Part shown: positions 1 through 41,396 of the stretch, in pieces
How positions within the stretch are numbered: the first letter of the stretch is position 1
How the letters are laid out: each line of letters begins with the position of its first letter
Source of the DNA: Algoriella xinjiangensis
GTDB taxonomy: Bacteria; Bacteroidota; Bacteroidia; Flavobacteriales; Weeksellaceae
Direction of reading: 5' to 3'
DNA: 41,396 nucleotides
Assembly: GCF_900115015.1 (NCBI RefSeq)
Contig: NZ_FOUZ01000018.1
Coordinates: forward strand, 1-41,396
The notes under the pieces: generated by a model
Database searches by the model: none
The model's input: only the letters and a program-made list of their open reading frames with translations
Told to the model about the DNA's origin: nothing
Position numbers and translations under genes: made by a program

Positions 1-2
1 AG

Positions 3-71
3 GGGTTCTATTTTGAAAAACAACCATTTCAAGGCGGAAACTCAATGAAATGGTCCAATTTTCTATGTTGA
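3..71 (+). CDS. possible 3' end of a gene cut by the window start
   Basis: Frame 3 is open from the first base to a TGA at 69-71 and encodes 22 residues ending in KWSNFLC. Frame 1 is also open, to a TGA at 46-48. Neither fragment carries a motif I recognise, so this may be the tail of a real gene or non-coding sequence. An 8-bp inverted repeat (CCATTTCA at 24-31, TGAAATGG at 46-53) lies inside it. Confidence 0.2.
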   Translation, partial: GFYFEKQPFQGGNSMKWSNFLC

Positions 72-75
72 TTTT

Positions 76-309
76 TTATTTAGGACAGGATTGATCTTTA
101 ATATAAATAATCAGGGTTAAAGTATAAAGTACTAAAACCACACTAAAAAAATAATTTTGACTAAAAGTGATGTAACCTATTATTGAAATGAAAAAAATTG
201 ATGATAACAAATCATAATAATTCCAACTATCCAAAGGTAAAAAATACCGCTCGCCAAACTTCTTTAAAATAGGTTTCTGATTTTCGGTTTGTAGTTCTTT
301 TGTTTTCAA
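76..309 (-). CDS. small hypothetical membrane protein, 77 aa
   Basis: The ORF has a polar N-terminus of about 30 residues rich in Lys, Glu and Gln, then two probable membrane helices (about residues 33-49 and 53-70) and a short basic end. I do not recognise the family. The only usable start is TTG at 309; there is no ATG in frame and a stop lies 31-33 bases upstream, so the start, or even the gene, is uncertain. A -7-like TATTTTTA (335-328 on the minus strand) precedes it. It is divergent from ndk. It could be a decayed gene. Confidence 0.4.
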   Translation of the reverse strand: MKTKELQTENQKPILKKFGERYFLPLDSWNYYDLLSSIFFISIIGYITFSQNYFFSVVLVLYTLTLIIYIKDQSCPK

Positions 310-460
310 TTTTGTAAGATTTAATCTTAAAAATACAATTTATTCCCTATTTTTCAGTCAGTTTAATTAATTTAACAATTTTCTTAAATTGATAAATAAC
401 AGTAAAATTATTATAATAAGAAATTTTTATTACAATAATCGTCAGTTCAAATGATTTTTG

Positions 461-468
461 TAATTTTG
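461..468 (+). promoter_or_regulatory. ndk promoter -7 element
   Basis: TAATTTTG matches the Bacteroidota -7 consensus TAnnTTTG exactly. It lies 37 bases before the ndk ATG, giving a leader of about 30 bases. No clear -33 TTG is seen. Confidence 0.6.
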
Positions 469-505
469 CACTCTTAAAATTAAGTAACAAATACAAATCA
501 ATAAA

Positions 506-922
506 ATGGCAAACATTACATTTACAATGATTAAGCCTGATGCAGTAGCAAAAGGACATATCGGAGATATCTTAAAAGACATTACTGACGCTGGTTTCAA
601 AATCAAAGCGACTAAAATGACACAATTAGCAAAGCAAGATGCTGAAGCTTTTTACGCTGTTCACAGTGAGCGTCCTTTTTTCAACGATTTAGTTGAATTT
701 ATGACTTCTGGACCTATCGTTGCTGCAGTTTTAGAAAAAGACAATGCTGTTGCTGATTTCCGTACTTTAATTGGTGCTACAAATCCTGCTGAAGCTGCTG
801 AAGGAACAATTCGTGCTAAATATGCTGAGTCTATCGACGCTAATGCAGTTCACGGATCTGATTCTGACGAAAATGCTGCTATCGAAGCTGCTTTCCACTT
901 TGCTGCGAAAGAAATTTTCTAG
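506..922 (+). CDS. ndk: nucleoside diphosphate kinase
   Basis: Transfers the gamma-phosphate of ATP to nucleoside diphosphates through a phosphohistidine, balancing NTP and dNTP pools in the cytoplasm. The 138-residue length is normal for the family. Visible signatures are the N-terminal MIKPDA with the nucleotide-contacting Lys10, the ERPFF segment at 55-59, Arg103 and the active-site motif NAVHGSDS with catalytic His116. The ATG at 506 is the first in-frame start and begins right before the first beta strand. It stands alone with its own promoter at 461 and a terminator at 951, so it is probably monocistronic. Confidence 0.97.
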
Positions 923-950
923 TCAAAAAAGAGTAAAAAACTATAGAAAA

Positions 951-984
951 AATCCTTCTGAAAATATTCGGAAGGATTTTTTTT
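951..984 (+). terminator. rho-independent terminator of ndk
   Basis: AATCCTTC (951-958) pairs with GAAGGATT (971-978), the stem extending inward by several pairs, and is followed by a run of T to 984. It sits 28 bases after the ndk stop. Confidence 0.85.
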
Positions 985-1022
985 GGCTTAAAAAATCATT
1001 ATCTTTAATAAAATTCTAAAAA

Positions 1023-1475
1023 ATGAAGAACGTAATTTTAGCCACATTTGCAGTTGCCGCATTGTTGATTACAAGTTGTAAAAGTGAAAGTGAGCAAGTT
1101 AAAAATGAAGTAGAAAATCAGGTAGATTCTGTTACAACGGAAGTAAAAACAGCTGAAAAATCAATCAAATACGAAGGAACTTACAAAGGAACTTTGCCTT
1201 GTTTTGAGAAAGATTGTAAAGAGGTTGAAATGGAAATAAAATTGCTTCCGAACAATGGTTACGTATATTCTACGAAAAGATTGGGTGTAGATAAAGATGC
1301 TATGTTGACAACAGGAACTTTTACGTTTGAGAAAGATGGTAACACGATTATTTTACCAGAAATAGCAAATGTGCCAAATGCTTTTTTGGTTGAAGAAGGA
1401 AAAATTATACAATTAGATAAAAATCAAAAAAAGATTGAAACTGCAGATTCTGCAAAGTTTGTTTTGACAAAATAA
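1023..1475 (+). CDS. NlpE-like (copper resistance NlpE N-terminal family) lipoprotein
   Basis: A 150-residue secreted lipoprotein. Residues 1-18 form a signal peptide ending in the lipobox LITSC with Cys19 as lipidated residue. A charged linker follows, then from about residue 50 the segment YEGTYKGTLPCFEKDCKEVE, which resembles the start of the NlpE N-terminal barrel (YEGTLPC..C), including two cysteines in a spaced CxxxxC. In E. coli NlpE senses surface and envelope stress and copper. Flavobacterial members are single-domain and their role is not established. It stands alone: ndk terminator upstream, its own terminator at the stop codon. Confidence 0.75.
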   Translation: MKNVILATFAVAALLITSCKSESEQVKNEVENQVDSVTTEVKTAEKSIKYEGTYKGTLPCFEKDCKEVEMEIKLLPNNGYVYSTKRLGVDKDAMLTTGTFTFEKDGNTIILPEIANVPNAFLVEEGKIIQLDKNQKKIETADSAKFVLTK

Positions 1476-1508
1476 TAAAAGGTTTCTGCAAAGAAACCTT
1501 TTATTATT
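1471..1508 (+). terminator. terminator of the NlpE-like gene
   Basis: A 16-bp perfect stem (1471-1486 with 1493-1508, loop TGCAAA) overlaps the stop codon at 1473-1475. The arms are A/T-rich at the base, so it could act in both directions. Confidence 0.8.
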
Positions 1509-1515
1509 TTGATGT

Positions 1516-1541
1516 GATCCTGAATCAAGTTCAGGATGACG
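1516..1541. repeat. short palindromic intergenic repeat (REP-like)
   Basis: ATCCTGAA (1517-1524) and TTCAGGAT (1530-1537) form an 8-bp stem around TCAAG, followed by GACG. A diverged copy sits at 19599-19623 (20 of 25 positions identical), so this is a dispersed element and not simply a terminator. Confidence 0.6.
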
Positions 1542-1573
1542 TGTGATGAAATAAGATTATATATTTTAAAGAA

Positions 1574-2314
1574 TTATTTCAACTCCAATTCGCAAACAAA
1601 ATTAATTTGTTCGTTGTGTAAAATTTTGAACTGAATAAAATTTTCTTGTTCTAATTTCTGAATTTCGATTGTATCGTTTAAACTTAATTCTTTCAAGAAA
1701 TTCATTTCAATTGCTTTGATGCGATTTTCTAAAATTAATTTCGGCTCAATAAAATCCAAACACCATTCTAAATATTTGATATTATTCGCATGTTTTACAA
1801 TGTCTAAATCCGAAAATTTAACTTGATAAATTTTAGTTTCAGTTGGTTCAAAATCAACCGATAATTTCGAATTATCTTTTTCTGTTGGTTTCAAATCCGG
1901 AAATCGTTCAATATGCGAAGAATCGATTTGTAATATATCTGGTCGACGCGTTTTTGTGTTAAAAACAGCCCAAAGACTTGATGCACCAACCATTTTTTTA
2001 CCATTGTGTTCTAATGTAAAATCACGAATAGATTTTGCACCTTTCAAGATTTCAATCCATGTAATAACTTCAATAAAATCTGACCAAGTTGGCAATTCTT
2101 CAATTTCAATTCGGATACGATTCATCACCCAAGATTGATCAAATTGTTGCAAATCTGGAAATCCTAAACCTCCTTTTGTCGCATGTTCTGATGCTGTTAA
2201 CTGAAAAAGATTGGCTAATTCGGTTAATTTCATTTTTCCATTAGGCGAACATTGAGAAAAGTAGATTTCCCACTCTTTTGCATATTTTGATTGAAAATCT
2301 GAGGAAATTGCCAT
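1574..2314 (-). CDS. acyl-ACP thioesterase family protein
   Basis: A 246-residue double-hotdog protein of the FatA/FatB-like acyl-ACP thioesterase family, which releases fatty acids from acyl carrier protein in the cytoplasm. The first hotdog half contains the substrate-helix region around TKGGLGFPDL (47-55). The second half carries DLDIVKHANNIKYLEW near residues 169-184, the counterpart of the plant motif DLDxNxHxNN. His175 is present but the catalytic Asn position is Val173, which is unusual. The gene begins 13 bases after the ribH stop, so the two are probably co-transcribed. The family is well supported; activity on acyl-ACP is inferred. Confidence 0.85.
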   Translation of the reverse strand: MAISSDFQSKYAKEWEIYFSQCSPNGKMKLTELANLFQLTASEHATKGGLGFPDLQQFDQSWVMNRIRIEIEELPTWSDFIEVITWIEILKGAKSIRDFTLEHNGKKMVGASSLWAVFNTKTRRPDILQIDSSHIERFPDLKPTEKDNSKLSVDFEPTETKIYQVKFSDLDIVKHANNIKYLEWCLDFIEPKLILENRIKAIEMNFLKELSLNDTIEIQKLEQENFIQFKILHNEQINFVCELELK

Positions 2315-2327
2315 TAATTTTATTCTA

Positions 2328-2825
2328 TTATTTCGCTAATTTATCTTTAAAATCTGCCATCATTACGGCTGCAACTCCAGCTTCTATTCCTTTGTTACCA
2401 TGTTTTCCTCCAGAACGATCAATTGATTGTTGTTCGTTTTCGTCTGTTAATACACAAAAAATAATTGGCATATCGTGTTTAATGTTCAAATCTTTTATTC
2501 CTTGCGTTACGCCTTCGCAAACGTAATCAAAATGTGCTGTAGCGCCACGAATAACGCAACCAATAACAATAATTCCGTCTAAATTAGGATTTGCTTTCGC
2601 AATTTTATCTGCGCCGTAAATCAACTCAAAACTACCAGGAACGTGATATAAATTTACATCTTCTGCATTAGCTCCTAAATCAATCAAAGTGTCTTTAGCG
2701 CCATCTCGTAGATTAAATGTGATATGATTATTCCATTCTGAAGTTACAATTGCAAATTTTTTACCTGCTACATTTGGTAATTCTGCTTTGTTATAGTGTG
2801 ATAAGTTTTTATTTTCTGTTGCCAT
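2328..2825 (-). CDS. ribH: 6,7-dimethyl-8-ribityllumazine synthase
   Basis: Condenses 5-amino-6-ribitylamino-uracil with 3,4-dihydroxy-2-butanone 4-phosphate, the penultimate step of riboflavin synthesis. The 165-residue length is typical. Signatures are SEWN near 29-32, VPGSFELIY at 62-70, the IRGATAHFDYVC loop with catalytic His98, and the C-terminal GNKGIEAGVAA region. No FMN riboswitch is seen in the short upstream gap, and no other rib gene is nearby. It precedes the thioesterase gene on the same strand. The start at 2825 gives a short polar N-terminal extension before the core. Confidence 0.97.
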   Translation of the reverse strand: MATENKNLSHYNKAELPNVAGKKFAIVTSEWNNHITFNLRDGAKDTLIDLGANAEDVNLYHVPGSFELIYGADKIAKANPNLDGIIVIGCVIRGATAHFDYVCEGVTQGIKDLNIKHDMPIIFCVLTDENEQQSIDRSGGKHGNKGIEAGVAAVMMADFKDKLAK

Positions 2826-2889
2826 TTTGTTTTATTGAATGGTAAAATTACAAAAATGATTTAGTTTATACTTTGACTTATATCAATAA

Positions 2890-2917
2890 AAAAAGCCGAA
2901 CAAATGTTCGGCTTTTT
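2890..2917 (-). terminator. terminator of the TPR protein gene
   Basis: AAAAAGCCGAAC (2890-2901) pairs with GTTCGGCTTTTT (2906-2917) around a 4-base loop. On the minus strand the stem is followed by a T run. It separates the TPR gene from ribH. Confidence 0.8.
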
Positions 2918-2935
2918 GATTTTATTACGATTATC

Positions 2936-3643
2936 TTATTTCGTAGTTTCTGAAGCATATTTTAAACGCTCGATAAACTTAGAAGTTTCACCGTTGTTTG
3001 CGTTTGGATATTTATCTTCTAAAGCTTGAAAATATTTTAAGGCATCAGCATTTTTTCCTAATTCCATTGCAATTTCTCCAGCTTTTGTATAATAAGTAGA
3101 CTGTAAAGTCTCTACTTCTGTAGCTTCTGCAGCTTTTGCGTAATATTGTAGACCTTCGTCCATTTTATTAGATGCAACTAAAGCATTACCCATCATACCG
3201 TATTTTTGAGCTAACATTACGTTATCATCTGTGTCAAAATCTTCTAATAATTTTACAGCAGATGCGTAATCTCCTAATTTATAGTAAGAACTAGCCGCTT
3301 TGAAACGTGCTAAATTTCCTGCATCAGTATTTCCGTATTCATCAACAATTTGTTGTAATCCTTGAAAACTACCTGCACTACCATTAAGCGCTACGTTAAT
3401 AGAATCTTGATCAAATAAACGCTCGGCTTGTACCATTTCTTTAAATGCGTCTTCTGATTTTGGTTCTACGACTAATTTTAAGTAAGCAAAATAACCTAAA
3501 ACAGCTACAATAATTACTCCTAAACCAATCCCAATTGCTTTAGCATATTTTTCAACAAAAAACTCTACGTTGAAAGCTGTTCTATCTAATTTTTCTACGA
3601 ATTGCTCTGTAGCGAATTCTTCTTTTTTATTATTTTTTGCCAT
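2936..3643 (-). CDS. membrane-anchored tetratricopeptide repeat protein
   Basis: A 235-residue protein with a cytoplasmic N-terminus of about 35 residues, one membrane helix (about 36-56, IGIGLGVIIVAVLGYFAYLK) and a helical domain with TPR-type segments such as ARFKAASSYYKLGDYASAVK (112-131) and YYTKAGEIAMELGKNADALK (184-203). The layout resembles the YfgM/TPR_21 family, whose E. coli member is an accessory of the SecYEG translocon that helps periplasmic proteins; that function is inferred here. It has its own promoter (3664-3694) and terminator. Confidence 0.75.
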   Translation of the reverse strand: MAKNNKKEEFATEQFVEKLDRTAFNVEFFVEKYAKAIGIGLGVIIVAVLGYFAYLKLVVEPKSEDAFKEMVQAERLFDQDSINVALNGSAGSFQGLQQIVDEYGNTDAGNLARFKAASSYYKLGDYASAVKLLEDFDTDDNVMLAQKYGMMGNALVASNKMDEGLQYYAKAAEATEVETLQSTYYTKAGEIAMELGKNADALKYFQALEDKYPNANNGETSKFIERLKYASETTK

Positions 3644-3663
3644 TTTAATAATTTACGAGGTTG

Positions 3664-3694
3664 CAAAAATACATTATAGGTTAAATATATCCAA
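3664..3694 (-). promoter_or_regulatory. promoter of the TPR protein gene
   Basis: On the minus strand TTG (3694-3692) is followed after a 20-base spacer by TATTTTTG (3671-3664), an exact TAnnTTTG. The predicted leader is about 15 bases before the ATG at 3643. Confidence 0.65.
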
Positions 3695-3717
3695 TAAAAT
3701 TATTTACAAACAACTCT

Positions 3718-4314
3718 TTAGAATAAATATGCGACTGTTAAGTTTAACATTTGTGGACGATTTTCTGTTTTGTAATCGTAGCTATCATGAATAAATTCTG
3801 AAGCAACTTTTCCAAATCCGAACTCGTAACGTAAGTCAAATAATAATTTTGATACTTCTACACCTGCACCAATTTGCATCCCAACATTAAAGTTATCTTG
3901 TTTTGCATCTTTAATGTCTTTGTACGAAATTTTATCATCAAAATAATAAGAGAATACTGGACCAGCCTGAACATGCGCTAAACCTAAGAATTTTTTCCCT
4001 ACGTTAACTGGAATATCCATACGTTTTTTTGTTACGTTAAAGTTATCTCCGTTAACATCATATTCATTTTTGTATTGAGAATATAATAATTCGGGTTGTA
4101 TGTAAATTCCTGCTAAAGAAATACGAGCTAATGCACCAGCTTGGAAACCTGCTGAAGCTTTACCATCTTTTTTGAAGATATTTCCTGCGTCTTTAAAAAC
4201 TTCTCCTTTATCTGTATTAAAAATTGCTCCACCTTTTAGACCAAAATTGATGTTTTGTGCTACTGCAAAATTTGATAATAAGCCTACAAAAGCAGCTAAA
4301 ATTAATTTTTTCAT
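3718..4314 (-). CDS. outer membrane beta-barrel protein (PorT/OMP_b-brl_2 type)
   Basis: A 198-residue protein with a signal peptide (MKKLILAAFVGLLSNFAVAQ, cleavage after about residue 19-20), alternating hydrophobic and aromatic strands (FGLKGGAIF, YIQPELLYSQY, VQAGPVFSYYF, FDLRYEFGFG) and a C-terminal strand LTVAYLF ending in Phe, the usual outer-membrane assembly signal. This is the common small 8-stranded barrel family of Bacteroidota. It begins 11 bases after the mlaF stop on the same strand with no terminator between, so it is likely the third gene of the mlaEF operon. A role as outer-membrane partner in lipid transport is inference. Confidence 0.8.
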   Translation of the reverse strand: MKKLILAAFVGLLSNFAVAQNINFGLKGGAIFNTDKGEVFKDAGNIFKKDGKASAGFQAGALARISLAGIYIQPELLYSQYKNEYDVNGDNFNVTKKRMDIPVNVGKKFLGLAHVQAGPVFSYYFDDKISYKDIKDAKQDNFNVGMQIGAGVEVSKLLFDLRYEFGFGKVASEFIHDSYDYKTENRPQMLNLTVAYLF

Positions 4315-4325
4315 TGTATTATTTT

Positions 4326-5096
4326 TTATTGTTTTTCTTTAAGTAATGCTTCTCTCAATTTCTTGAAAAGATTTGACGAATATACAAAATCTATAACATT
4401 TGGATTATCAGCCACCAAAATCTCTTCTTTTGTACCTTCCCACTCTAAAAAACCATTCTTAAGAAACACAATATGATCACCAATTTCCATCACCGAATTC
4501 ATGTCGTGTGTATTTACAACCGTTGTTGTATTGTACTCTTTTGTAATATCATAGATTAACTGATCGATAACCAAAGCTGTTTTTGGATCTAGTCCAGAGT
4601 TTGGTTCATCAGCAAATAAATATTTCGGATTATTTACAATTGCTCTTGCAATGGCCACACGTTTTTGCATACCTCCTGATATTTCTGAAGGATATTTTTT
4701 TAATGCAGTTCGTGCTATTTCTACACGATCTAAAACTGCGCGCGCACGTTTTTCTATTTCTGCGTTTGATGAATCTGAGAACATTTCTAAAGGAAACTTT
4801 ACATTCTCTAAAATATTCATTGTATCATACAAAGCAGAACCTTGGAAAACTACACCAATCTCAGAACGTAGACGTTGTTTTTCGGCATAATCAAACTCAA
4901 CCATATTTTCGCCTTCATAAAGAATTTGACCAGATGTTGGGCTTAATAAACCGATTAAGTTTTTAAGGAAAACTGTTTTTCCTGATCCACTTTGTCCAAT
5001 AATTAAACTAACTTTTCCTTTTTCGAATGTTACTGAAAAGCTTTTTAAAACTTCTACTTCATCAAAAGATTTGCGTATATCTTTAACCTCAATCAT
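4326..5096 (-). CDS. mlaF: ABC transporter ATPase, MlaF-type (lipid transport)
   Basis: A 256-residue ATPase powering the MlaE permease, which moves phospholipids between inner and outer membrane to keep outer-membrane lipid asymmetry. It shows Walker A GQSGSGKT (residues 34-41), Q-loop VVFQGSALYDT, signature SGGMQKR, Walker B YLFADEPNSGLDP and the switch histidine in NTHDMNS. I chose ATG 5096 over an upstream TTG at 5156, because it overlaps the mlaE stop as TAATG and places MIEVKDIRKSF at the normal family start. An MlaD/MCE gene is not next to it. Confidence 0.92.
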   Translation of the reverse strand: MIEVKDIRKSFDEVEVLKSFSVTFEKGKVSLIIGQSGSGKTVFLKNLIGLLSPTSGQILYEGENMVEFDYAEKQRLRSEIGVVFQGSALYDTMNILENVKFPLEMFSDSSNAEIEKRARAVLDRVEIARTALKKYPSEISGGMQKRVAIARAIVNNPKYLFADEPNSGLDPKTALVIDQLIYDITKEYNTTTVVNTHDMNSVMEIGDHIVFLKNGFLEWEGTKEEILVADNPNVIDFVYSSNLFKKLREALLKEKQ

Positions 5097-5842
5097 TAGC
5101 TTAAAATTGTTTGTGTTAAAATTAAGTTGATTACAATAATTGTTACAGATGTCCAAACTACAGCTGTTGTAGAAGAACGACCAACTTCTAATGATCCTCC
5201 TTTTACATTATAACCATAATAAGCTGGTATTGTTGCGATTACAAAAGCAAAAACCATTGTTTTAACAAATGTGTAAACAAATAATTTTGTTGCCATATTC
5301 ATCTGTAAACCAGTTATAAAATCGGCTGCAGACCATAATTGCGTAAATACACCAATGTAATATCCTCCTAATAATCCGAATCCGATACTTACCATTACCA
5401 ATAGTGGATTAAAAAATACACAGGCAATAATTTTTGGTAGAATTAAGAAGTTTGCAGAGTTAATTCCCATTACATCTAAAGCATCAATTTGCTCGGTAAC
5501 CCGCATTGTTCCTATACTCGAAGCAATGTACGAACCTACTTTACCTACTAAAATTAGCGACATAATTGTAGGCGCAAACTCTAATACCAATACCACTTTT
5601 GTTGCATAACCAATGTATGCATCTGGTACGGGAATAGCTGAACCTTGAAAGTTCTGCGCCATTTGAATTGCAACTACAGCTCCCATAAATGTAGAAATGA
5701 AAGTTACAATACCTAACGAGTTAACTCCTAAATCGTATATTTCTCTTACAGTCAATTTCCAGAAAACACTCCATTTTTGAGGTTTACTAAATACTTTACC
5801 CATAAGCATAAAGTATGACCCTATATTTTCGATTAATTTCAT
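5096..5842 (-). CDS. mlaE: MlaE-type ABC transporter permease
   Basis: A 248-residue inner-membrane protein with about five to six hydrophobic helices and the strongly conserved MlaE block LEFAPTIMSLILVGKVG followed by GTMRVTEQIDALDVMG (about residues 89-126), which includes the coupling helix contacting the ATPase. It forms a lipid transporter with MlaF, whose start codon overlaps its stop. The perfect -7 element at 5848-5855 lies only 5 bases before the ATG, suggesting a leaderless transcript. The start is supported by the amphipathic interfacial helix typical of the family N-terminus. Confidence 0.93.
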   Translation of the reverse strand: MKLIENIGSYFMLMGKVFSKPQKWSVFWKLTVREIYDLGVNSLGIVTFISTFMGAVVAIQMAQNFQGSAIPVPDAYIGYATKVVLVLEFAPTIMSLILVGKVGSYIASSIGTMRVTEQIDALDVMGINSANFLILPKIIACVFFNPLLVMVSIGFGLLGGYYIGVFTQLWSAADFITGLQMNMATKLFVYTFVKTMVFAFVIATIPAYYGYNVKGGSLEVGRSSTTAVVWTSVTIIVINLILTQTILS

Positions 5843-5847
5843 TACGA

Positions 5848-5855
5848 CAAAATTA
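5848..5855 (-). promoter_or_regulatory. mlaE promoter -7 element
   Basis: On the minus strand TAATTTTG reads 5855 to 5848, an exact TAnnTTTG, 5 bases before the mlaE ATG at 5842. Transcription would start at or near the A of the ATG. Confidence 0.55.
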
Positions 5856-5895
5856 ATATTTTTATTGGAAAGGCTTTTTATTTATCTTGCACAAT

Positions 5896-6486
5896 GTGAA
5901 TTTAGAACATTTAATTTCTTATCTGCCCATAAATGCCGACTTGTTTGTAAGAAATTGGTTAGAAAATCATTTCGTAACCCTTAAAATTACACAAAGACGT
6001 GAAACAAAGTTAGGTGATTATCGTAAACTTTTGGCGTCAAATCGTCATCAAATTACAGTAAATGGTGATTTAAATCCTTATGCTTTCTTTTTTGTTTTTA
6101 CACACGAAGTGGCACATCTCAAAACTTTTGTACAATTTGATTCGAGAACAATCAATCCACATGGCAAAGAATGGAAAACTATTTTTGGTCATTTACTTAT
6201 AGAATCGATCAATATTTATCCAGAAGAATTAAAACCTTACATTTTATATCATGCAAAACATCCGAAAGCTAGTTTGGGTGCAGATATTAATGTGTCTAAA
6301 TTTATAATTGCTGATAAAAATCCTACTCAAACCTACCTCGAAGATTTAGAAGATGGCACGGTCTTTTCTATCGGAAAAAGAGTTTTTCAAAAAGAATCCA
6401 AACGCAAATTAAGATATCTTTGTTTAGAACTTAAATCCAAAAAAAAATATTTGATTAGTGCAACTGCTACAGTTAATAAACTTTAA
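5896..6486 (+). CDS. SprT-like zinc metalloprotease-fold protein
   Basis: The protein carries the zinc-binding HEVAH (in VFTHEVAHLKTF) and a downstream NPHGKEWK segment, both diagnostic of the SprT-like fold. Eukaryotic Spartan digests DNA-protein crosslinks; the role of short flavobacterial members is not known. There is no ATG: the options are TTG at 5887 and GTG at 5896. I prefer GTG (196 residues) because it gives MNLEHLISYLP, close to the usual family start, and because a weak -7 candidate TATCTTGC at 5883-5890 would then make a leaderless mRNA. The guanylyltransferase gene follows after 9 bases, so they form an operon. Confidence 0.85.
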   Translation: MNLEHLISYLPINADLFVRNWLENHFVTLKITQRRETKLGDYRKLLASNRHQITVNGDLNPYAFFFVFTHEVAHLKTFVQFDSRTINPHGKEWKTIFGHLLIESINIYPEELKPYILYHAKHPKASLGADINVSKFIIADKNPTQTYLEDLEDGTVFSIGKRVFQKESKRKLRYLCLELKSKKKYLISATATVNKL

Positions 6487-6495
6487 AAAAATATC

Positions 6496-7590
6496 ATGAA
6501 TAATAAAGATAACTATGCTGTTATTCTTGCAAGTGGTACAGGAGTGAGATTATGGCCATTGAGTACAATAAAAAAACCAAAACAATTTCATGATTTACTT
6601 GGAATTGGAAAAACATTTATCCAATTAACTTACGAAAGATTAAAAAAAATAATTCCGGTAGAAAACATATTTATTGTTACAGTAACCGATTATAAGGAAA
6701 TTGTAAAAGAACAAATTCCCGAATTTTTAGACGCTAATTTTATTTTTGAGCCGCGTGTTATGAATACCGCTGCATGTAATTTATTAGCTGCAATGACAAT
6801 TCAACAAATTAATCCGAATGCAAAATTAATTATTTCGCCATCCGATCATTTTGTTTTACATGAAGACGAATTTATAGAAAAAGCGACAATTGCTTTTGAA
6901 AATGCGGACGATGATAAACTAATTACTTTAGGCGTTGCGCCAACTAGACCAGATGTAAATTACAGTTACATCCAGTTTATAGAGCAGCCAAAAGCCATAA
7001 AAAAAGTAAAATCGTATGTTGATAAACCTGATTTAGAATTTGCAGAATCGTTTATTTTAAGTGGCGAATTTATTTGGAATACAGGTATCTTAATATGGTC
7101 GGTAAAAAGTGTAATAACTGCTTTTAAAGCGCATTTACCGGTTATGTTTGAAACGTTAGAAAAATATTTTGTACTACCACAAGAAATTCAGAACATAAAA
7201 ACGCTAAAACCAATTTACACAACATTAGATGTAACGTCTATAAATAAAGGTATTTTAGAAAAAGCAGACAATGTATATGTTATTCCGACAACGTTTGGTT
7301 GGAGTGATATTGGAACGTGGTCGGCGATTTACGAAAAATATAAATACACAGGCGAAGATCAAGACGAAAATCAAAATACATTGTTGTGTAATCACTTTTC
7401 GGGCTATAATGCAACCAATAATTTTATTTATTCGACAGAAGACAAAGCCATTATTTTAGACGGTTTAGAGAATTATGTTGTGATTAATTCCGACAAAGGT
7501 TTATTAATTTGTCCGCGCAGTAATGTGCAACAAATAAAATCGTATGTAAGCGATTTAAAATTACAGAAAAAAGGAGAAAAATATTGCTAA
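6496..7590 (+). CDS. manC: mannose-1-phosphate guanylyltransferase
   Basis: Makes GDP-mannose from mannose 1-phosphate and GTP, feeding GDP-mannose and GDP-fucose pathways for surface polysaccharides. The 364-residue length fits the short form without the isomerase domain. The nucleotidyltransferase motif is at residues 11-23 (LASGTGVRLWPLS, one Ser in place of the usual second Gly), followed by KKPKQF. Later come ISPSDHFV (metal-binding Asp), GEFIWNTGI and TTFGWSDIGTW. It follows the SprT-like gene closely and ends before a strong palindromic terminator. Confidence 0.93.
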   Translation: MNNKDNYAVILASGTGVRLWPLSTIKKPKQFHDLLGIGKTFIQLTYERLKKIIPVENIFIVTVTDYKEIVKEQIPEFLDANFIFEPRVMNTAACNLLAAMTIQQINPNAKLIISPSDHFVLHEDEFIEKATIAFENADDDKLITLGVAPTRPDVNYSYIQFIEQPKAIKKVKSYVDKPDLEFAESFILSGEFIWNTGILIWSVKSVITAFKAHLPVMFETLEKYFVLPQEIQNIKTLKPIYTTLDVTSINKGILEKADNVYVIPTTFGWSDIGTWSAIYEKYKYTGEDQDENQNTLLCNHFSGYNATNNFIYSTEDKAIILDGLENYVVINSDKGLLICPRSNVQQIKSYVSDLKLQKKGEKYC

Positions 7591-7606
7591 GCATATCTTT
7601 TAAACA

Positions 7607-7641
7607 AAAAAAATCTACTCAAATTTGAGTAGATTTTTTTG
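7607..7641. terminator. bidirectional terminator between manC and the coiled-coil gene
   Basis: A perfect 26-base palindrome (7611-7636, half-site AAATCTACTCAAA) has A run on its left and T run on its right, so it can terminate the convergent genes on both strands. Confidence 0.88.
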
Positions 7642-7657
7642 TTTTATATAAGTCTGA

Positions 7658-8632
7658 TTATTTTAAAGTAATCACATTTTGACCAACTTTATAACCATTT
7701 TGATAAATATCTATTCGATATTCTCCTTTCGGAAAATCATAATCAACCCAATCAAATGAAACACGAGAACCAGACATGTTGTTGTAATTTACATTTACAC
7801 GATCCGAATATTCAATTGTTGCACCCGAACGTAAATTTGTTTGCCCAGAATTAGCGCCTTTAAACTTTCCTATTTCGCCATTTGGTTTAAAAATAGTTAC
7901 AAATAATTCTTTGTTTTCAGATTCTGCATTCAAGTTTTTATCCAAATCAAACGAAACACGAACTTTATCAATTCTTCTTGCTCTAGTCGTTTCTACTTCT
8001 TTTCCACTCGATTTTACACGTAAACCTGTAATTTTATAATTAGAAATAGATAAAGTAGAATTTGTTTCTTTTATTAAGTTTTGACGATTCTCTTTTTCTT
8101 CGCTCAAATTTGACTCAACATTTTTCTTTTGTTCAGATAAATTTGAATTTTCAGAAGTAAGCACCGTATTTTTATTCGTCAATTTTACGTTTTCTTCTTT
8201 CAAACGATCAATCTCTTTTTTGTATTGTTTGATATCAGTTTGTAACGAAACAATCAAACGTTTTGCGCGTTGCAATTCGTCACTTGTAATTCCTTCTTTA
8301 TTTAAAATAGATTGAATTTCTTTTTGCTTGTCTAATATTAAACGATCTTGGTAACTTAACGAAGAATCTTTTTTAACAACACGCGTTTTTGCATCTTCAA
8401 AATCTGCACGTACAATACGCAATTCTTGTTTCAAAATCTCTCTTGATCGTTCCAAATCATTAATATTCCCCTGCATTTGCGAAGAATTTTTGTTATTTGT
8501 CTCTTTCTGATAAACAATATAACCAACAGCAAATAACAATAAAATTGCTAATGCGGCGATTGTAATGTTTTTGACAAAATCTTTGTTGTGTTTAGAATTT
8601 TTAGAAGGTTCTAAATCTTTGTATTCGGTCAT
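7658..8632 (-). CDS. single-pass membrane protein with long coiled coil, unknown function
   Basis: I do not recognise a named family. The 324-residue protein has a short polar N-terminus, a membrane helix at about 24-43 (ITIAALAILLLFAVGYIVYQ), a long Glu/Lys/Asn-rich coiled coil (about 50-195) and a C-terminal domain of beta character (KVRVSFDLDKNL, ELFVTIFKPNGE, RVSFDWVDYDFPKGEYRIDIY). ATG 8632 is preferred: the longer frame to 8752 would add 40 basic residues overlapping the upstream terminator. It lies between the LEA-like gene and a shared terminator. A structural or envelope role is possible. Confidence 0.75.
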   Translation of the reverse strand: MTEYKDLEPSKNSKHNKDFVKNITIAALAILLLFAVGYIVYQKETNNKNSSQMQGNINDLERSREILKQELRIVRADFEDAKTRVVKKDSSLSYQDRLILDKQKEIQSILNKEGITSDELQRAKRLIVSLQTDIKQYKKEIDRLKEENVKLTNKNTVLTSENSNLSEQKKNVESNLSEEKENRQNLIKETNSTLSISNYKITGLRVKSSGKEVETTRARRIDKVRVSFDLDKNLNAESENKELFVTIFKPNGEIGKFKGANSGQTNLRSGATIEYSDRVNVNYNNMSGSRVSFDWVDYDFPKGEYRIDIYQNGYKVGQNVITLK

Positions 8633-8740
8633 TGTTTTATTGAATTTCGGAGAGAGTATCTTTTTATAACAAAAACTAAACCATTTACATTTTTTATACA
8701 GAAAAGTTAAAAATTTAACATTTATATGCTTTCTAAAAGA

Positions 8741-8768
8741 AAAGTCTTGCATAAATATGCAAGACTTT
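8741..8768 (-). terminator. terminator of the LEA-like gene
   Basis: AAAGTCTTGCAT (8741-8752) and ATGCAAGACTTT (8757-8768) form a 12-bp stem with a 4-base loop just past the stop at 8771, followed by TCTTTT on the minus strand. Confidence 0.8.
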
Positions 8769-8770
8769 AT

Positions 8771-9202
8771 TTAATTTTCTTCTTTTTTTATTGTTGTAGC
8801 AGCATCATCTAATTTATCTTCTGCTTCTTGTTTCAGATCAGCTGCTTTTTCCTCAAGCTCCGATTTTTCATCTTTCAAAGCATCTTGTATATCCGACACT
8901 TTTTCTTTTACATACGTACTCGTTTCGTGCATTTGCTTTTCTGCAACATCTTTTACATCATTATACTCTTCTTTTGTACGCTCTTTAAAATCTTGTGCCG
9001 CTTCTTTGGTTTTTTCTTTTAATTCGCCTGTAGCTTCTTTTAGATTATCGAATGTTTTTTTAGCAAATTCAGACGCATCGTCAGCAATCAATGTTCCTGT
9101 TTTTTTTACTGTAGACGAAACGTCGTCAAATCTATCACCTGCAACGTCAATTGCAGTTTCAGTTTTTCCTAATAAACTCTTCAAAAAAGTTCTAAGTCCC
9201 AT
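8771..9202 (-). CDS. LEA/apolipoprotein-like amphipathic helical protein
   Basis: A 143-residue, highly charged protein almost wholly helical: after MGLRTFLKSLLGKTE it runs in 11-residue-like periods rich in Lys, Glu, Asp and Ala (KEKTKEAAQDF, KERTKEEYNDV, KDVAEKQMHET). This resembles group 3 late-embryogenesis-abundant or YtxH-tail proteins, often linked to desiccation or envelope stress. No signal peptide or membrane helix is clear. It has a terminator downstream and shares a divergent intergenic region with the glycerophosphodiesterase gene, where a 16-bp palindrome lies. Function is inferred only from composition. Confidence 0.75.
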   Translation of the reverse strand: MGLRTFLKSLLGKTETAIDVAGDRFDDVSSTVKKTGTLIADDASEFAKKTFDNLKEATGELKEKTKEAAQDFKERTKEEYNDVKDVAEKQMHETSTYVKEKVSDIQDALKDEKSELEEKAADLKQEAEDKLDDAATTIKKEEN

Positions 9203-9244
9203 AATAATTATTTTTAGTTGATTATTTCAGTTTAAATTTACATC

Positions 9245-9260
9245 TCTTTAAATTTAAAGA
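9245..9260. promoter_or_regulatory. 16-bp perfect palindrome in a divergent promoter region
   Basis: TCTTTAAATTTAAAGA is perfectly symmetric and lies between the divergent genes starting at 9202 and 9293. It could be an operator for a dimeric regulator; AT-rich chance symmetry is also possible. Confidence 0.3.
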
Positions 9261-9292
9261 CACTATTTTTTATATTTATTTTAGACAAGTTT

Positions 9293-10189
9293 ATGAACAT
9301 CAAATACATTAAACGATTATTATTTGGATTAACACTTCTAAATTTTACGCTTTTTTACAGTTGTAATCCTCAAAATAATCAAACAAAAGATGCATCAATT
9401 AATTCATCTGACGAAATAACCTTCAAATATTCGACCAAAAATAAAAATTACGTTAGTGCGCATCGTGGCGGAAGTGGAATTAAAAATTATCCTGAAAATT
9501 GTATCGAAACATTTGATTATTTACACCAAAAAGGAATACAAATTTTTGAAATAGATGTTGCGGTAACCAAAGATCAAAATTTAATTTTGATGCACGATAA
9601 TTCGTTACAACGAACAAGTACGGGGCGACAAGATGTCAATCAAATTAACCTAAATCAGATTAAGGAATACTTTTTGGTAGATGATTTTGGACAACAAACG
9701 TCATACAAAATTCCGACTTTTGCAGAAGCACTAAATTGGGGAAAAGACAAGCCAATTTACTTTATGGTTGACATAAAAAAAGGTGTTGATTATGCCGCAA
9801 TTGTTTCGACAATTAACCAAGCAAATATGCAAAACAAAGTGGTTTTAGTAACGTATAGCGTTGGACAAGCGAAGAAATTAAACCGAATTGCACCAAATAT
9901 GCTTTTATCAGTTTCGATGAGAAATGAGCGCGAATTTAATGAAATGATGAACAGTGGTATTCCGACTGACAAAATGGTTGCTTTTACAGGAACACGACGT
10001 AATGACAAATCATTGTTTGATAAAATTCATCAAAAAGATATTTTAGTCATTTTTGGCACATTAGGTAACTTGGATAAAAGTGCTGCGGCAAAAGGAAATC
10101 AGCTTTACAAAGATTTAGAAAAAGATGGAGTTGATATTTTTGCAACCGATCGCGCACTTGATGTTCAACAAACAATAAATAAAAATTAA
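9293..10189 (+). CDS. glycerophosphodiester phosphodiesterase family lipoprotein
   Basis: Hydrolyses glycerophosphodiesters to glycerol 3-phosphate and an alcohol. The 298-residue protein has a hydrophobic leader ending in FYSC with Cys24 as probable lipid anchor, although the -3 residue is atypical. The GDPD catalytic set is visible: AHRGG (His57, Arg58), PENCIETF (68-74), FEIDV (Glu87, Asp89) and LMHDNSLQRTS (His101). It is thus probably a periplasm-facing enzyme. The bshC ATG follows the stop with no gap, so they share a transcript; a functional link with bacillithiol is not evident. Confidence 0.9.
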   Translation: MNIKYIKRLLFGLTLLNFTLFYSCNPQNNQTKDASINSSDEITFKYSTKNKNYVSAHRGGSGIKNYPENCIETFDYLHQKGIQIFEIDVAVTKDQNLILMHDNSLQRTSTGRQDVNQINLNQIKEYFLVDDFGQQTSYKIPTFAEALNWGKDKPIYFMVDIKKGVDYAAIVSTINQANMQNKVVLVTYSVGQAKKLNRIAPNMLLSVSMRNEREFNEMMNSGIPTDKMVAFTGTRRNDKSLFDKIHQKDILVIFGTLGNLDKSAAAKGNQLYKDLEKDGVDIFATDRALDVQQTINKN

Positions 10190-11788
10190 ATGGAAAAAAT
10201 ATCATTAAAGGATTCAAATTATTTTTCAAAATTGATGTTGAATTATATCAATCAAGATGAAAGTTTATCCGAATTCTACAATCTATTTCCAACCAAAGAA
10301 AACTATATAAAACAAGCGCAAACTAAGCTTGAAAATTATAAAAATAGAGAAATTCTTGTTGAACAAATTAAGCAACAATTAAGCGGTTTAGATTTATCTA
10401 AAAAGCAACAAAAGAATTTAAAAAAGCTTGCCGAAAAAAATACAGTAACTATAACAACTGGGCATCAATTAAATTTATTTACGGGTCCGATTTTCTTTTT
10501 CTATAAAATTCTTCAGGTCATCAAAGCATGTAAAGAATTGAATAATGAGCAAGACGAAATAAATTATGTTCCTGTTTTTTGGATGGCAACGGAAGATCAT
10601 GATTTTGATGAAATAAACCATTTTAAGCATGGTGACAGAATTATACATTGGTCAAAAAAACACGGTGGTCCAGTTGGTCGTTTATCAACCGAAGGTTTAA
10701 AAGAAGTTTTTGAATCTTTTTTATTGATTTTACCAAACGGAAAAAAGAAAACTCAACTACAAGAATTAATCAACCAATCTTATTTATCGCACGATAAATT
10801 AACAGATGCTACTAGAAAATTAGTTCATCTATTATTTAAAGATTATGGTTTATTATTTGTTGATGGAGATGATAAAGAATTAAAAAAATTAATGATTTCT
10901 ACTTTTGAGAAAGAATTAATTCAGCAAAAATCTTATCAACATGTTATTCCACAAAACGCTAAATTAGAAGCTTTAGGCTATCCAATTCAAGTTAATCCAC
11001 GCGAAATAAACTTGTTTTATATGAAGGACGATAATTCGCGCGAACGAATTATTGAAGAAAATGGAACGTATTTTGTCAATAACACTTCTATCACGTTTAC
11101 ACAAGAAGAAATTTTAAACGATTTACGTCAAAATCCAGCTAAATTTAGTCCAAATGTAATTTTACGTCCGCTTTATCAAGAAACAATTTTACCAAATGTC
11201 GCGTACATTGGCGGCGGTGGCGAAATGGCGTATTGGTTACAATTAAAGGAAATGTTTGCTCAATTTGAGGTAGATTTTCCGCTTTTAGTTTTAAGAAATT
11301 CAATGTTAATTCGTACACAAAAACAGCACGAAAAACAATTGAAATTAGAATTGAGTAACGAAGATTTATTTTCGAATAGTTTAACTATTACAAAAGAACG
11401 CGTTATAAATTCGTCTAAAATTGCACCAAAAATTCCTGCTTTGGAAGACGAATTGAAAAGCATTTTTGACCGATTAGAAAATTTAAGCGATTTAACTGAT
11501 TCTTCTTTTGCAGACATGATACAAGCGCAGCGTACAAAACAATTGAAAGGTTTTGAGCGAATCAAAAAAAGATTAATACATGCAGAAGTTAAACAAAACG
11601 AAGCAATTTTGAATAGAATTGAACAACTTTTGAAAGAGCTTTCTCAACAAAATAGTTTACAAGAACGTGTCAAAAACTTTGCAGATTTTGACTATTTAGA
11701 TGTTCACTATTTTATTGATTTTATTGCAGATAGTCTTCAACCTTTCGAGTTTGAGTTTATAATAAATACGCTTGACGAAGAATTTTAA
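10190..11788 (+). CDS. bshC: bacillithiol biosynthesis cysteine-adding enzyme BshC
   Basis: Adds cysteine to glucosaminyl-malate in the last step of bacillithiol synthesis. The 532 residues match the family length. Recognisable blocks are TITTGHQLNLFTGPIFFFYK (about 84-103), VPVFWMATEDHDFDE (about 124-138) and YIGGGGEMAYWLQLK (about 337-351), followed by the BshC coiled coil around 430-500. The ATG directly follows the TAA of the upstream gene. Its presence indicates that bacillithiol is a low-molecular-weight thiol of this organism, which matters for interpreting the glutathione-synthetase-like gene at 22837. Confidence 0.95.
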   Translation: MEKISLKDSNYFSKLMLNYINQDESLSEFYNLFPTKENYIKQAQTKLENYKNREILVEQIKQQLSGLDLSKKQQKNLKKLAEKNTVTITTGHQLNLFTGPIFFFYKILQVIKACKELNNEQDEINYVPVFWMATEDHDFDEINHFKHGDRIIHWSKKHGGPVGRLSTEGLKEVFESFLLILPNGKKKTQLQELINQSYLSHDKLTDATRKLVHLLFKDYGLLFVDGDDKELKKLMISTFEKELIQQKSYQHVIPQNAKLEALGYPIQVNPREINLFYMKDDNSRERIIEENGTYFVNNTSITFTQEEILNDLRQNPAKFSPNVILRPLYQETILPNVAYIGGGGEMAYWLQLKEMFAQFEVDFPLLVLRNSMLIRTQKQHEKQLKLELSNEDLFSNSLTITKERVINSSKIAPKIPALEDELKSIFDRLENLSDLTDSSFADMIQAQRTKQLKGFERIKKRLIHAEVKQNEAILNRIEQLLKELSQQNSLQERVKNFADFDYLDVHYFIDFIADSLQPFEFEFIINTLDEEF

Positions 11789-11803
11789 ACGAAACATAAT
11801 TCG

Positions 11804-11811
11804 TATATTTG
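11804..11811 (+). promoter_or_regulatory. promoter -7 element of the LysM/PBP gene
   Basis: TATATTTG is an exact TAnnTTTG 19 bases before the ATG at 11831, giving the gene its own start despite its closeness to bshC. Confidence 0.6.
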
Positions 11812-11830
11812 ACAACGAAAATTCATCTAA

Positions 11831-13690
11831 ATGAAAAAAATATTAGCTTTATTGTTATTTGTTGGTGCAACAGCACTTTATGCTCAACAAAAAACGCATA
11901 CAGTTCAACCAAAAGAGACCGTTTACGGAATTTCTAAACAGTACGGAATTTCGCAGGAAGAATTATATAAAGCAAATCCTAAAATTGAGAAAAATGGTAT
12001 ACATCCTGGTGATTTAATCATTCTTCCAACAAAAGGAACTACGGCTGTAACGCCTACAGATACAAAACCAACAACCGAAGATTCGACAACATCAGACGTT
12101 TTTTCGGACCCAAATTATATGTACATAACTGTTCAACCAAAAGAAACAGTTTATAATTTAACGAAAAAATACAATGTTAGCGAAGCAACATTAACATCGT
12201 TAAATCCGCAAATAAAAGAAAGAGGTTTAGAAATTGGTGATGTGATAAAATTACCAAAAGCAATTACAAATAAAGATAATTTTGCGGTGCCAAAAGGTTC
12301 TCATTTAATCAAAAAAGGAGAAACACTTTACACGCTTTCTAAAGATTACAAAGTAAGTGTTGATGATATTTATGCAGAAAATCCGACTTTGCAAACTTCA
12401 GGTTTAAAAGAAGGAATGGTAATTTCTATTCCTAAAAAATCTGGCGCTGTTGTTATCGAGGAAAACACCATTAATTATACCGTACAAAATGGTGATACTG
12501 CGTATAATATTTTAGAACGTTATAATACCAATTTAGATGAATTATTACGTTTAAATCCAGAAGTTATCAATGGTTTAAAAGCTGGAATGATACTGAAATT
12601 ACCTTTGCAAAAAAATGCTAAAATCATAAAATACGGAAAAGCTGGAAAGCTGAAACGTGCAAATGATAACGAAATAAATATTGCAATTATGTTGCCTTTT
12701 GATGTGGCAAATAATCCGCAATTAAAAAATTCGCAAGCAACACAATTTTTTATGGGTGCTAAATTGGCGTTAACACGTTTAGCAAAAAAAGGTAAAAATG
12801 TAAATGTAAAAGTTATCGATACCAAAAATGGATCGATTCAAGATATTTTATCGACAACAGATTTTAGTAAAACAGATGCTGTTATCGGACCTTTAAATAC
12901 TTCGGATGTAACAGAAGTTGCTCACTTTTTTGACAATTCTGGTATCGCGGTAATTTCGCCTTATGCAAATGATGATTCGTTAAATTCTTTCAATGATTTA
13001 TTAATTTCTAATCCAAAAGATGAAGTAATTGCAGATCAAATTATCGAAGAAATAACGAAAAATTTTGCTGGAGAACAAGTTTATTTATTGACAAATAGAG
13101 ATGACCAAGAATTAGCAAATTACACAAAAAAGGAATTAGAAAAACAACTAAAAGCCAATGTTGTAATTGTTGATAATGCTTCAAAAATTGTGCAACCACA
13201 TGATAAAGTGGATGGTGTAGATTATTACACGCCAATTATTACGGTGATGGTTGGAGATGATGATAATCTTGGAAAACAATATTTAGAGAAATTAAAGACA
13301 TTTAACAAAGATAATATCAAGGCTTACGGAATAAAATCTGTTTCGGTTTATGATGTTTATAGTCCCGAAAATGCGAAGAATATTGATGCTTTCCGCGAAT
13401 TTGGTTTTGTGTATAGTACAGCTCGTTTAATCAATACACGTGATACAGAAGTGCAAAGTGTTCTGAAAGATTTTAAAGAAATTTATTGTGAATTTCCTAC
13501 TCGTTACGAGCAATTAGGCTACGATGTAACCTACGATATTGTAGATCGTATGAATAACAAAGGCGATGTAACAAACAATATTACAACAGAAAACACAAGA
13601 GTTTCTTCAAAATTTGCATACAAAAAAGTAAGTGGAAGTAAAGCTTATACAAACGATGCAAGTCGTGTGGTAAGATTACCAAAAAAATAA
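11831..13690 (+). CDS. four-LysM plus periplasmic-binding-protein (PBP1-fold) fusion
   Basis: A 619-residue exported protein with a signal peptide (to about residue 19, ALYAQ). Four LysM repeats follow at about 23-66, 98-142, 158-201 and 215-258, each with the HTVQPKETVYGISKQYG-type start and a GD/GM...LP end; they should bind peptidoglycan. From about 281 to the C-terminus is a type-I periplasmic binding fold like Leu/Ile/Val receptors (INIAIMLPF, AVIGPL, AVISPYAND). No transporter genes lie beside it, so nutrient uptake is unlikely; a wall-anchored sensor or a regulator of cell-wall synthesis, LpoA-like in fold, is possible. Confidence 0.88.
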   Translation: MKKILALLLFVGATALYAQQKTHTVQPKETVYGISKQYGISQEELYKANPKIEKNGIHPGDLIILPTKGTTAVTPTDTKPTTEDSTTSDVFSDPNYMYITVQPKETVYNLTKKYNVSEATLTSLNPQIKERGLEIGDVIKLPKAITNKDNFAVPKGSHLIKKGETLYTLSKDYKVSVDDIYAENPTLQTSGLKEGMVISIPKKSGAVVIEENTINYTVQNGDTAYNILERYNTNLDELLRLNPEVINGLKAGMILKLPLQKNAKIIKYGKAGKLKRANDNEINIAIMLPFDVANNPQLKNSQATQFFMGAKLALTRLAKKGKNVNVKVIDTKNGSIQDILSTTDFSKTDAVIGPLNTSDVTEVAHFFDNSGIAVISPYANDDSLNSFNDLLISNPKDEVIADQIIEEITKNFAGEQVYLLTNRDDQELANYTKKELEKQLKANVVIVDNASKIVQPHDKVDGVDYYTPIITVMVGDDDNLGKQYLEKLKTFNKDNIKAYGIKSVSVYDVYSPENAKNIDAFREFGFVYSTARLINTRDTEVQSVLKDFKEIYCEFPTRYEQLGYDVTYDIVDRMNNKGDVTNNITTENTRVSSKFAYKKVSGSKAYTNDASRVVRLPKK

Positions 13691-13709
13691 TTTAATTAAA
13701 ATAATATAT

Positions 13710-13745
13710 AAAAGCGATGTCAAAATTTGGTGTCGCTTTTTTTGA
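13710..13745 (+). terminator. terminator of the LysM/PBP gene
   Basis: AAAAGCGA pairs with TCGCTTTT, and the stem extends through G-T pairs to TGTC/GGTG around a loop at 13722-13728. A T run follows. Confidence 0.75.
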
Positions 13746-13815
13746 TTTTTAATATCTTGTTAATAAAGAAAAAAGAGAGCAAAGCAAGTTTAAAAAATTG
13801 TTATTAAATTCGCTT

Positions 13816-14985
13816 ATGCACAAACTCAAAGACAATTTACTCGTAAAAGTCATTCTCGCCATTGTATTAGGAATTGCATTGGGCGGAATAATACCAGAAA
13901 TTATTGGTCGTATTTTTATCACGTTCAATGATTTTTTTAGCGAATTATTAAACTTCTTAATTCCATTAATTATTGTTGGATTAATTGTTCCATCAATCGG
14001 ACGATTAGGACAAACCGCCGGAAAATTACTATTAACAACCGTTTTAATTGCTTACGGATCTACCATTTTTGCAGGATTATTAGGTTATTCGGCAAGTATG
14101 TCAATTTTTCCTAGTTTATTAGAAAGTCAAGCAGGACAAATTAATTTGGCTGAAAAAGCGAAAGAATTTACACCTTATTTTTCGATAGAATTTCCACCAT
14201 TATTTGGAGTAATGCCAGGATTGGTTTTTTCTTTTTTATTCGGTATTGGATTATCTCGTTTAAAAGATTCTACTTTCGGAAAATTTGCAGATAATTTTGA
14301 AGAAATAATTACTTATTTAATTCAAAATCTGATTATTCCATTATTACCAATCTTCATTTTCGGAATATTCTTAAACATGTCTTATTCAGGACAAGTTGTA
14401 ACTATTTTACATGTTTTTCTAAAAATAATTGGTGTTATTTTCGTTTTGCATGTTTTCTTATTGCTTCTTCAATTTACAATTGCAGGAATCGTTGCAAAGA
14501 AAAATCCAATCAAAATGTTGAAACTAATGTTACCTGCATATTTCACAGCTTTAGGAACACAATCTTCTGCGGCTACAATTCCAGTAACTTTAGCACAAGT
14601 TAAAAAAATTGGTGTACGAGATGAAATCGCAAGTTTTGCAGTGCCTTTATGTGCGACAATTCATTTATCTGGAAGCATGTTAAAAATTGTATGTTGTTGT
14701 ATTGCCTTGATGTTAATACAAGGTATTCCAATTGATTTTGTACAGTTTTTAGGCTTTATGTTGATGTTAGGAATTGCGATGGTTGCAGCGCCTGGAGTTC
14801 CTGGTGGAGCAATTATGGCTGCAATTGGTATTATAGCTTCTATGTTAGGCTTTAGTCCAGAAAATCAAGCATTGATGATTGCGTTATACATTGCTATGGA
14901 TAGTTTTGGTACTGCTGGAAATGTAACTGGAGATGGCGCAATTGCTGTTACGGTTGATAAAATTTTTCAGAAAAAGATAGCTTAG
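13816..14985 (+). CDS. dicarboxylate/amino acid:cation symporter (DAACS family)
   Basis: A 389-residue inner-membrane transporter of the GltP/DctA/glutamate transporter fold, moving dicarboxylates or acidic/neutral amino acids with Na+ or H+. Eight or so hydrophobic segments and two re-entrant loops are visible. The signatures are ALGTQSSAATIPVTL (the serine-rich hairpin), APGVPGG and MDSFGTAGNVTGDGA with the cation- and substrate-binding Asp/Asn residues. ATG 13816 is chosen over TTG 13798, since it places MHKLKDNLL right before the first helix. Flanked by terminators, so monocistronic. The substrate cannot be told from sequence. Confidence 0.92.
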   Translation: MHKLKDNLLVKVILAIVLGIALGGIIPEIIGRIFITFNDFFSELLNFLIPLIIVGLIVPSIGRLGQTAGKLLLTTVLIAYGSTIFAGLLGYSASMSIFPSLLESQAGQINLAEKAKEFTPYFSIEFPPLFGVMPGLVFSFLFGIGLSRLKDSTFGKFADNFEEIITYLIQNLIIPLLPIFIFGIFLNMSYSGQVVTILHVFLKIIGVIFVLHVFLLLLQFTIAGIVAKKNPIKMLKLMLPAYFTALGTQSSAATIPVTLAQVKKIGVRDEIASFAVPLCATIHLSGSMLKIVCCCIALMLIQGIPIDFVQFLGFMLMLGIAMVAAPGVPGGAIMAAIGIIASMLGFSPENQALMIALYIAMDSFGTAGNVTGDGAIAVTVDKIFQKKIA

Positions 14986-15014
14986 TTTTTTTTTAAAAAT
15001 ATCTTATAAATAAG

Positions 15015-15046
15015 AAAGAGTTCCAAAATTATTTGGAACTCTTTTT
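15015..15046. terminator. terminator between the symporter and the TonB-receptor-type gene
   Basis: AAAGAGTTCCAAA (15015-15027) pairs perfectly with TTTGGAACTCTTT (15032-15044) around ATTA, with T run to 15046. It serves the symporter and may serve the convergent gene. Confidence 0.85.
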
Positions 15047-15082
15047 AGTTTTAAAAATATGTAAATAGTAGAATGTACTTTT

Positions 15083-17470
15083 TTAGAAACCTACTCCACC
15101 ACCATTGCTTTCAGTTTTGTTTTGCTGAGCATCTGCACGGTTACGAACTTTTCCTCCGAAATTATATGTAAATCCGATGTTCATTGTTTGTGCTTCCCAA
15201 CGGAATTTTCCTGAACCTCTATCTGGTGTGTACATTTCTAAACGTCCATAAAATGTTCTGAAAATATCACTTACACGAGCGCTTAAACTTGCTTTTCCAC
15301 CCATAAATGTATAACGAGCGCCTAAATCCATTCGCCACATGTCCTGCATTTCTCCTTGGATAAATCTATATTTACCTTGGTACATAAAGAAATGTTGTAA
15401 ACTAATTACTTTCGTTAATTTGAATGTATTGTTCATACGTGCAGTTAATCGATTAGCATCCATTTCTATTAATTCTGTTTCTTGTTGCACAACCATTGTG
15501 TTGTGTGTGTAATCTCCACTAATATTAGTTGACCACCATTTTGTAGGCACAAGGTTAAAACTTAATTCAAATCCGTATGCATTTACTTTATCGTAGTTTT
15601 CATAATTCTGAATGTATGCACCGATTACTTCTTCATTTCTTAAAACATTTCTGAAGATATTATCTTTTATTTGTCTGTAAAATACATTAGCTGAGATAGA
15701 GTTCTTGTCAAAACGCTGTAAATAACCTACTTCGTAATTATCTGTATATTCAGGTTTTAAATTAGGATTACCTACACTCGACATCAATGGAGTTGACCAT
15801 TCTGGCACAGGAGATAATTGATTAATTCCTGGACGATCAATTCGGCGGCTATAGTTTAACGAGACTTGTCCTTTCTCTGTTACATCATACGTCAAGAAAG
15901 CAGATGGGAAGAAATCTAATTTTTCATTATCTAATTTTCTTTTTACAGTTACATTGACAGTATAATCTCCCGAATCTTTAAATTGTTCTGCACGTAAACC
16001 TAATTGCATTCCAAATTTTCCGAATTTTTGACCATAGTTTACATACGCTGAAAAGAAATCTCGTGTGAAATTAAAATCTGTACTCGGATCATATAATTGC
16101 CCTTCTACAGTAATTCTTCTGTCTGTTAACATATCACTGTCCGAATTCTCTCTTCTAAATTGCAAACCAGCTTCTATTTTTCCACCATCCTTTATTTGAT
16201 TCGTATAATCTAAATTTACACGTGTATTATCAGTTATTGGCAATCTATCCTCATAATATTTTTCCTTCTTAGGATAAAAGTTTAACATATCTCTATCATC
16301 AGGATCTTTAGATTTTGAGAAAAAAACATCTAAAACTAAATTATGATCGGCATGATCAAATTCTCGTTTTAAGTTTAAACTATAATCTTGACTTTTCCAA
16401 TCTCCAGAAAATTCAGAACTATTTGGATATAATATATTCGTATTATTATCTCTCACATCAGAATTAATACTTCCTGATCCTTTTCCAAACCATTGATTCG
16501 TATAAAGGGTTAATGCGGTTTTATCATCAATAAACCAATCAAAACCAAGTTTAGCTGATTGGTTTTCATTTTTGTTTAAAATATCAATTCCTGACCAAAG
16601 ATTTGTATTGTAATTGTCTAAACCTCCATGAAATTCATTTGGACGTTTATTATAACTATATGTCCCAAAAATATTAAAAGAACCTGTGTTAACGTTTGCC
16701 GTTAATGAATTATTGAAACGACTTCTTTTTCCTTGTTCGTAACCTGTACTTAATGCAATATTATAACCTTTCTTTTGACCTTTTACCATTACAATATTGA
16801 TAATACCAGATTTACCGTCTGCTTCGTATTTTGCAGATGGATTCGTTATAATTTCAACACTTTTTATTTGGTTAGATGGAATTTGTTTTAACACTTGCGA
16901 AGCTGATAAAGAAGATGGCTTACCATCAATATAAATCTTTACATTTTCGTTTCCTCTCAACGATAATTCCCCTGTTTGTTGATCTACGTTTACAGACGGA
17001 ATATTATTTAGTACCGCAGCTGCATCAGCACCAGCACTTACCAAATCATTTCCGATTTCTACAACACGTTTATCAATTTCATTACGATATTGTGAAACTT
17101 CTGCACGCACAAAAGCACCTTTTAATTCGACAACATCAGTTGGTGCAACTTCTAAAACAATATTTCCAAGGTCTAATTCGCCTCCTTTTACTTCTGCAAC
17201 TGTTTCCGATTGTTTGTACCCAAATTCTGTAATTACCAAACGATATTTACCGTCTTCTAAATCTAGAATTTCAAACGTTCCGTTTTCATTTGCATAAATT
17301 TCATCAAATAATTCTTTTGAATCTGCTTTATAAATTTGAATTGCAGCCATACCAACTGCTTCATTTTTTGCATTCTCAATCTTTCCTTTCACAGGATGAT
17401 GTTCCTGTGCAAATCCGTAAATAGAGCAAACGGAGAAAAGAATAGCTAGTGTAATTTTGTTCAATTTCAT
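15083..17470 (-). CDS. TonB-dependent receptor-type outer membrane beta-barrel protein
   Basis: A 795-residue outer-membrane protein. A signal peptide ends near FAQ (residue 22), followed by a carboxypeptidase-regulatory-like Ig-fold domain (about 27-110), a short plug-like domain (about 115-230, with ADAAAVLNNIPSVNVD and IYIDGKPSS) and a long barrel of the OMP_b-brl_3 kind with alternating aromatic strands (YSRRIDRPGINQLSP, NPNLKPEYTDNYEVGY). No SusD partner is adjacent, so it is not a classic polysaccharide pair; peptide, metal or other ligand uptake is possible. It is monocistronic, convergent with the symporter. Confidence 0.88.
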   Translation of the reverse strand: MKLNKITLAILFSVCSIYGFAQEHHPVKGKIENAKNEAVGMAAIQIYKADSKELFDEIYANENGTFEILDLEDGKYRLVITEFGYKQSETVAEVKGGELDLGNIVLEVAPTDVVELKGAFVRAEVSQYRNEIDKRVVEIGNDLVSAGADAAAVLNNIPSVNVDQQTGELSLRGNENVKIYIDGKPSSLSASQVLKQIPSNQIKSVEIITNPSAKYEADGKSGIINIVMVKGQKKGYNIALSTGYEQGKRSRFNNSLTANVNTGSFNIFGTYSYNKRPNEFHGGLDNYNTNLWSGIDILNKNENQSAKLGFDWFIDDKTALTLYTNQWFGKGSGSINSDVRDNNTNILYPNSSEFSGDWKSQDYSLNLKREFDHADHNLVLDVFFSKSKDPDDRDMLNFYPKKEKYYEDRLPITDNTRVNLDYTNQIKDGGKIEAGLQFRRENSDSDMLTDRRITVEGQLYDPSTDFNFTRDFFSAYVNYGQKFGKFGMQLGLRAEQFKDSGDYTVNVTVKRKLDNEKLDFFPSAFLTYDVTEKGQVSLNYSRRIDRPGINQLSPVPEWSTPLMSSVGNPNLKPEYTDNYEVGYLQRFDKNSISANVFYRQIKDNIFRNVLRNEEVIGAYIQNYENYDKVNAYGFELSFNLVPTKWWSTNISGDYTHNTMVVQQETELIEMDANRLTARMNNTFKLTKVISLQHFFMYQGKYRFIQGEMQDMWRMDLGARYTFMGGKASLSARVSDIFRTFYGRLEMYTPDRGSGKFRWEAQTMNIGFTYNFGGKVRNRADAQQNKTESNGGGVGF

Positions 17471-17657
17471 GTTTTATATTTTTAAAAGGTACTATGCTTT
17501 ACATAATACACATTCACAATAATCTTTATTTTACCTATAAGACGACAAAAAATATATTTTGTTACAAGAAATTTAAAAAAAGTTTAAAATTTTATTTACT
17601 CGACTGAAAAACCTATTTTTATGACTCAAAAATTATTAACAATAAAACCTCTAAAAT

Positions 17658-18422
17658 TTGAATTCAATTGTCATATTAGGAGCGGGAAATGTTGCATTTC
17701 ATTTAACTCGTGCATTGATTGAAAACACATTAAATGTTCGACAAATATTCAATAGAACATTAGAAAAAGCTAGGGAAATTGGAGAAGCAAATCGTATATC
17801 TTATACCGATAAAATCTCTGAAATAGAGAAAGCCGATCTTTATATTATTGCTTGCGCGGATAGTGGTATCGAAGAATTTTCACATTACATTCCTTTTGAT
17901 GATGTTTTGGTTGTACACACTTCGGGTTCGTCGCCAATGTCTGTTTTAAAAGGAGATTATCGCAAAGGAGTTTTGTATCCGTTACAAACTTTTTCAAAAG
18001 AAAGAACGCTTCGTTACGATAATATTCCGTTTTTTCTCGAAGCAGAAGATCCAAATGATTTAAAAAGATTAAATGATCTTGCAAATCGTATTTCAAACGA
18101 AGTACATCAATTAGATTTTGCGGGTCGTATGCAAGTTCACATGACGGGTGTTTGGGCAAATAATTTTGTCAATCATTTATATTATATCGCAGGAGATATT
18201 TGCGAAAAAAATAATCTTCCGTTTGATGTTTTATTGCCTTTGATACAAGAAACAGCAAATAAAGTGATTGAAATGAGTCCTAAAGACGCACAAACAGGAC
18301 CAGCAAAACGCGGAGATCAAGTAATTATAAATCGTCATTTAGAGGCATTAGAAGACGATTCGAGATTATTACAGATTTACCAAATTTTGACCGATTCAAT
18401 AAAAAGAGTTTACGAAAAATGA
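17658..18422 (+). CDS. Rossmann-like / DUF2520 domain protein
   Basis: A 254-residue predicted NAD(P)-binding protein. The N-terminal Rossmann motif GAGNVAFHL begins at residue 8, followed by an F420/NADP oxidoreductase-like domain (to about 120) and the helical DUF2520 domain (about 125-250, with HMTGVWANNFVNHLYYIA). The start must be the TTG at 17658: a TAA lies one codon upstream of it and the first strand of the fold follows at once. The stop overlaps the start of the kdsC-like gene (ATGA). The family is often annotated as a reductase, but its substrate is unknown. Confidence 0.88.
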   Translation: MNSIVILGAGNVAFHLTRALIENTLNVRQIFNRTLEKAREIGEANRISYTDKISEIEKADLYIIACADSGIEEFSHYIPFDDVLVVHTSGSSPMSVLKGDYRKGVLYPLQTFSKERTLRYDNIPFFLEAEDPNDLKRLNDLANRISNEVHQLDFAGRMQVHMTGVWANNFVNHLYYIAGDICEKNNLPFDVLLPLIQETANKVIEMSPKDAQTGPAKRGDQVIINRHLEALEDDSRLLQIYQILTDSIKRVYEK

Positions 18423-18946
18423 TGAGTTATAAAGAAAAACTGAATAACATAAAAACGGTTATTCTTGATGTAGATGGAGTTTTAACAGACGGAAATTTAA
18501 TTTTATTACCGACTGGAGAAATGGTGAGAACTATGAATACGCGCGATGGTTATGCAATGCAATTAGCCATTAAGCAAGGAATTAAAATTGCAGTAATTAC
18601 GGGCGGACGAGACGAAGCAGTTGTTAATCGTCTAAAATATTTGGGATTAACAGATATCTATGTTAATAAAAGTGATAAAGTAGATGCTTTTCAAGATTTA
18701 CTTTTTTCGTACGGATTAGATCCCGACGAAATTGCTTATATGGGCGATGATTATCCTGATTTAGCGGTAATGAGCTTGGTTGGTTTGGCATGTTGTCCAA
18801 ATGATGCTTGCATGGATGTTCGTAAAGCGTCCGAATATATTTCGCCAGAAAATGGTGGAAAAGGTTGCGTTCGCGATTTATTAGAACAAATCTTAAAAGT
18901 GCAAAATAAATGGTATAATACAGAAGAAGAAATTGCTTCTGTTTAA
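18419..18946 (+). CDS. kdsC: KdsC-like HAD phosphatase (KDO 8-phosphate phosphatase family)
   Basis: A 175-residue HAD hydrolase without a cap domain, as in tetrameric KdsC, which makes 3-deoxy-D-manno-octulosonate for lipopolysaccharide core. Motif I is DVDGVLTDG with nucleophile Asp17 and Asp19, motif II is the Thr in VITGG, the conserved Lys is in YVNKSDK, and motif III is GDDYPDL. Either of two adjacent ATGs (18419 or 18422) may be used. It overlaps the DUF2520 gene by 4 bases and is followed by maf after 11 bases. Substrate choice between KDO-8-P and a related sugar acid is inferred. Confidence 0.88.
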   Translation: MMSYKEKLNNIKTVILDVDGVLTDGNLILLPTGEMVRTMNTRDGYAMQLAIKQGIKIAVITGGRDEAVVNRLKYLGLTDIYVNKSDKVDAFQDLLFSYGLDPDEIAYMGDDYPDLAVMSLVGLACCPNDACMDVRKASEYISPENGGKGCVRDLLEQILKVQNKWYNTEEEIASV

Positions 18947-18957
18947 AAAGAATTGAA

Positions 18958-19542
18958 ATGTTATTAACAGAAAAATTTAGAGATACCAATATTATTTTGG
19001 CGTCACAATCGCCTCGTAGAAAAGAATTATTAGCTGGTTTAGGATTATCATTTTCGACAATTTCATTAGATATTGATGAAACTTTTGACCGTGATATTTA
19101 TAAAGCAGAAAAAATTACCGAATTACTTTCTGCCAAAAAAGCACAAGCTTATACTGCAATTCAACCAAATGATTTAATCATCACATCAGATACAACAGTT
19201 TGGGTTGATGGCGAATCGTTAGAAAAAGCAGAAAATAGAGAAGAAGCGTACGAAATGATTAAAAAATTGAGTGGAAAAACGCATTCAGTTTATACTTCTG
19301 TAACAATTAGAACAATTGATAAAGAGAAAACATTTTCGGATGAAACTTTGGTTACTTTTTCTGATTTAAGCGACGAAGAAATTTATTTTTATATCGATAA
19401 TTATAAACCTTATGACAAAGCTGGCGCTTATGGCGTACAAGAATGGATTGGTTACATTGGTGTCGAAAATATGAATGGTAGCTATTTTAACGTGATGGGA
19501 TTACCAACGCATAAGCTTTACCAAGAATTAAAAAATTTATAA
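18958..19542 (+). CDS. maf: Maf family nucleotide pyrophosphatase
   Basis: Hydrolyses non-canonical or modified nucleoside triphosphates to monophosphates (dTTP/UTP-type subfamily judging by general resemblance only). The 194-residue protein has the substrate loop ASQSPRRKELL near the start, SDTTVWVDGE with a catalytic Asp, KKLSGKTHSVYT and the late DKAGAYGVQ segment, all typical of Maf. It is the third gene of the DUF2520-kdsC-maf unit and is closed by a terminator. Confidence 0.94.
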   Translation: MLLTEKFRDTNIILASQSPRRKELLAGLGLSFSTISLDIDETFDRDIYKAEKITELLSAKKAQAYTAIQPNDLIITSDTTVWVDGESLEKAENREEAYEMIKKLSGKTHSVYTSVTIRTIDKEKTFSDETLVTFSDLSDEEIYFYIDNYKPYDKAGAYGVQEWIGYIGVENMNGSYFNVMGLPTHKLYQELKNL

Positions 19543-19547
19543 TATTT

Positions 19548-19572
19548 AATCCAGCTTCGGCTGGATTTTTTG
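19548..19572 (+). terminator. terminator of the maf unit
   Basis: AATCCAGC and GCTGGATT form an 8-bp stem with a TTCG tetraloop (19548-19567), followed by T run. Confidence 0.88.
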
Positions 19573-19597
19573 TTTTTATTAAACTTTAGAGATAATG

Positions 19598-19734
19598 CGA
19601 TTCTGAAACAAGTTCTGAATGATGTACGAATTGTCAAGCTGAATTTAGTTCAGCTTCTCATAAAGTTTTAAGATTCCTTGATAAACTCCGAATGACATTT
19701 AACTTATTGTCATTCTGAATGAAATGAAGAATCT
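19598..19734. repeat. cluster of degenerate palindromic intergenic repeats
   Basis: Four related elements lie here. 19599-19623 (ATTCTGAA...) is a diverged copy of the element at 1517-1541. At 19634-19656 AAGCTGAA and TTCAGCTT form a perfect 8-bp stem around TTTAG. At 19671-19696 and 19709-19734 two 26-base elements are arranged head to head as imperfect inverted copies (AGATTC...GAATGAC and GTCATTC...GAATCT). The arrangement recalls bacterial BIME/REP mosaics. The rest of the 240-base gap holds only the nadD promoter. Confidence 0.65.
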
Positions 19735-19755
19735 AAAAGCAATAAATAATTCCGA

Positions 19756-19787
19756 TTGATAAAACTTTATTAATTATTGTATTTTTG
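19756..19787 (+). promoter_or_regulatory. nadD promoter
   Basis: TTG at 19756-19758, a 21-base spacer and the exact -7 element TATTTTTG at 19780-19787. The leader is about 15 bases to the ATG at 19809. Confidence 0.6.
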
Positions 19788-19808
19788 TTGTTCATAAAAA
19801 TCAATTCT

Positions 19809-20375
19809 ATGAAGATCGGTTTATATTTTGGATCTTTTAATCCTATTCATGTCGGGCATTTAATTATTGCAAATCATTTTCAACAATTCACAGATTTGGA
19901 CCAAGTTTGGTTGGTCGTTTCGCCTCAAAATCCGTTAAAGAAAAAGAGTTCTTTGGCTAATGAATATGATCGATTAGAAATGGTTGAATTAGCGATAAAA
20001 GATTACCCAAATCTTAGAGTTTCTAATATAGAATTTACGCTTCCAAAACCGTCTTATACCATTGATACCTTAGTTTATTTGAAAGAAAAATATACCGAAC
20101 ACAATTTTTCTTTGATAATGGGTTCTGATAATTTAGATGGAATTTCGAAATGGAAAAATGCTGATATTTTGATGCGCGATTATAAATTATATGTTTATCC
20201 GCGACCTGGTTATTCTCAAAATGAAAACTTGGATAATGTAGAAATGGTAGAAGCACCTTTGATGGAAATTTCTTCAACTTTTATCAGAAATTCAATCAAA
20301 GAAGGTAAAAATATCAAACCAATGTTGCCTCCTAAAGTTTGGGAATATTTGGACGGAAGTAATTTGTATAAATAA
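19809..20375 (+). CDS. nadD: nicotinate-nucleotide adenylyltransferase
   Basis: Adenylates nicotinate mononucleotide to deamido-NAD in NAD synthesis. The 188-residue protein has GSFNPIHVGH at the start (the HxGH nucleotidyltransferase signature), a central MGSDNLDGISKW segment and the late ISSTFIRNSI signature. ATG 19809 is preferred over TTG 19785, as the TTG lies inside the -7 element and the family begins just before the GSFNP motif. A GNAT gene follows after 15 bases and is probably co-transcribed. Confidence 0.95.
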   Translation: MKIGLYFGSFNPIHVGHLIIANHFQQFTDLDQVWLVVSPQNPLKKKSSLANEYDRLEMVELAIKDYPNLRVSNIEFTLPKPSYTIDTLVYLKEKYTEHNFSLIMGSDNLDGISKWKNADILMRDYKLYVYPRPGYSQNENLDNVEMVEAPLMEISSTFIRNSIKEGKNIKPMLPPKVWEYLDGSNLYK

Positions 20376-20390
20376 GCTAAAATCTATAAA

Positions 20391-20840
20391 ATGATAAAAC
20401 AAGCAACTTTACACGATATCGATAAATTGACACCTCTTTTTGATGCATATCGTCAATTTTATCATAAACAATCTGACCTTGATGCAGCGAAAGATTTTTT
20501 AGAAGCACGAATAGAAAATAATGAATCGGTTATTTATATTGCAACAAATGAGCTGGATCATTTTGTAGGATTTGTACAATTGTTTCCTTCATTTTCATCA
20601 ACGCGATTAAAACGTTTTTGGGTTCTGAATGATTTATTTGTTTGCAAAGAATTTAGAGGAAATGGCTATTCGAGAGAGTTAATTGAGCATGCAAAACAAT
20701 TGTGTTATGCAACAGATGCGTGCGGAATGTTATTAGAAACTAGCGTGATGAACGAAATTGGAAATAATTTATATCCTTCTTCTGGTTTTCAATTACGTGA
20801 TGATGCTAATTTTTATGAATGGGAAACTCAACCAAATTGA
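20391..20840 (+). CDS. GNAT family N-acetyltransferase
   Basis: A 149-residue acetyl-CoA-dependent acyltransferase. The fold is marked by GFVQLFPSFS (beta 4 at about 57-66), NDLFVCKEFRGNGYSREL with the acetyl-CoA pyrophosphate loop RGNGYS (about 85-90) and the late LYPSSGFQ segment. The substrate cannot be predicted. It follows nadD closely, and its last 13 bases overlap the end of the convergent DUF3820 gene, so transcripts from the two strands must overlap here. Confidence 0.88.
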   Translation: MIKQATLHDIDKLTPLFDAYRQFYHKQSDLDAAKDFLEARIENNESVIYIATNELDHFVGFVQLFPSFSSTRLKRFWVLNDLFVCKEFRGNGYSRELIEHAKQLCYATDACGMLLETSVMNEIGNNLYPSSGFQLRDDANFYEWETQPN

Positions 20841-21058
20841 CGTTTTAATTCATAAATAATTTCCTCTAAACCGTTTAATTTTATTTCATAAACAGTAGAA
20901 AGTTGTACGCCTAATTTACCTGTCGGAAATCCACCTTTTCCTACAAACCATTCAAGATAAGAAACAGGTAAATCGCACAACAAACGCCCTTCGTATTTTC
21001 CGAAAGGCATTTTTGTTGTGACAATTTCTTTTAATATTTCGGGACGAAATCCTTCCAT
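20828..21058 (-). CDS. DUF3820 family protein
   Basis: A 76-residue cytoplasmic protein with the DUF3820 core MPFGKYEGRLLCDLPVSYL followed by EWFVGKGGFPTGKLG. Members are small and uncharacterised; the motif also appears in nuclease-related proteins. Its ATG overlaps the TAA of the rhodanese gene (TAATG at 21058), so translation is probably coupled. It ends inside the convergent GNAT gene. Confidence 0.85.
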   Translation of the reverse strand: MEGFRPEILKEIVTTKMPFGKYEGRLLCDLPVSYLEWFVGKGGFPTGKLGVQLSTVYEIKLNGLEEIIYELKRQFG

Positions 21059-21471
21059 TATTTTGTTACAGTTCCTTTGTAAGTCGACATTCCGTCTTTA
21101 AAATTCTTCGCATTTTTGAAGCCTTTTTCTTGCATTTTTTCTGTTGCAAGTTTTGCTCTAACGCCAGATTTACAATAGATATAATAATTTTTCTTCGTAT
21201 CTAATTTAGAAATCTCCTCAGTAAAATTAGGATTCTTAACATCTATATTTGTTGCTCCAGCCACGTGTCCTTCCGCAAATTCTTCTGGTGTGCGAACGTC
21301 TAACAAAACGTTTTTCTTGTTCTTAAAATTTATTTCAGATACATTATCCAAAGTAGACATTGTTTCTTCTACACGTGCGTGTTTACCTTCAGTATTTGCA
21401 ACTTGTTGCGCACAAGAACCTAAAAATAAAGTTCCTGTTAACATGATGATACCTGCTATTTTATTTCCCAT
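21058..21471 (-). CDS. rhodanese-like domain lipoprotein
   Basis: A 137-residue exported lipoprotein: signal peptide with lipobox LFLGSC (Cys20), a short linker and a single rhodanese domain from about residue 40. The domain shows LLDVRTPEEFAEGHVAGATNI (56-76) and the active-site loop YCKSGVR with Cys100. Rhodaneses carry persulfide sulfur; a periplasmic lipoprotein form may handle sulfane sulfur or act as a thiol relay. Its start overlaps the end of pth by 11 bases, and its stop overlaps the DUF3820 start. Confidence 0.9.
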   Translation of the reverse strand: MGNKIAGIIMLTGTLFLGSCAQQVANTEGKHARVEETMSTLDNVSEINFKNKKNVLLDVRTPEEFAEGHVAGATNIDVKNPNFTEEISKLDTKKNYYIYCKSGVRAKLATEKMQEKGFKNAKNFKDGMSTYKGTVTK

Positions 21472-22027
21472 TATATTGATTCATTGTATTAATTAATCCC
21501 TGAAAAACAAACGATAAAGCTGCATCTGCTGCTAAATTTAATCGTTCATTCATAGTTGCCATTTCATTTTCTGACCATTCGCCTAAAACATAATCCACTT
21601 GTTTTCCTTCAGAAAACTCATTTCCTACACCAAAACGAAGACGCGCATAATTTTGACCACCAACTTTATTCTGTATATCCTTTAAACCATTATGTCCGCC
21701 ATCACTTCCTTTTCCTCGCATACGAATTGTTCCGAATGGTAGATTTAAATCATCTGTAATGACAAAAATATTTTCTAGTGCAATATTTTCTTTTTTCATC
21801 CAAAAACGTACTGCATCACCACTCAAATTCATGTAAGTATTCGGTTTTAAAAGTGTTACCGGACGTGCTTTGTATTTAAATTGTGCAATTTCACCAAAAT
21901 TTGAAGGTCCAAATTTTGCATCAACTTTTTTAGCGATTTCTTCAACCACTTTAAAACCAATATTATGACGTGTATTTTCGTATTGAGTACCTATATTTCC
22001 TAGCCCAATAATAAGATATTTTTGCAT
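21461..22027 (-). CDS. pth: peptidyl-tRNA hydrolase
   Basis: Releases peptides from tRNA that dissociated during translation; essential in most bacteria. The 188-residue protein has LIIGLGNIG at the N-terminus, NTRHNIGF with catalytic His21, PNTYMNLSG and DDLNLPFGTIRMRGKGSDGGHNG in the expected order. It is the first gene of a tightly overlapping pth-rhodanese-DUF3820 set. The exact -7 element TAATTTTG lies 4 bases before its ATG, suggesting a leaderless mRNA. Confidence 0.96.
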   Translation of the reverse strand: MQKYLIIGLGNIGTQYENTRHNIGFKVVEEIAKKVDAKFGPSNFGEIAQFKYKARPVTLLKPNTYMNLSGDAVRFWMKKENIALENIFVITDDLNLPFGTIRMRGKGSDGGHNGLKDIQNKVGGQNYARLRFGVGNEFSEGKQVDYVLGEWSENEMATMNERLNLAADAALSFVFQGLINTMNQYNGK

Positions 22028-22031
22028 GTAA

Positions 22032-22039
22032 CAAAATTA
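22032..22039 (-). promoter_or_regulatory. pth promoter -7 element
   Basis: On the minus strand TAATTTTG (22039-22032) is an exact TAnnTTTG only 4 bases from the pth ATG at 22027. Confidence 0.55.
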
Positions 22040-22136
22040 CATTTTTTTGTAATGATTAGAAATAAATCTTTAAATTCGTTTTAAAATCTACTAAATTGGT
22101 ATAGATTTTGAAAAGTAAGAATTCGATAGATTAAAA

Positions 22137-22652
22137 ATGAAAAGAATAATTAGCGTTTTAATATTATTTTTAGGATTAAATGTTTTTGCACAAAATATTC
22201 CTAAAATAATGAAGACTGAATTTCCTGAAGTTGCTTTGCAAGATACTTTAATTACTTCGGATGGAGATTCGGTTACAATAAAAGAAGTTTTTTCTAACTA
22301 TAAAGGAAAAATTGTTTTGGTTGATTTGTGGGCAACATGGTGTGGAGATTGTATAAAAAATATACCTGCTCTGAAAACTTTACACGAAAAAAACCCAGAT
22401 GTAGAATTTGTTTATCTTTCGATGGATAAAACACCCGAAGCGTGGAAAAACGGGATTGAAAAATATAACATTGTAGGTCAACACTTTTACATGGGAAATA
22501 ACTGGAAAGGCGCTTTTGGCACAAGTATTGATTTAAATTGGATACCAAGATATCTCGTGCTTAACCAAGAAGGAAAAATTGCAGATTATTATAGTGTAAA
22601 GGCTGATGATCCGAAAGTGCAAGAGACAATTAATAGTTTAAGAAAGAAATAG
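22137..22652 (+). CDS. TlpA-like thioredoxin-fold disulfide reductase
   Basis: A 171-residue exported thioredoxin. The signal peptide ends near FAQ (residue 19). The thioredoxin domain contains VDLWATWCGDCIKNIPAL with the redox pair Cys69 and Cys72 (CGDC) and a later IPRYLVL cis-proline segment. Such proteins keep periplasmic thiols reduced, for instance during cytochrome c maturation, but no partner gene is adjacent. Monocistronic, with a clear terminator. Confidence 0.92.
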   Translation: MKRIISVLILFLGLNVFAQNIPKIMKTEFPEVALQDTLITSDGDSVTIKEVFSNYKGKIVLVDLWATWCGDCIKNIPALKTLHEKNPDVEFVYLSMDKTPEAWKNGIEKYNIVGQHFYMGNNWKGAFGTSIDLNWIPRYLVLNQEGKIADYYSVKADDPKVQETINSLRKK

Positions 22653-22670
22653 TTTATAGTTTACCAACTA

Positions 22671-22706
22671 AAAGGTGATTGAAATTGAAAAATCAATCAC
22701 CTTTTT
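22671..22706 (+). terminator. terminator of the TlpA-like gene
   Basis: AAAGGTGATTGA (22671-22682) pairs with TCAATCACCTTT (22693-22704) around a 10-base loop, followed by T run. Confidence 0.85.
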
Positions 22707-22836
22707 ATTTTTTTATTCATTATAAATCAATACTTTTAATAGAATCAATACAAATATTTTATAATTTAATGTAGACCATTTTTTGTATTAAACTTTTAAT
22801 TATTATTGCAAAGATTTTAATACCCTTTTTATATTT

Positions 22837-23817
22837 ATGAAAATATGCTTCGTTATGTACCCTTGGGACAAAGTAGAACCAGTTAAAGATTCTACTTTAC
22901 GTATGATTAAAGAATGTGTTAACCGTGGATTTGAAGTGTCCTATTTAACAAAAAACGATATCTCTATTGCCAAAGGTAAAGTTTTAGGAAAGTGCAAAAA
23001 ATTAATCACTAAAGACACTGAAGATTGTGTAGATTTTTATCACTCAATGCAATTTGAAAGTTCTATAAAAGATTTTACCGAATTTGATATGGTTTTTATG
23101 AGAGCTGATCCACCAATTGATCCGCTTTTATTAAACATGTTAGAGTTGATTGAAGACAAAGTATTTTTTGTCAATAAAATTTCGGGATTACGTAAGGCAA
23201 ACAATAAAATATATGCTGCATCTTTTGATGATGGCCAAGAAACTATTGTTCCACAAACGTTAATCACAAAAGATATTGACTTGATTAGATCATTTGTAGA
23301 AGAAAATAATTTTGATAAATTTATTGTAAAACCATTAGATGGTATGGGCGGAAAAGGTGTTATCCTTTTTGAACGTAACAACATGGGTAATTTATCATCT
23401 ATTTGCGATTTTTACATCAATCATACAGGTGCTTCACAACCTATTATTTGTCAAAATTATATAGAAGGTGCAGAAAAAGGTGATGTAAGAGCAATGGTTG
23501 TAAATGGCGAGCCAATTGGTGCTATTATGCGCGTACCGGCAGCTGGCGATCATCGTTCTAATATTTCGGCAGGTGGTTCTGCAATCAAACATGAAATGTC
23601 TGAATATGAGTTAGAACTTTGTCGTAAGATTGGGAAAAAACTAAATGAAGACGGTATTTATTTTTGCGGTGTAGACTTGATTAATGGTAAAATGGTCGAA
23701 CTAAATGTAGTAAGTCCTGGAGGAATCGTTCCTCACAATGAAGTAAATAATAACAAAGAAATGCAAGTTCAAGTAATTGACATGTTATTAGAAAAATATA
23801 AAGAATTTAGAGCATGA
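22837..23817 (+). CDS. gshB: glutathione-synthetase-like ATP-grasp ligase
   Basis: A 326-residue ATP-grasp enzyme homologous to prokaryotic glutathione synthetase, which joins glycine to gamma-glutamylcysteine. It shows an N-terminal MYPWDKVEPVKDST, the nucleotide loop KPLDGMGGKGV (165-175), MRVPAAGDHRSNISAGGSA (231-249) and the metal-binding VELNVVSPGG (287-296). No gshA lies in the window and bshC shows bacillithiol use, so the true substrate may not be gamma-glutamylcysteine. Its last codon overlaps the start of the amidohydrolase/QEGLA fusion (ATGA), indicating translational coupling. Its promoter is unclear; a weak TATTATTG lies at 22801. Confidence 0.88.
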   Translation: MKICFVMYPWDKVEPVKDSTLRMIKECVNRGFEVSYLTKNDISIAKGKVLGKCKKLITKDTEDCVDFYHSMQFESSIKDFTEFDMVFMRADPPIDPLLLNMLELIEDKVFFVNKISGLRKANNKIYAASFDDGQETIVPQTLITKDIDLIRSFVEENNFDKFIVKPLDGMGGKGVILFERNNMGNLSSICDFYINHTGASQPIICQNYIEGAEKGDVRAMVVNGEPIGAIMRVPAAGDHRSNISAGGSAIKHEMSEYELELCRKIGKKLNEDGIYFCGVDLINGKMVELNVVSPGGIVPHNEVNNNKEMQVQVIDMLLEKYKEFRA

Positions 23818-25820
23818 AATCATTAAGTATTCAACAAATCCTTGATAATATTGAAAATGAAGTTGTATTTGAAGCATACTCAGAAGACGAATCTTTTAAA
23901 ATAAAAATTGACGAGTACATTCCTTACGTTTGTGCTGCAATACACGATGGTAGCCACATGCGCGATGATGTTCGCGACAAATGTCTATTGTCTAATTATG
24001 AACGTTGGTACGAAGAAGATCCACATACAGCTGAGTTTGTAGAGACATTTCCTGTCTTGATACAAGGTTGTGATTCGCGTTTTGAGTACGATTTAAATCG
24101 TGCTCCAGCAACTGCAGTTTACGAAGAAGCTTGGGGAAAACAAGTTTGGAAAGACCCATTAACATCTTCTCAAAAACAAGTAAGTTTAGCAAAACACACG
24201 GCATTTTATGAGGTGGTTGAAGCCTTAATCAAAAAATTAGAAACAAAATTTAAATCGTGTTTAGTTTACGATATACATTCGTATAACTGGAAACGTTGGG
24301 ATCGTCCTGTGCCTGTTTTTAACATTGGTGCAGAAAAAGTAGACAAAGAACGTTATGGAAGTTATGTTGAATCTTGGCGTGATGAATTAGCGCAGATTGA
24401 ACTAGAAAATATTCATAATTATTCGGCGATAAATGATGTTTTTTACGGACGTGGTTATTTGTTAGAATTTGTAACAAATCGTTTCAAAAATACATTGGTT
24501 TTAGCGACAGAAGTTTCTAAAATTTATTGTGATGAGTTAACGGGCGAATCTTTCCCAGAAATTATCAACCAAATAAAAGAAGGTTTTAAAACAGCGATTT
24601 TAAACCATGCTTTTCAATTTGTAAAAACTGAAACGACATACAAAGTAGGTTCTAAACAAGTTAATATTTTACACAACGAGTTAGAATCTGATTTAATAAA
24701 AATTGATAAACAATTGTTTCAATTAGTAAACGATTTTGAGTTATTAAGTGTTATTAATCCAATCAATTTAGAGTTCGAAAAAAAGAAATTTTTAGCGTCT
24801 AAATATACTTACGAACCGCAGTTTAAATACAATCCGCTTAATATAAATCCGTTCGAATTTAAACGAAAGTTATCTAATATTAAAGTCGAAAAGATAAACG
24901 ATATCTCAATACAAAATATGTATGTTGATACGATAAATTCTTACTTTGATAAAGTTGATTTATTGGCAAATTTAGGTACAAATAAGTTTTTGTATAATTC
25001 GCTTCGTTATTTTGGAGAACCATCTAAAAAAGACATCGAAAACGCCAACTTTATTTTGTATTGCCCTGAATTTAGAATAGATAATCATGGTGATTATACC
25101 GAAGAAGAAGTAATCAATTTATTTCAAAAAGCAACCGATGATTATGGTTTTCAGTTTGATATAGAGGTTTCTGACGATATTGCATCAAAAGCACTTGTTA
25201 TTAATAGCAAGCGTAAAGTTGTGATAAAGAAAGGTGTAAAGTTTGATAAACGTTTTACAAATGGATTAATTGAGCACGAAATTGGTGTACACATGGTGAC
25301 AACAATGAATGCTTTGGATCAACCCTTAAAAATATTTAGCGTTGGTTTACCAGTTAATACTTTAACGCAAGAAGGTTTAGCGATTTTAAGCGAATATTAC
25401 ACTGATTCTATTAATCATAACCGTTTAAGAGAATTAGGTTTACGAGTAATGGCTGTGCATATGCTTACAAGTGGAAAATCATTTAATGAAACATTTATGC
25501 TCTTGATGGAAGAATATAAAATGTTGCCAGAAGATGCTTTTTATCTAACAACACGTGTTTATCGTGGAGGTGGATTTACAAAAGATGCATTGTATCTAAA
25601 AGGATTCAAAACAATTCTGAATTATGTAGATCAAGGTCGTTCATTAGATAATTTATTGATTGGAAAAACATCAGTAGAATACATTGATACAATTGATGAA
25701 TTGGTTGAGCGTAAAATGATTAACAAACCAAAATATTACACAAAAATTTTCAAGAAACATCTTGAAAATCCAGAAATAAATCCAATTTTACATTATATAT
25801 TTAATGGAATAAAAGATTAA
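23814..25820 (+). CDS. fusion: N-formylglutamate amidohydrolase-like domain plus QEGLA/DUF1704 (MATCAP-type) metalloprotease domain
   Basis: A 668-residue protein of two halves. Residues 35-270 resemble N-formylglutamate amidohydrolase: AAIHDGSH (His44, His48), FEYDLNRAP (90-98) and YDIHSYN with His155. Residues 300-668 are a QEGLA-motif (TIGR02421/DUF1704) protein, often annotated as flavohemoglobin expression-modulating, with HEIGVH (His488, Glu489, His493) and LTQEGLA (517-523). Eukaryotic relatives of DUF1704 are the MATCAP tubulin carboxypeptidases, zinc peptidases that remove a C-terminal residue. No signal peptide is seen, so it should be cytoplasmic. It overlaps the ATP-grasp gene by 4 bases, suggesting ligase and hydrolases act on one compound. 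Substrate unknown. Confidence 0.87.
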   Translation: MKSLSIQQILDNIENEVVFEAYSEDESFKIKIDEYIPYVCAAIHDGSHMRDDVRDKCLLSNYERWYEEDPHTAEFVETFPVLIQGCDSRFEYDLNRAPATAVYEEAWGKQVWKDPLTSSQKQVSLAKHTAFYEVVEALIKKLETKFKSCLVYDIHSYNWKRWDRPVPVFNIGAEKVDKERYGSYVESWRDELAQIELENIHNYSAINDVFYGRGYLLEFVTNRFKNTLVLATEVSKIYCDELTGESFPEIINQIKEGFKTAILNHAFQFVKTETTYKVGSKQVNILHNELESDLIKIDKQLFQLVNDFELLSVINPINLEFEKKKFLASKYTYEPQFKYNPLNINPFEFKRKLSNIKVEKINDISIQNMYVDTINSYFDKVDLLANLGTNKFLYNSLRYFGEPSKKDIENANFILYCPEFRIDNHGDYTEEEVINLFQKATDDYGFQFDIEVSDDIASKALVINSKRKVVIKKGVKFDKRFTNGLIEHEIGVHMVTTMNALDQPLKIFSVGLPVNTLTQEGLAILSEYYTDSINHNRLRELGLRVMAVHMLTSGKSFNETFMLLMEEYKMLPEDAFYLTTRVYRGGGFTKDALYLKGFKTILNYVDQGRSLDNLLIGKTSVEYIDTIDELVERKMINKPKYYTKIFKKHLENPEINPILHYIFNGIKD

Positions 25821-25823
25821 AGA

Positions 25824-25850
25824 AAAAGCTCCATTTTGGAGCTTTTATTT
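25824..25850. terminator. terminator between the QEGLA gene and the convergent permease
   Basis: AAAAGCTCCA (25824-25833) pairs with TGGAGCTTTT (25837-25846) around three T. The right arm overlaps the permease stop, so it may act on both strands. Confidence 0.8.
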
Positions 25851-27131
25851 TTTTATATCGATTCGTTTATCAAAGTAAAACAGAATAATTCCTAATCCAA
25901 TAATAGATAAACCAATCAAACTTTCTTTTGGTTTCTGCGTTAAAACAAAGTAACAGATATATAAACTAAAGGCTAAAAATATAGTTGGAAGTAAATAAAA
26001 AAGTCTACTTTTTATAATGGTTAATTCATCGCGTTTTATAAAAAATGCCGTACAAATTGCCAACGTTGCCAATACTTGTAAAACAAAAGATGTGTAAGTA
26101 AAAATTACTTCAAAATCTCCCGAAAAAATCAATAGAATACTAATTGTTGTATGCACCCAAATGGCACGAACTGGAATTCTATTTTTGTTTTCTTTCGCCA
26201 TAAAACTCCATAACTTATTTTCTCGCGCTGTGGCTTGTGTTAAGCGAGAACCAATCCACAAATAACCACTAATTGTAGCAATTAATTGCAAGGCGATAAA
26301 ACAACTTACCCATTTTACATTAGTGCCTAATAAATTTCGAAAAGAAATATTTGCAACATCCTCTTTTCCTACCAAAGATGGTGCTGAAGCGTGTTTAAGA
26401 AAAACATAATTAAGAAACACATAGGCTATTGTCACAAAAATAACTCCTATAAAAAGAGCTTTTGGTAAGTTTTTCTTTGGTTGATCAATTTCCTCAATTA
26501 TATACGATGCAGAATTCCAACCCGTATATGCAAACGTCACATAAACCAACGAAGTTGCAAAAGCAGGCAACAACAATTCTTGCTTCCAAGTATCGTCTAA
26601 AACTATTGCATTTGGTTCTACAGCTGGTATAAAGTAAAATCCGATAGCAATTAAAACCAAAATAAAAACAACTTTTAGAATTGTAAATACATTCTGAAAT
26701 TTACTACTCAAGCTTAAGCTAAAAGATTGAAAAACGGCAACAATTAAAATCATTACAATCGCAAACTCTTTTCCAAAATTGAATCCGAGAATATTCAAAT
26801 ATTTACTCATTGCCAATGCCGCAAGCGAAATGGGTGCGGAAAAACCAACAAACAAAGAAATCCAACTCGACAAATAACCCATAACTGGATGAAATGTGCG
26901 CGATAGATAAATATAATCGCCACCAGATTGTTTAAATTTCGAGGCTAATTCCGAATAAATAAACGCACCTATCAATGCTAAAAAACCACCAATTATCCAC
27001 AATGATAAAATAGCATACGTATTTTTTAGATCATAAATCTGATAACCTAAACTTGTAAAAACACCAGTTCCGATCATATTCGAAATAACTAATGCTGCTG
27101 CGGTTTTCCAACCAATTTTCAAACTTGCCAT
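25845..27131 (-). CDS. APC family amino acid permease
   Basis: A 428-residue inner-membrane permease with about 12 helices. Helix 1 carries VISNMIGTGVFTSLG, the unwound substrate-binding GxG segment of APC transporters, and FKQSGGDYIYLSRTF follows helix 2. Later helices include FAYTGWNSASYIIEEI. The subfamily resembles LAT-type amino acid exchangers. ATG 27131 is used in place of TTG 27137, which sits at the edge of the upstream terminator. It follows the SAM-riboswitch-controlled receptor on the same strand, but a terminator hairpin ends 3 bases before that TTG. Substrate unknown; methionine is a guess from context. Confidence 0.9.
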   Translation of the reverse strand: MASLKIGWKTAAALVISNMIGTGVFTSLGYQIYDLKNTYAILSLWIIGGFLALIGAFIYSELASKFKQSGGDYIYLSRTFHPVMGYLSSWISLFVGFSAPISLAALAMSKYLNILGFNFGKEFAIVMILIVAVFQSFSLSLSSKFQNVFTILKVVFILVLIAIGFYFIPAVEPNAIVLDDTWKQELLLPAFATSLVYVTFAYTGWNSASYIIEEIDQPKKNLPKALFIGVIFVTIAYVFLNYVFLKHASAPSLVGKEDVANISFRNLLGTNVKWVSCFIALQLIATISGYLWIGSRLTQATARENKLWSFMAKENKNRIPVRAIWVHTTISILLIFSGDFEVIFTYTSFVLQVLATLAICTAFFIKRDELTIIKSRLFYLLPTIFLAFSLYICYFVLTQKPKESLIGLSIIGLGIILFYFDKRIDIKK

Positions 27132-27134
27132 ACA

Positions 27135-27182
27135 CAAAAAAGTGTCAATTTTAGATGTTCAAATTACATCAAAACTGACACT
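27135..27182 (-). terminator. terminator-like hairpin between the TonB receptor and the permease
   Basis: On the minus strand the arms at 27182-27166 and 27158-27141 pair over 16 bp with one mismatch and one bulge, followed by six T at 27140-27135. The T run ends 3 bases before the permease ATG at 27131, leaving no room for a normal leader. Confidence 0.75.
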
Positions 27183-27201
27183 ATATTTTATTTATTTTTA
27201 A

Positions 27202-29589
27202 TTAAAATTTAAAACTTGCTCTTGCAAAATAATAAGCTCCCGTCATTCCCATTTGTACTGGCGCATGTGGAAAAACACCGTAATACGAATTTTCGTACGC
27301 TTGGTCATCAGGAAAAACATCAAACAAATTATTTGCCCCAATTGTTAGATTAAAATTCTTTGTAATATCATATCCAATCGAAGCATCAGTAACTACTTTA
27401 CCCGAATTTTCTTGCACAACTCCCCACGGATAACCATCTTTTGTTACTTTTCCGAAATAGGTATTTCTAACCATAAAATTAAAGCCAGAAATTGCATAAT
27501 TCAATCCTAAAGTTGCTTTAGTTTTTGGGCTCAAAGATTCGATAATATTAACTTGATCTGGTCCAAAAAATTCTTTTTGATCAATTGTTAAAGCAGATGG
27601 AAAATGATAATCAACAATTTTTGTTTCGTTGATATTTCCAGATAAATTAACATTCAATTTTCCTCGTCCCAAACGTGTATCGTACGAAACAACTAAATCA
27701 ATTCCGCGTGTTTCGGTATCAATTGCATTGGTAAAAATACGCGCCGTTGCAACATTATATTTTTCTAATGCAGGATCTGTAATGTCAGATGTTAACACAA
27801 TTCTGTCATCAACACGAATAAAATAACCATCTAAAGTGATGAATAATTTTGACGTCGGACGAAATGTAAGACCTAAACTTGCATTGATTGATTTTTCTTC
27901 TTTCAACTTATCTAAACCAATTTCTCTTGATAATTCTGACTCATTTCTAATCACTCCTTTTGTGACTAAAACCTGATCGCCATTGTCATTTAAAAATAAA
28001 TCGGTGTACGAATTACTAAAATATTTTTGTTGTAAAGATGGCGCTCTAAATCCTGTAGAAATTGCTCCACGAACCGAAAATCCTTTTGCATATTCGTAAC
28101 GCATTGTTAATTTTCCGTTGATTGTACTTCCAAAATCTGAATAATTTTCGAAACGACCAGCTGCATTTGCAGTAAAATCACCAAATTTTAATTCTCCATC
28201 TACATAAACTGCAACAGAATTACGGTCTCCTTTTACTGCATTTAAAGGTGAAAAACCAACAAAAGATTCAGATCCAGAACCTGAATAAGATGCTTCGTCA
28301 CCAGCTTCTATTTCATATTTTTCGTAACGATATTCTCCTCCAAAAGCTAAACTAAAGTTTTGATTGATACGTTTTGAAAAATCTAAATTGACTGTATTTT
28401 GTAAAAATGAATGTCTACCTGCATAAAAACTTGTTGGCGAATCTGCACCTAACGAATAATTTATAGAGTTATCAACATCGTATTTGAAAGAATTTAAACC
28501 AAATGTATTACTCAAATCAATTTTCCAACCATCATACGAATATCGCAATCCTGTTGAATTTGAATAATCATTGATATTTGATTTTAAAGTTGCTTGAAAG
28601 CCATTTGGATAAACACTTAAAGCGTCTGATGGTAATTCGCTTGGTAAACGTCTAAAACCAAAACCTTCTCCTTGACGTAAACTAACTCCTCCAAACGAAT
28701 AAAAATCTAAACGATCTGTCAAAGCAGTTTCTGCATTTACAAAAAACTGTTGATTTTTGATTGCCGCATCACCAATTTGAAATCTAAAATCTTTACGTGT
28801 TAATCCTAATTCAGCTAATTTTGCATCGTCTGCAGCGCGTGCAGCATCAGGATCATCTGCAAAATCATACGCGAAATTATCTCCAAAAATATCTAAATTA
28901 TTATCTTTAGAACGGTTAGTTTTTTTACGATCTGTAATCACAGCAGAAAAAACAATAGACCCCGTTTTACCTAATTTTGTACCGTAACTTCCATTAAAAT
29001 TATACGTTTCACCATCATTTCTAGAAGTTTGTCCATAAGTTAAAGACGCATCGCCTCCTGGTTTAGTTTTTAGAACAATATTTACAACACCTGCAATGGC
29101 GTCAGAACCATATTGTGCCGCAGCACCATCGCGTAAAACCTCAACTTTATCAATTGCAGAAATAGGAATCGCACCCAAATCTGTACCAACAGAACCGTTA
29201 CCAACCGTATTTTGATAATTTACCAAAGACGTTGTATGACGACGTTTACCGTTAATTAAAACCAAAACTTGATCTGGTCCCATTCCTCTTAAAGTTACTG
29301 GATCGATATGTTCTGTACCATCCGAAGATGATTGACGAACGGAATTGAATGAAGGAATTACGTAATTTAAAATATCGTTAACAGATAGTTGTGGTGATGA
29401 TTTCTTGAATTGCTCAATATCGATGATATCAACAGGAACAGATGAATTTACAACTGTTCTTTCTGATGTACGACCACCAACCAAAATAACTTCGTTAAGA
29501 CTTGTTGTTTCTTCTTCTACTTCTTGTGCAAAAAGTAATGAAGACCCGAAAATTGCGAATGATGCAAGTAAAAATTTGTTTCTTTTCAT
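27202..29589 (-). CDS. TonB-dependent receptor under SAM-I riboswitch
   Basis: A 795-residue outer-membrane receptor for active uptake. A signal peptide ends near FAQ (residue 22). The TonB-box-like LNEVILVGG follows, then a plug domain at about 45-175 (VNDILNYVIPSF, LRGMGPDQVLVLINGKRR, KVEVLRDGAAAQYGSDAIAG) and a barrel ending in FARASFKF with terminal Phe. Its leader holds a SAM-I riboswitch (29655-29755) and a full promoter (29761-29792), so it should be expressed when S-adenosylmethionine is low. This points to a methionine-related ligand such as methionine, its peptides or precursors; that is inference. Confidence 0.92.
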   Translation of the reverse strand: MKRNKFLLASFAIFGSSLLFAQEVEEETTSLNEVILVGGRTSERTVVNSSVPVDIIDIEQFKKSSPQLSVNDILNYVIPSFNSVRQSSSDGTEHIDPVTLRGMGPDQVLVLINGKRRHTTSLVNYQNTVGNGSVGTDLGAIPISAIDKVEVLRDGAAAQYGSDAIAGVVNIVLKTKPGGDASLTYGQTSRNDGETYNFNGSYGTKLGKTGSIVFSAVITDRKKTNRSKDNNLDIFGDNFAYDFADDPDAARAADDAKLAELGLTRKDFRFQIGDAAIKNQQFFVNAETALTDRLDFYSFGGVSLRQGEGFGFRRLPSELPSDALSVYPNGFQATLKSNINDYSNSTGLRYSYDGWKIDLSNTFGLNSFKYDVDNSINYSLGADSPTSFYAGRHSFLQNTVNLDFSKRINQNFSLAFGGEYRYEKYEIEAGDEASYSGSGSESFVGFSPLNAVKGDRNSVAVYVDGELKFGDFTANAAGRFENYSDFGSTINGKLTMRYEYAKGFSVRGAISTGFRAPSLQQKYFSNSYTDLFLNDNGDQVLVTKGVIRNESELSREIGLDKLKEEKSINASLGLTFRPTSKLFITLDGYFIRVDDRIVLTSDITDPALEKYNVATARIFTNAIDTETRGIDLVVSYDTRLGRGKLNVNLSGNINETKIVDYHFPSALTIDQKEFFGPDQVNIIESLSPKTKATLGLNYAISGFNFMVRNTYFGKVTKDGYPWGVVQENSGKVVTDASIGYDITKNFNLTIGANNLFDVFPDDQAYENSYYGVFPHAPVQMGMTGAYYFARASFKF

Positions 29590-29654
29590 GTTATTTAATC
29601 ATAAACTCGCAAGAAACCAACACGTAAAAGCAGGATAAAAGTGAAAAACTTTTA

Positions 29655-29755
29655 CTCATCTTTACCTTTTATTAGGTTGGATTTAGCACCTTGATTATTA
29701 AGATTTCTGGTTGCTAAGGTTTCATTGGGCCATTCCCTCCGCCTTTCTTGATAAG
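29655..29755 (-). promoter_or_regulatory. SAM-I (S-box) riboswitch aptamer
   Basis: Read on the minus strand from 29755, the RNA opens with CTTATCAAGA, pairing its first six bases with GATGAG at the 3' end (P1). The hallmark core GGAGGGAATGGCCC, ATGAAACC and AGCAACC follows, then GGTGCTAAATCC on the P3 return side, and a short P4 (ACCT/AGGT) before AAAGATGAG. These match the conserved S-box blocks (Rfam family SAM, RF00162) in order and spacing. Downstream, before the receptor ATG at 29589, GTAAAAG and CTTTTAC segments could form alternative pairings, but no strong U-tailed terminator is clear. Confidence 0.95.
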
Positions 29756-29760
29756 TTATG

Positions 29761-29792
29761 CAAATGTAATGTTAAATGGACGAAAAAACAAA
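29761..29792 (-). promoter_or_regulatory. promoter of the SAM-riboswitch/TonB receptor transcript
   Basis: On the minus strand -33 TTTG (29792-29789), a 20-base spacer and -7 TACATTTG (29768-29761), an exact match. The predicted start near 29755 coincides with the first base of the riboswitch P1 stem. The -33 overlaps the tail of the pabC terminator. Confidence 0.75.
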
Positions 29793-29794
29793 TT

Positions 29795-29819
29795 AAACTC
29801 TATCAAAATTATAGAGTTT
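29795..29819 (-). terminator. terminator of the pabB-pabC unit
   Basis: AAACTCTAT (29795-29803) pairs with ATAGAGTTT (29811-29819). On the minus strand the hairpin starts at the last base of the pabC stop and is followed by a T-rich stretch. Confidence 0.75.
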
Positions 29820-30415
29820 TAAAATAATTGAAGAATGCTAATTTCTTGACTTTCATCAAAATTCATCATTGCATTGATTCTTTTAAATGATTGATAATTG
29901 ACTAAATCTGAAACTTTAATATTTTTTTCTTTAATTTTTCCATCATTCAAAAGTGATTCTCGCATTGTACCTTTTAGTAAAATAGAACGCGGAGTAAACC
30001 AATTTTCGCCGTCAAAAAATATAATATTCGAATAAATACAATCTGTGATATAATTAGATTTTACTAAAACCAAATCGTCTGTTTGGGCTTCTTTTAAATA
30101 TTCATCAAAAAACCATCTATCCAAATATTTGTAAGTATATTCTATCTTATTTTCTATCGTAAAAAGCTTAATCGTAGAAATTGGTTTAATTTGATACGGC
30201 TGAAATTCTATCGATAATATTTCTCTATCATATACAATTCTTACTTTGTATTTTTCGTCGGTTAAATCGCTCGGAAATTGAATAATTTCTTGCAATAAAA
30301 TCGGTGTACTATCATTAAAATTATCACTTCGTGTACGATCAAATCGGGCTTGATGATATTCTAAATTTCTAAGTTCTTTGTTAACACAACAAATCGATTC
30401 AATAAATTGGAACAT
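29819..30415 (-). CDS. pabC: aminotransferase class IV, aminodeoxychorismate lyase-like
   Basis: Predicted PLP enzyme that converts 4-amino-4-deoxychorismate to 4-aminobenzoate and pyruvate for folate synthesis. The 198-residue length is short for the family but usual for this flavobacterial type. Fold-type IV marks are LEYHQARFDRTR (18-29), a probable PLP Lys96 in EYTYKYLDR, TDCIYSNIIFF and LLKGTMRESLL. Its start overlaps the end of pabB by 17 bases. The pairing with pabB is the main support for the assignment. Confidence 0.82.
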   Translation of the reverse strand: MFQFIESICCVNKELRNLEYHQARFDRTRSDNFNDSTPILLQEIIQFPSDLTDEKYKVRIVYDREILSIEFQPYQIKPISTIKLFTIENKIEYTYKYLDRWFFDEYLKEAQTDDLVLVKSNYITDCIYSNIIFFDGENWFTPRSILLKGTMRESLLNDGKIKEKNIKVSDLVNYQSFKRINAMMNFDESQEISILQLF

Positions 30416-31358
30416 ATACTTTCTGAATTAATTCTTCATATTCTGCTTTCGCCTTACTTTTCGCTGTAATTCCTCCTCCACTCTTAAAATATAAGGAATC
30501 GTTATCTCTTTCAATAAAACGAATCATCACAGCACTATCTAAATCTTTGCCATCAAAAACACCAAAAACACCTGTATAAAATTTACGTTCATAACCTTCG
30601 GCTTCAGTAATAATTTGGAGCGTTTTCTTTTTTGGCGCACCACAAATAGAACCCGCAGGTAAAAGTTGATCAAAAATAGTTCCGATATTTTGATGGAAAT
30701 CTGTTTTCAAATCTCCTCTAATTTCCGAACTTACTTGCAATAAAGTTGTATCATTTGTTTTCAGTTCGTCAATATAACGGTATTTTGTAACCTCAACATT
30801 TTCGGCAACTAAACTTAAATCATTTCGAATTAAATCGACAATTGTTGCGTGTTCGCTGGCTTCTTTTTCGTCATCCAAAATTAATTGTTTGGCATTAGGA
30901 ATTGACGCATCAATTGTGCCTTTCATTGGATTAGAAAAAATTTGTTGATTTTCTATTTTCACAAAACGTTCGGGAGAAAAACAAACAAAATCTTCTTTGT
31001 ATTTCAGCTTATATTTTGCTTCGGAAAACTGATAAATTTGACTTAAAGATAAATCGGTTTCTATTTTTGTTGGATAAGTTAAATTGGTTAGATATGAATT
31101 TCCAAACATCAAATTTTTATGAACTATTTGAAATTTAGGTAAATATTCTTGAAACGAAATAGGTTGTTTTTTGAAGGTAAATTCTTTATGAATAGACTGT
31201 TTTTTCTCCGAATTAATCTCGAAATTAATTTCGTTATTTAATTCGTGCAACGGTATAATTTCTCCATTTTCTTTTAGAAAATCAATCATAAAAAAAAAGG
31301 GAACTTTTGCAGCTCCCAATTCATTCATTTTATCAAAAATCGAATGCTTTGCTAACAT
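30399..31358 (-). CDS. pabB: aminodeoxychorismate synthase component I (chorismate-binding)
   Basis: Aminates chorismate to 4-amino-4-deoxychorismate using ammonia from a glutamine amidotransferase, the first step to 4-aminobenzoate. The 319-residue protein is a compact chorismate-utilising domain: NPMKGTID, IVDLIRNDLS, AGSICGAPKKKTLQII, YTGVFGVF and SGGGITAKSKAKAEYEE appear in order. The N-terminal anthranilate-synthase-like region is mostly reduced. It begins 15 bases after a membrane-protein gene on the same strand and overlaps pabC. Confidence 0.92.
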   Translation of the reverse strand: MLAKHSIFDKMNELGAAKVPFFFMIDFLKENGEIIPLHELNNEINFEINSEKKQSIHKEFTFKKQPISFQEYLPKFQIVHKNLMFGNSYLTNLTYPTKIETDLSLSQIYQFSEAKYKLKYKEDFVCFSPERFVKIENQQIFSNPMKGTIDASIPNAKQLILDDEKEASEHATIVDLIRNDLSLVAENVEVTKYRYIDELKTNDTTLLQVSSEIRGDLKTDFHQNIGTIFDQLLPAGSICGAPKKKTLQIITEAEGYERKFYTGVFGVFDGKDLDSAVMIRFIERDNDSLYFKSGGGITAKSKAKAEYEELIQKVYVPIY

Positions 31359-31373
31359 TCGATAAAATTAAGC

Positions 31374-32135
31374 TTATTCTTGGTTTGTACCAATTCTATC
31401 TATTTCTGTATTTCCTTCGTCCGTCAATAACATCTCTTTTAGCATAAAATAAACCATCATATAACCAAGCGGATAACTAGCAATTGCACCAATATAACAC
31501 GCAACCATACCCAGAGAAGAAACCAAACTAACCACAATTGCAAATAAAACAAACCACCAAAAATTATTTTTTACAATGGCGTAAGATGTTTTCATAGCAT
31601 CTATTGCGCTCATATTACCGTAATGTATAAGATAAGGCACAAGAAACATGCAAGCTTGTAAAACAAACAACAATGCAATGGCAAACAACATATAAAACAT
31701 ACCGAAAAGCGTTGTACCTAACAATAAACCTTCGTTTAGGTGATTAGGATCATTAAAAAGTAACGGCATTAATGTGAAAATAAAATATGGTGATAACACA
31801 ACAAGCGAAATAACAGTGACAATTATTGAATAAATAAAATAATTACCGATGTTTTTAAATCCTCCAAAAAAATCTTTCAGTTCTAAACTTTGGCCACTTT
31901 CTGCACGTTCTGCTCCAATCAAATAACCAATCATTAATGGATAAGCGATTAATATCATTCCAATAACAGTAAAATAAGAAACAATAAATAACACCGCAGC
32001 AACTAAAGAATAAATGACAAATGGCTGCCAATTATTTGTAAATAATTCGATTGATTGGTTAAAATATATACCAATATCAAATTTAAATTTATTGGTTTTG
32101 TAGTACTCGACTTTACTATAATCTAATGTTTTCAT
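31374..32135 (-). CDS. multi-pass membrane protein of unknown function
   Basis: A 253-residue integral membrane protein with about six hydrophobic segments (for example FVIYSLVAAVLFIVSYFTVI at 39-58, two helices at about 98-127 and 134-167, and FVLFAIVVSLVSSLGMVACY at about 195-214), a soluble N-terminus of about 35 residues and a polar tail. It resembles flavobacterial proteins of glycerophosphoryl-diester-phosphodiesterase-membrane or DUF975 type, but I cannot assign a family. It precedes pabB by 15 bases, so it may head the pab transcript; a functional tie is not apparent. Confidence 0.75.
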   Translation of the reverse strand: MKTLDYSKVEYYKTNKFKFDIGIYFNQSIELFTNNWQPFVIYSLVAAVLFIVSYFTVIGMILIAYPLMIGYLIGAERAESGQSLELKDFFGGFKNIGNYFIYSIIVTVISLVVLSPYFIFTLMPLLFNDPNHLNEGLLLGTTLFGMFYMLFAIALLFVLQACMFLVPYLIHYGNMSAIDAMKTSYAIVKNNFWWFVLFAIVVSLVSSLGMVACYIGAIASYPLGYMMVYFMLKEMLLTDEGNTEIDRIGTNQE

Positions 32136-32163
32136 CTTAATGTTAGTTTAATTGAATTTAATG

Positions 32164-32171
32164 TAAATTTG
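32164..32171 (+). promoter_or_regulatory. nitroreductase promoter -7 element
   Basis: TAAATTTG is an exact TAnnTTTG 36 bases before the nitroreductase ATG. No clear -33 TTG is seen. Confidence 0.5.
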
Positions 32172-32207
32172 CTATATCAGTATAATTTATAACATAATTG
32201 TTACACC

Positions 32208-32780
32208 ATGAATGCAAACGATTTATTATCAATCATAAAAAAACGACGTTCGGTTTTTCCTCAACAATATAATCAAGAAGAAATTACAAAGGACGAGTTA
32301 TCTCAAATTTTTGAAGCTGCAAATTGGGCACCTTCTCATAAAAAAACAGAACCTTGGCGTTTTATTGTTTTAGAAGGACCTTCGAAAGATCGTTTTCGCG
32401 AATATGTAAAACGTGTTTATGTGCAAGGAACGCCGCCCGACCAATTAAGTGATAGAAAAATGAATGCATTGATTGAGAAATGCGATAAATCAAACAAAAT
32501 CGTTTTAATCAATTTTATTAATGCAGAAAAAAATCCTGAATGGGAAGAATTGGCTGCCGTTTCTATGGCTGTTCAAAATATGTGGTTAATGGCTACTGCG
32601 CTAAATATTGGCGGATATTGGTCGTCGCCATCAAATGTAATTGCAAATGTTGACGAATTTACACCGATGCAAGAAGGTGAAAAATGTGTTGGTGTTTTTT
32701 ACATGGGAAAATATGATGGAGAATTAACCGAAGGTGTTCGCCAATCTACAGACGATAAAGTGAAGTTTTTAGATTACTAA
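32208..32780 (+). CDS. nitroreductase family protein
   Basis: A 190-residue FMN-dependent oxidoreductase of the small nitroreductase family. The N-terminal IIKKRRSVF gives the FMN-phosphate arginines, ANWAPSHKKTEPWRFIVL is the usual dimer and flavin-contact block, AVSMAVQNMWLMATALNIGGYWSS lines the flavin pocket, and the late GEKCVGVFYMGK closes the fold. It probably reduces nitro or quinone compounds with NAD(P)H; physiological substrate unknown. Monocistronic, divergent from the membrane-pab unit. Confidence 0.92.
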   Translation: MNANDLLSIIKKRRSVFPQQYNQEEITKDELSQIFEAANWAPSHKKTEPWRFIVLEGPSKDRFREYVKRVYVQGTPPDQLSDRKMNALIEKCDKSNKIVLINFINAEKNPEWEELAAVSMAVQNMWLMATALNIGGYWSSPSNVIANVDEFTPMQEGEKCVGVFYMGKYDGELTEGVRQSTDDKVKFLDY

Positions 32781-32801
32781 AAATCTTAGATAAATAACAG
32801 T

Positions 32802-32837
32802 AAAATAGGTTGCCGAATTTGGTAACCTATTTTTTTT
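32802..32837 (+). terminator. terminator of the nitroreductase gene
   Basis: A 13-bp stem with one G-T pair (32802-32814 with 32821-32833), loop GAATTT, followed by T run. Confidence 0.88.
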
Positions 32838-32874
32838 GTGATAAAAACTCATTTATCAACTTCATCAAAATTTG

Positions 32875-32882
32875 TATATTTG
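32875..32882 (+). promoter_or_regulatory. esterase promoter -7 element
   Basis: TATATTTG is an exact TAnnTTTG 26 bases before the ATG at 32909. It argues against the longer frame beginning at 32810, which would start inside the preceding terminator. Confidence 0.6.
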
Positions 32883-32908
32883 ATAACACACGTTTAATTA
32901 AAAAACTT

Positions 32909-33730
32909 ATGAAATCAATTTATAAATTGCTTCTAATCTTCGGATTATTTACTTGTATTGTTAGTTGTAAAAATAATCTACCAACATATAATGATCCAAT
33001 TCCGAAACATGATACGTTTACCATTAACTCTAAAAATGTAAACGAAACACGAACAATTAATGTTTGGGTTCCGGATAATTATTCTACCTCAACAGATTCT
33101 TTAATGGTGATGTATATGCCTGATGGCGGAACGAAAGAAGATTTTCCGCATATTGCAAATACATTGGCCGAATTAATACAATCAAATAAAATAACACCAG
33201 TAATTTTAGTTGGAATAGAAAATACCCAACGAAGACGAGATTTAACGGGAAAAACAGAGGTAGAAGAAGATAAAAAAATTGCACCAATTGTTGGCGGTTC
33301 TACAGAGTTTAGAGCTTTTCTGAAGGATGAATTATTTCCTGAAATTAATAAACGTTATCGTACAACAAACAAAAAAGGAATTATTGGAGAATCCTTAGCG
33401 GGTTTATTTGTTATCGAAACTTTTTTGGAGCATACAGATATGTTTGATGTTTACATTGCGATGGATCCTTCGCTTTGGTGGAATAATAAATATTTAATTC
33501 GTACTGCAAAAGATGATTTGGCTAAATTTCCATCAACACCAAAAAAAATATGGTTTGCAGGTTCTCAAGCAACTGACATTTCTGCTTCTACTAATCAATT
33601 AGCAGAAATTTTAAAAACTACTCATCTTCCGAATTTAGAATGGACGTATTCTGATGAACCAAAAGAAGATCACAGTACAATTTACAGAGCTACAAAAGAA
33701 AAAGCATTGATTTGGGCGTTGAAGAAATAA
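32909..33730 (+). CDS. alpha/beta hydrolase (esterase D / enterochelin-esterase-like) lipoprotein
   Basis: A 273-residue exported hydrolase. The signal peptide ends in the lipobox CIVSC with Cys20. The esterase fold shows an oxyanion-side segment VMYMPDGG, the nucleophile elbow GESLAG with the catalytic Ser, an AMDPSLWWN strand and a late DHSTIYR with the catalytic His. Relatives include IroE/Fes, which cut ferric-siderophore esters, and feruloyl/acetyl esterases. The true substrate is not evident and no siderophore genes are adjacent. Monocistronic with a strong terminator. Confidence 0.87.
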   Translation: MKSIYKLLLIFGLFTCIVSCKNNLPTYNDPIPKHDTFTINSKNVNETRTINVWVPDNYSTSTDSLMVMYMPDGGTKEDFPHIANTLAELIQSNKITPVILVGIENTQRRRDLTGKTEVEEDKKIAPIVGGSTEFRAFLKDELFPEINKRYRTTNKKGIIGESLAGLFVIETFLEHTDMFDVYIAMDPSLWWNNKYLIRTAKDDLAKFPSTPKKIWFAGSQATDISASTNQLAEILKTTHLPNLEWTYSDEPKEDHSTIYRATKEKALIWALKK

Positions 33731-33745
33731 GATAAAATGGAATAA

Positions 33746-33784
33746 AAAAATCACTTTAGCTTTTAACTAAAGTGATTTTTTTTG
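33746..33784. terminator. terminator between esterase and SRPBCC genes
   Basis: AAAAATCACTTTAG (33746-33759) pairs perfectly with CTAAAGTGATTTTT (33767-33780), flanked by A on the left and T on the right, so it suits both converging genes. Confidence 0.88.
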
Positions 33785-33798
33785 TGATTATTATAAAT

Positions 33799-34326
33799 TT
33801 ATTTTTCGCTTAGCTCTTTCAATTTTTTAAGACCTTTTCCGTAAGAATCCTCCATTTGATAATCCATCATCAGTTTCATTAAATTCATCGGATAATCTAA
33901 TTCGCAATCCATATTCCAAACTACTTTTGTTGTATTTCCTTCTTTAGTCAAAACGACATCCGAAGTTGCATCACTTTCAAAAGGTTTTTTAAACATCATT
34001 TTTGTTGCAATTTTTTGATTCGGAACTAAAGCTGTTATCACGTGACAACCTTGTCCAACATCATCATTTCCATCCCAACAATATTCGTCTCCAACTTGAC
34101 CTTGATTTCCAGAATACGTTAATTTCAAATTTGGATCAAGACTCATCCAAGGATTCCATTCATTAAATTTTTTAGATGAACTAGCTTGCTCATACACTTT
34201 TTCGATAGGAGCATTTATAACTATTGATGTTTCGAAATGATATTTTTTACCAATTGCGAACATTGCAATAACTAAAACACCAATCAATATTACAATTGAC
34301 CAAAGTACTTTTTTAAGAATTTTCAT
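33799..34326 (-). CDS. SRPBCC family protein with N-terminal membrane anchor
   Basis: A 175-residue protein with one N-terminal helix (about 6-26, VLWSIVILIGVLVIAMFAIG) and a START/SRPBCC domain beginning at IVINAPIEKVYEQASSSKKFNEWNPW (about 36-61) and ending with a long C-terminal helix. Such domains bind hydrophobic ligands or serve as polyketide-cyclase-like folds; no ligand can be named. Its gene follows the DinB gene by 30 bases on the same strand and probably shares its transcript. Confidence 0.85.
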   Translation of the reverse strand: MKILKKVLWSIVILIGVLVIAMFAIGKKYHFETSIVINAPIEKVYEQASSSKKFNEWNPWMSLDPNLKLTYSGNQGQVGDEYCWDGNDDVGQGCHVITALVPNQKIATKMMFKKPFESDATSDVVLTKEGNTTKVVWNMDCELDYPMNLMKLMMDYQMEDSYGKGLKKLKELSEK

Positions 34327-34356
34327 ATTCGTGTAATTTTATGCGTAAAAGAATGC

Positions 34357-34818
34357 TTAGAACGGAATATTTTTTTTCATTGAATGCATGTATCCCAAAT
34401 GCATTGCTTCGTGTATATTGTTGTACAAAATTGCATCTTCTATAGATTCTAATGTAATTCCGAAACTTGTTTTATAGGATTTATAGTACGATAATTTCTC
34501 AGATCTATAATCTTTAAAAAGTTGCATTGGTGTATTTTCTAACATTTCTTTCAACTCTTTTACATCCGCTTCTGTGGCTTCTGTATTTCCAAGGGTTCCT
34601 TTTTTATACTTCTGTATAAAATCAATATCTACCAACATTCGTGTATCCGTCAAATAATAATGTATTAATTGTTGCGTTGCCAACACGTGCGCTGCATTCC
34701 AAAATAAATTATTTTTATATCCCATCGGAATGTAAAGTAATTGTTTTAAAGAATGTTGTTCAAGCTCATCAATAATCTGTTTTCTGATATTTGTTAGATA
34801 AATAATATGCTCTTCCAT
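34357..34818 (-). CDS. DinB superfamily protein
   Basis: A 153-residue four-helix-bundle protein of the DinB/YfiT group. Three metal-binding histidines are visible in the usual places: His44 in FWNAAHVLATQQ, and His136 and His140 in NNIHEAMHLGYM. Some members are thiol-dependent S-transferases using mycothiol or bacillithiol, which would fit an organism with bshC, but this is inference. It is the first gene of a two-gene unit with the SRPBCC gene. Confidence 0.88.
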   Translation of the reverse strand: MEEHIIYLTNIRKQIIDELEQHSLKQLLYIPMGYKNNLFWNAAHVLATQQLIHYYLTDTRMLVDIDFIQKYKKGTLGNTEATEADVKELKEMLENTPMQLFKDYRSEKLSYYKSYKTSFGITLESIEDAILYNNIHEAMHLGYMHSMKKNIPF

Positions 34819-34926
34819 AGTTAGATTTAAAGTTTAAATATACATTAAATTACATCTGTTTATCAAATTATAAAGCAAAACAATTAAAATCACGTTTTTA
34901 GATTCTCTAAAGTCTTTGATTCTTTG

Positions 34927-34934
34927 TAATTTTG
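34927..34934 (+). promoter_or_regulatory. apbC promoter -7 element
   Basis: TAATTTTG is an exact TAnnTTTG, 18 bases before the ATG at 34953. Confidence 0.55.
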
Positions 34935-34952
34935 CCTAAATAAAACTATAAG

Positions 34953-36053
34953 ATGGCTTATACAAGAGATCAAATATATCAAGTATTAGAAGAATTAGGT
35001 ATTCGTAACTGGATGCGTAATGCTCAAGTGGTGGGAAATGATATTATTTTAGACATTGTTTCTCCTTCTCCAGCAATGCACGAACGCAAAAGGTTAGAAA
35101 TTGCCTTGAAGAATGCATTTAAAGAAAATTTACCTGAAGCAAATTTAACATTAAATATATCTGTTGAAGTAGAGGAAAAAAATCCGAACGAAATCAAAGG
35201 TTCAGAATTACCAGGTGTTAAAAACATTATTGCTGTAGCATCAGGAAAAGGTGGTGTTGGTAAATCTACTGTTTCTGCAAACTTAGCAATAAGTTTAGCA
35301 AACATGGGATTTAAAGTTGGTGTTTTAGACGCCGATATTTACGGACCATCTATGCCAATTATGTTCGACTGTCAAGACGCTCGTCCATATTCTGTAGAAG
35401 TTAATGGTAAAACAAAAATAAAACCAGTAGAAGCTTACGGAATCAAAATTTTATCAATTGGTTTCTTTGCAGATACAGATCAAGCAATTGTTTGGCGTGG
35501 ACCAATGGCTGCAAAAGCACTTAATCAAATGATTCGCGATGCACATTGGGGAGATTTAGATTTCTTATTAATCGATTTACCTCCAGGCACAGGTGACATC
35601 CATTTATCTATCGTACAACAAGTTCCAATTACGGGTGCAGTTGTGGTTTCTACACCGCAAACTATTGCCTTAGCAGATGCAAGAAAAGGAGTTGGCATGT
35701 TCCAAATGGAAGCAATTAACGTTCCTGTTTTAGGAATTGTAGAAAATATGGCGTATTTTACACCTGAAGAATTACCAAACAATAAATATTATATTTTTGG
35801 ACAAAACGGTGCAAAACATTTAGCAGAACAAATTAGTGTTCCTTTCTTAGGCGAAATTCCGATTGTACAATCTATTCGCGAAGCTGCCGATGTAGGACGC
35901 CCTGCTGCTTTACAAGAAGGCACAATTGTTGCCGAAGTGTATAAAAATATTGCACGTAATACTGTACAAAGTTTAGTAGAACGTAACACAACATTACCTC
36001 CAACAGAGGCTGTTCGTATTACGACTATGGCTGGTTGTTCAGCAAAAAATTAA
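34953..36053 (+). CDS. apbC: Mrp/NBP35-type ATPase, iron-sulfur carrier (ApbC)
   Basis: A 366-residue P-loop ATPase that carries and delivers iron-sulfur clusters. Residues 1-75 form an MIP18/DUF59 domain; the deviant Walker A ASGKGGVGKST lies at 96-106, followed by LDADIYGPSMP and LIDLPPGTGD. The usual CxxC after ENM(S/A)YF is replaced by TPEELPNNKYYIFG; only Cys362, near the C-terminus, lies close to the end. A different cluster-binding mode is therefore likely. The NifU-like gene follows after 14 bases, consistent with a cluster-assembly pair. Confidence 0.93.
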   Translation: MAYTRDQIYQVLEELGIRNWMRNAQVVGNDIILDIVSPSPAMHERKRLEIALKNAFKENLPEANLTLNISVEVEEKNPNEIKGSELPGVKNIIAVASGKGGVGKSTVSANLAISLANMGFKVGVLDADIYGPSMPIMFDCQDARPYSVEVNGKTKIKPVEAYGIKILSIGFFADTDQAIVWRGPMAAKALNQMIRDAHWGDLDFLLIDLPPGTGDIHLSIVQQVPITGAVVVSTPQTIALADARKGVGMFQMEAINVPVLGIVENMAYFTPEELPNNKYYIFGQNGAKHLAEQISVPFLGEIPIVQSIREAADVGRPAALQEGTIVAEVYKNIARNTVQSLVERNTTLPPTEAVRITTMAGCSAKN

Positions 36054-36067
36054 AAAAGAAAAAGATC

Positions 36068-36361
36068 ATGACTCCAGAAGAAAAATATTCAGAAGTTGAA
36101 AAGGCCTTAGCTGAAATTAGACCATTCTTAAATTCAGATGGAGGCGATATCGAATTAGTATCTATAGAAGATAATATCGTAAAAGTTCGCCTTACAGGTG
36201 CATGTATTTCTTGTTCTGTCAACCAAATGACTTTAAAGTCGGGTGTAGAAATGACAATCAAAAAATATGTACCAGAAATCATTTCAGTAATCAATGTTTC
36301 GGACCTTGAAACTTCTACTGAAGCTGATCTCATCTCTTCGATTGCGAAAGAAGAACATTAA
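36068..36361 (+). CDS. NifU C-terminal domain (Nfu-type) protein
   Basis: A 97-residue iron-sulfur carrier domain. It shows IRPFLNSDGGDIELV at the start and TGACISCSVNQMTLKSGVE with the CxxC pair Cys46 and Cys49 that holds a 4Fe-4S cluster at a dimer interface. ATG 36068 is chosen, as the longer frame from 36035 begins inside apbC and adds only a lysine run. It is translated just after apbC and ends before a strong terminator. Confidence 0.92.
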   Translation: MTPEEKYSEVEKALAEIRPFLNSDGGDIELVSIEDNIVKVRLTGACISCSVNQMTLKSGVEMTIKKYVPEIISVINVSDLETSTEADLISSIAKEEH

Positions 36362-36385
36362 ATTAGTTAAAATAACATATTAATT

Positions 36386-36427
36386 AAAACGTCTTTATAT
36401 CAATTTATAAAGACGTTTTGTTATTTT
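36386..36427 (+). terminator. terminator of the apbC unit
   Basis: A 14-bp perfect stem (36386-36399 with 36406-36419), loop TCAATT, with a T-rich tail that also contains the -7 element of the next gene. Confidence 0.85.
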
Positions 36428-36429
36428 TG
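36422..36429 (+). promoter_or_regulatory. promoter -7 element of the DUF3108 gene
   Basis: TATTTTTG is an exact TAnnTTTG within the tail of the preceding terminator, 41 bases before the ATG at 36471. Confidence 0.45.
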
Positions 36430-36470
36430 GCAAACAATTTGAATTTAAACCAACCAAACAAAAAACTATA

Positions 36471-37241
36471 ATGAGAAAATATATTTTATTCTTCACATTA
36501 CTACTATTTACATTTTCTACTAAAATTAATGCGCAAGCAAATTACAAAGGAGGAGAATTTCTGAAATTTAGAATTCATTATTCTGGATTAAATGCTGGCT
36601 TTGCAACCATCGATGTAAAAGATGTTACACTTAACGGGAAAAGTCATTTTCATATTATTGGAAAAGGAAGTTCTAGCGGGGCAGTTCGTGCGTTTTTTAA
36701 AGTAGATGATTTATACGAATCTTACATTGATAAAGCAGATTTTAAACCAACAAAATTTGTACGAAACGTTGTAGAAGGAAGTTATAAACGTCATCAAATT
36801 TATTATTTTGATCATGCTGCGAAAAAAGCAAAAGTCGAAAATAAACGCGATGGCACAACAAAAACAGAGACTATACCGTCTGATGCGCAAGATTTACTTT
36901 CGGCTTTTTATAGTTTGAGAAATGCAGATCATTCAAAATTAAAAACGGGTGATTTCTTAAACGAAAATATTTTTTTAGGCGATGAAACACTAAAATTTAA
37001 ACTGAAAGTTTTGGGTAGAGAAACCTTAAAAACTAAATTCGGAAAAATAAATACAATAAAAATTCGTCCGTATGTACAATCTGGACGTATTTTCGAAGAA
37101 TCGGAATCTGTAACAATGTGGGTTTCTGATGACGATAATCTTGTCCCAATCAAGATAAAAGCAGGCTTATTAGTTGGTTCTTTAAATGCAGATTTATACG
37201 AATACAAGAATTTGAAATCGCCAATAAAATTTACGAAATAA
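36471..37241 (+). CDS. DUF3108 family exported protein
   Basis: A 256-residue protein with a signal peptide (to about residue 22, KINAQA) and a DUF3108 beta-rich domain. Typical marks are GEFLKFRIHYSGLNAGFATI, a DDLYESYIDKADFKP segment, SDAQDLLSAFYSLR and the final WVSDDDNLVPIKIKAGLLVGSL. The family is periplasmic or outer-membrane-facing and uncharacterised; the LolB/VioE-like fold suggests lipid or hydrophobic ligand handling. Monocistronic. Confidence 0.88.
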   Translation: MRKYILFFTLLLFTFSTKINAQANYKGGEFLKFRIHYSGLNAGFATIDVKDVTLNGKSHFHIIGKGSSSGAVRAFFKVDDLYESYIDKADFKPTKFVRNVVEGSYKRHQIYYFDHAAKKAKVENKRDGTTKTETIPSDAQDLLSAFYSLRNADHSKLKTGDFLNENIFLGDETLKFKLKVLGRETLKTKFGKINTIKIRPYVQSGRIFEESESVTMWVSDDDNLVPIKIKAGLLVGSLNADLYEYKNLKSPIKFTK

Positions 37242-37260
37242 CTTATTTTCATATAAAATA

Positions 37261-37287
37261 AAATCCCGCATTATTGTGGGATTTTTT
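37261..37287. terminator. terminator between DUF3108 and DUF1398 genes
   Basis: AAATCCCGCA (37261-37270) pairs with TGTGGGATTT (37275-37284) around TTAT, with T run. It overlaps the end of the convergent DUF1398 gene. Confidence 0.8.
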
Positions 37288-37660
37288 CTTCAAGTACTTT
37301 TTTTCCTTCTTTATCAAAATACGTACACGTCATTTTATCCAACAAAACAATCCATTTTTCTACGCCTGTTTCAGCACAATGTGTACAAAATGTATAATAA
37401 TCTGTTTCGCCTTGTTGATGAATTTTAAGATACGCAGCAAACTTTTCGTTGTCTACATTATCAGCAATTGCTAAATCAGTATATTTCGGAAGTGATGATG
37501 TAATAAAATCATCTGCTCCAAAATAATTTGTACAACTATCTTTTACCAAAGTTTCAAAAGCTACAACGCCTAATTGTTTTATTTCTTTGATATAACTTGG
37601 AAAACCAGCGCCAGATTTTATTTTATCATGTGCTGCCTCTATCTGTGCAATTGTAAACAT
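37271..37660 (-). CDS. DUF1398 family protein
   Basis: A 129-residue cytoplasmic protein of the DUF1398 family: it opens with FTIAQIEAAHDKIKSGAGFPSYI, continues with LGVVAFETLVKDSCTNYFG and contains a GETDYYTFCTHCAETGVEKW block with CTHC. E. coli relatives include phage-derived proteins of unknown function. It begins 15 bases after the aat stop on the same strand, so the two are probably co-transcribed. No enzymatic residues can be assigned. Confidence 0.85.
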   Translation of the reverse strand: MFTIAQIEAAHDKIKSGAGFPSYIKEIKQLGVVAFETLVKDSCTNYFGADDFITSSLPKYTDLAIADNVDNEKFAAYLKIHQQGETDYYTFCTHCAETGVEKWIVLLDKMTCTYFDKEGKKVLEEKIPQ

Positions 37661-37674
37661 AGTTTTTATATTTT

Positions 37675-38319
37675 TTAAGATTGATTATTATCTTCAAGAT
37701 ACTCTAAAAATACTTCTGATGGAATTTCCACCGCACCCAAACTAGCTAAATGTTCGGTATAAACTTGGCAATCTATCACTTGATATTTGGAATGATATTT
37801 TGCAACAAATTGTATAAAACCTGCTTTTGACGCATTGCTAACTTTTGCAAACATACTTTCGCCACAAAAAATATTTCCCATTTCTATTCCATAAAATCCT
37901 CCAACAAGCTCATCACTTTGCCAAACCTCAATACTTTTAGCTACGCCAAGCTCGTGTAGTTTACAATAAGCCTCTATCATATCATTTGTAATCCAAGTGC
38001 CGTCCTGCCCTTTTCTGTAGGCTTCAGAACAGTTTATAATCACTTCTCGAAATGCTTTGTTCTCTGTAAATGTAAAAGTTTTGTCTTTAAAGACTTTTTT
38101 CATCGATTTAGAAACATATAAATCTTCTGGAAACAGAACAAAACGATCATGTGGAAACCACCAAAGAATTGGTTCGTCTTCGTTAAACCAAGGAAAAATA
38201 CCCAGTTTATAAGCCATCAACAATCGTTCTGAAGAAAGATCTCCTCCAATTGCTATAATTCCTTCATCATTAACTTCCGAGTGATCTGGAAATACCAAAT
38301 CTTGTCCTAACCAATACAT
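37675..38319 (-). CDS. aat: leucyl/phenylalanyl-tRNA-protein transferase
   Basis: Attaches Leu or Phe from aminoacyl-tRNA to proteins with N-terminal Arg or Lys, marking them for degradation by the ClpS/ClpAP N-end rule. The 214-residue protein shows the family order: GIIAIGGDLSSERLLMAYKLGIFPW, EPILWWFPHDRFVLFPE, GQDGTWITNDMIEAY, GGFYGIEMGNIFCGESMF and the late QVYTEHLASLGA. DUF1398 follows. The upstream gap contains the terminator of the DUF3127 gene. Confidence 0.95.
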   Translation of the reverse strand: MYWLGQDLVFPDHSEVNDEGIIAIGGDLSSERLLMAYKLGIFPWFNEDEPILWWFPHDRFVLFPEDLYVSKSMKKVFKDKTFTFTENKAFREVIINCSEAYRKGQDGTWITNDMIEAYCKLHELGVAKSIEVWQSDELVGGFYGIEMGNIFCGESMFAKVSNASKAGFIQFVAKYHSKYQVIDCQVYTEHLASLGAVEIPSEVFLEYLEDNNQS

Positions 38320-38350
38320 TTTTCCTACTACATTTAAATTTTATGCAAAA

Positions 38351-38383
38351 TAAAAAAACGTGTCCAAGTTTTTGAACACGTTT
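38351..38383 (-). terminator. terminator of the DUF3127 gene
   Basis: On the minus strand AAACGTGTTCAA and TTGGACACGTTT pair with one mismatch (38383-38372, 38367-38356), followed by seven T. Confidence 0.8.
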
Positions 38384-38409
38384 ATATGATACATTTTATT
38401 GTCTACAAA

Positions 38410-38781
38410 TTAAAATGGTAAATCATCATCATCTCCGTTAGAAAAAGTATCTACTGGAGGCGCTGGTGCAAAATTATCATATCCTTGTGGAGCTTGAGCA
38501 GCAGCATTTGCCATATTCTCTATTCTCCAAGCTTGGATTGTATTAAAGTATTTTGCTACACCTTCTGGATTAACCCATTCGCGACCACGAATGTTGATTG
38601 AAACTTTAACTTCATCACCATCTTTGTAAGCGTTTAATACATCTGTTTTATCTTGTGTTAGCTCAATTAAAATATCCTGTGGATATTGTTCTTGCGTTGT
38701 CACAACAAATTCTCTCTTTTTGAAACTTGCGGTAATATTTTGAGTTTCAAACACTTTTTTAATTCTTCCAGTAATTTCCAT
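38410..38781 (-). CDS. DUF3127 family protein with SSB-like acidic tip
   Basis: A 123-residue protein. Residues 1-85 are the DUF3127 domain (MEITGRIKKVFETQNITASF, KREFVVTTQEQYPQDILIEL, VSINIRGREWVNPEGVAKYF), which by strand pattern is OB-fold-like. A disordered Ala/Pro/Gln-rich linker follows and the protein ends in DDDDLPF, nearly the DDDIPF tip by which single-strand binding protein recruits repair enzymes. ATG 38781 is chosen because the alternative TTG at 38802 lies inside the exact -7 element at 38800-38807. Monocistronic. Confidence 0.88.
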   Translation of the reverse strand: MEITGRIKKVFETQNITASFKKREFVVTTQEQYPQDILIELTQDKTDVLNAYKDGDEVKVSINIRGREWVNPEGVAKYFNTIQAWRIENMANAAAQAPQGYDNFAPAPPVDTFSNGDDDDLPF

Positions 38782-38799
38782 TTTTGTAAAAGCTTTGTG

Positions 38800-38807
38800 C
38801 AAATTTA
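38800..38807 (-). promoter_or_regulatory. promoter -7 element of the DUF3127 gene
   Basis: On the minus strand TAAATTTG (38807-38800) is an exact TAnnTTTG, 18 bases before the ATG at 38781. Confidence 0.55.
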
Positions 38808-38845
38808 AAGTGTAAAAAAAGATAAAAAAAATTTTTGTTGGAAAT

Positions 38846-38875
38846 TTTGTTCAAACAAAAATAAATGTATATTTG
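38846..38875 (+). promoter_or_regulatory. tRNA-Leu promoter
   Basis: -33 TTTG (38846-38849), an 18-base spacer and -7 TATATTTG (38868-38875), both exact. Transcription would begin about 18 bases before the mature tRNA. Confidence 0.75.
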
Positions 38876-38899
38876 CAATCCAATTCGATGAGAATTAAA

Positions 38900-38981
38900 G
38901 CGGGCGTGGTGGAATTGGTAGACACGCTAGACTTAGGATCTAGTGCCGCAAGGTGTGAGAGTTCGAGTCTCTCCGCCCGTA
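38900..38981 (+). tRNA. tRNA-Leu (anticodon UAG)
   Basis: The acceptor stem pairs GCGGGCG (38900-38906) with CGCCCGT (38974-38980), discriminator A at 38981. The anticodon stem CTAGA/TCTAG encloses the loop CTTAGGA with anticodon TAG. A long variable arm (GTGCCGCAAGGTGT) marks it as class II, as for leucine, and GTTCGAGTC is the T loop. The CCA end is not encoded. Confidence 0.97.
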
Positions 38982-38988
38982 CAACTTC

Positions 38989-39027
38989 AAAAGGTAATTA
39001 CTTAATAATATAGTAGTTACCTTTTTT
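38989..39027 (+). terminator. terminator downstream of tRNA-Leu
   Basis: A 14-bp stem with one G-T pair (38989-39002 with 39012-39025) followed by T run, 8 bases after the tRNA. Confidence 0.85.
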
Positions 39028-39037
39028 GTTTTATATA

Positions 39038-39057
39038 ATTGCACAGCTATTGCACAG
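39038..39057. repeat. tandem direct repeat ATTGCACAG
   Basis: Two identical 9-mers (39038-39046 and 39049-39057) separated by CT lie just past the tRNA terminator, at the edge of the accessory region. Confidence 0.6.
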
Positions 39058-39366
39058 TAATCTATAAAAATTATAACATAGATATTGTTTATGAAATGCT
39101 CATCTTAATATAGTGAATGTTATTAATTATTAACAAACTACAAACCTATATTACTATAAAAATCTATATTAATTGAATATAATAAGCATTATTATATAGT
39201 ATATAAAAGCTCAAACTCTTTATTTAAAATAATTAAAAATACTTGCCCACACCCAAAATAAAAAAGTGATTCTCTTTTCAGAAAACCACCCCTATCATCT
39301 ACATAGATGATAATATGAATCTATTTATAGGTATCAATTCTTTAAAATTAAAAGAGACATAAGAGT
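39058..39366. other. AT-rich non-coding stretch
   Basis: Very AT-rich and without a credible gene on either strand. The only structures seen are the palindrome at 39293-39312 and a C-rich patch near 39283-39292. It forms most of the gap between the tRNA and the first accessory gene and may hold remnants of an integration event. Confidence 0.5.
39293..39312. repeat. 9-bp-arm palindrome
   Basis: TATCATCTA and TAGATGATA flank a central CA. The two-base centre makes a protein-binding site more likely than an RNA hairpin. Confidence 0.4.
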
Positions 39367-39714
39367 TTATATCTCAAAAGCAAAAATATGTAATATAAAT
39401 TTATATAATACGTATAATATCCCTATAAATAAAGCTAATACAATTCCAACTACTATTGGTAACAATAAGGAAAACCGAATTATTGGATAAACAAATGAAG
39501 AAAATATATTATATATCCCAAAATACCTTACAAGTAACTTATTAATAATTTCAAGCACAGGACAAACTATAAATGAAATAATAGTATTTATCATTAAAAA
39601 ATTGAAGTGAAAGGCATAGCTAAGAATCCAATAATTAAATCCCCCAATAAAAAAAACAAATATACTATCTTGTAGTATCTCCTTAAATTCTTCTCGAATT
39701 GTAGTTATATTCAT
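39367..39714 (-). CDS. small multi-pass membrane protein, unknown
   Basis: A 115-residue hydrophobic protein. After a short charged N-terminus (MNITTIREEFKEIL) it has three or four membrane segments (about 15-35, 39-58, 65-90 and 90-112). I recognise no family. It starts 37 bases after the second small membrane gene on the same strand, so they probably form a pair. Its codon use is richer in ATA and TTA than the core genes left of the tRNA, suggesting recent transfer. Confidence 0.6.
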   Translation of the reverse strand: MNITTIREEFKEILQDSIFVFFIGGFNYWILSYAFHFNFLMINTIISFIVCPVLEIINKLLVRYFGIYNIFSSFVYPIIRFSLLLPIVVGIVLALFIGILYVLYKFILHIFAFEI

Positions 39715-39751
39715 CTTAAAAACAACATTAAACCATTATCTTTCTATACAT

Positions 39752-40114
39752 TTAAAACACTGTGTAAACTAAAAGAGCCAATAAAGCTCCAAATAATTGA
39801 GCAGTTCTATTATGTTCATTCTTTGATGAACTAATTGATATGATTTCCCAAAATATTAAAAAAATCATAATTATAAATTTGTTGAAATTTGTATCAAAAA
39901 TCTTCAGTACTGTGAAAATAAAAACTAAACTAATCAAGTTGCAAGTAAAACTTAATCCAAATTGATAACCTTTTGAAGTATTACTAATAACTTTATTTTG
40001 ATTAGCTTCAAAAGACGATATTAGAATACCAAATAACAGACTACCAATAAGAGTACTAATTAATTTTAATACATAAGTCCCTAAAAATGTAAAGAAATAA
40101 TATAAATAAATCAT
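39752..40114 (-). CDS. small multi-pass membrane protein, unknown
   Basis: A 120-residue protein with three to four membrane helices (about 4-33, 50-70, 76-94 and 103-119) and a short polar loop NQNKVISNTSKG between the first two. No family is recognised. It is the first of two adjacent minus-strand membrane genes and is divergent from the SIR2-domain gene, sharing a 189-base intergenic region with it. It may belong to the same accessory module. Confidence 0.6.
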   Translation of the reverse strand: MIYLYYFFTFLGTYVLKLISTLIGSLLFGILISSFEANQNKVISNTSKGYQFGLSFTCNLISLVFIFTVLKIFDTNFNKFIIMIFLIFWEIISISSSKNEHNRTAQLFGALLALLVYTVF

Positions 40115-40157
40115 TTTATAATGTTTTTGTAAAATTCAATTTAATTATCAATATTAC

Positions 40158-40175
40158 ATTACGGGAAACCGTAAT
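40158..40175 (+). other. GAAA-tetraloop hairpin in a divergent intergenic region
   Basis: ATTACGG and CCGTAAT close a GAAA loop, a stable GNRA-type tetraloop if transcribed from the plus strand. It lies 129 bases upstream of the SIR2 gene in otherwise very AT-rich DNA. Confidence 0.4.
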
Positions 40176-40303
40176 ACACAACTATGTTCTTAAATTTTAT
40201 TTTTATAAAATATTTAATAATGTTATGGTTAAGATTGTTAAAATCAAACAGCAATACGATTTGAAATTTATTTTATTAATTTTACAACATGTATTAATGA
40301 TTA

Positions 40304-41335
40304 ATGGAAAAACTTTTTAAACTAATTAGGGAAGAAAATGTAGTTTTATTTGTTGGTGCTGGTTTTTCAATGTATACAGGATTACCATCAGGAAATAAAC
40401 TAAAAGAAGAATTAATTAATTCTGTACCTGATCTAAGAGAGGATTTAAATTATAATGATTCTCTTAGTAAAGTTGCAGACGATATAATAAATCTTCAAAA
40501 CGGTTCGAGAAACGACATTAACAATCTACTTAAAAAACTGTTCAACAAAACTAATTTTGATAATTTAGAAACTCATCAAAAATTAGCTTCAATTCCTCAT
40601 ATAAATTCTATTATAACCACAAATTATGATAAAACTTTAGAAATTGCTTATTCAGACAATCATCATTTAATCTACAAAGATAATGACCTTGCTTATATTG
40701 AAAAATCAAAAACTAACATCTATAAAATTCACGGAACTATAGACTCTTTAGACAGTATTATTTTAAGTAAAAAGGATTATAACGATTTGTACAAAAACAA
40801 CTTTTCAAACAGCCTTATTTGGTCTCAAATAAAAAGTTTGCTTACAACAAAAACTGTCGTTTACATAGGTTACGGTCATGAAGATGATAATATTGATGTT
40901 ATTACTGATTTTATACATGATTCTTTAGGCTCAAACTTTAAAGAAGCTTATCTTATTTCTCCTAATTTAAAGAAAACTAAACTTGCCGAATTAAATAGAA
41001 AGAAGATAAAATACATTGATTCTACAGGAGAAGAATTTATTAATAGTTTATTAGAAAATATAAATGAAAATATACTTGATGACCATAAAAACAAAATTGT
41101 ATCAGATGAAACATTTACTAAATTTTTACATCAAGCAAACATAAAACCAACAATAAAAAAAGAAGAAGATTCAAACACTATTGTTAATTTAGAAAGTAAA
41201 GACGGTAATAATTTAGTTTCTAACTTTAGTTTATCTTTAAATAAAGAATCCGATAAAAATAAAGAGTTTTTGGATTTTGTAAATGGAGATAAAATAGGAA
41301 CTGGATATACTAACTTAGTTGGGAGTAAAAGTTAA
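40304..41335 (+). CDS. SIR2-like domain protein, probable defence effector
   Basis: A 343-residue protein. Residues 1-255 form a SIR2_2-type domain: LFVGAGFSMYTGLPSG (15-30, NAD-binding loop), ITTNYD with the conserved Asn107, KIHGT with catalytic His143 and YIGYGHEDDN (187-196). The last 90 residues are a Lys/Asn/Ser-rich extension that I cannot assign. Bacterial SIR2-domain proteins of this type deplete NAD+ in anti-phage systems, usually with a partner such as HerA, a prokaryotic Argonaute or a fused sensor. A gene starts 23 bases downstream but is cut off. Position beyond a tRNA supports an accessory origin. Confidence 0.85.
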   Translation: MEKLFKLIREENVVLFVGAGFSMYTGLPSGNKLKEELINSVPDLREDLNYNDSLSKVADDIINLQNGSRNDINNLLKKLFNKTNFDNLETHQKLASIPHINSIITTNYDKTLEIAYSDNHHLIYKDNDLAYIEKSKTNIYKIHGTIDSLDSIILSKKDYNDLYKNNFSNSLIWSQIKSLLTTKTVVYIGYGHEDDNIDVITDFIHDSLGSNFKEAYLISPNLKKTKLAELNRKKIKYIDSTGEEFINSLLENINENILDDHKNKIVSDETFTKFLHQANIKPTIKKEEDSNTIVNLESKDGNNLVSNFSLSLNKESDKNKEFLDFVNGDKIGTGYTNLVGSKS

Positions 41336-41358
41336 GCATAAAACCTTAATTTTAATAT

Positions 41359-41396
41359 ATGAAAAGAATCCGTAAAATTTATCCAAGCGATTTTAA
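41359..41396 (+). CDS. N-terminus of a gene cut by the window end
   Basis: An ATG 23 bases after the SIR2 gene opens a frame (MKRIRKIYPSDF) that runs off the window. The spacing suggests one transcript with the SIR2 gene. Too little is visible to name it; a HerA-type ATPase is a possibility only from known SIR2 pairings. Confidence 0.5.
   Translation, partial: MKRIRKIYPSDF

Follow-up and report, generated by a model that had tools for sequence, protein, structure and literature searches.

The window, by which we mean the whole stretch of 41,396 nt of Algoriella xinjiangensis DNA analysed here (contig NZ_FOUZ01000018.1), contains a GshB-type ATP-grasp ligase gene (LIG), whose product holds a GSH-S_N and a GSH-S_ATP domain, followed by a gene for a fusion protein that joins an N-formylglutamate-amidohydrolase-type domain (FG) to a MATCAP/QEGLA domain (MAT) (Table 1). 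The first-pass annotation had described the two genes as a unit with an ATGA overlap and intact catalytic motifs, and both points were confirmed; His44 and His155 of FG and the H, E and H of HEIGVH in MAT are invariant in the aligned rows. MAT scores above the cut-offs of its families (PF08014, 334.6 vs. 27; TIGR02421, 374.7 vs. 338.65) and displays the family features, namely the HExxxH + EG metal site and the MATCAP fold; in the alignment its HEIGVH pairs with HEIGTH of human MATCAP and its QEGLA with the EEG motif of human KIAA0895L/TMCP1. By family, MAT is a predicted metal carboxypeptidase. FG fits the N-formylglutamate amidohydrolases (PF05013) by family score, fold and conserved His/Glu.

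Table 1. Features of the LIG/FG-MAT unit in the A. xinjiangensis window.
Feature	Position	Strand	Remarks
Hairpin + T-run 3' of the upstream thioredoxin-like gene	22670..22706	+	Spotted by eye; loop of 12 nt
LIG, GshB-type ATP-grasp ligase (type 1), 326 aa	22837..23817	+	
LIG loop S293-P294-G295-G296 (GshB: S-P-T)	23713..23724	+	
FG-MAT fusion protein, 668 aa	23814..25820	+	Start codon overlaps the LIG stop (ATGA)
FG domain, N-formylglutamate-amidohydrolase-type (PF05013), M14-like fold	23922..24464	+	
FG His44, probable metal ligand	23943..23945	+	Invariant in 11/11 FG rows; putative role
FG His155, probable metal ligand (DxH motif)	24276..24278	+	Invariant in 11/11 FG rows; putative role
FG Glu233, probable catalytic acid/base	24510..24512	+	Invariant in 11/11 FG rows; role suggested by the M14-like fold
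MAT domain, MATCAP/QEGLA carboxypeptidase-type	24705..25817	+	
MAT HEIGVH (residues 488-493), metal site	25275..25292	+	H, E and H invariant in 13/13 rows (alignment A1)
MAT QEGLA (residues 519-523)	25368..25382	+	Glu520 putative third metal ligand, by analogy
Terminator-like hairpin 3' of the unit	25824..25846	both	Hairpin scan

The unit is divided from the thioredoxin-like gene 5' of it by the upstream hairpin with its T-run, which is absent from the scan list as its 12-nt loop exceeds the maximum of the hairpin scan. The scan itself found 3 terminator-like sites in the region (2.0 expected in shuffles), and the amino-acid permease gene 3' of FG-MAT is convergent. A single MATCAP match and a single PF02955 match, the latter being the LIG of the window, were retrieved from the whole A. 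xinjiangensis genome. Just 5' of LIG lie genes for a rhodanese-domain protein with a lipoprotein-like start (window 21058-21471) and for the thioredoxin-like (TlpA-type) protein (window 22137-22652); relatives of both recur in loci L021-L024.

MATCAP proteins were found to be patchily distributed, occurring in 5/60 genomes of the family, one of them (G028) cut by masked bases, and in 16/296 Bacteroidota genomes, that of the window included. A scan of public genomes for MAT relatives gave 570 matches, the best 80 of which, all Bacteroidota by title, were used. Among plasmid records, 127 carried MAT and 196 a LIG-like match; 6 and 9 of them, respectively, were inspected, which brought in Alpha- and Gammaproteobacteria and, in addition, a Roseateles-labelled record marked as unverified organism. 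Altogether 110 loci were classified: L021-L039, the best 80, the 6 MAT-selected plasmid loci, four loci selected by LIG (L133-L135 on plasmids, L141 in a genome) and the window. Plasmid loci L130-L132 and L136-L138, outside the 110, were used for comparison.

MAT is present in 109 of the 110 classified loci, the exception (L134, Ensifer adhaerens plasmid) being a type-2 ligase (LIG2) alone, with neither MAT nor FG nearby and with CsbD-family, ferritin-like and DUF2934 genes in its vicinity. LIG lies on the same strand and within 6.5 kb of MAT in 95/109 MAT loci, a proportion that measures LIG given MAT, most loci having been picked for MAT. All of these 95 loci also carry a hydrolase, which is FG-type in 92 and AstE/AspA-type (PF24827) in 3. 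The latter are the three LIG2 loci lacking FG, where the AstE/AspA-type gene adjoins LIG2 on the same strand (L039, L141) or on the opposite one (L037); hence no MAT+LIG locus is without a hydrolase of one of these two types. FG and AstE-type proteins, which we take to be kin by fold, are not alignable by sequence (hhalign 2.0%). Fourteen MAT loci are without LIG: in seven MAT follows a symporter gene, in three it is alone (L025, L104, L123) and in four it is accompanied by FG. Two of these four lie at contig edges (L116 and L094), the first bases of L116 being readable by eye as a LIG tail, in L099 no LIG is seen within the 2.4 kb that remain before the contig end, and the Vibrio locus L120 encodes an FG-MAT fusion with LIG not adjoining. 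The solitary MATCAPs of L025 and L123 are short (424 and 426 aa, with HEAYVH and HEGWIH, respectively), have neither ligase nor FG and perhaps form a separate subgroup.

The association also holds at the level of genomes. In a second search of 296 Bacteroidota genomes, which included all 16 MAT-positive ones, a GshB-type ligase (PF02955 above 150 bits) was detected in 17, namely in 15/16 MAT-positive and 2/280 MAT-negative ones, the weaker matches, among those listed, all being below 97 bits. The only MAT-positive genome without such a ligase (G243) has a MAT of the solitary type (L025), and the two ligases from MAT-negative genomes (L126, L127) show the ordinary GshB loop SPTGIKEI. Eight whole genomes carry MAT with no LIG or FG adjoining it (L063, L081, L092, L103, L104, L109, L118 and L119; L104 is a metagenome assembly, and completeness is not given). 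A profile search found PF05013 in none of the eight, and for type-1 LIG no match came near the 644-645 bits of two controls, seven genomes remaining at or below 90 bits. In the L092 genome the best LIG match (148.8 bits) falls within a type-2 set located elsewhere (MAT>LIG2>AstE-type, L141). Three of the eight genomes are Arenibacter, and the co-loss events are thus fewer than eight. MAT retains HExxxH and QEGLA in 8/8 of them; it persists there without LIG and FG, and in L025 and L123 it stands alone, so that it has a use independent of the other two genes.

LIG, FG and MAT were arranged in two layouts. In type 1 the order is LIG>FG>MAT, and FG and MAT are fused in 21/109 MAT loci, i.e., in 20 beside LIG (type 1, window included) and in L120. 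In Flavobacteriaceae, type-1 FG and MAT are split and LIG is preceded by a sodium:dicarboxylate symporter gene, the single operon copy that was scanned matching PF00375. A symporter precedes LIG in 56/95 MAT+LIG loci, two hybrids counted, at less than 200 nt except in four; it also flanks aroC in many Flavobacteriaceae, does not adjoin the unit in the window, and its neighbourhood may be mere synteny. In 25 loci a two-domain rhodanese lies between LIG and FG, and in L094 it precedes FG at the contig edge; all 26 copies display the motif CG(S/T)G(I/L)TA, presumably of the 3-mercaptopyruvate-sulfurtransferase type. This rhodanese (L052, L030, L033 and others) is sometimes found with a protein of 108-111 aa, and a Pfam scan of the L052 rhodanese copy gave no match.

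In type 2 the order is FG>MAT>LIG2, with examples from Bacteroidota as well as from records of Mesorhizobium, Sinorhizobium and Shinella, and two genomes (L030, L031) have hybrid loci with both ligases. Type-2 MAT carries about 240 additional N-terminal residues. A profile of 12 such N-termini aligned with the FG profile over 201 columns (hhalign probability 95.6%, E 1e-8), as against 0.4% or less for 25 controls (AstE, LIG, MST, MAT, 20 column shuffles and one reversal). At the places of His44, His155 and Glu233, the printed alignment of L030 has a gap, Trp and Ser, respectively, and by eye His occupies the His155 place in 0/12 N-termini. This region thus looks like a degenerate, catalytically dead FG domain. 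FG and MAT being joined in both layouts, a single physical assembly can be argued, and the two probably work as one body.

Taken together, LIG, an FG- or AstE-type hydrolase and MAT form a real, conserved and functionally linked unit. The single functional unit claimed by the first-pass annotation is borne out by the conserved order, the co-loss and the fusion, and the survey of relatives found the ligase and QEGLA genes adjoining, the wide separation that would have spoken for chance not being seen. Chance adjacency of LIG and FG-MAT in this lineage is hardly conceivable: the same domains stand together, in two orders, in Bacteroidota, Alpha- and Gammaproteobacteria records, and the ligase co-occurrence (15/16 vs. 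2/280) together with the linkage in classified loci led us to reject it.

In the annotated records inspected, LIG is labelled 'glutathione synthase/synthetase', FG 'N-formylglutamate amidohydrolase' and MAT 'flavohemoglobin expression-modulating QEGLA motif protein', and such names would mislead readers if the module makes something else. LIG passes one glutathione-synthase model by little (NF003573, 274.9 vs. 272) and remains below two others (TIGR01380, 236.3 vs. 299.05; NF009110, 321.2 vs. 408). In the alignment with its nearest known counterpart, glutathione synthase GshB (E. coli 1gsa), nine columns invariant in the 6 GshB rows were absent from 28/28 LIG rows; among these, GshB T288, in the loop after the invariant Asn290, is replaced by glycine, position 295 being G in 28/28 LIG rows vs. 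T in 6/6 GshB rows. The changed columns may touch the substrate. Residues R89, K124, K165, R218, R232, R240, D280, E288 and N290, among others, are common to all 34 rows. The tree neither supports nor rejects LIG1 and LIG2 as one clade (AU test, p-AU 0.30) or LIG1 with GshB (0.34). Profile searches with the two gshA families PF04262 and PF04107 gave no match in the A. xinjiangensis genome, in agreement with the lack of gshA noted earlier. The predicted bacillithiol gene was also found, BshC, the cysteine-adding enzyme, being encoded at window 10190-11788 (TIGR03998, 415.4 bits). As the two gshA families are absent and the GshB-specific residues are gone from LIG, plain glutathione synthesis by LIG appears unlikely, although the NF003573 result speaks against this view, and the earlier suggestion that the product is probably not ordinary glutathione fits these data.

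A variant of the glutathione reading dispenses with GshA: LIG would be a glutathione synthase acting on imported gamma-Glu-Cys, with FG and MAT recycling glutathione or related peptides. The NF003573 score is in its favour, as is the two-domain rhodanese with its CG(S/T)G(I/L)TA motif (26/26) between LIG and FG in 25 loci. We nevertheless hold it to be improbable, given the missing gshA families, the bacillithiol gene, the GshB-specific residues changed in LIG, and Sinorhizobium meliloti, from which ordinary gshB and LIG2 are both known in records of different strains (gshB in that of strain Ak57, L130; LIG2 on pSymB records of other strains).

The reading that we favour, at about even chances, is that LIG, FG and MAT constitute a dedicated module for making and cutting an amide bond of a glutamyl-type (acidic) substrate. 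Domain identity, intact motifs, linkage, LIG-hydrolase pairing and FG-MAT fusion in two layouts are observed; that the substrate is acidic, in which direction and order the steps run, and that the hydrolases act on the ligase product, we infer. LIG would spend ATP to turn the carboxyl end of a small substrate of the glutamyl type into an acyl-phosphate and would then join it to an amine or amino acid; the mechanism would be that of the ATP-grasp enzymes GshB and RimK, with a pocket altered from that of GshB. FG (an M14-like metal amidohydrolase) and MAT would form one body with two active sites that dismantles or trims the LIG product, MAT working from the C-terminal side and removing the C-terminal residue, FG opening an N-acyl or gamma-glutamyl amide, or a similar bond. 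The N-formylglutamate amidohydrolase and AstE/AspA families take their names from the hydrolysis of N-acyl-Glu/Asp. An acidic substrate is suggested, in each case indirectly, by the replacement of FG with an AstE/AspA-type hydrolase, by the symporter upstream and by the need of human TMCP1 for Glu. According to excerpts of PMC10499314, TMCP1 removes Tyr, Phe or Ala ends and, after them, Glu, and is inactive once the penultimate Glu becomes Asp or Gln; in vitro the E281A mutant shows no activity, and in cells both E281A and E316A lower it strongly.

The hydrolases might instead serve the catabolism of peptides or N-acyl amino acids feeding a dicarboxylate symporter pathway, LIG having a separate role and only regulation being common. 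MAT does lie directly 3' of the symporter (12-110 nt) in the seven loci without LIG and FG, yet FG vanishes together with LIG and not with MAT, and an FG- or AstE-type hydrolase occurs at every MAT+LIG locus, so that we regard such a scheme as very unlikely. A protein or ribosomal peptide might also be tagged reversibly at its C-terminus, as in the tubulin tyrosination cycle or in RimK/RimB, which is rather unlikely: LIG would add a residue to a C-terminal Glu, MAT would remove it and FG would trim a branch or N-acyl group, but no conserved candidate substrate gene recurs among the mapped operons, and in scores and fold LIG resembles GshB, whose substrate is a small peptide, more than RimK. 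In a bolder and quite unlikely form, the module would be a bacterial C-terminal code, in which LIG adds a residue to Glu-ended protein or peptide C-termini, the MATCAP domain removes it and FG takes off a second, branch-type modification. The MATCAP domain is related to the human enzyme that detyrosinates tubulin, and a bacterial operon would then parallel the eukaryotic ligase/carboxypeptidase tubulin cycle.

The make-and-cut logic that we propose for the module has its closest precedent in RimK/RimB. In Pseudomonas RimK/RimB(/RimA), as reported in parts of PMC11957791 and PMC10092738, an ATP-grasp ligase is likewise encoded with a hydrolase reversing it: RimK polyglutamylates RpsF, RimB strips off what was added, and an enzyme combining RimB and RimK in one hybrid is known (PMC11957791, excerpts). 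RimB is described there as a retropepsin-like aspartic protease, whereas the LIG/FG/MAT unit has two metal hydrolases of other folds. LIG scores below the RimK cut-off (TIGR00768, 97.6 vs. 143.4), two RimK rows stand apart from it in the tree, and no RimB-type protease adjoins it, its neighbours being the thioredoxin-like protein and the FG-MAT fusion, whose Pfam matches include no such family. Membership in the RimK/RimB system, alike in logic, was ruled out by that score, the tree and the neighbours. In a Phaeobacter locus (L138:306-2546), rimK has a gene of the RimK/LysX family (PF05618) and one for an AstE/AspA-type hydrolase at its flanks, a comparable trio of one ligase and two hydrolases with different components; we take RimB to belong to PF05618. 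The unit differs from the LysX/ArgX-LysW amino-group carrier system in that the operon maps show no recurring gene of carrier type. FG differs from the N-formylglutamate amidohydrolases of PF05013 (2q7s, 2odf) in being fused to or paired with MAT and tied to LIG, and MAT differs from the MATCAP/TMCP tubulin carboxypeptidases, as portrayed in excerpts of PMC10499314, in being bacterial and in an operon with a ligase and FG.

The individual domains are known, and the LIG/FG/MAT combination is not described in the literature searched. The gene pair is nonetheless in print. In Photobacterium damselae, 1% vs. 3% NaCl raised GshB (RS17020) 38-fold and QEGLA (RS17025) 27.5-fold (PMC10308900, in part); adjacency of the two is suggested by their locus tags and by the layout of Photobacterium sp. 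GJ3 (L125). In Vibrio vulnificus, VV2_1203 (COG3930) and VV2_1204 (glutathione synthetase) appear in a table of clade-2-specific genes within PMC3091676, and the portions of PMC3091676 and PMC10308900 consulted do not treat the pair as a module. The term 'undescribed' of the first-pass annotation therefore holds for the module in the literature searched, not for the gene pair, and RimK/RimB already make and cut. Its reading overall is partly supported: the unit, the motifs and a product unlikely to be ordinary glutathione are borne out, and the make-and-cut roles remain a proposal. If true, rhizobia, some Vibrionaceae and many Flavobacteria of marine origin would have this pathway in common, and the MATCAP fold would gain a bacterial, genetically tractable setting.

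Some minor observations concern single records. On a Streptomyces xanthii plasmid (L136), a 'glutathione synthase' gene stands beside another ATP-grasp gene, an aspartate kinase and two TauD-type dioxygenases, a set that looks like a biosynthetic cluster. The model of the anti-phage sirtuin Dsr1 gave a very weak, N-terminal match at window 40304-41335 (23.2 bits against a cut-off of 1400), likely due to a common fold or chance. Finally, an unverified and unannotated record of Pseudomonas phage Y1 (L145) contains a MATCAP-like stretch with 37% identity over 48% of the query.
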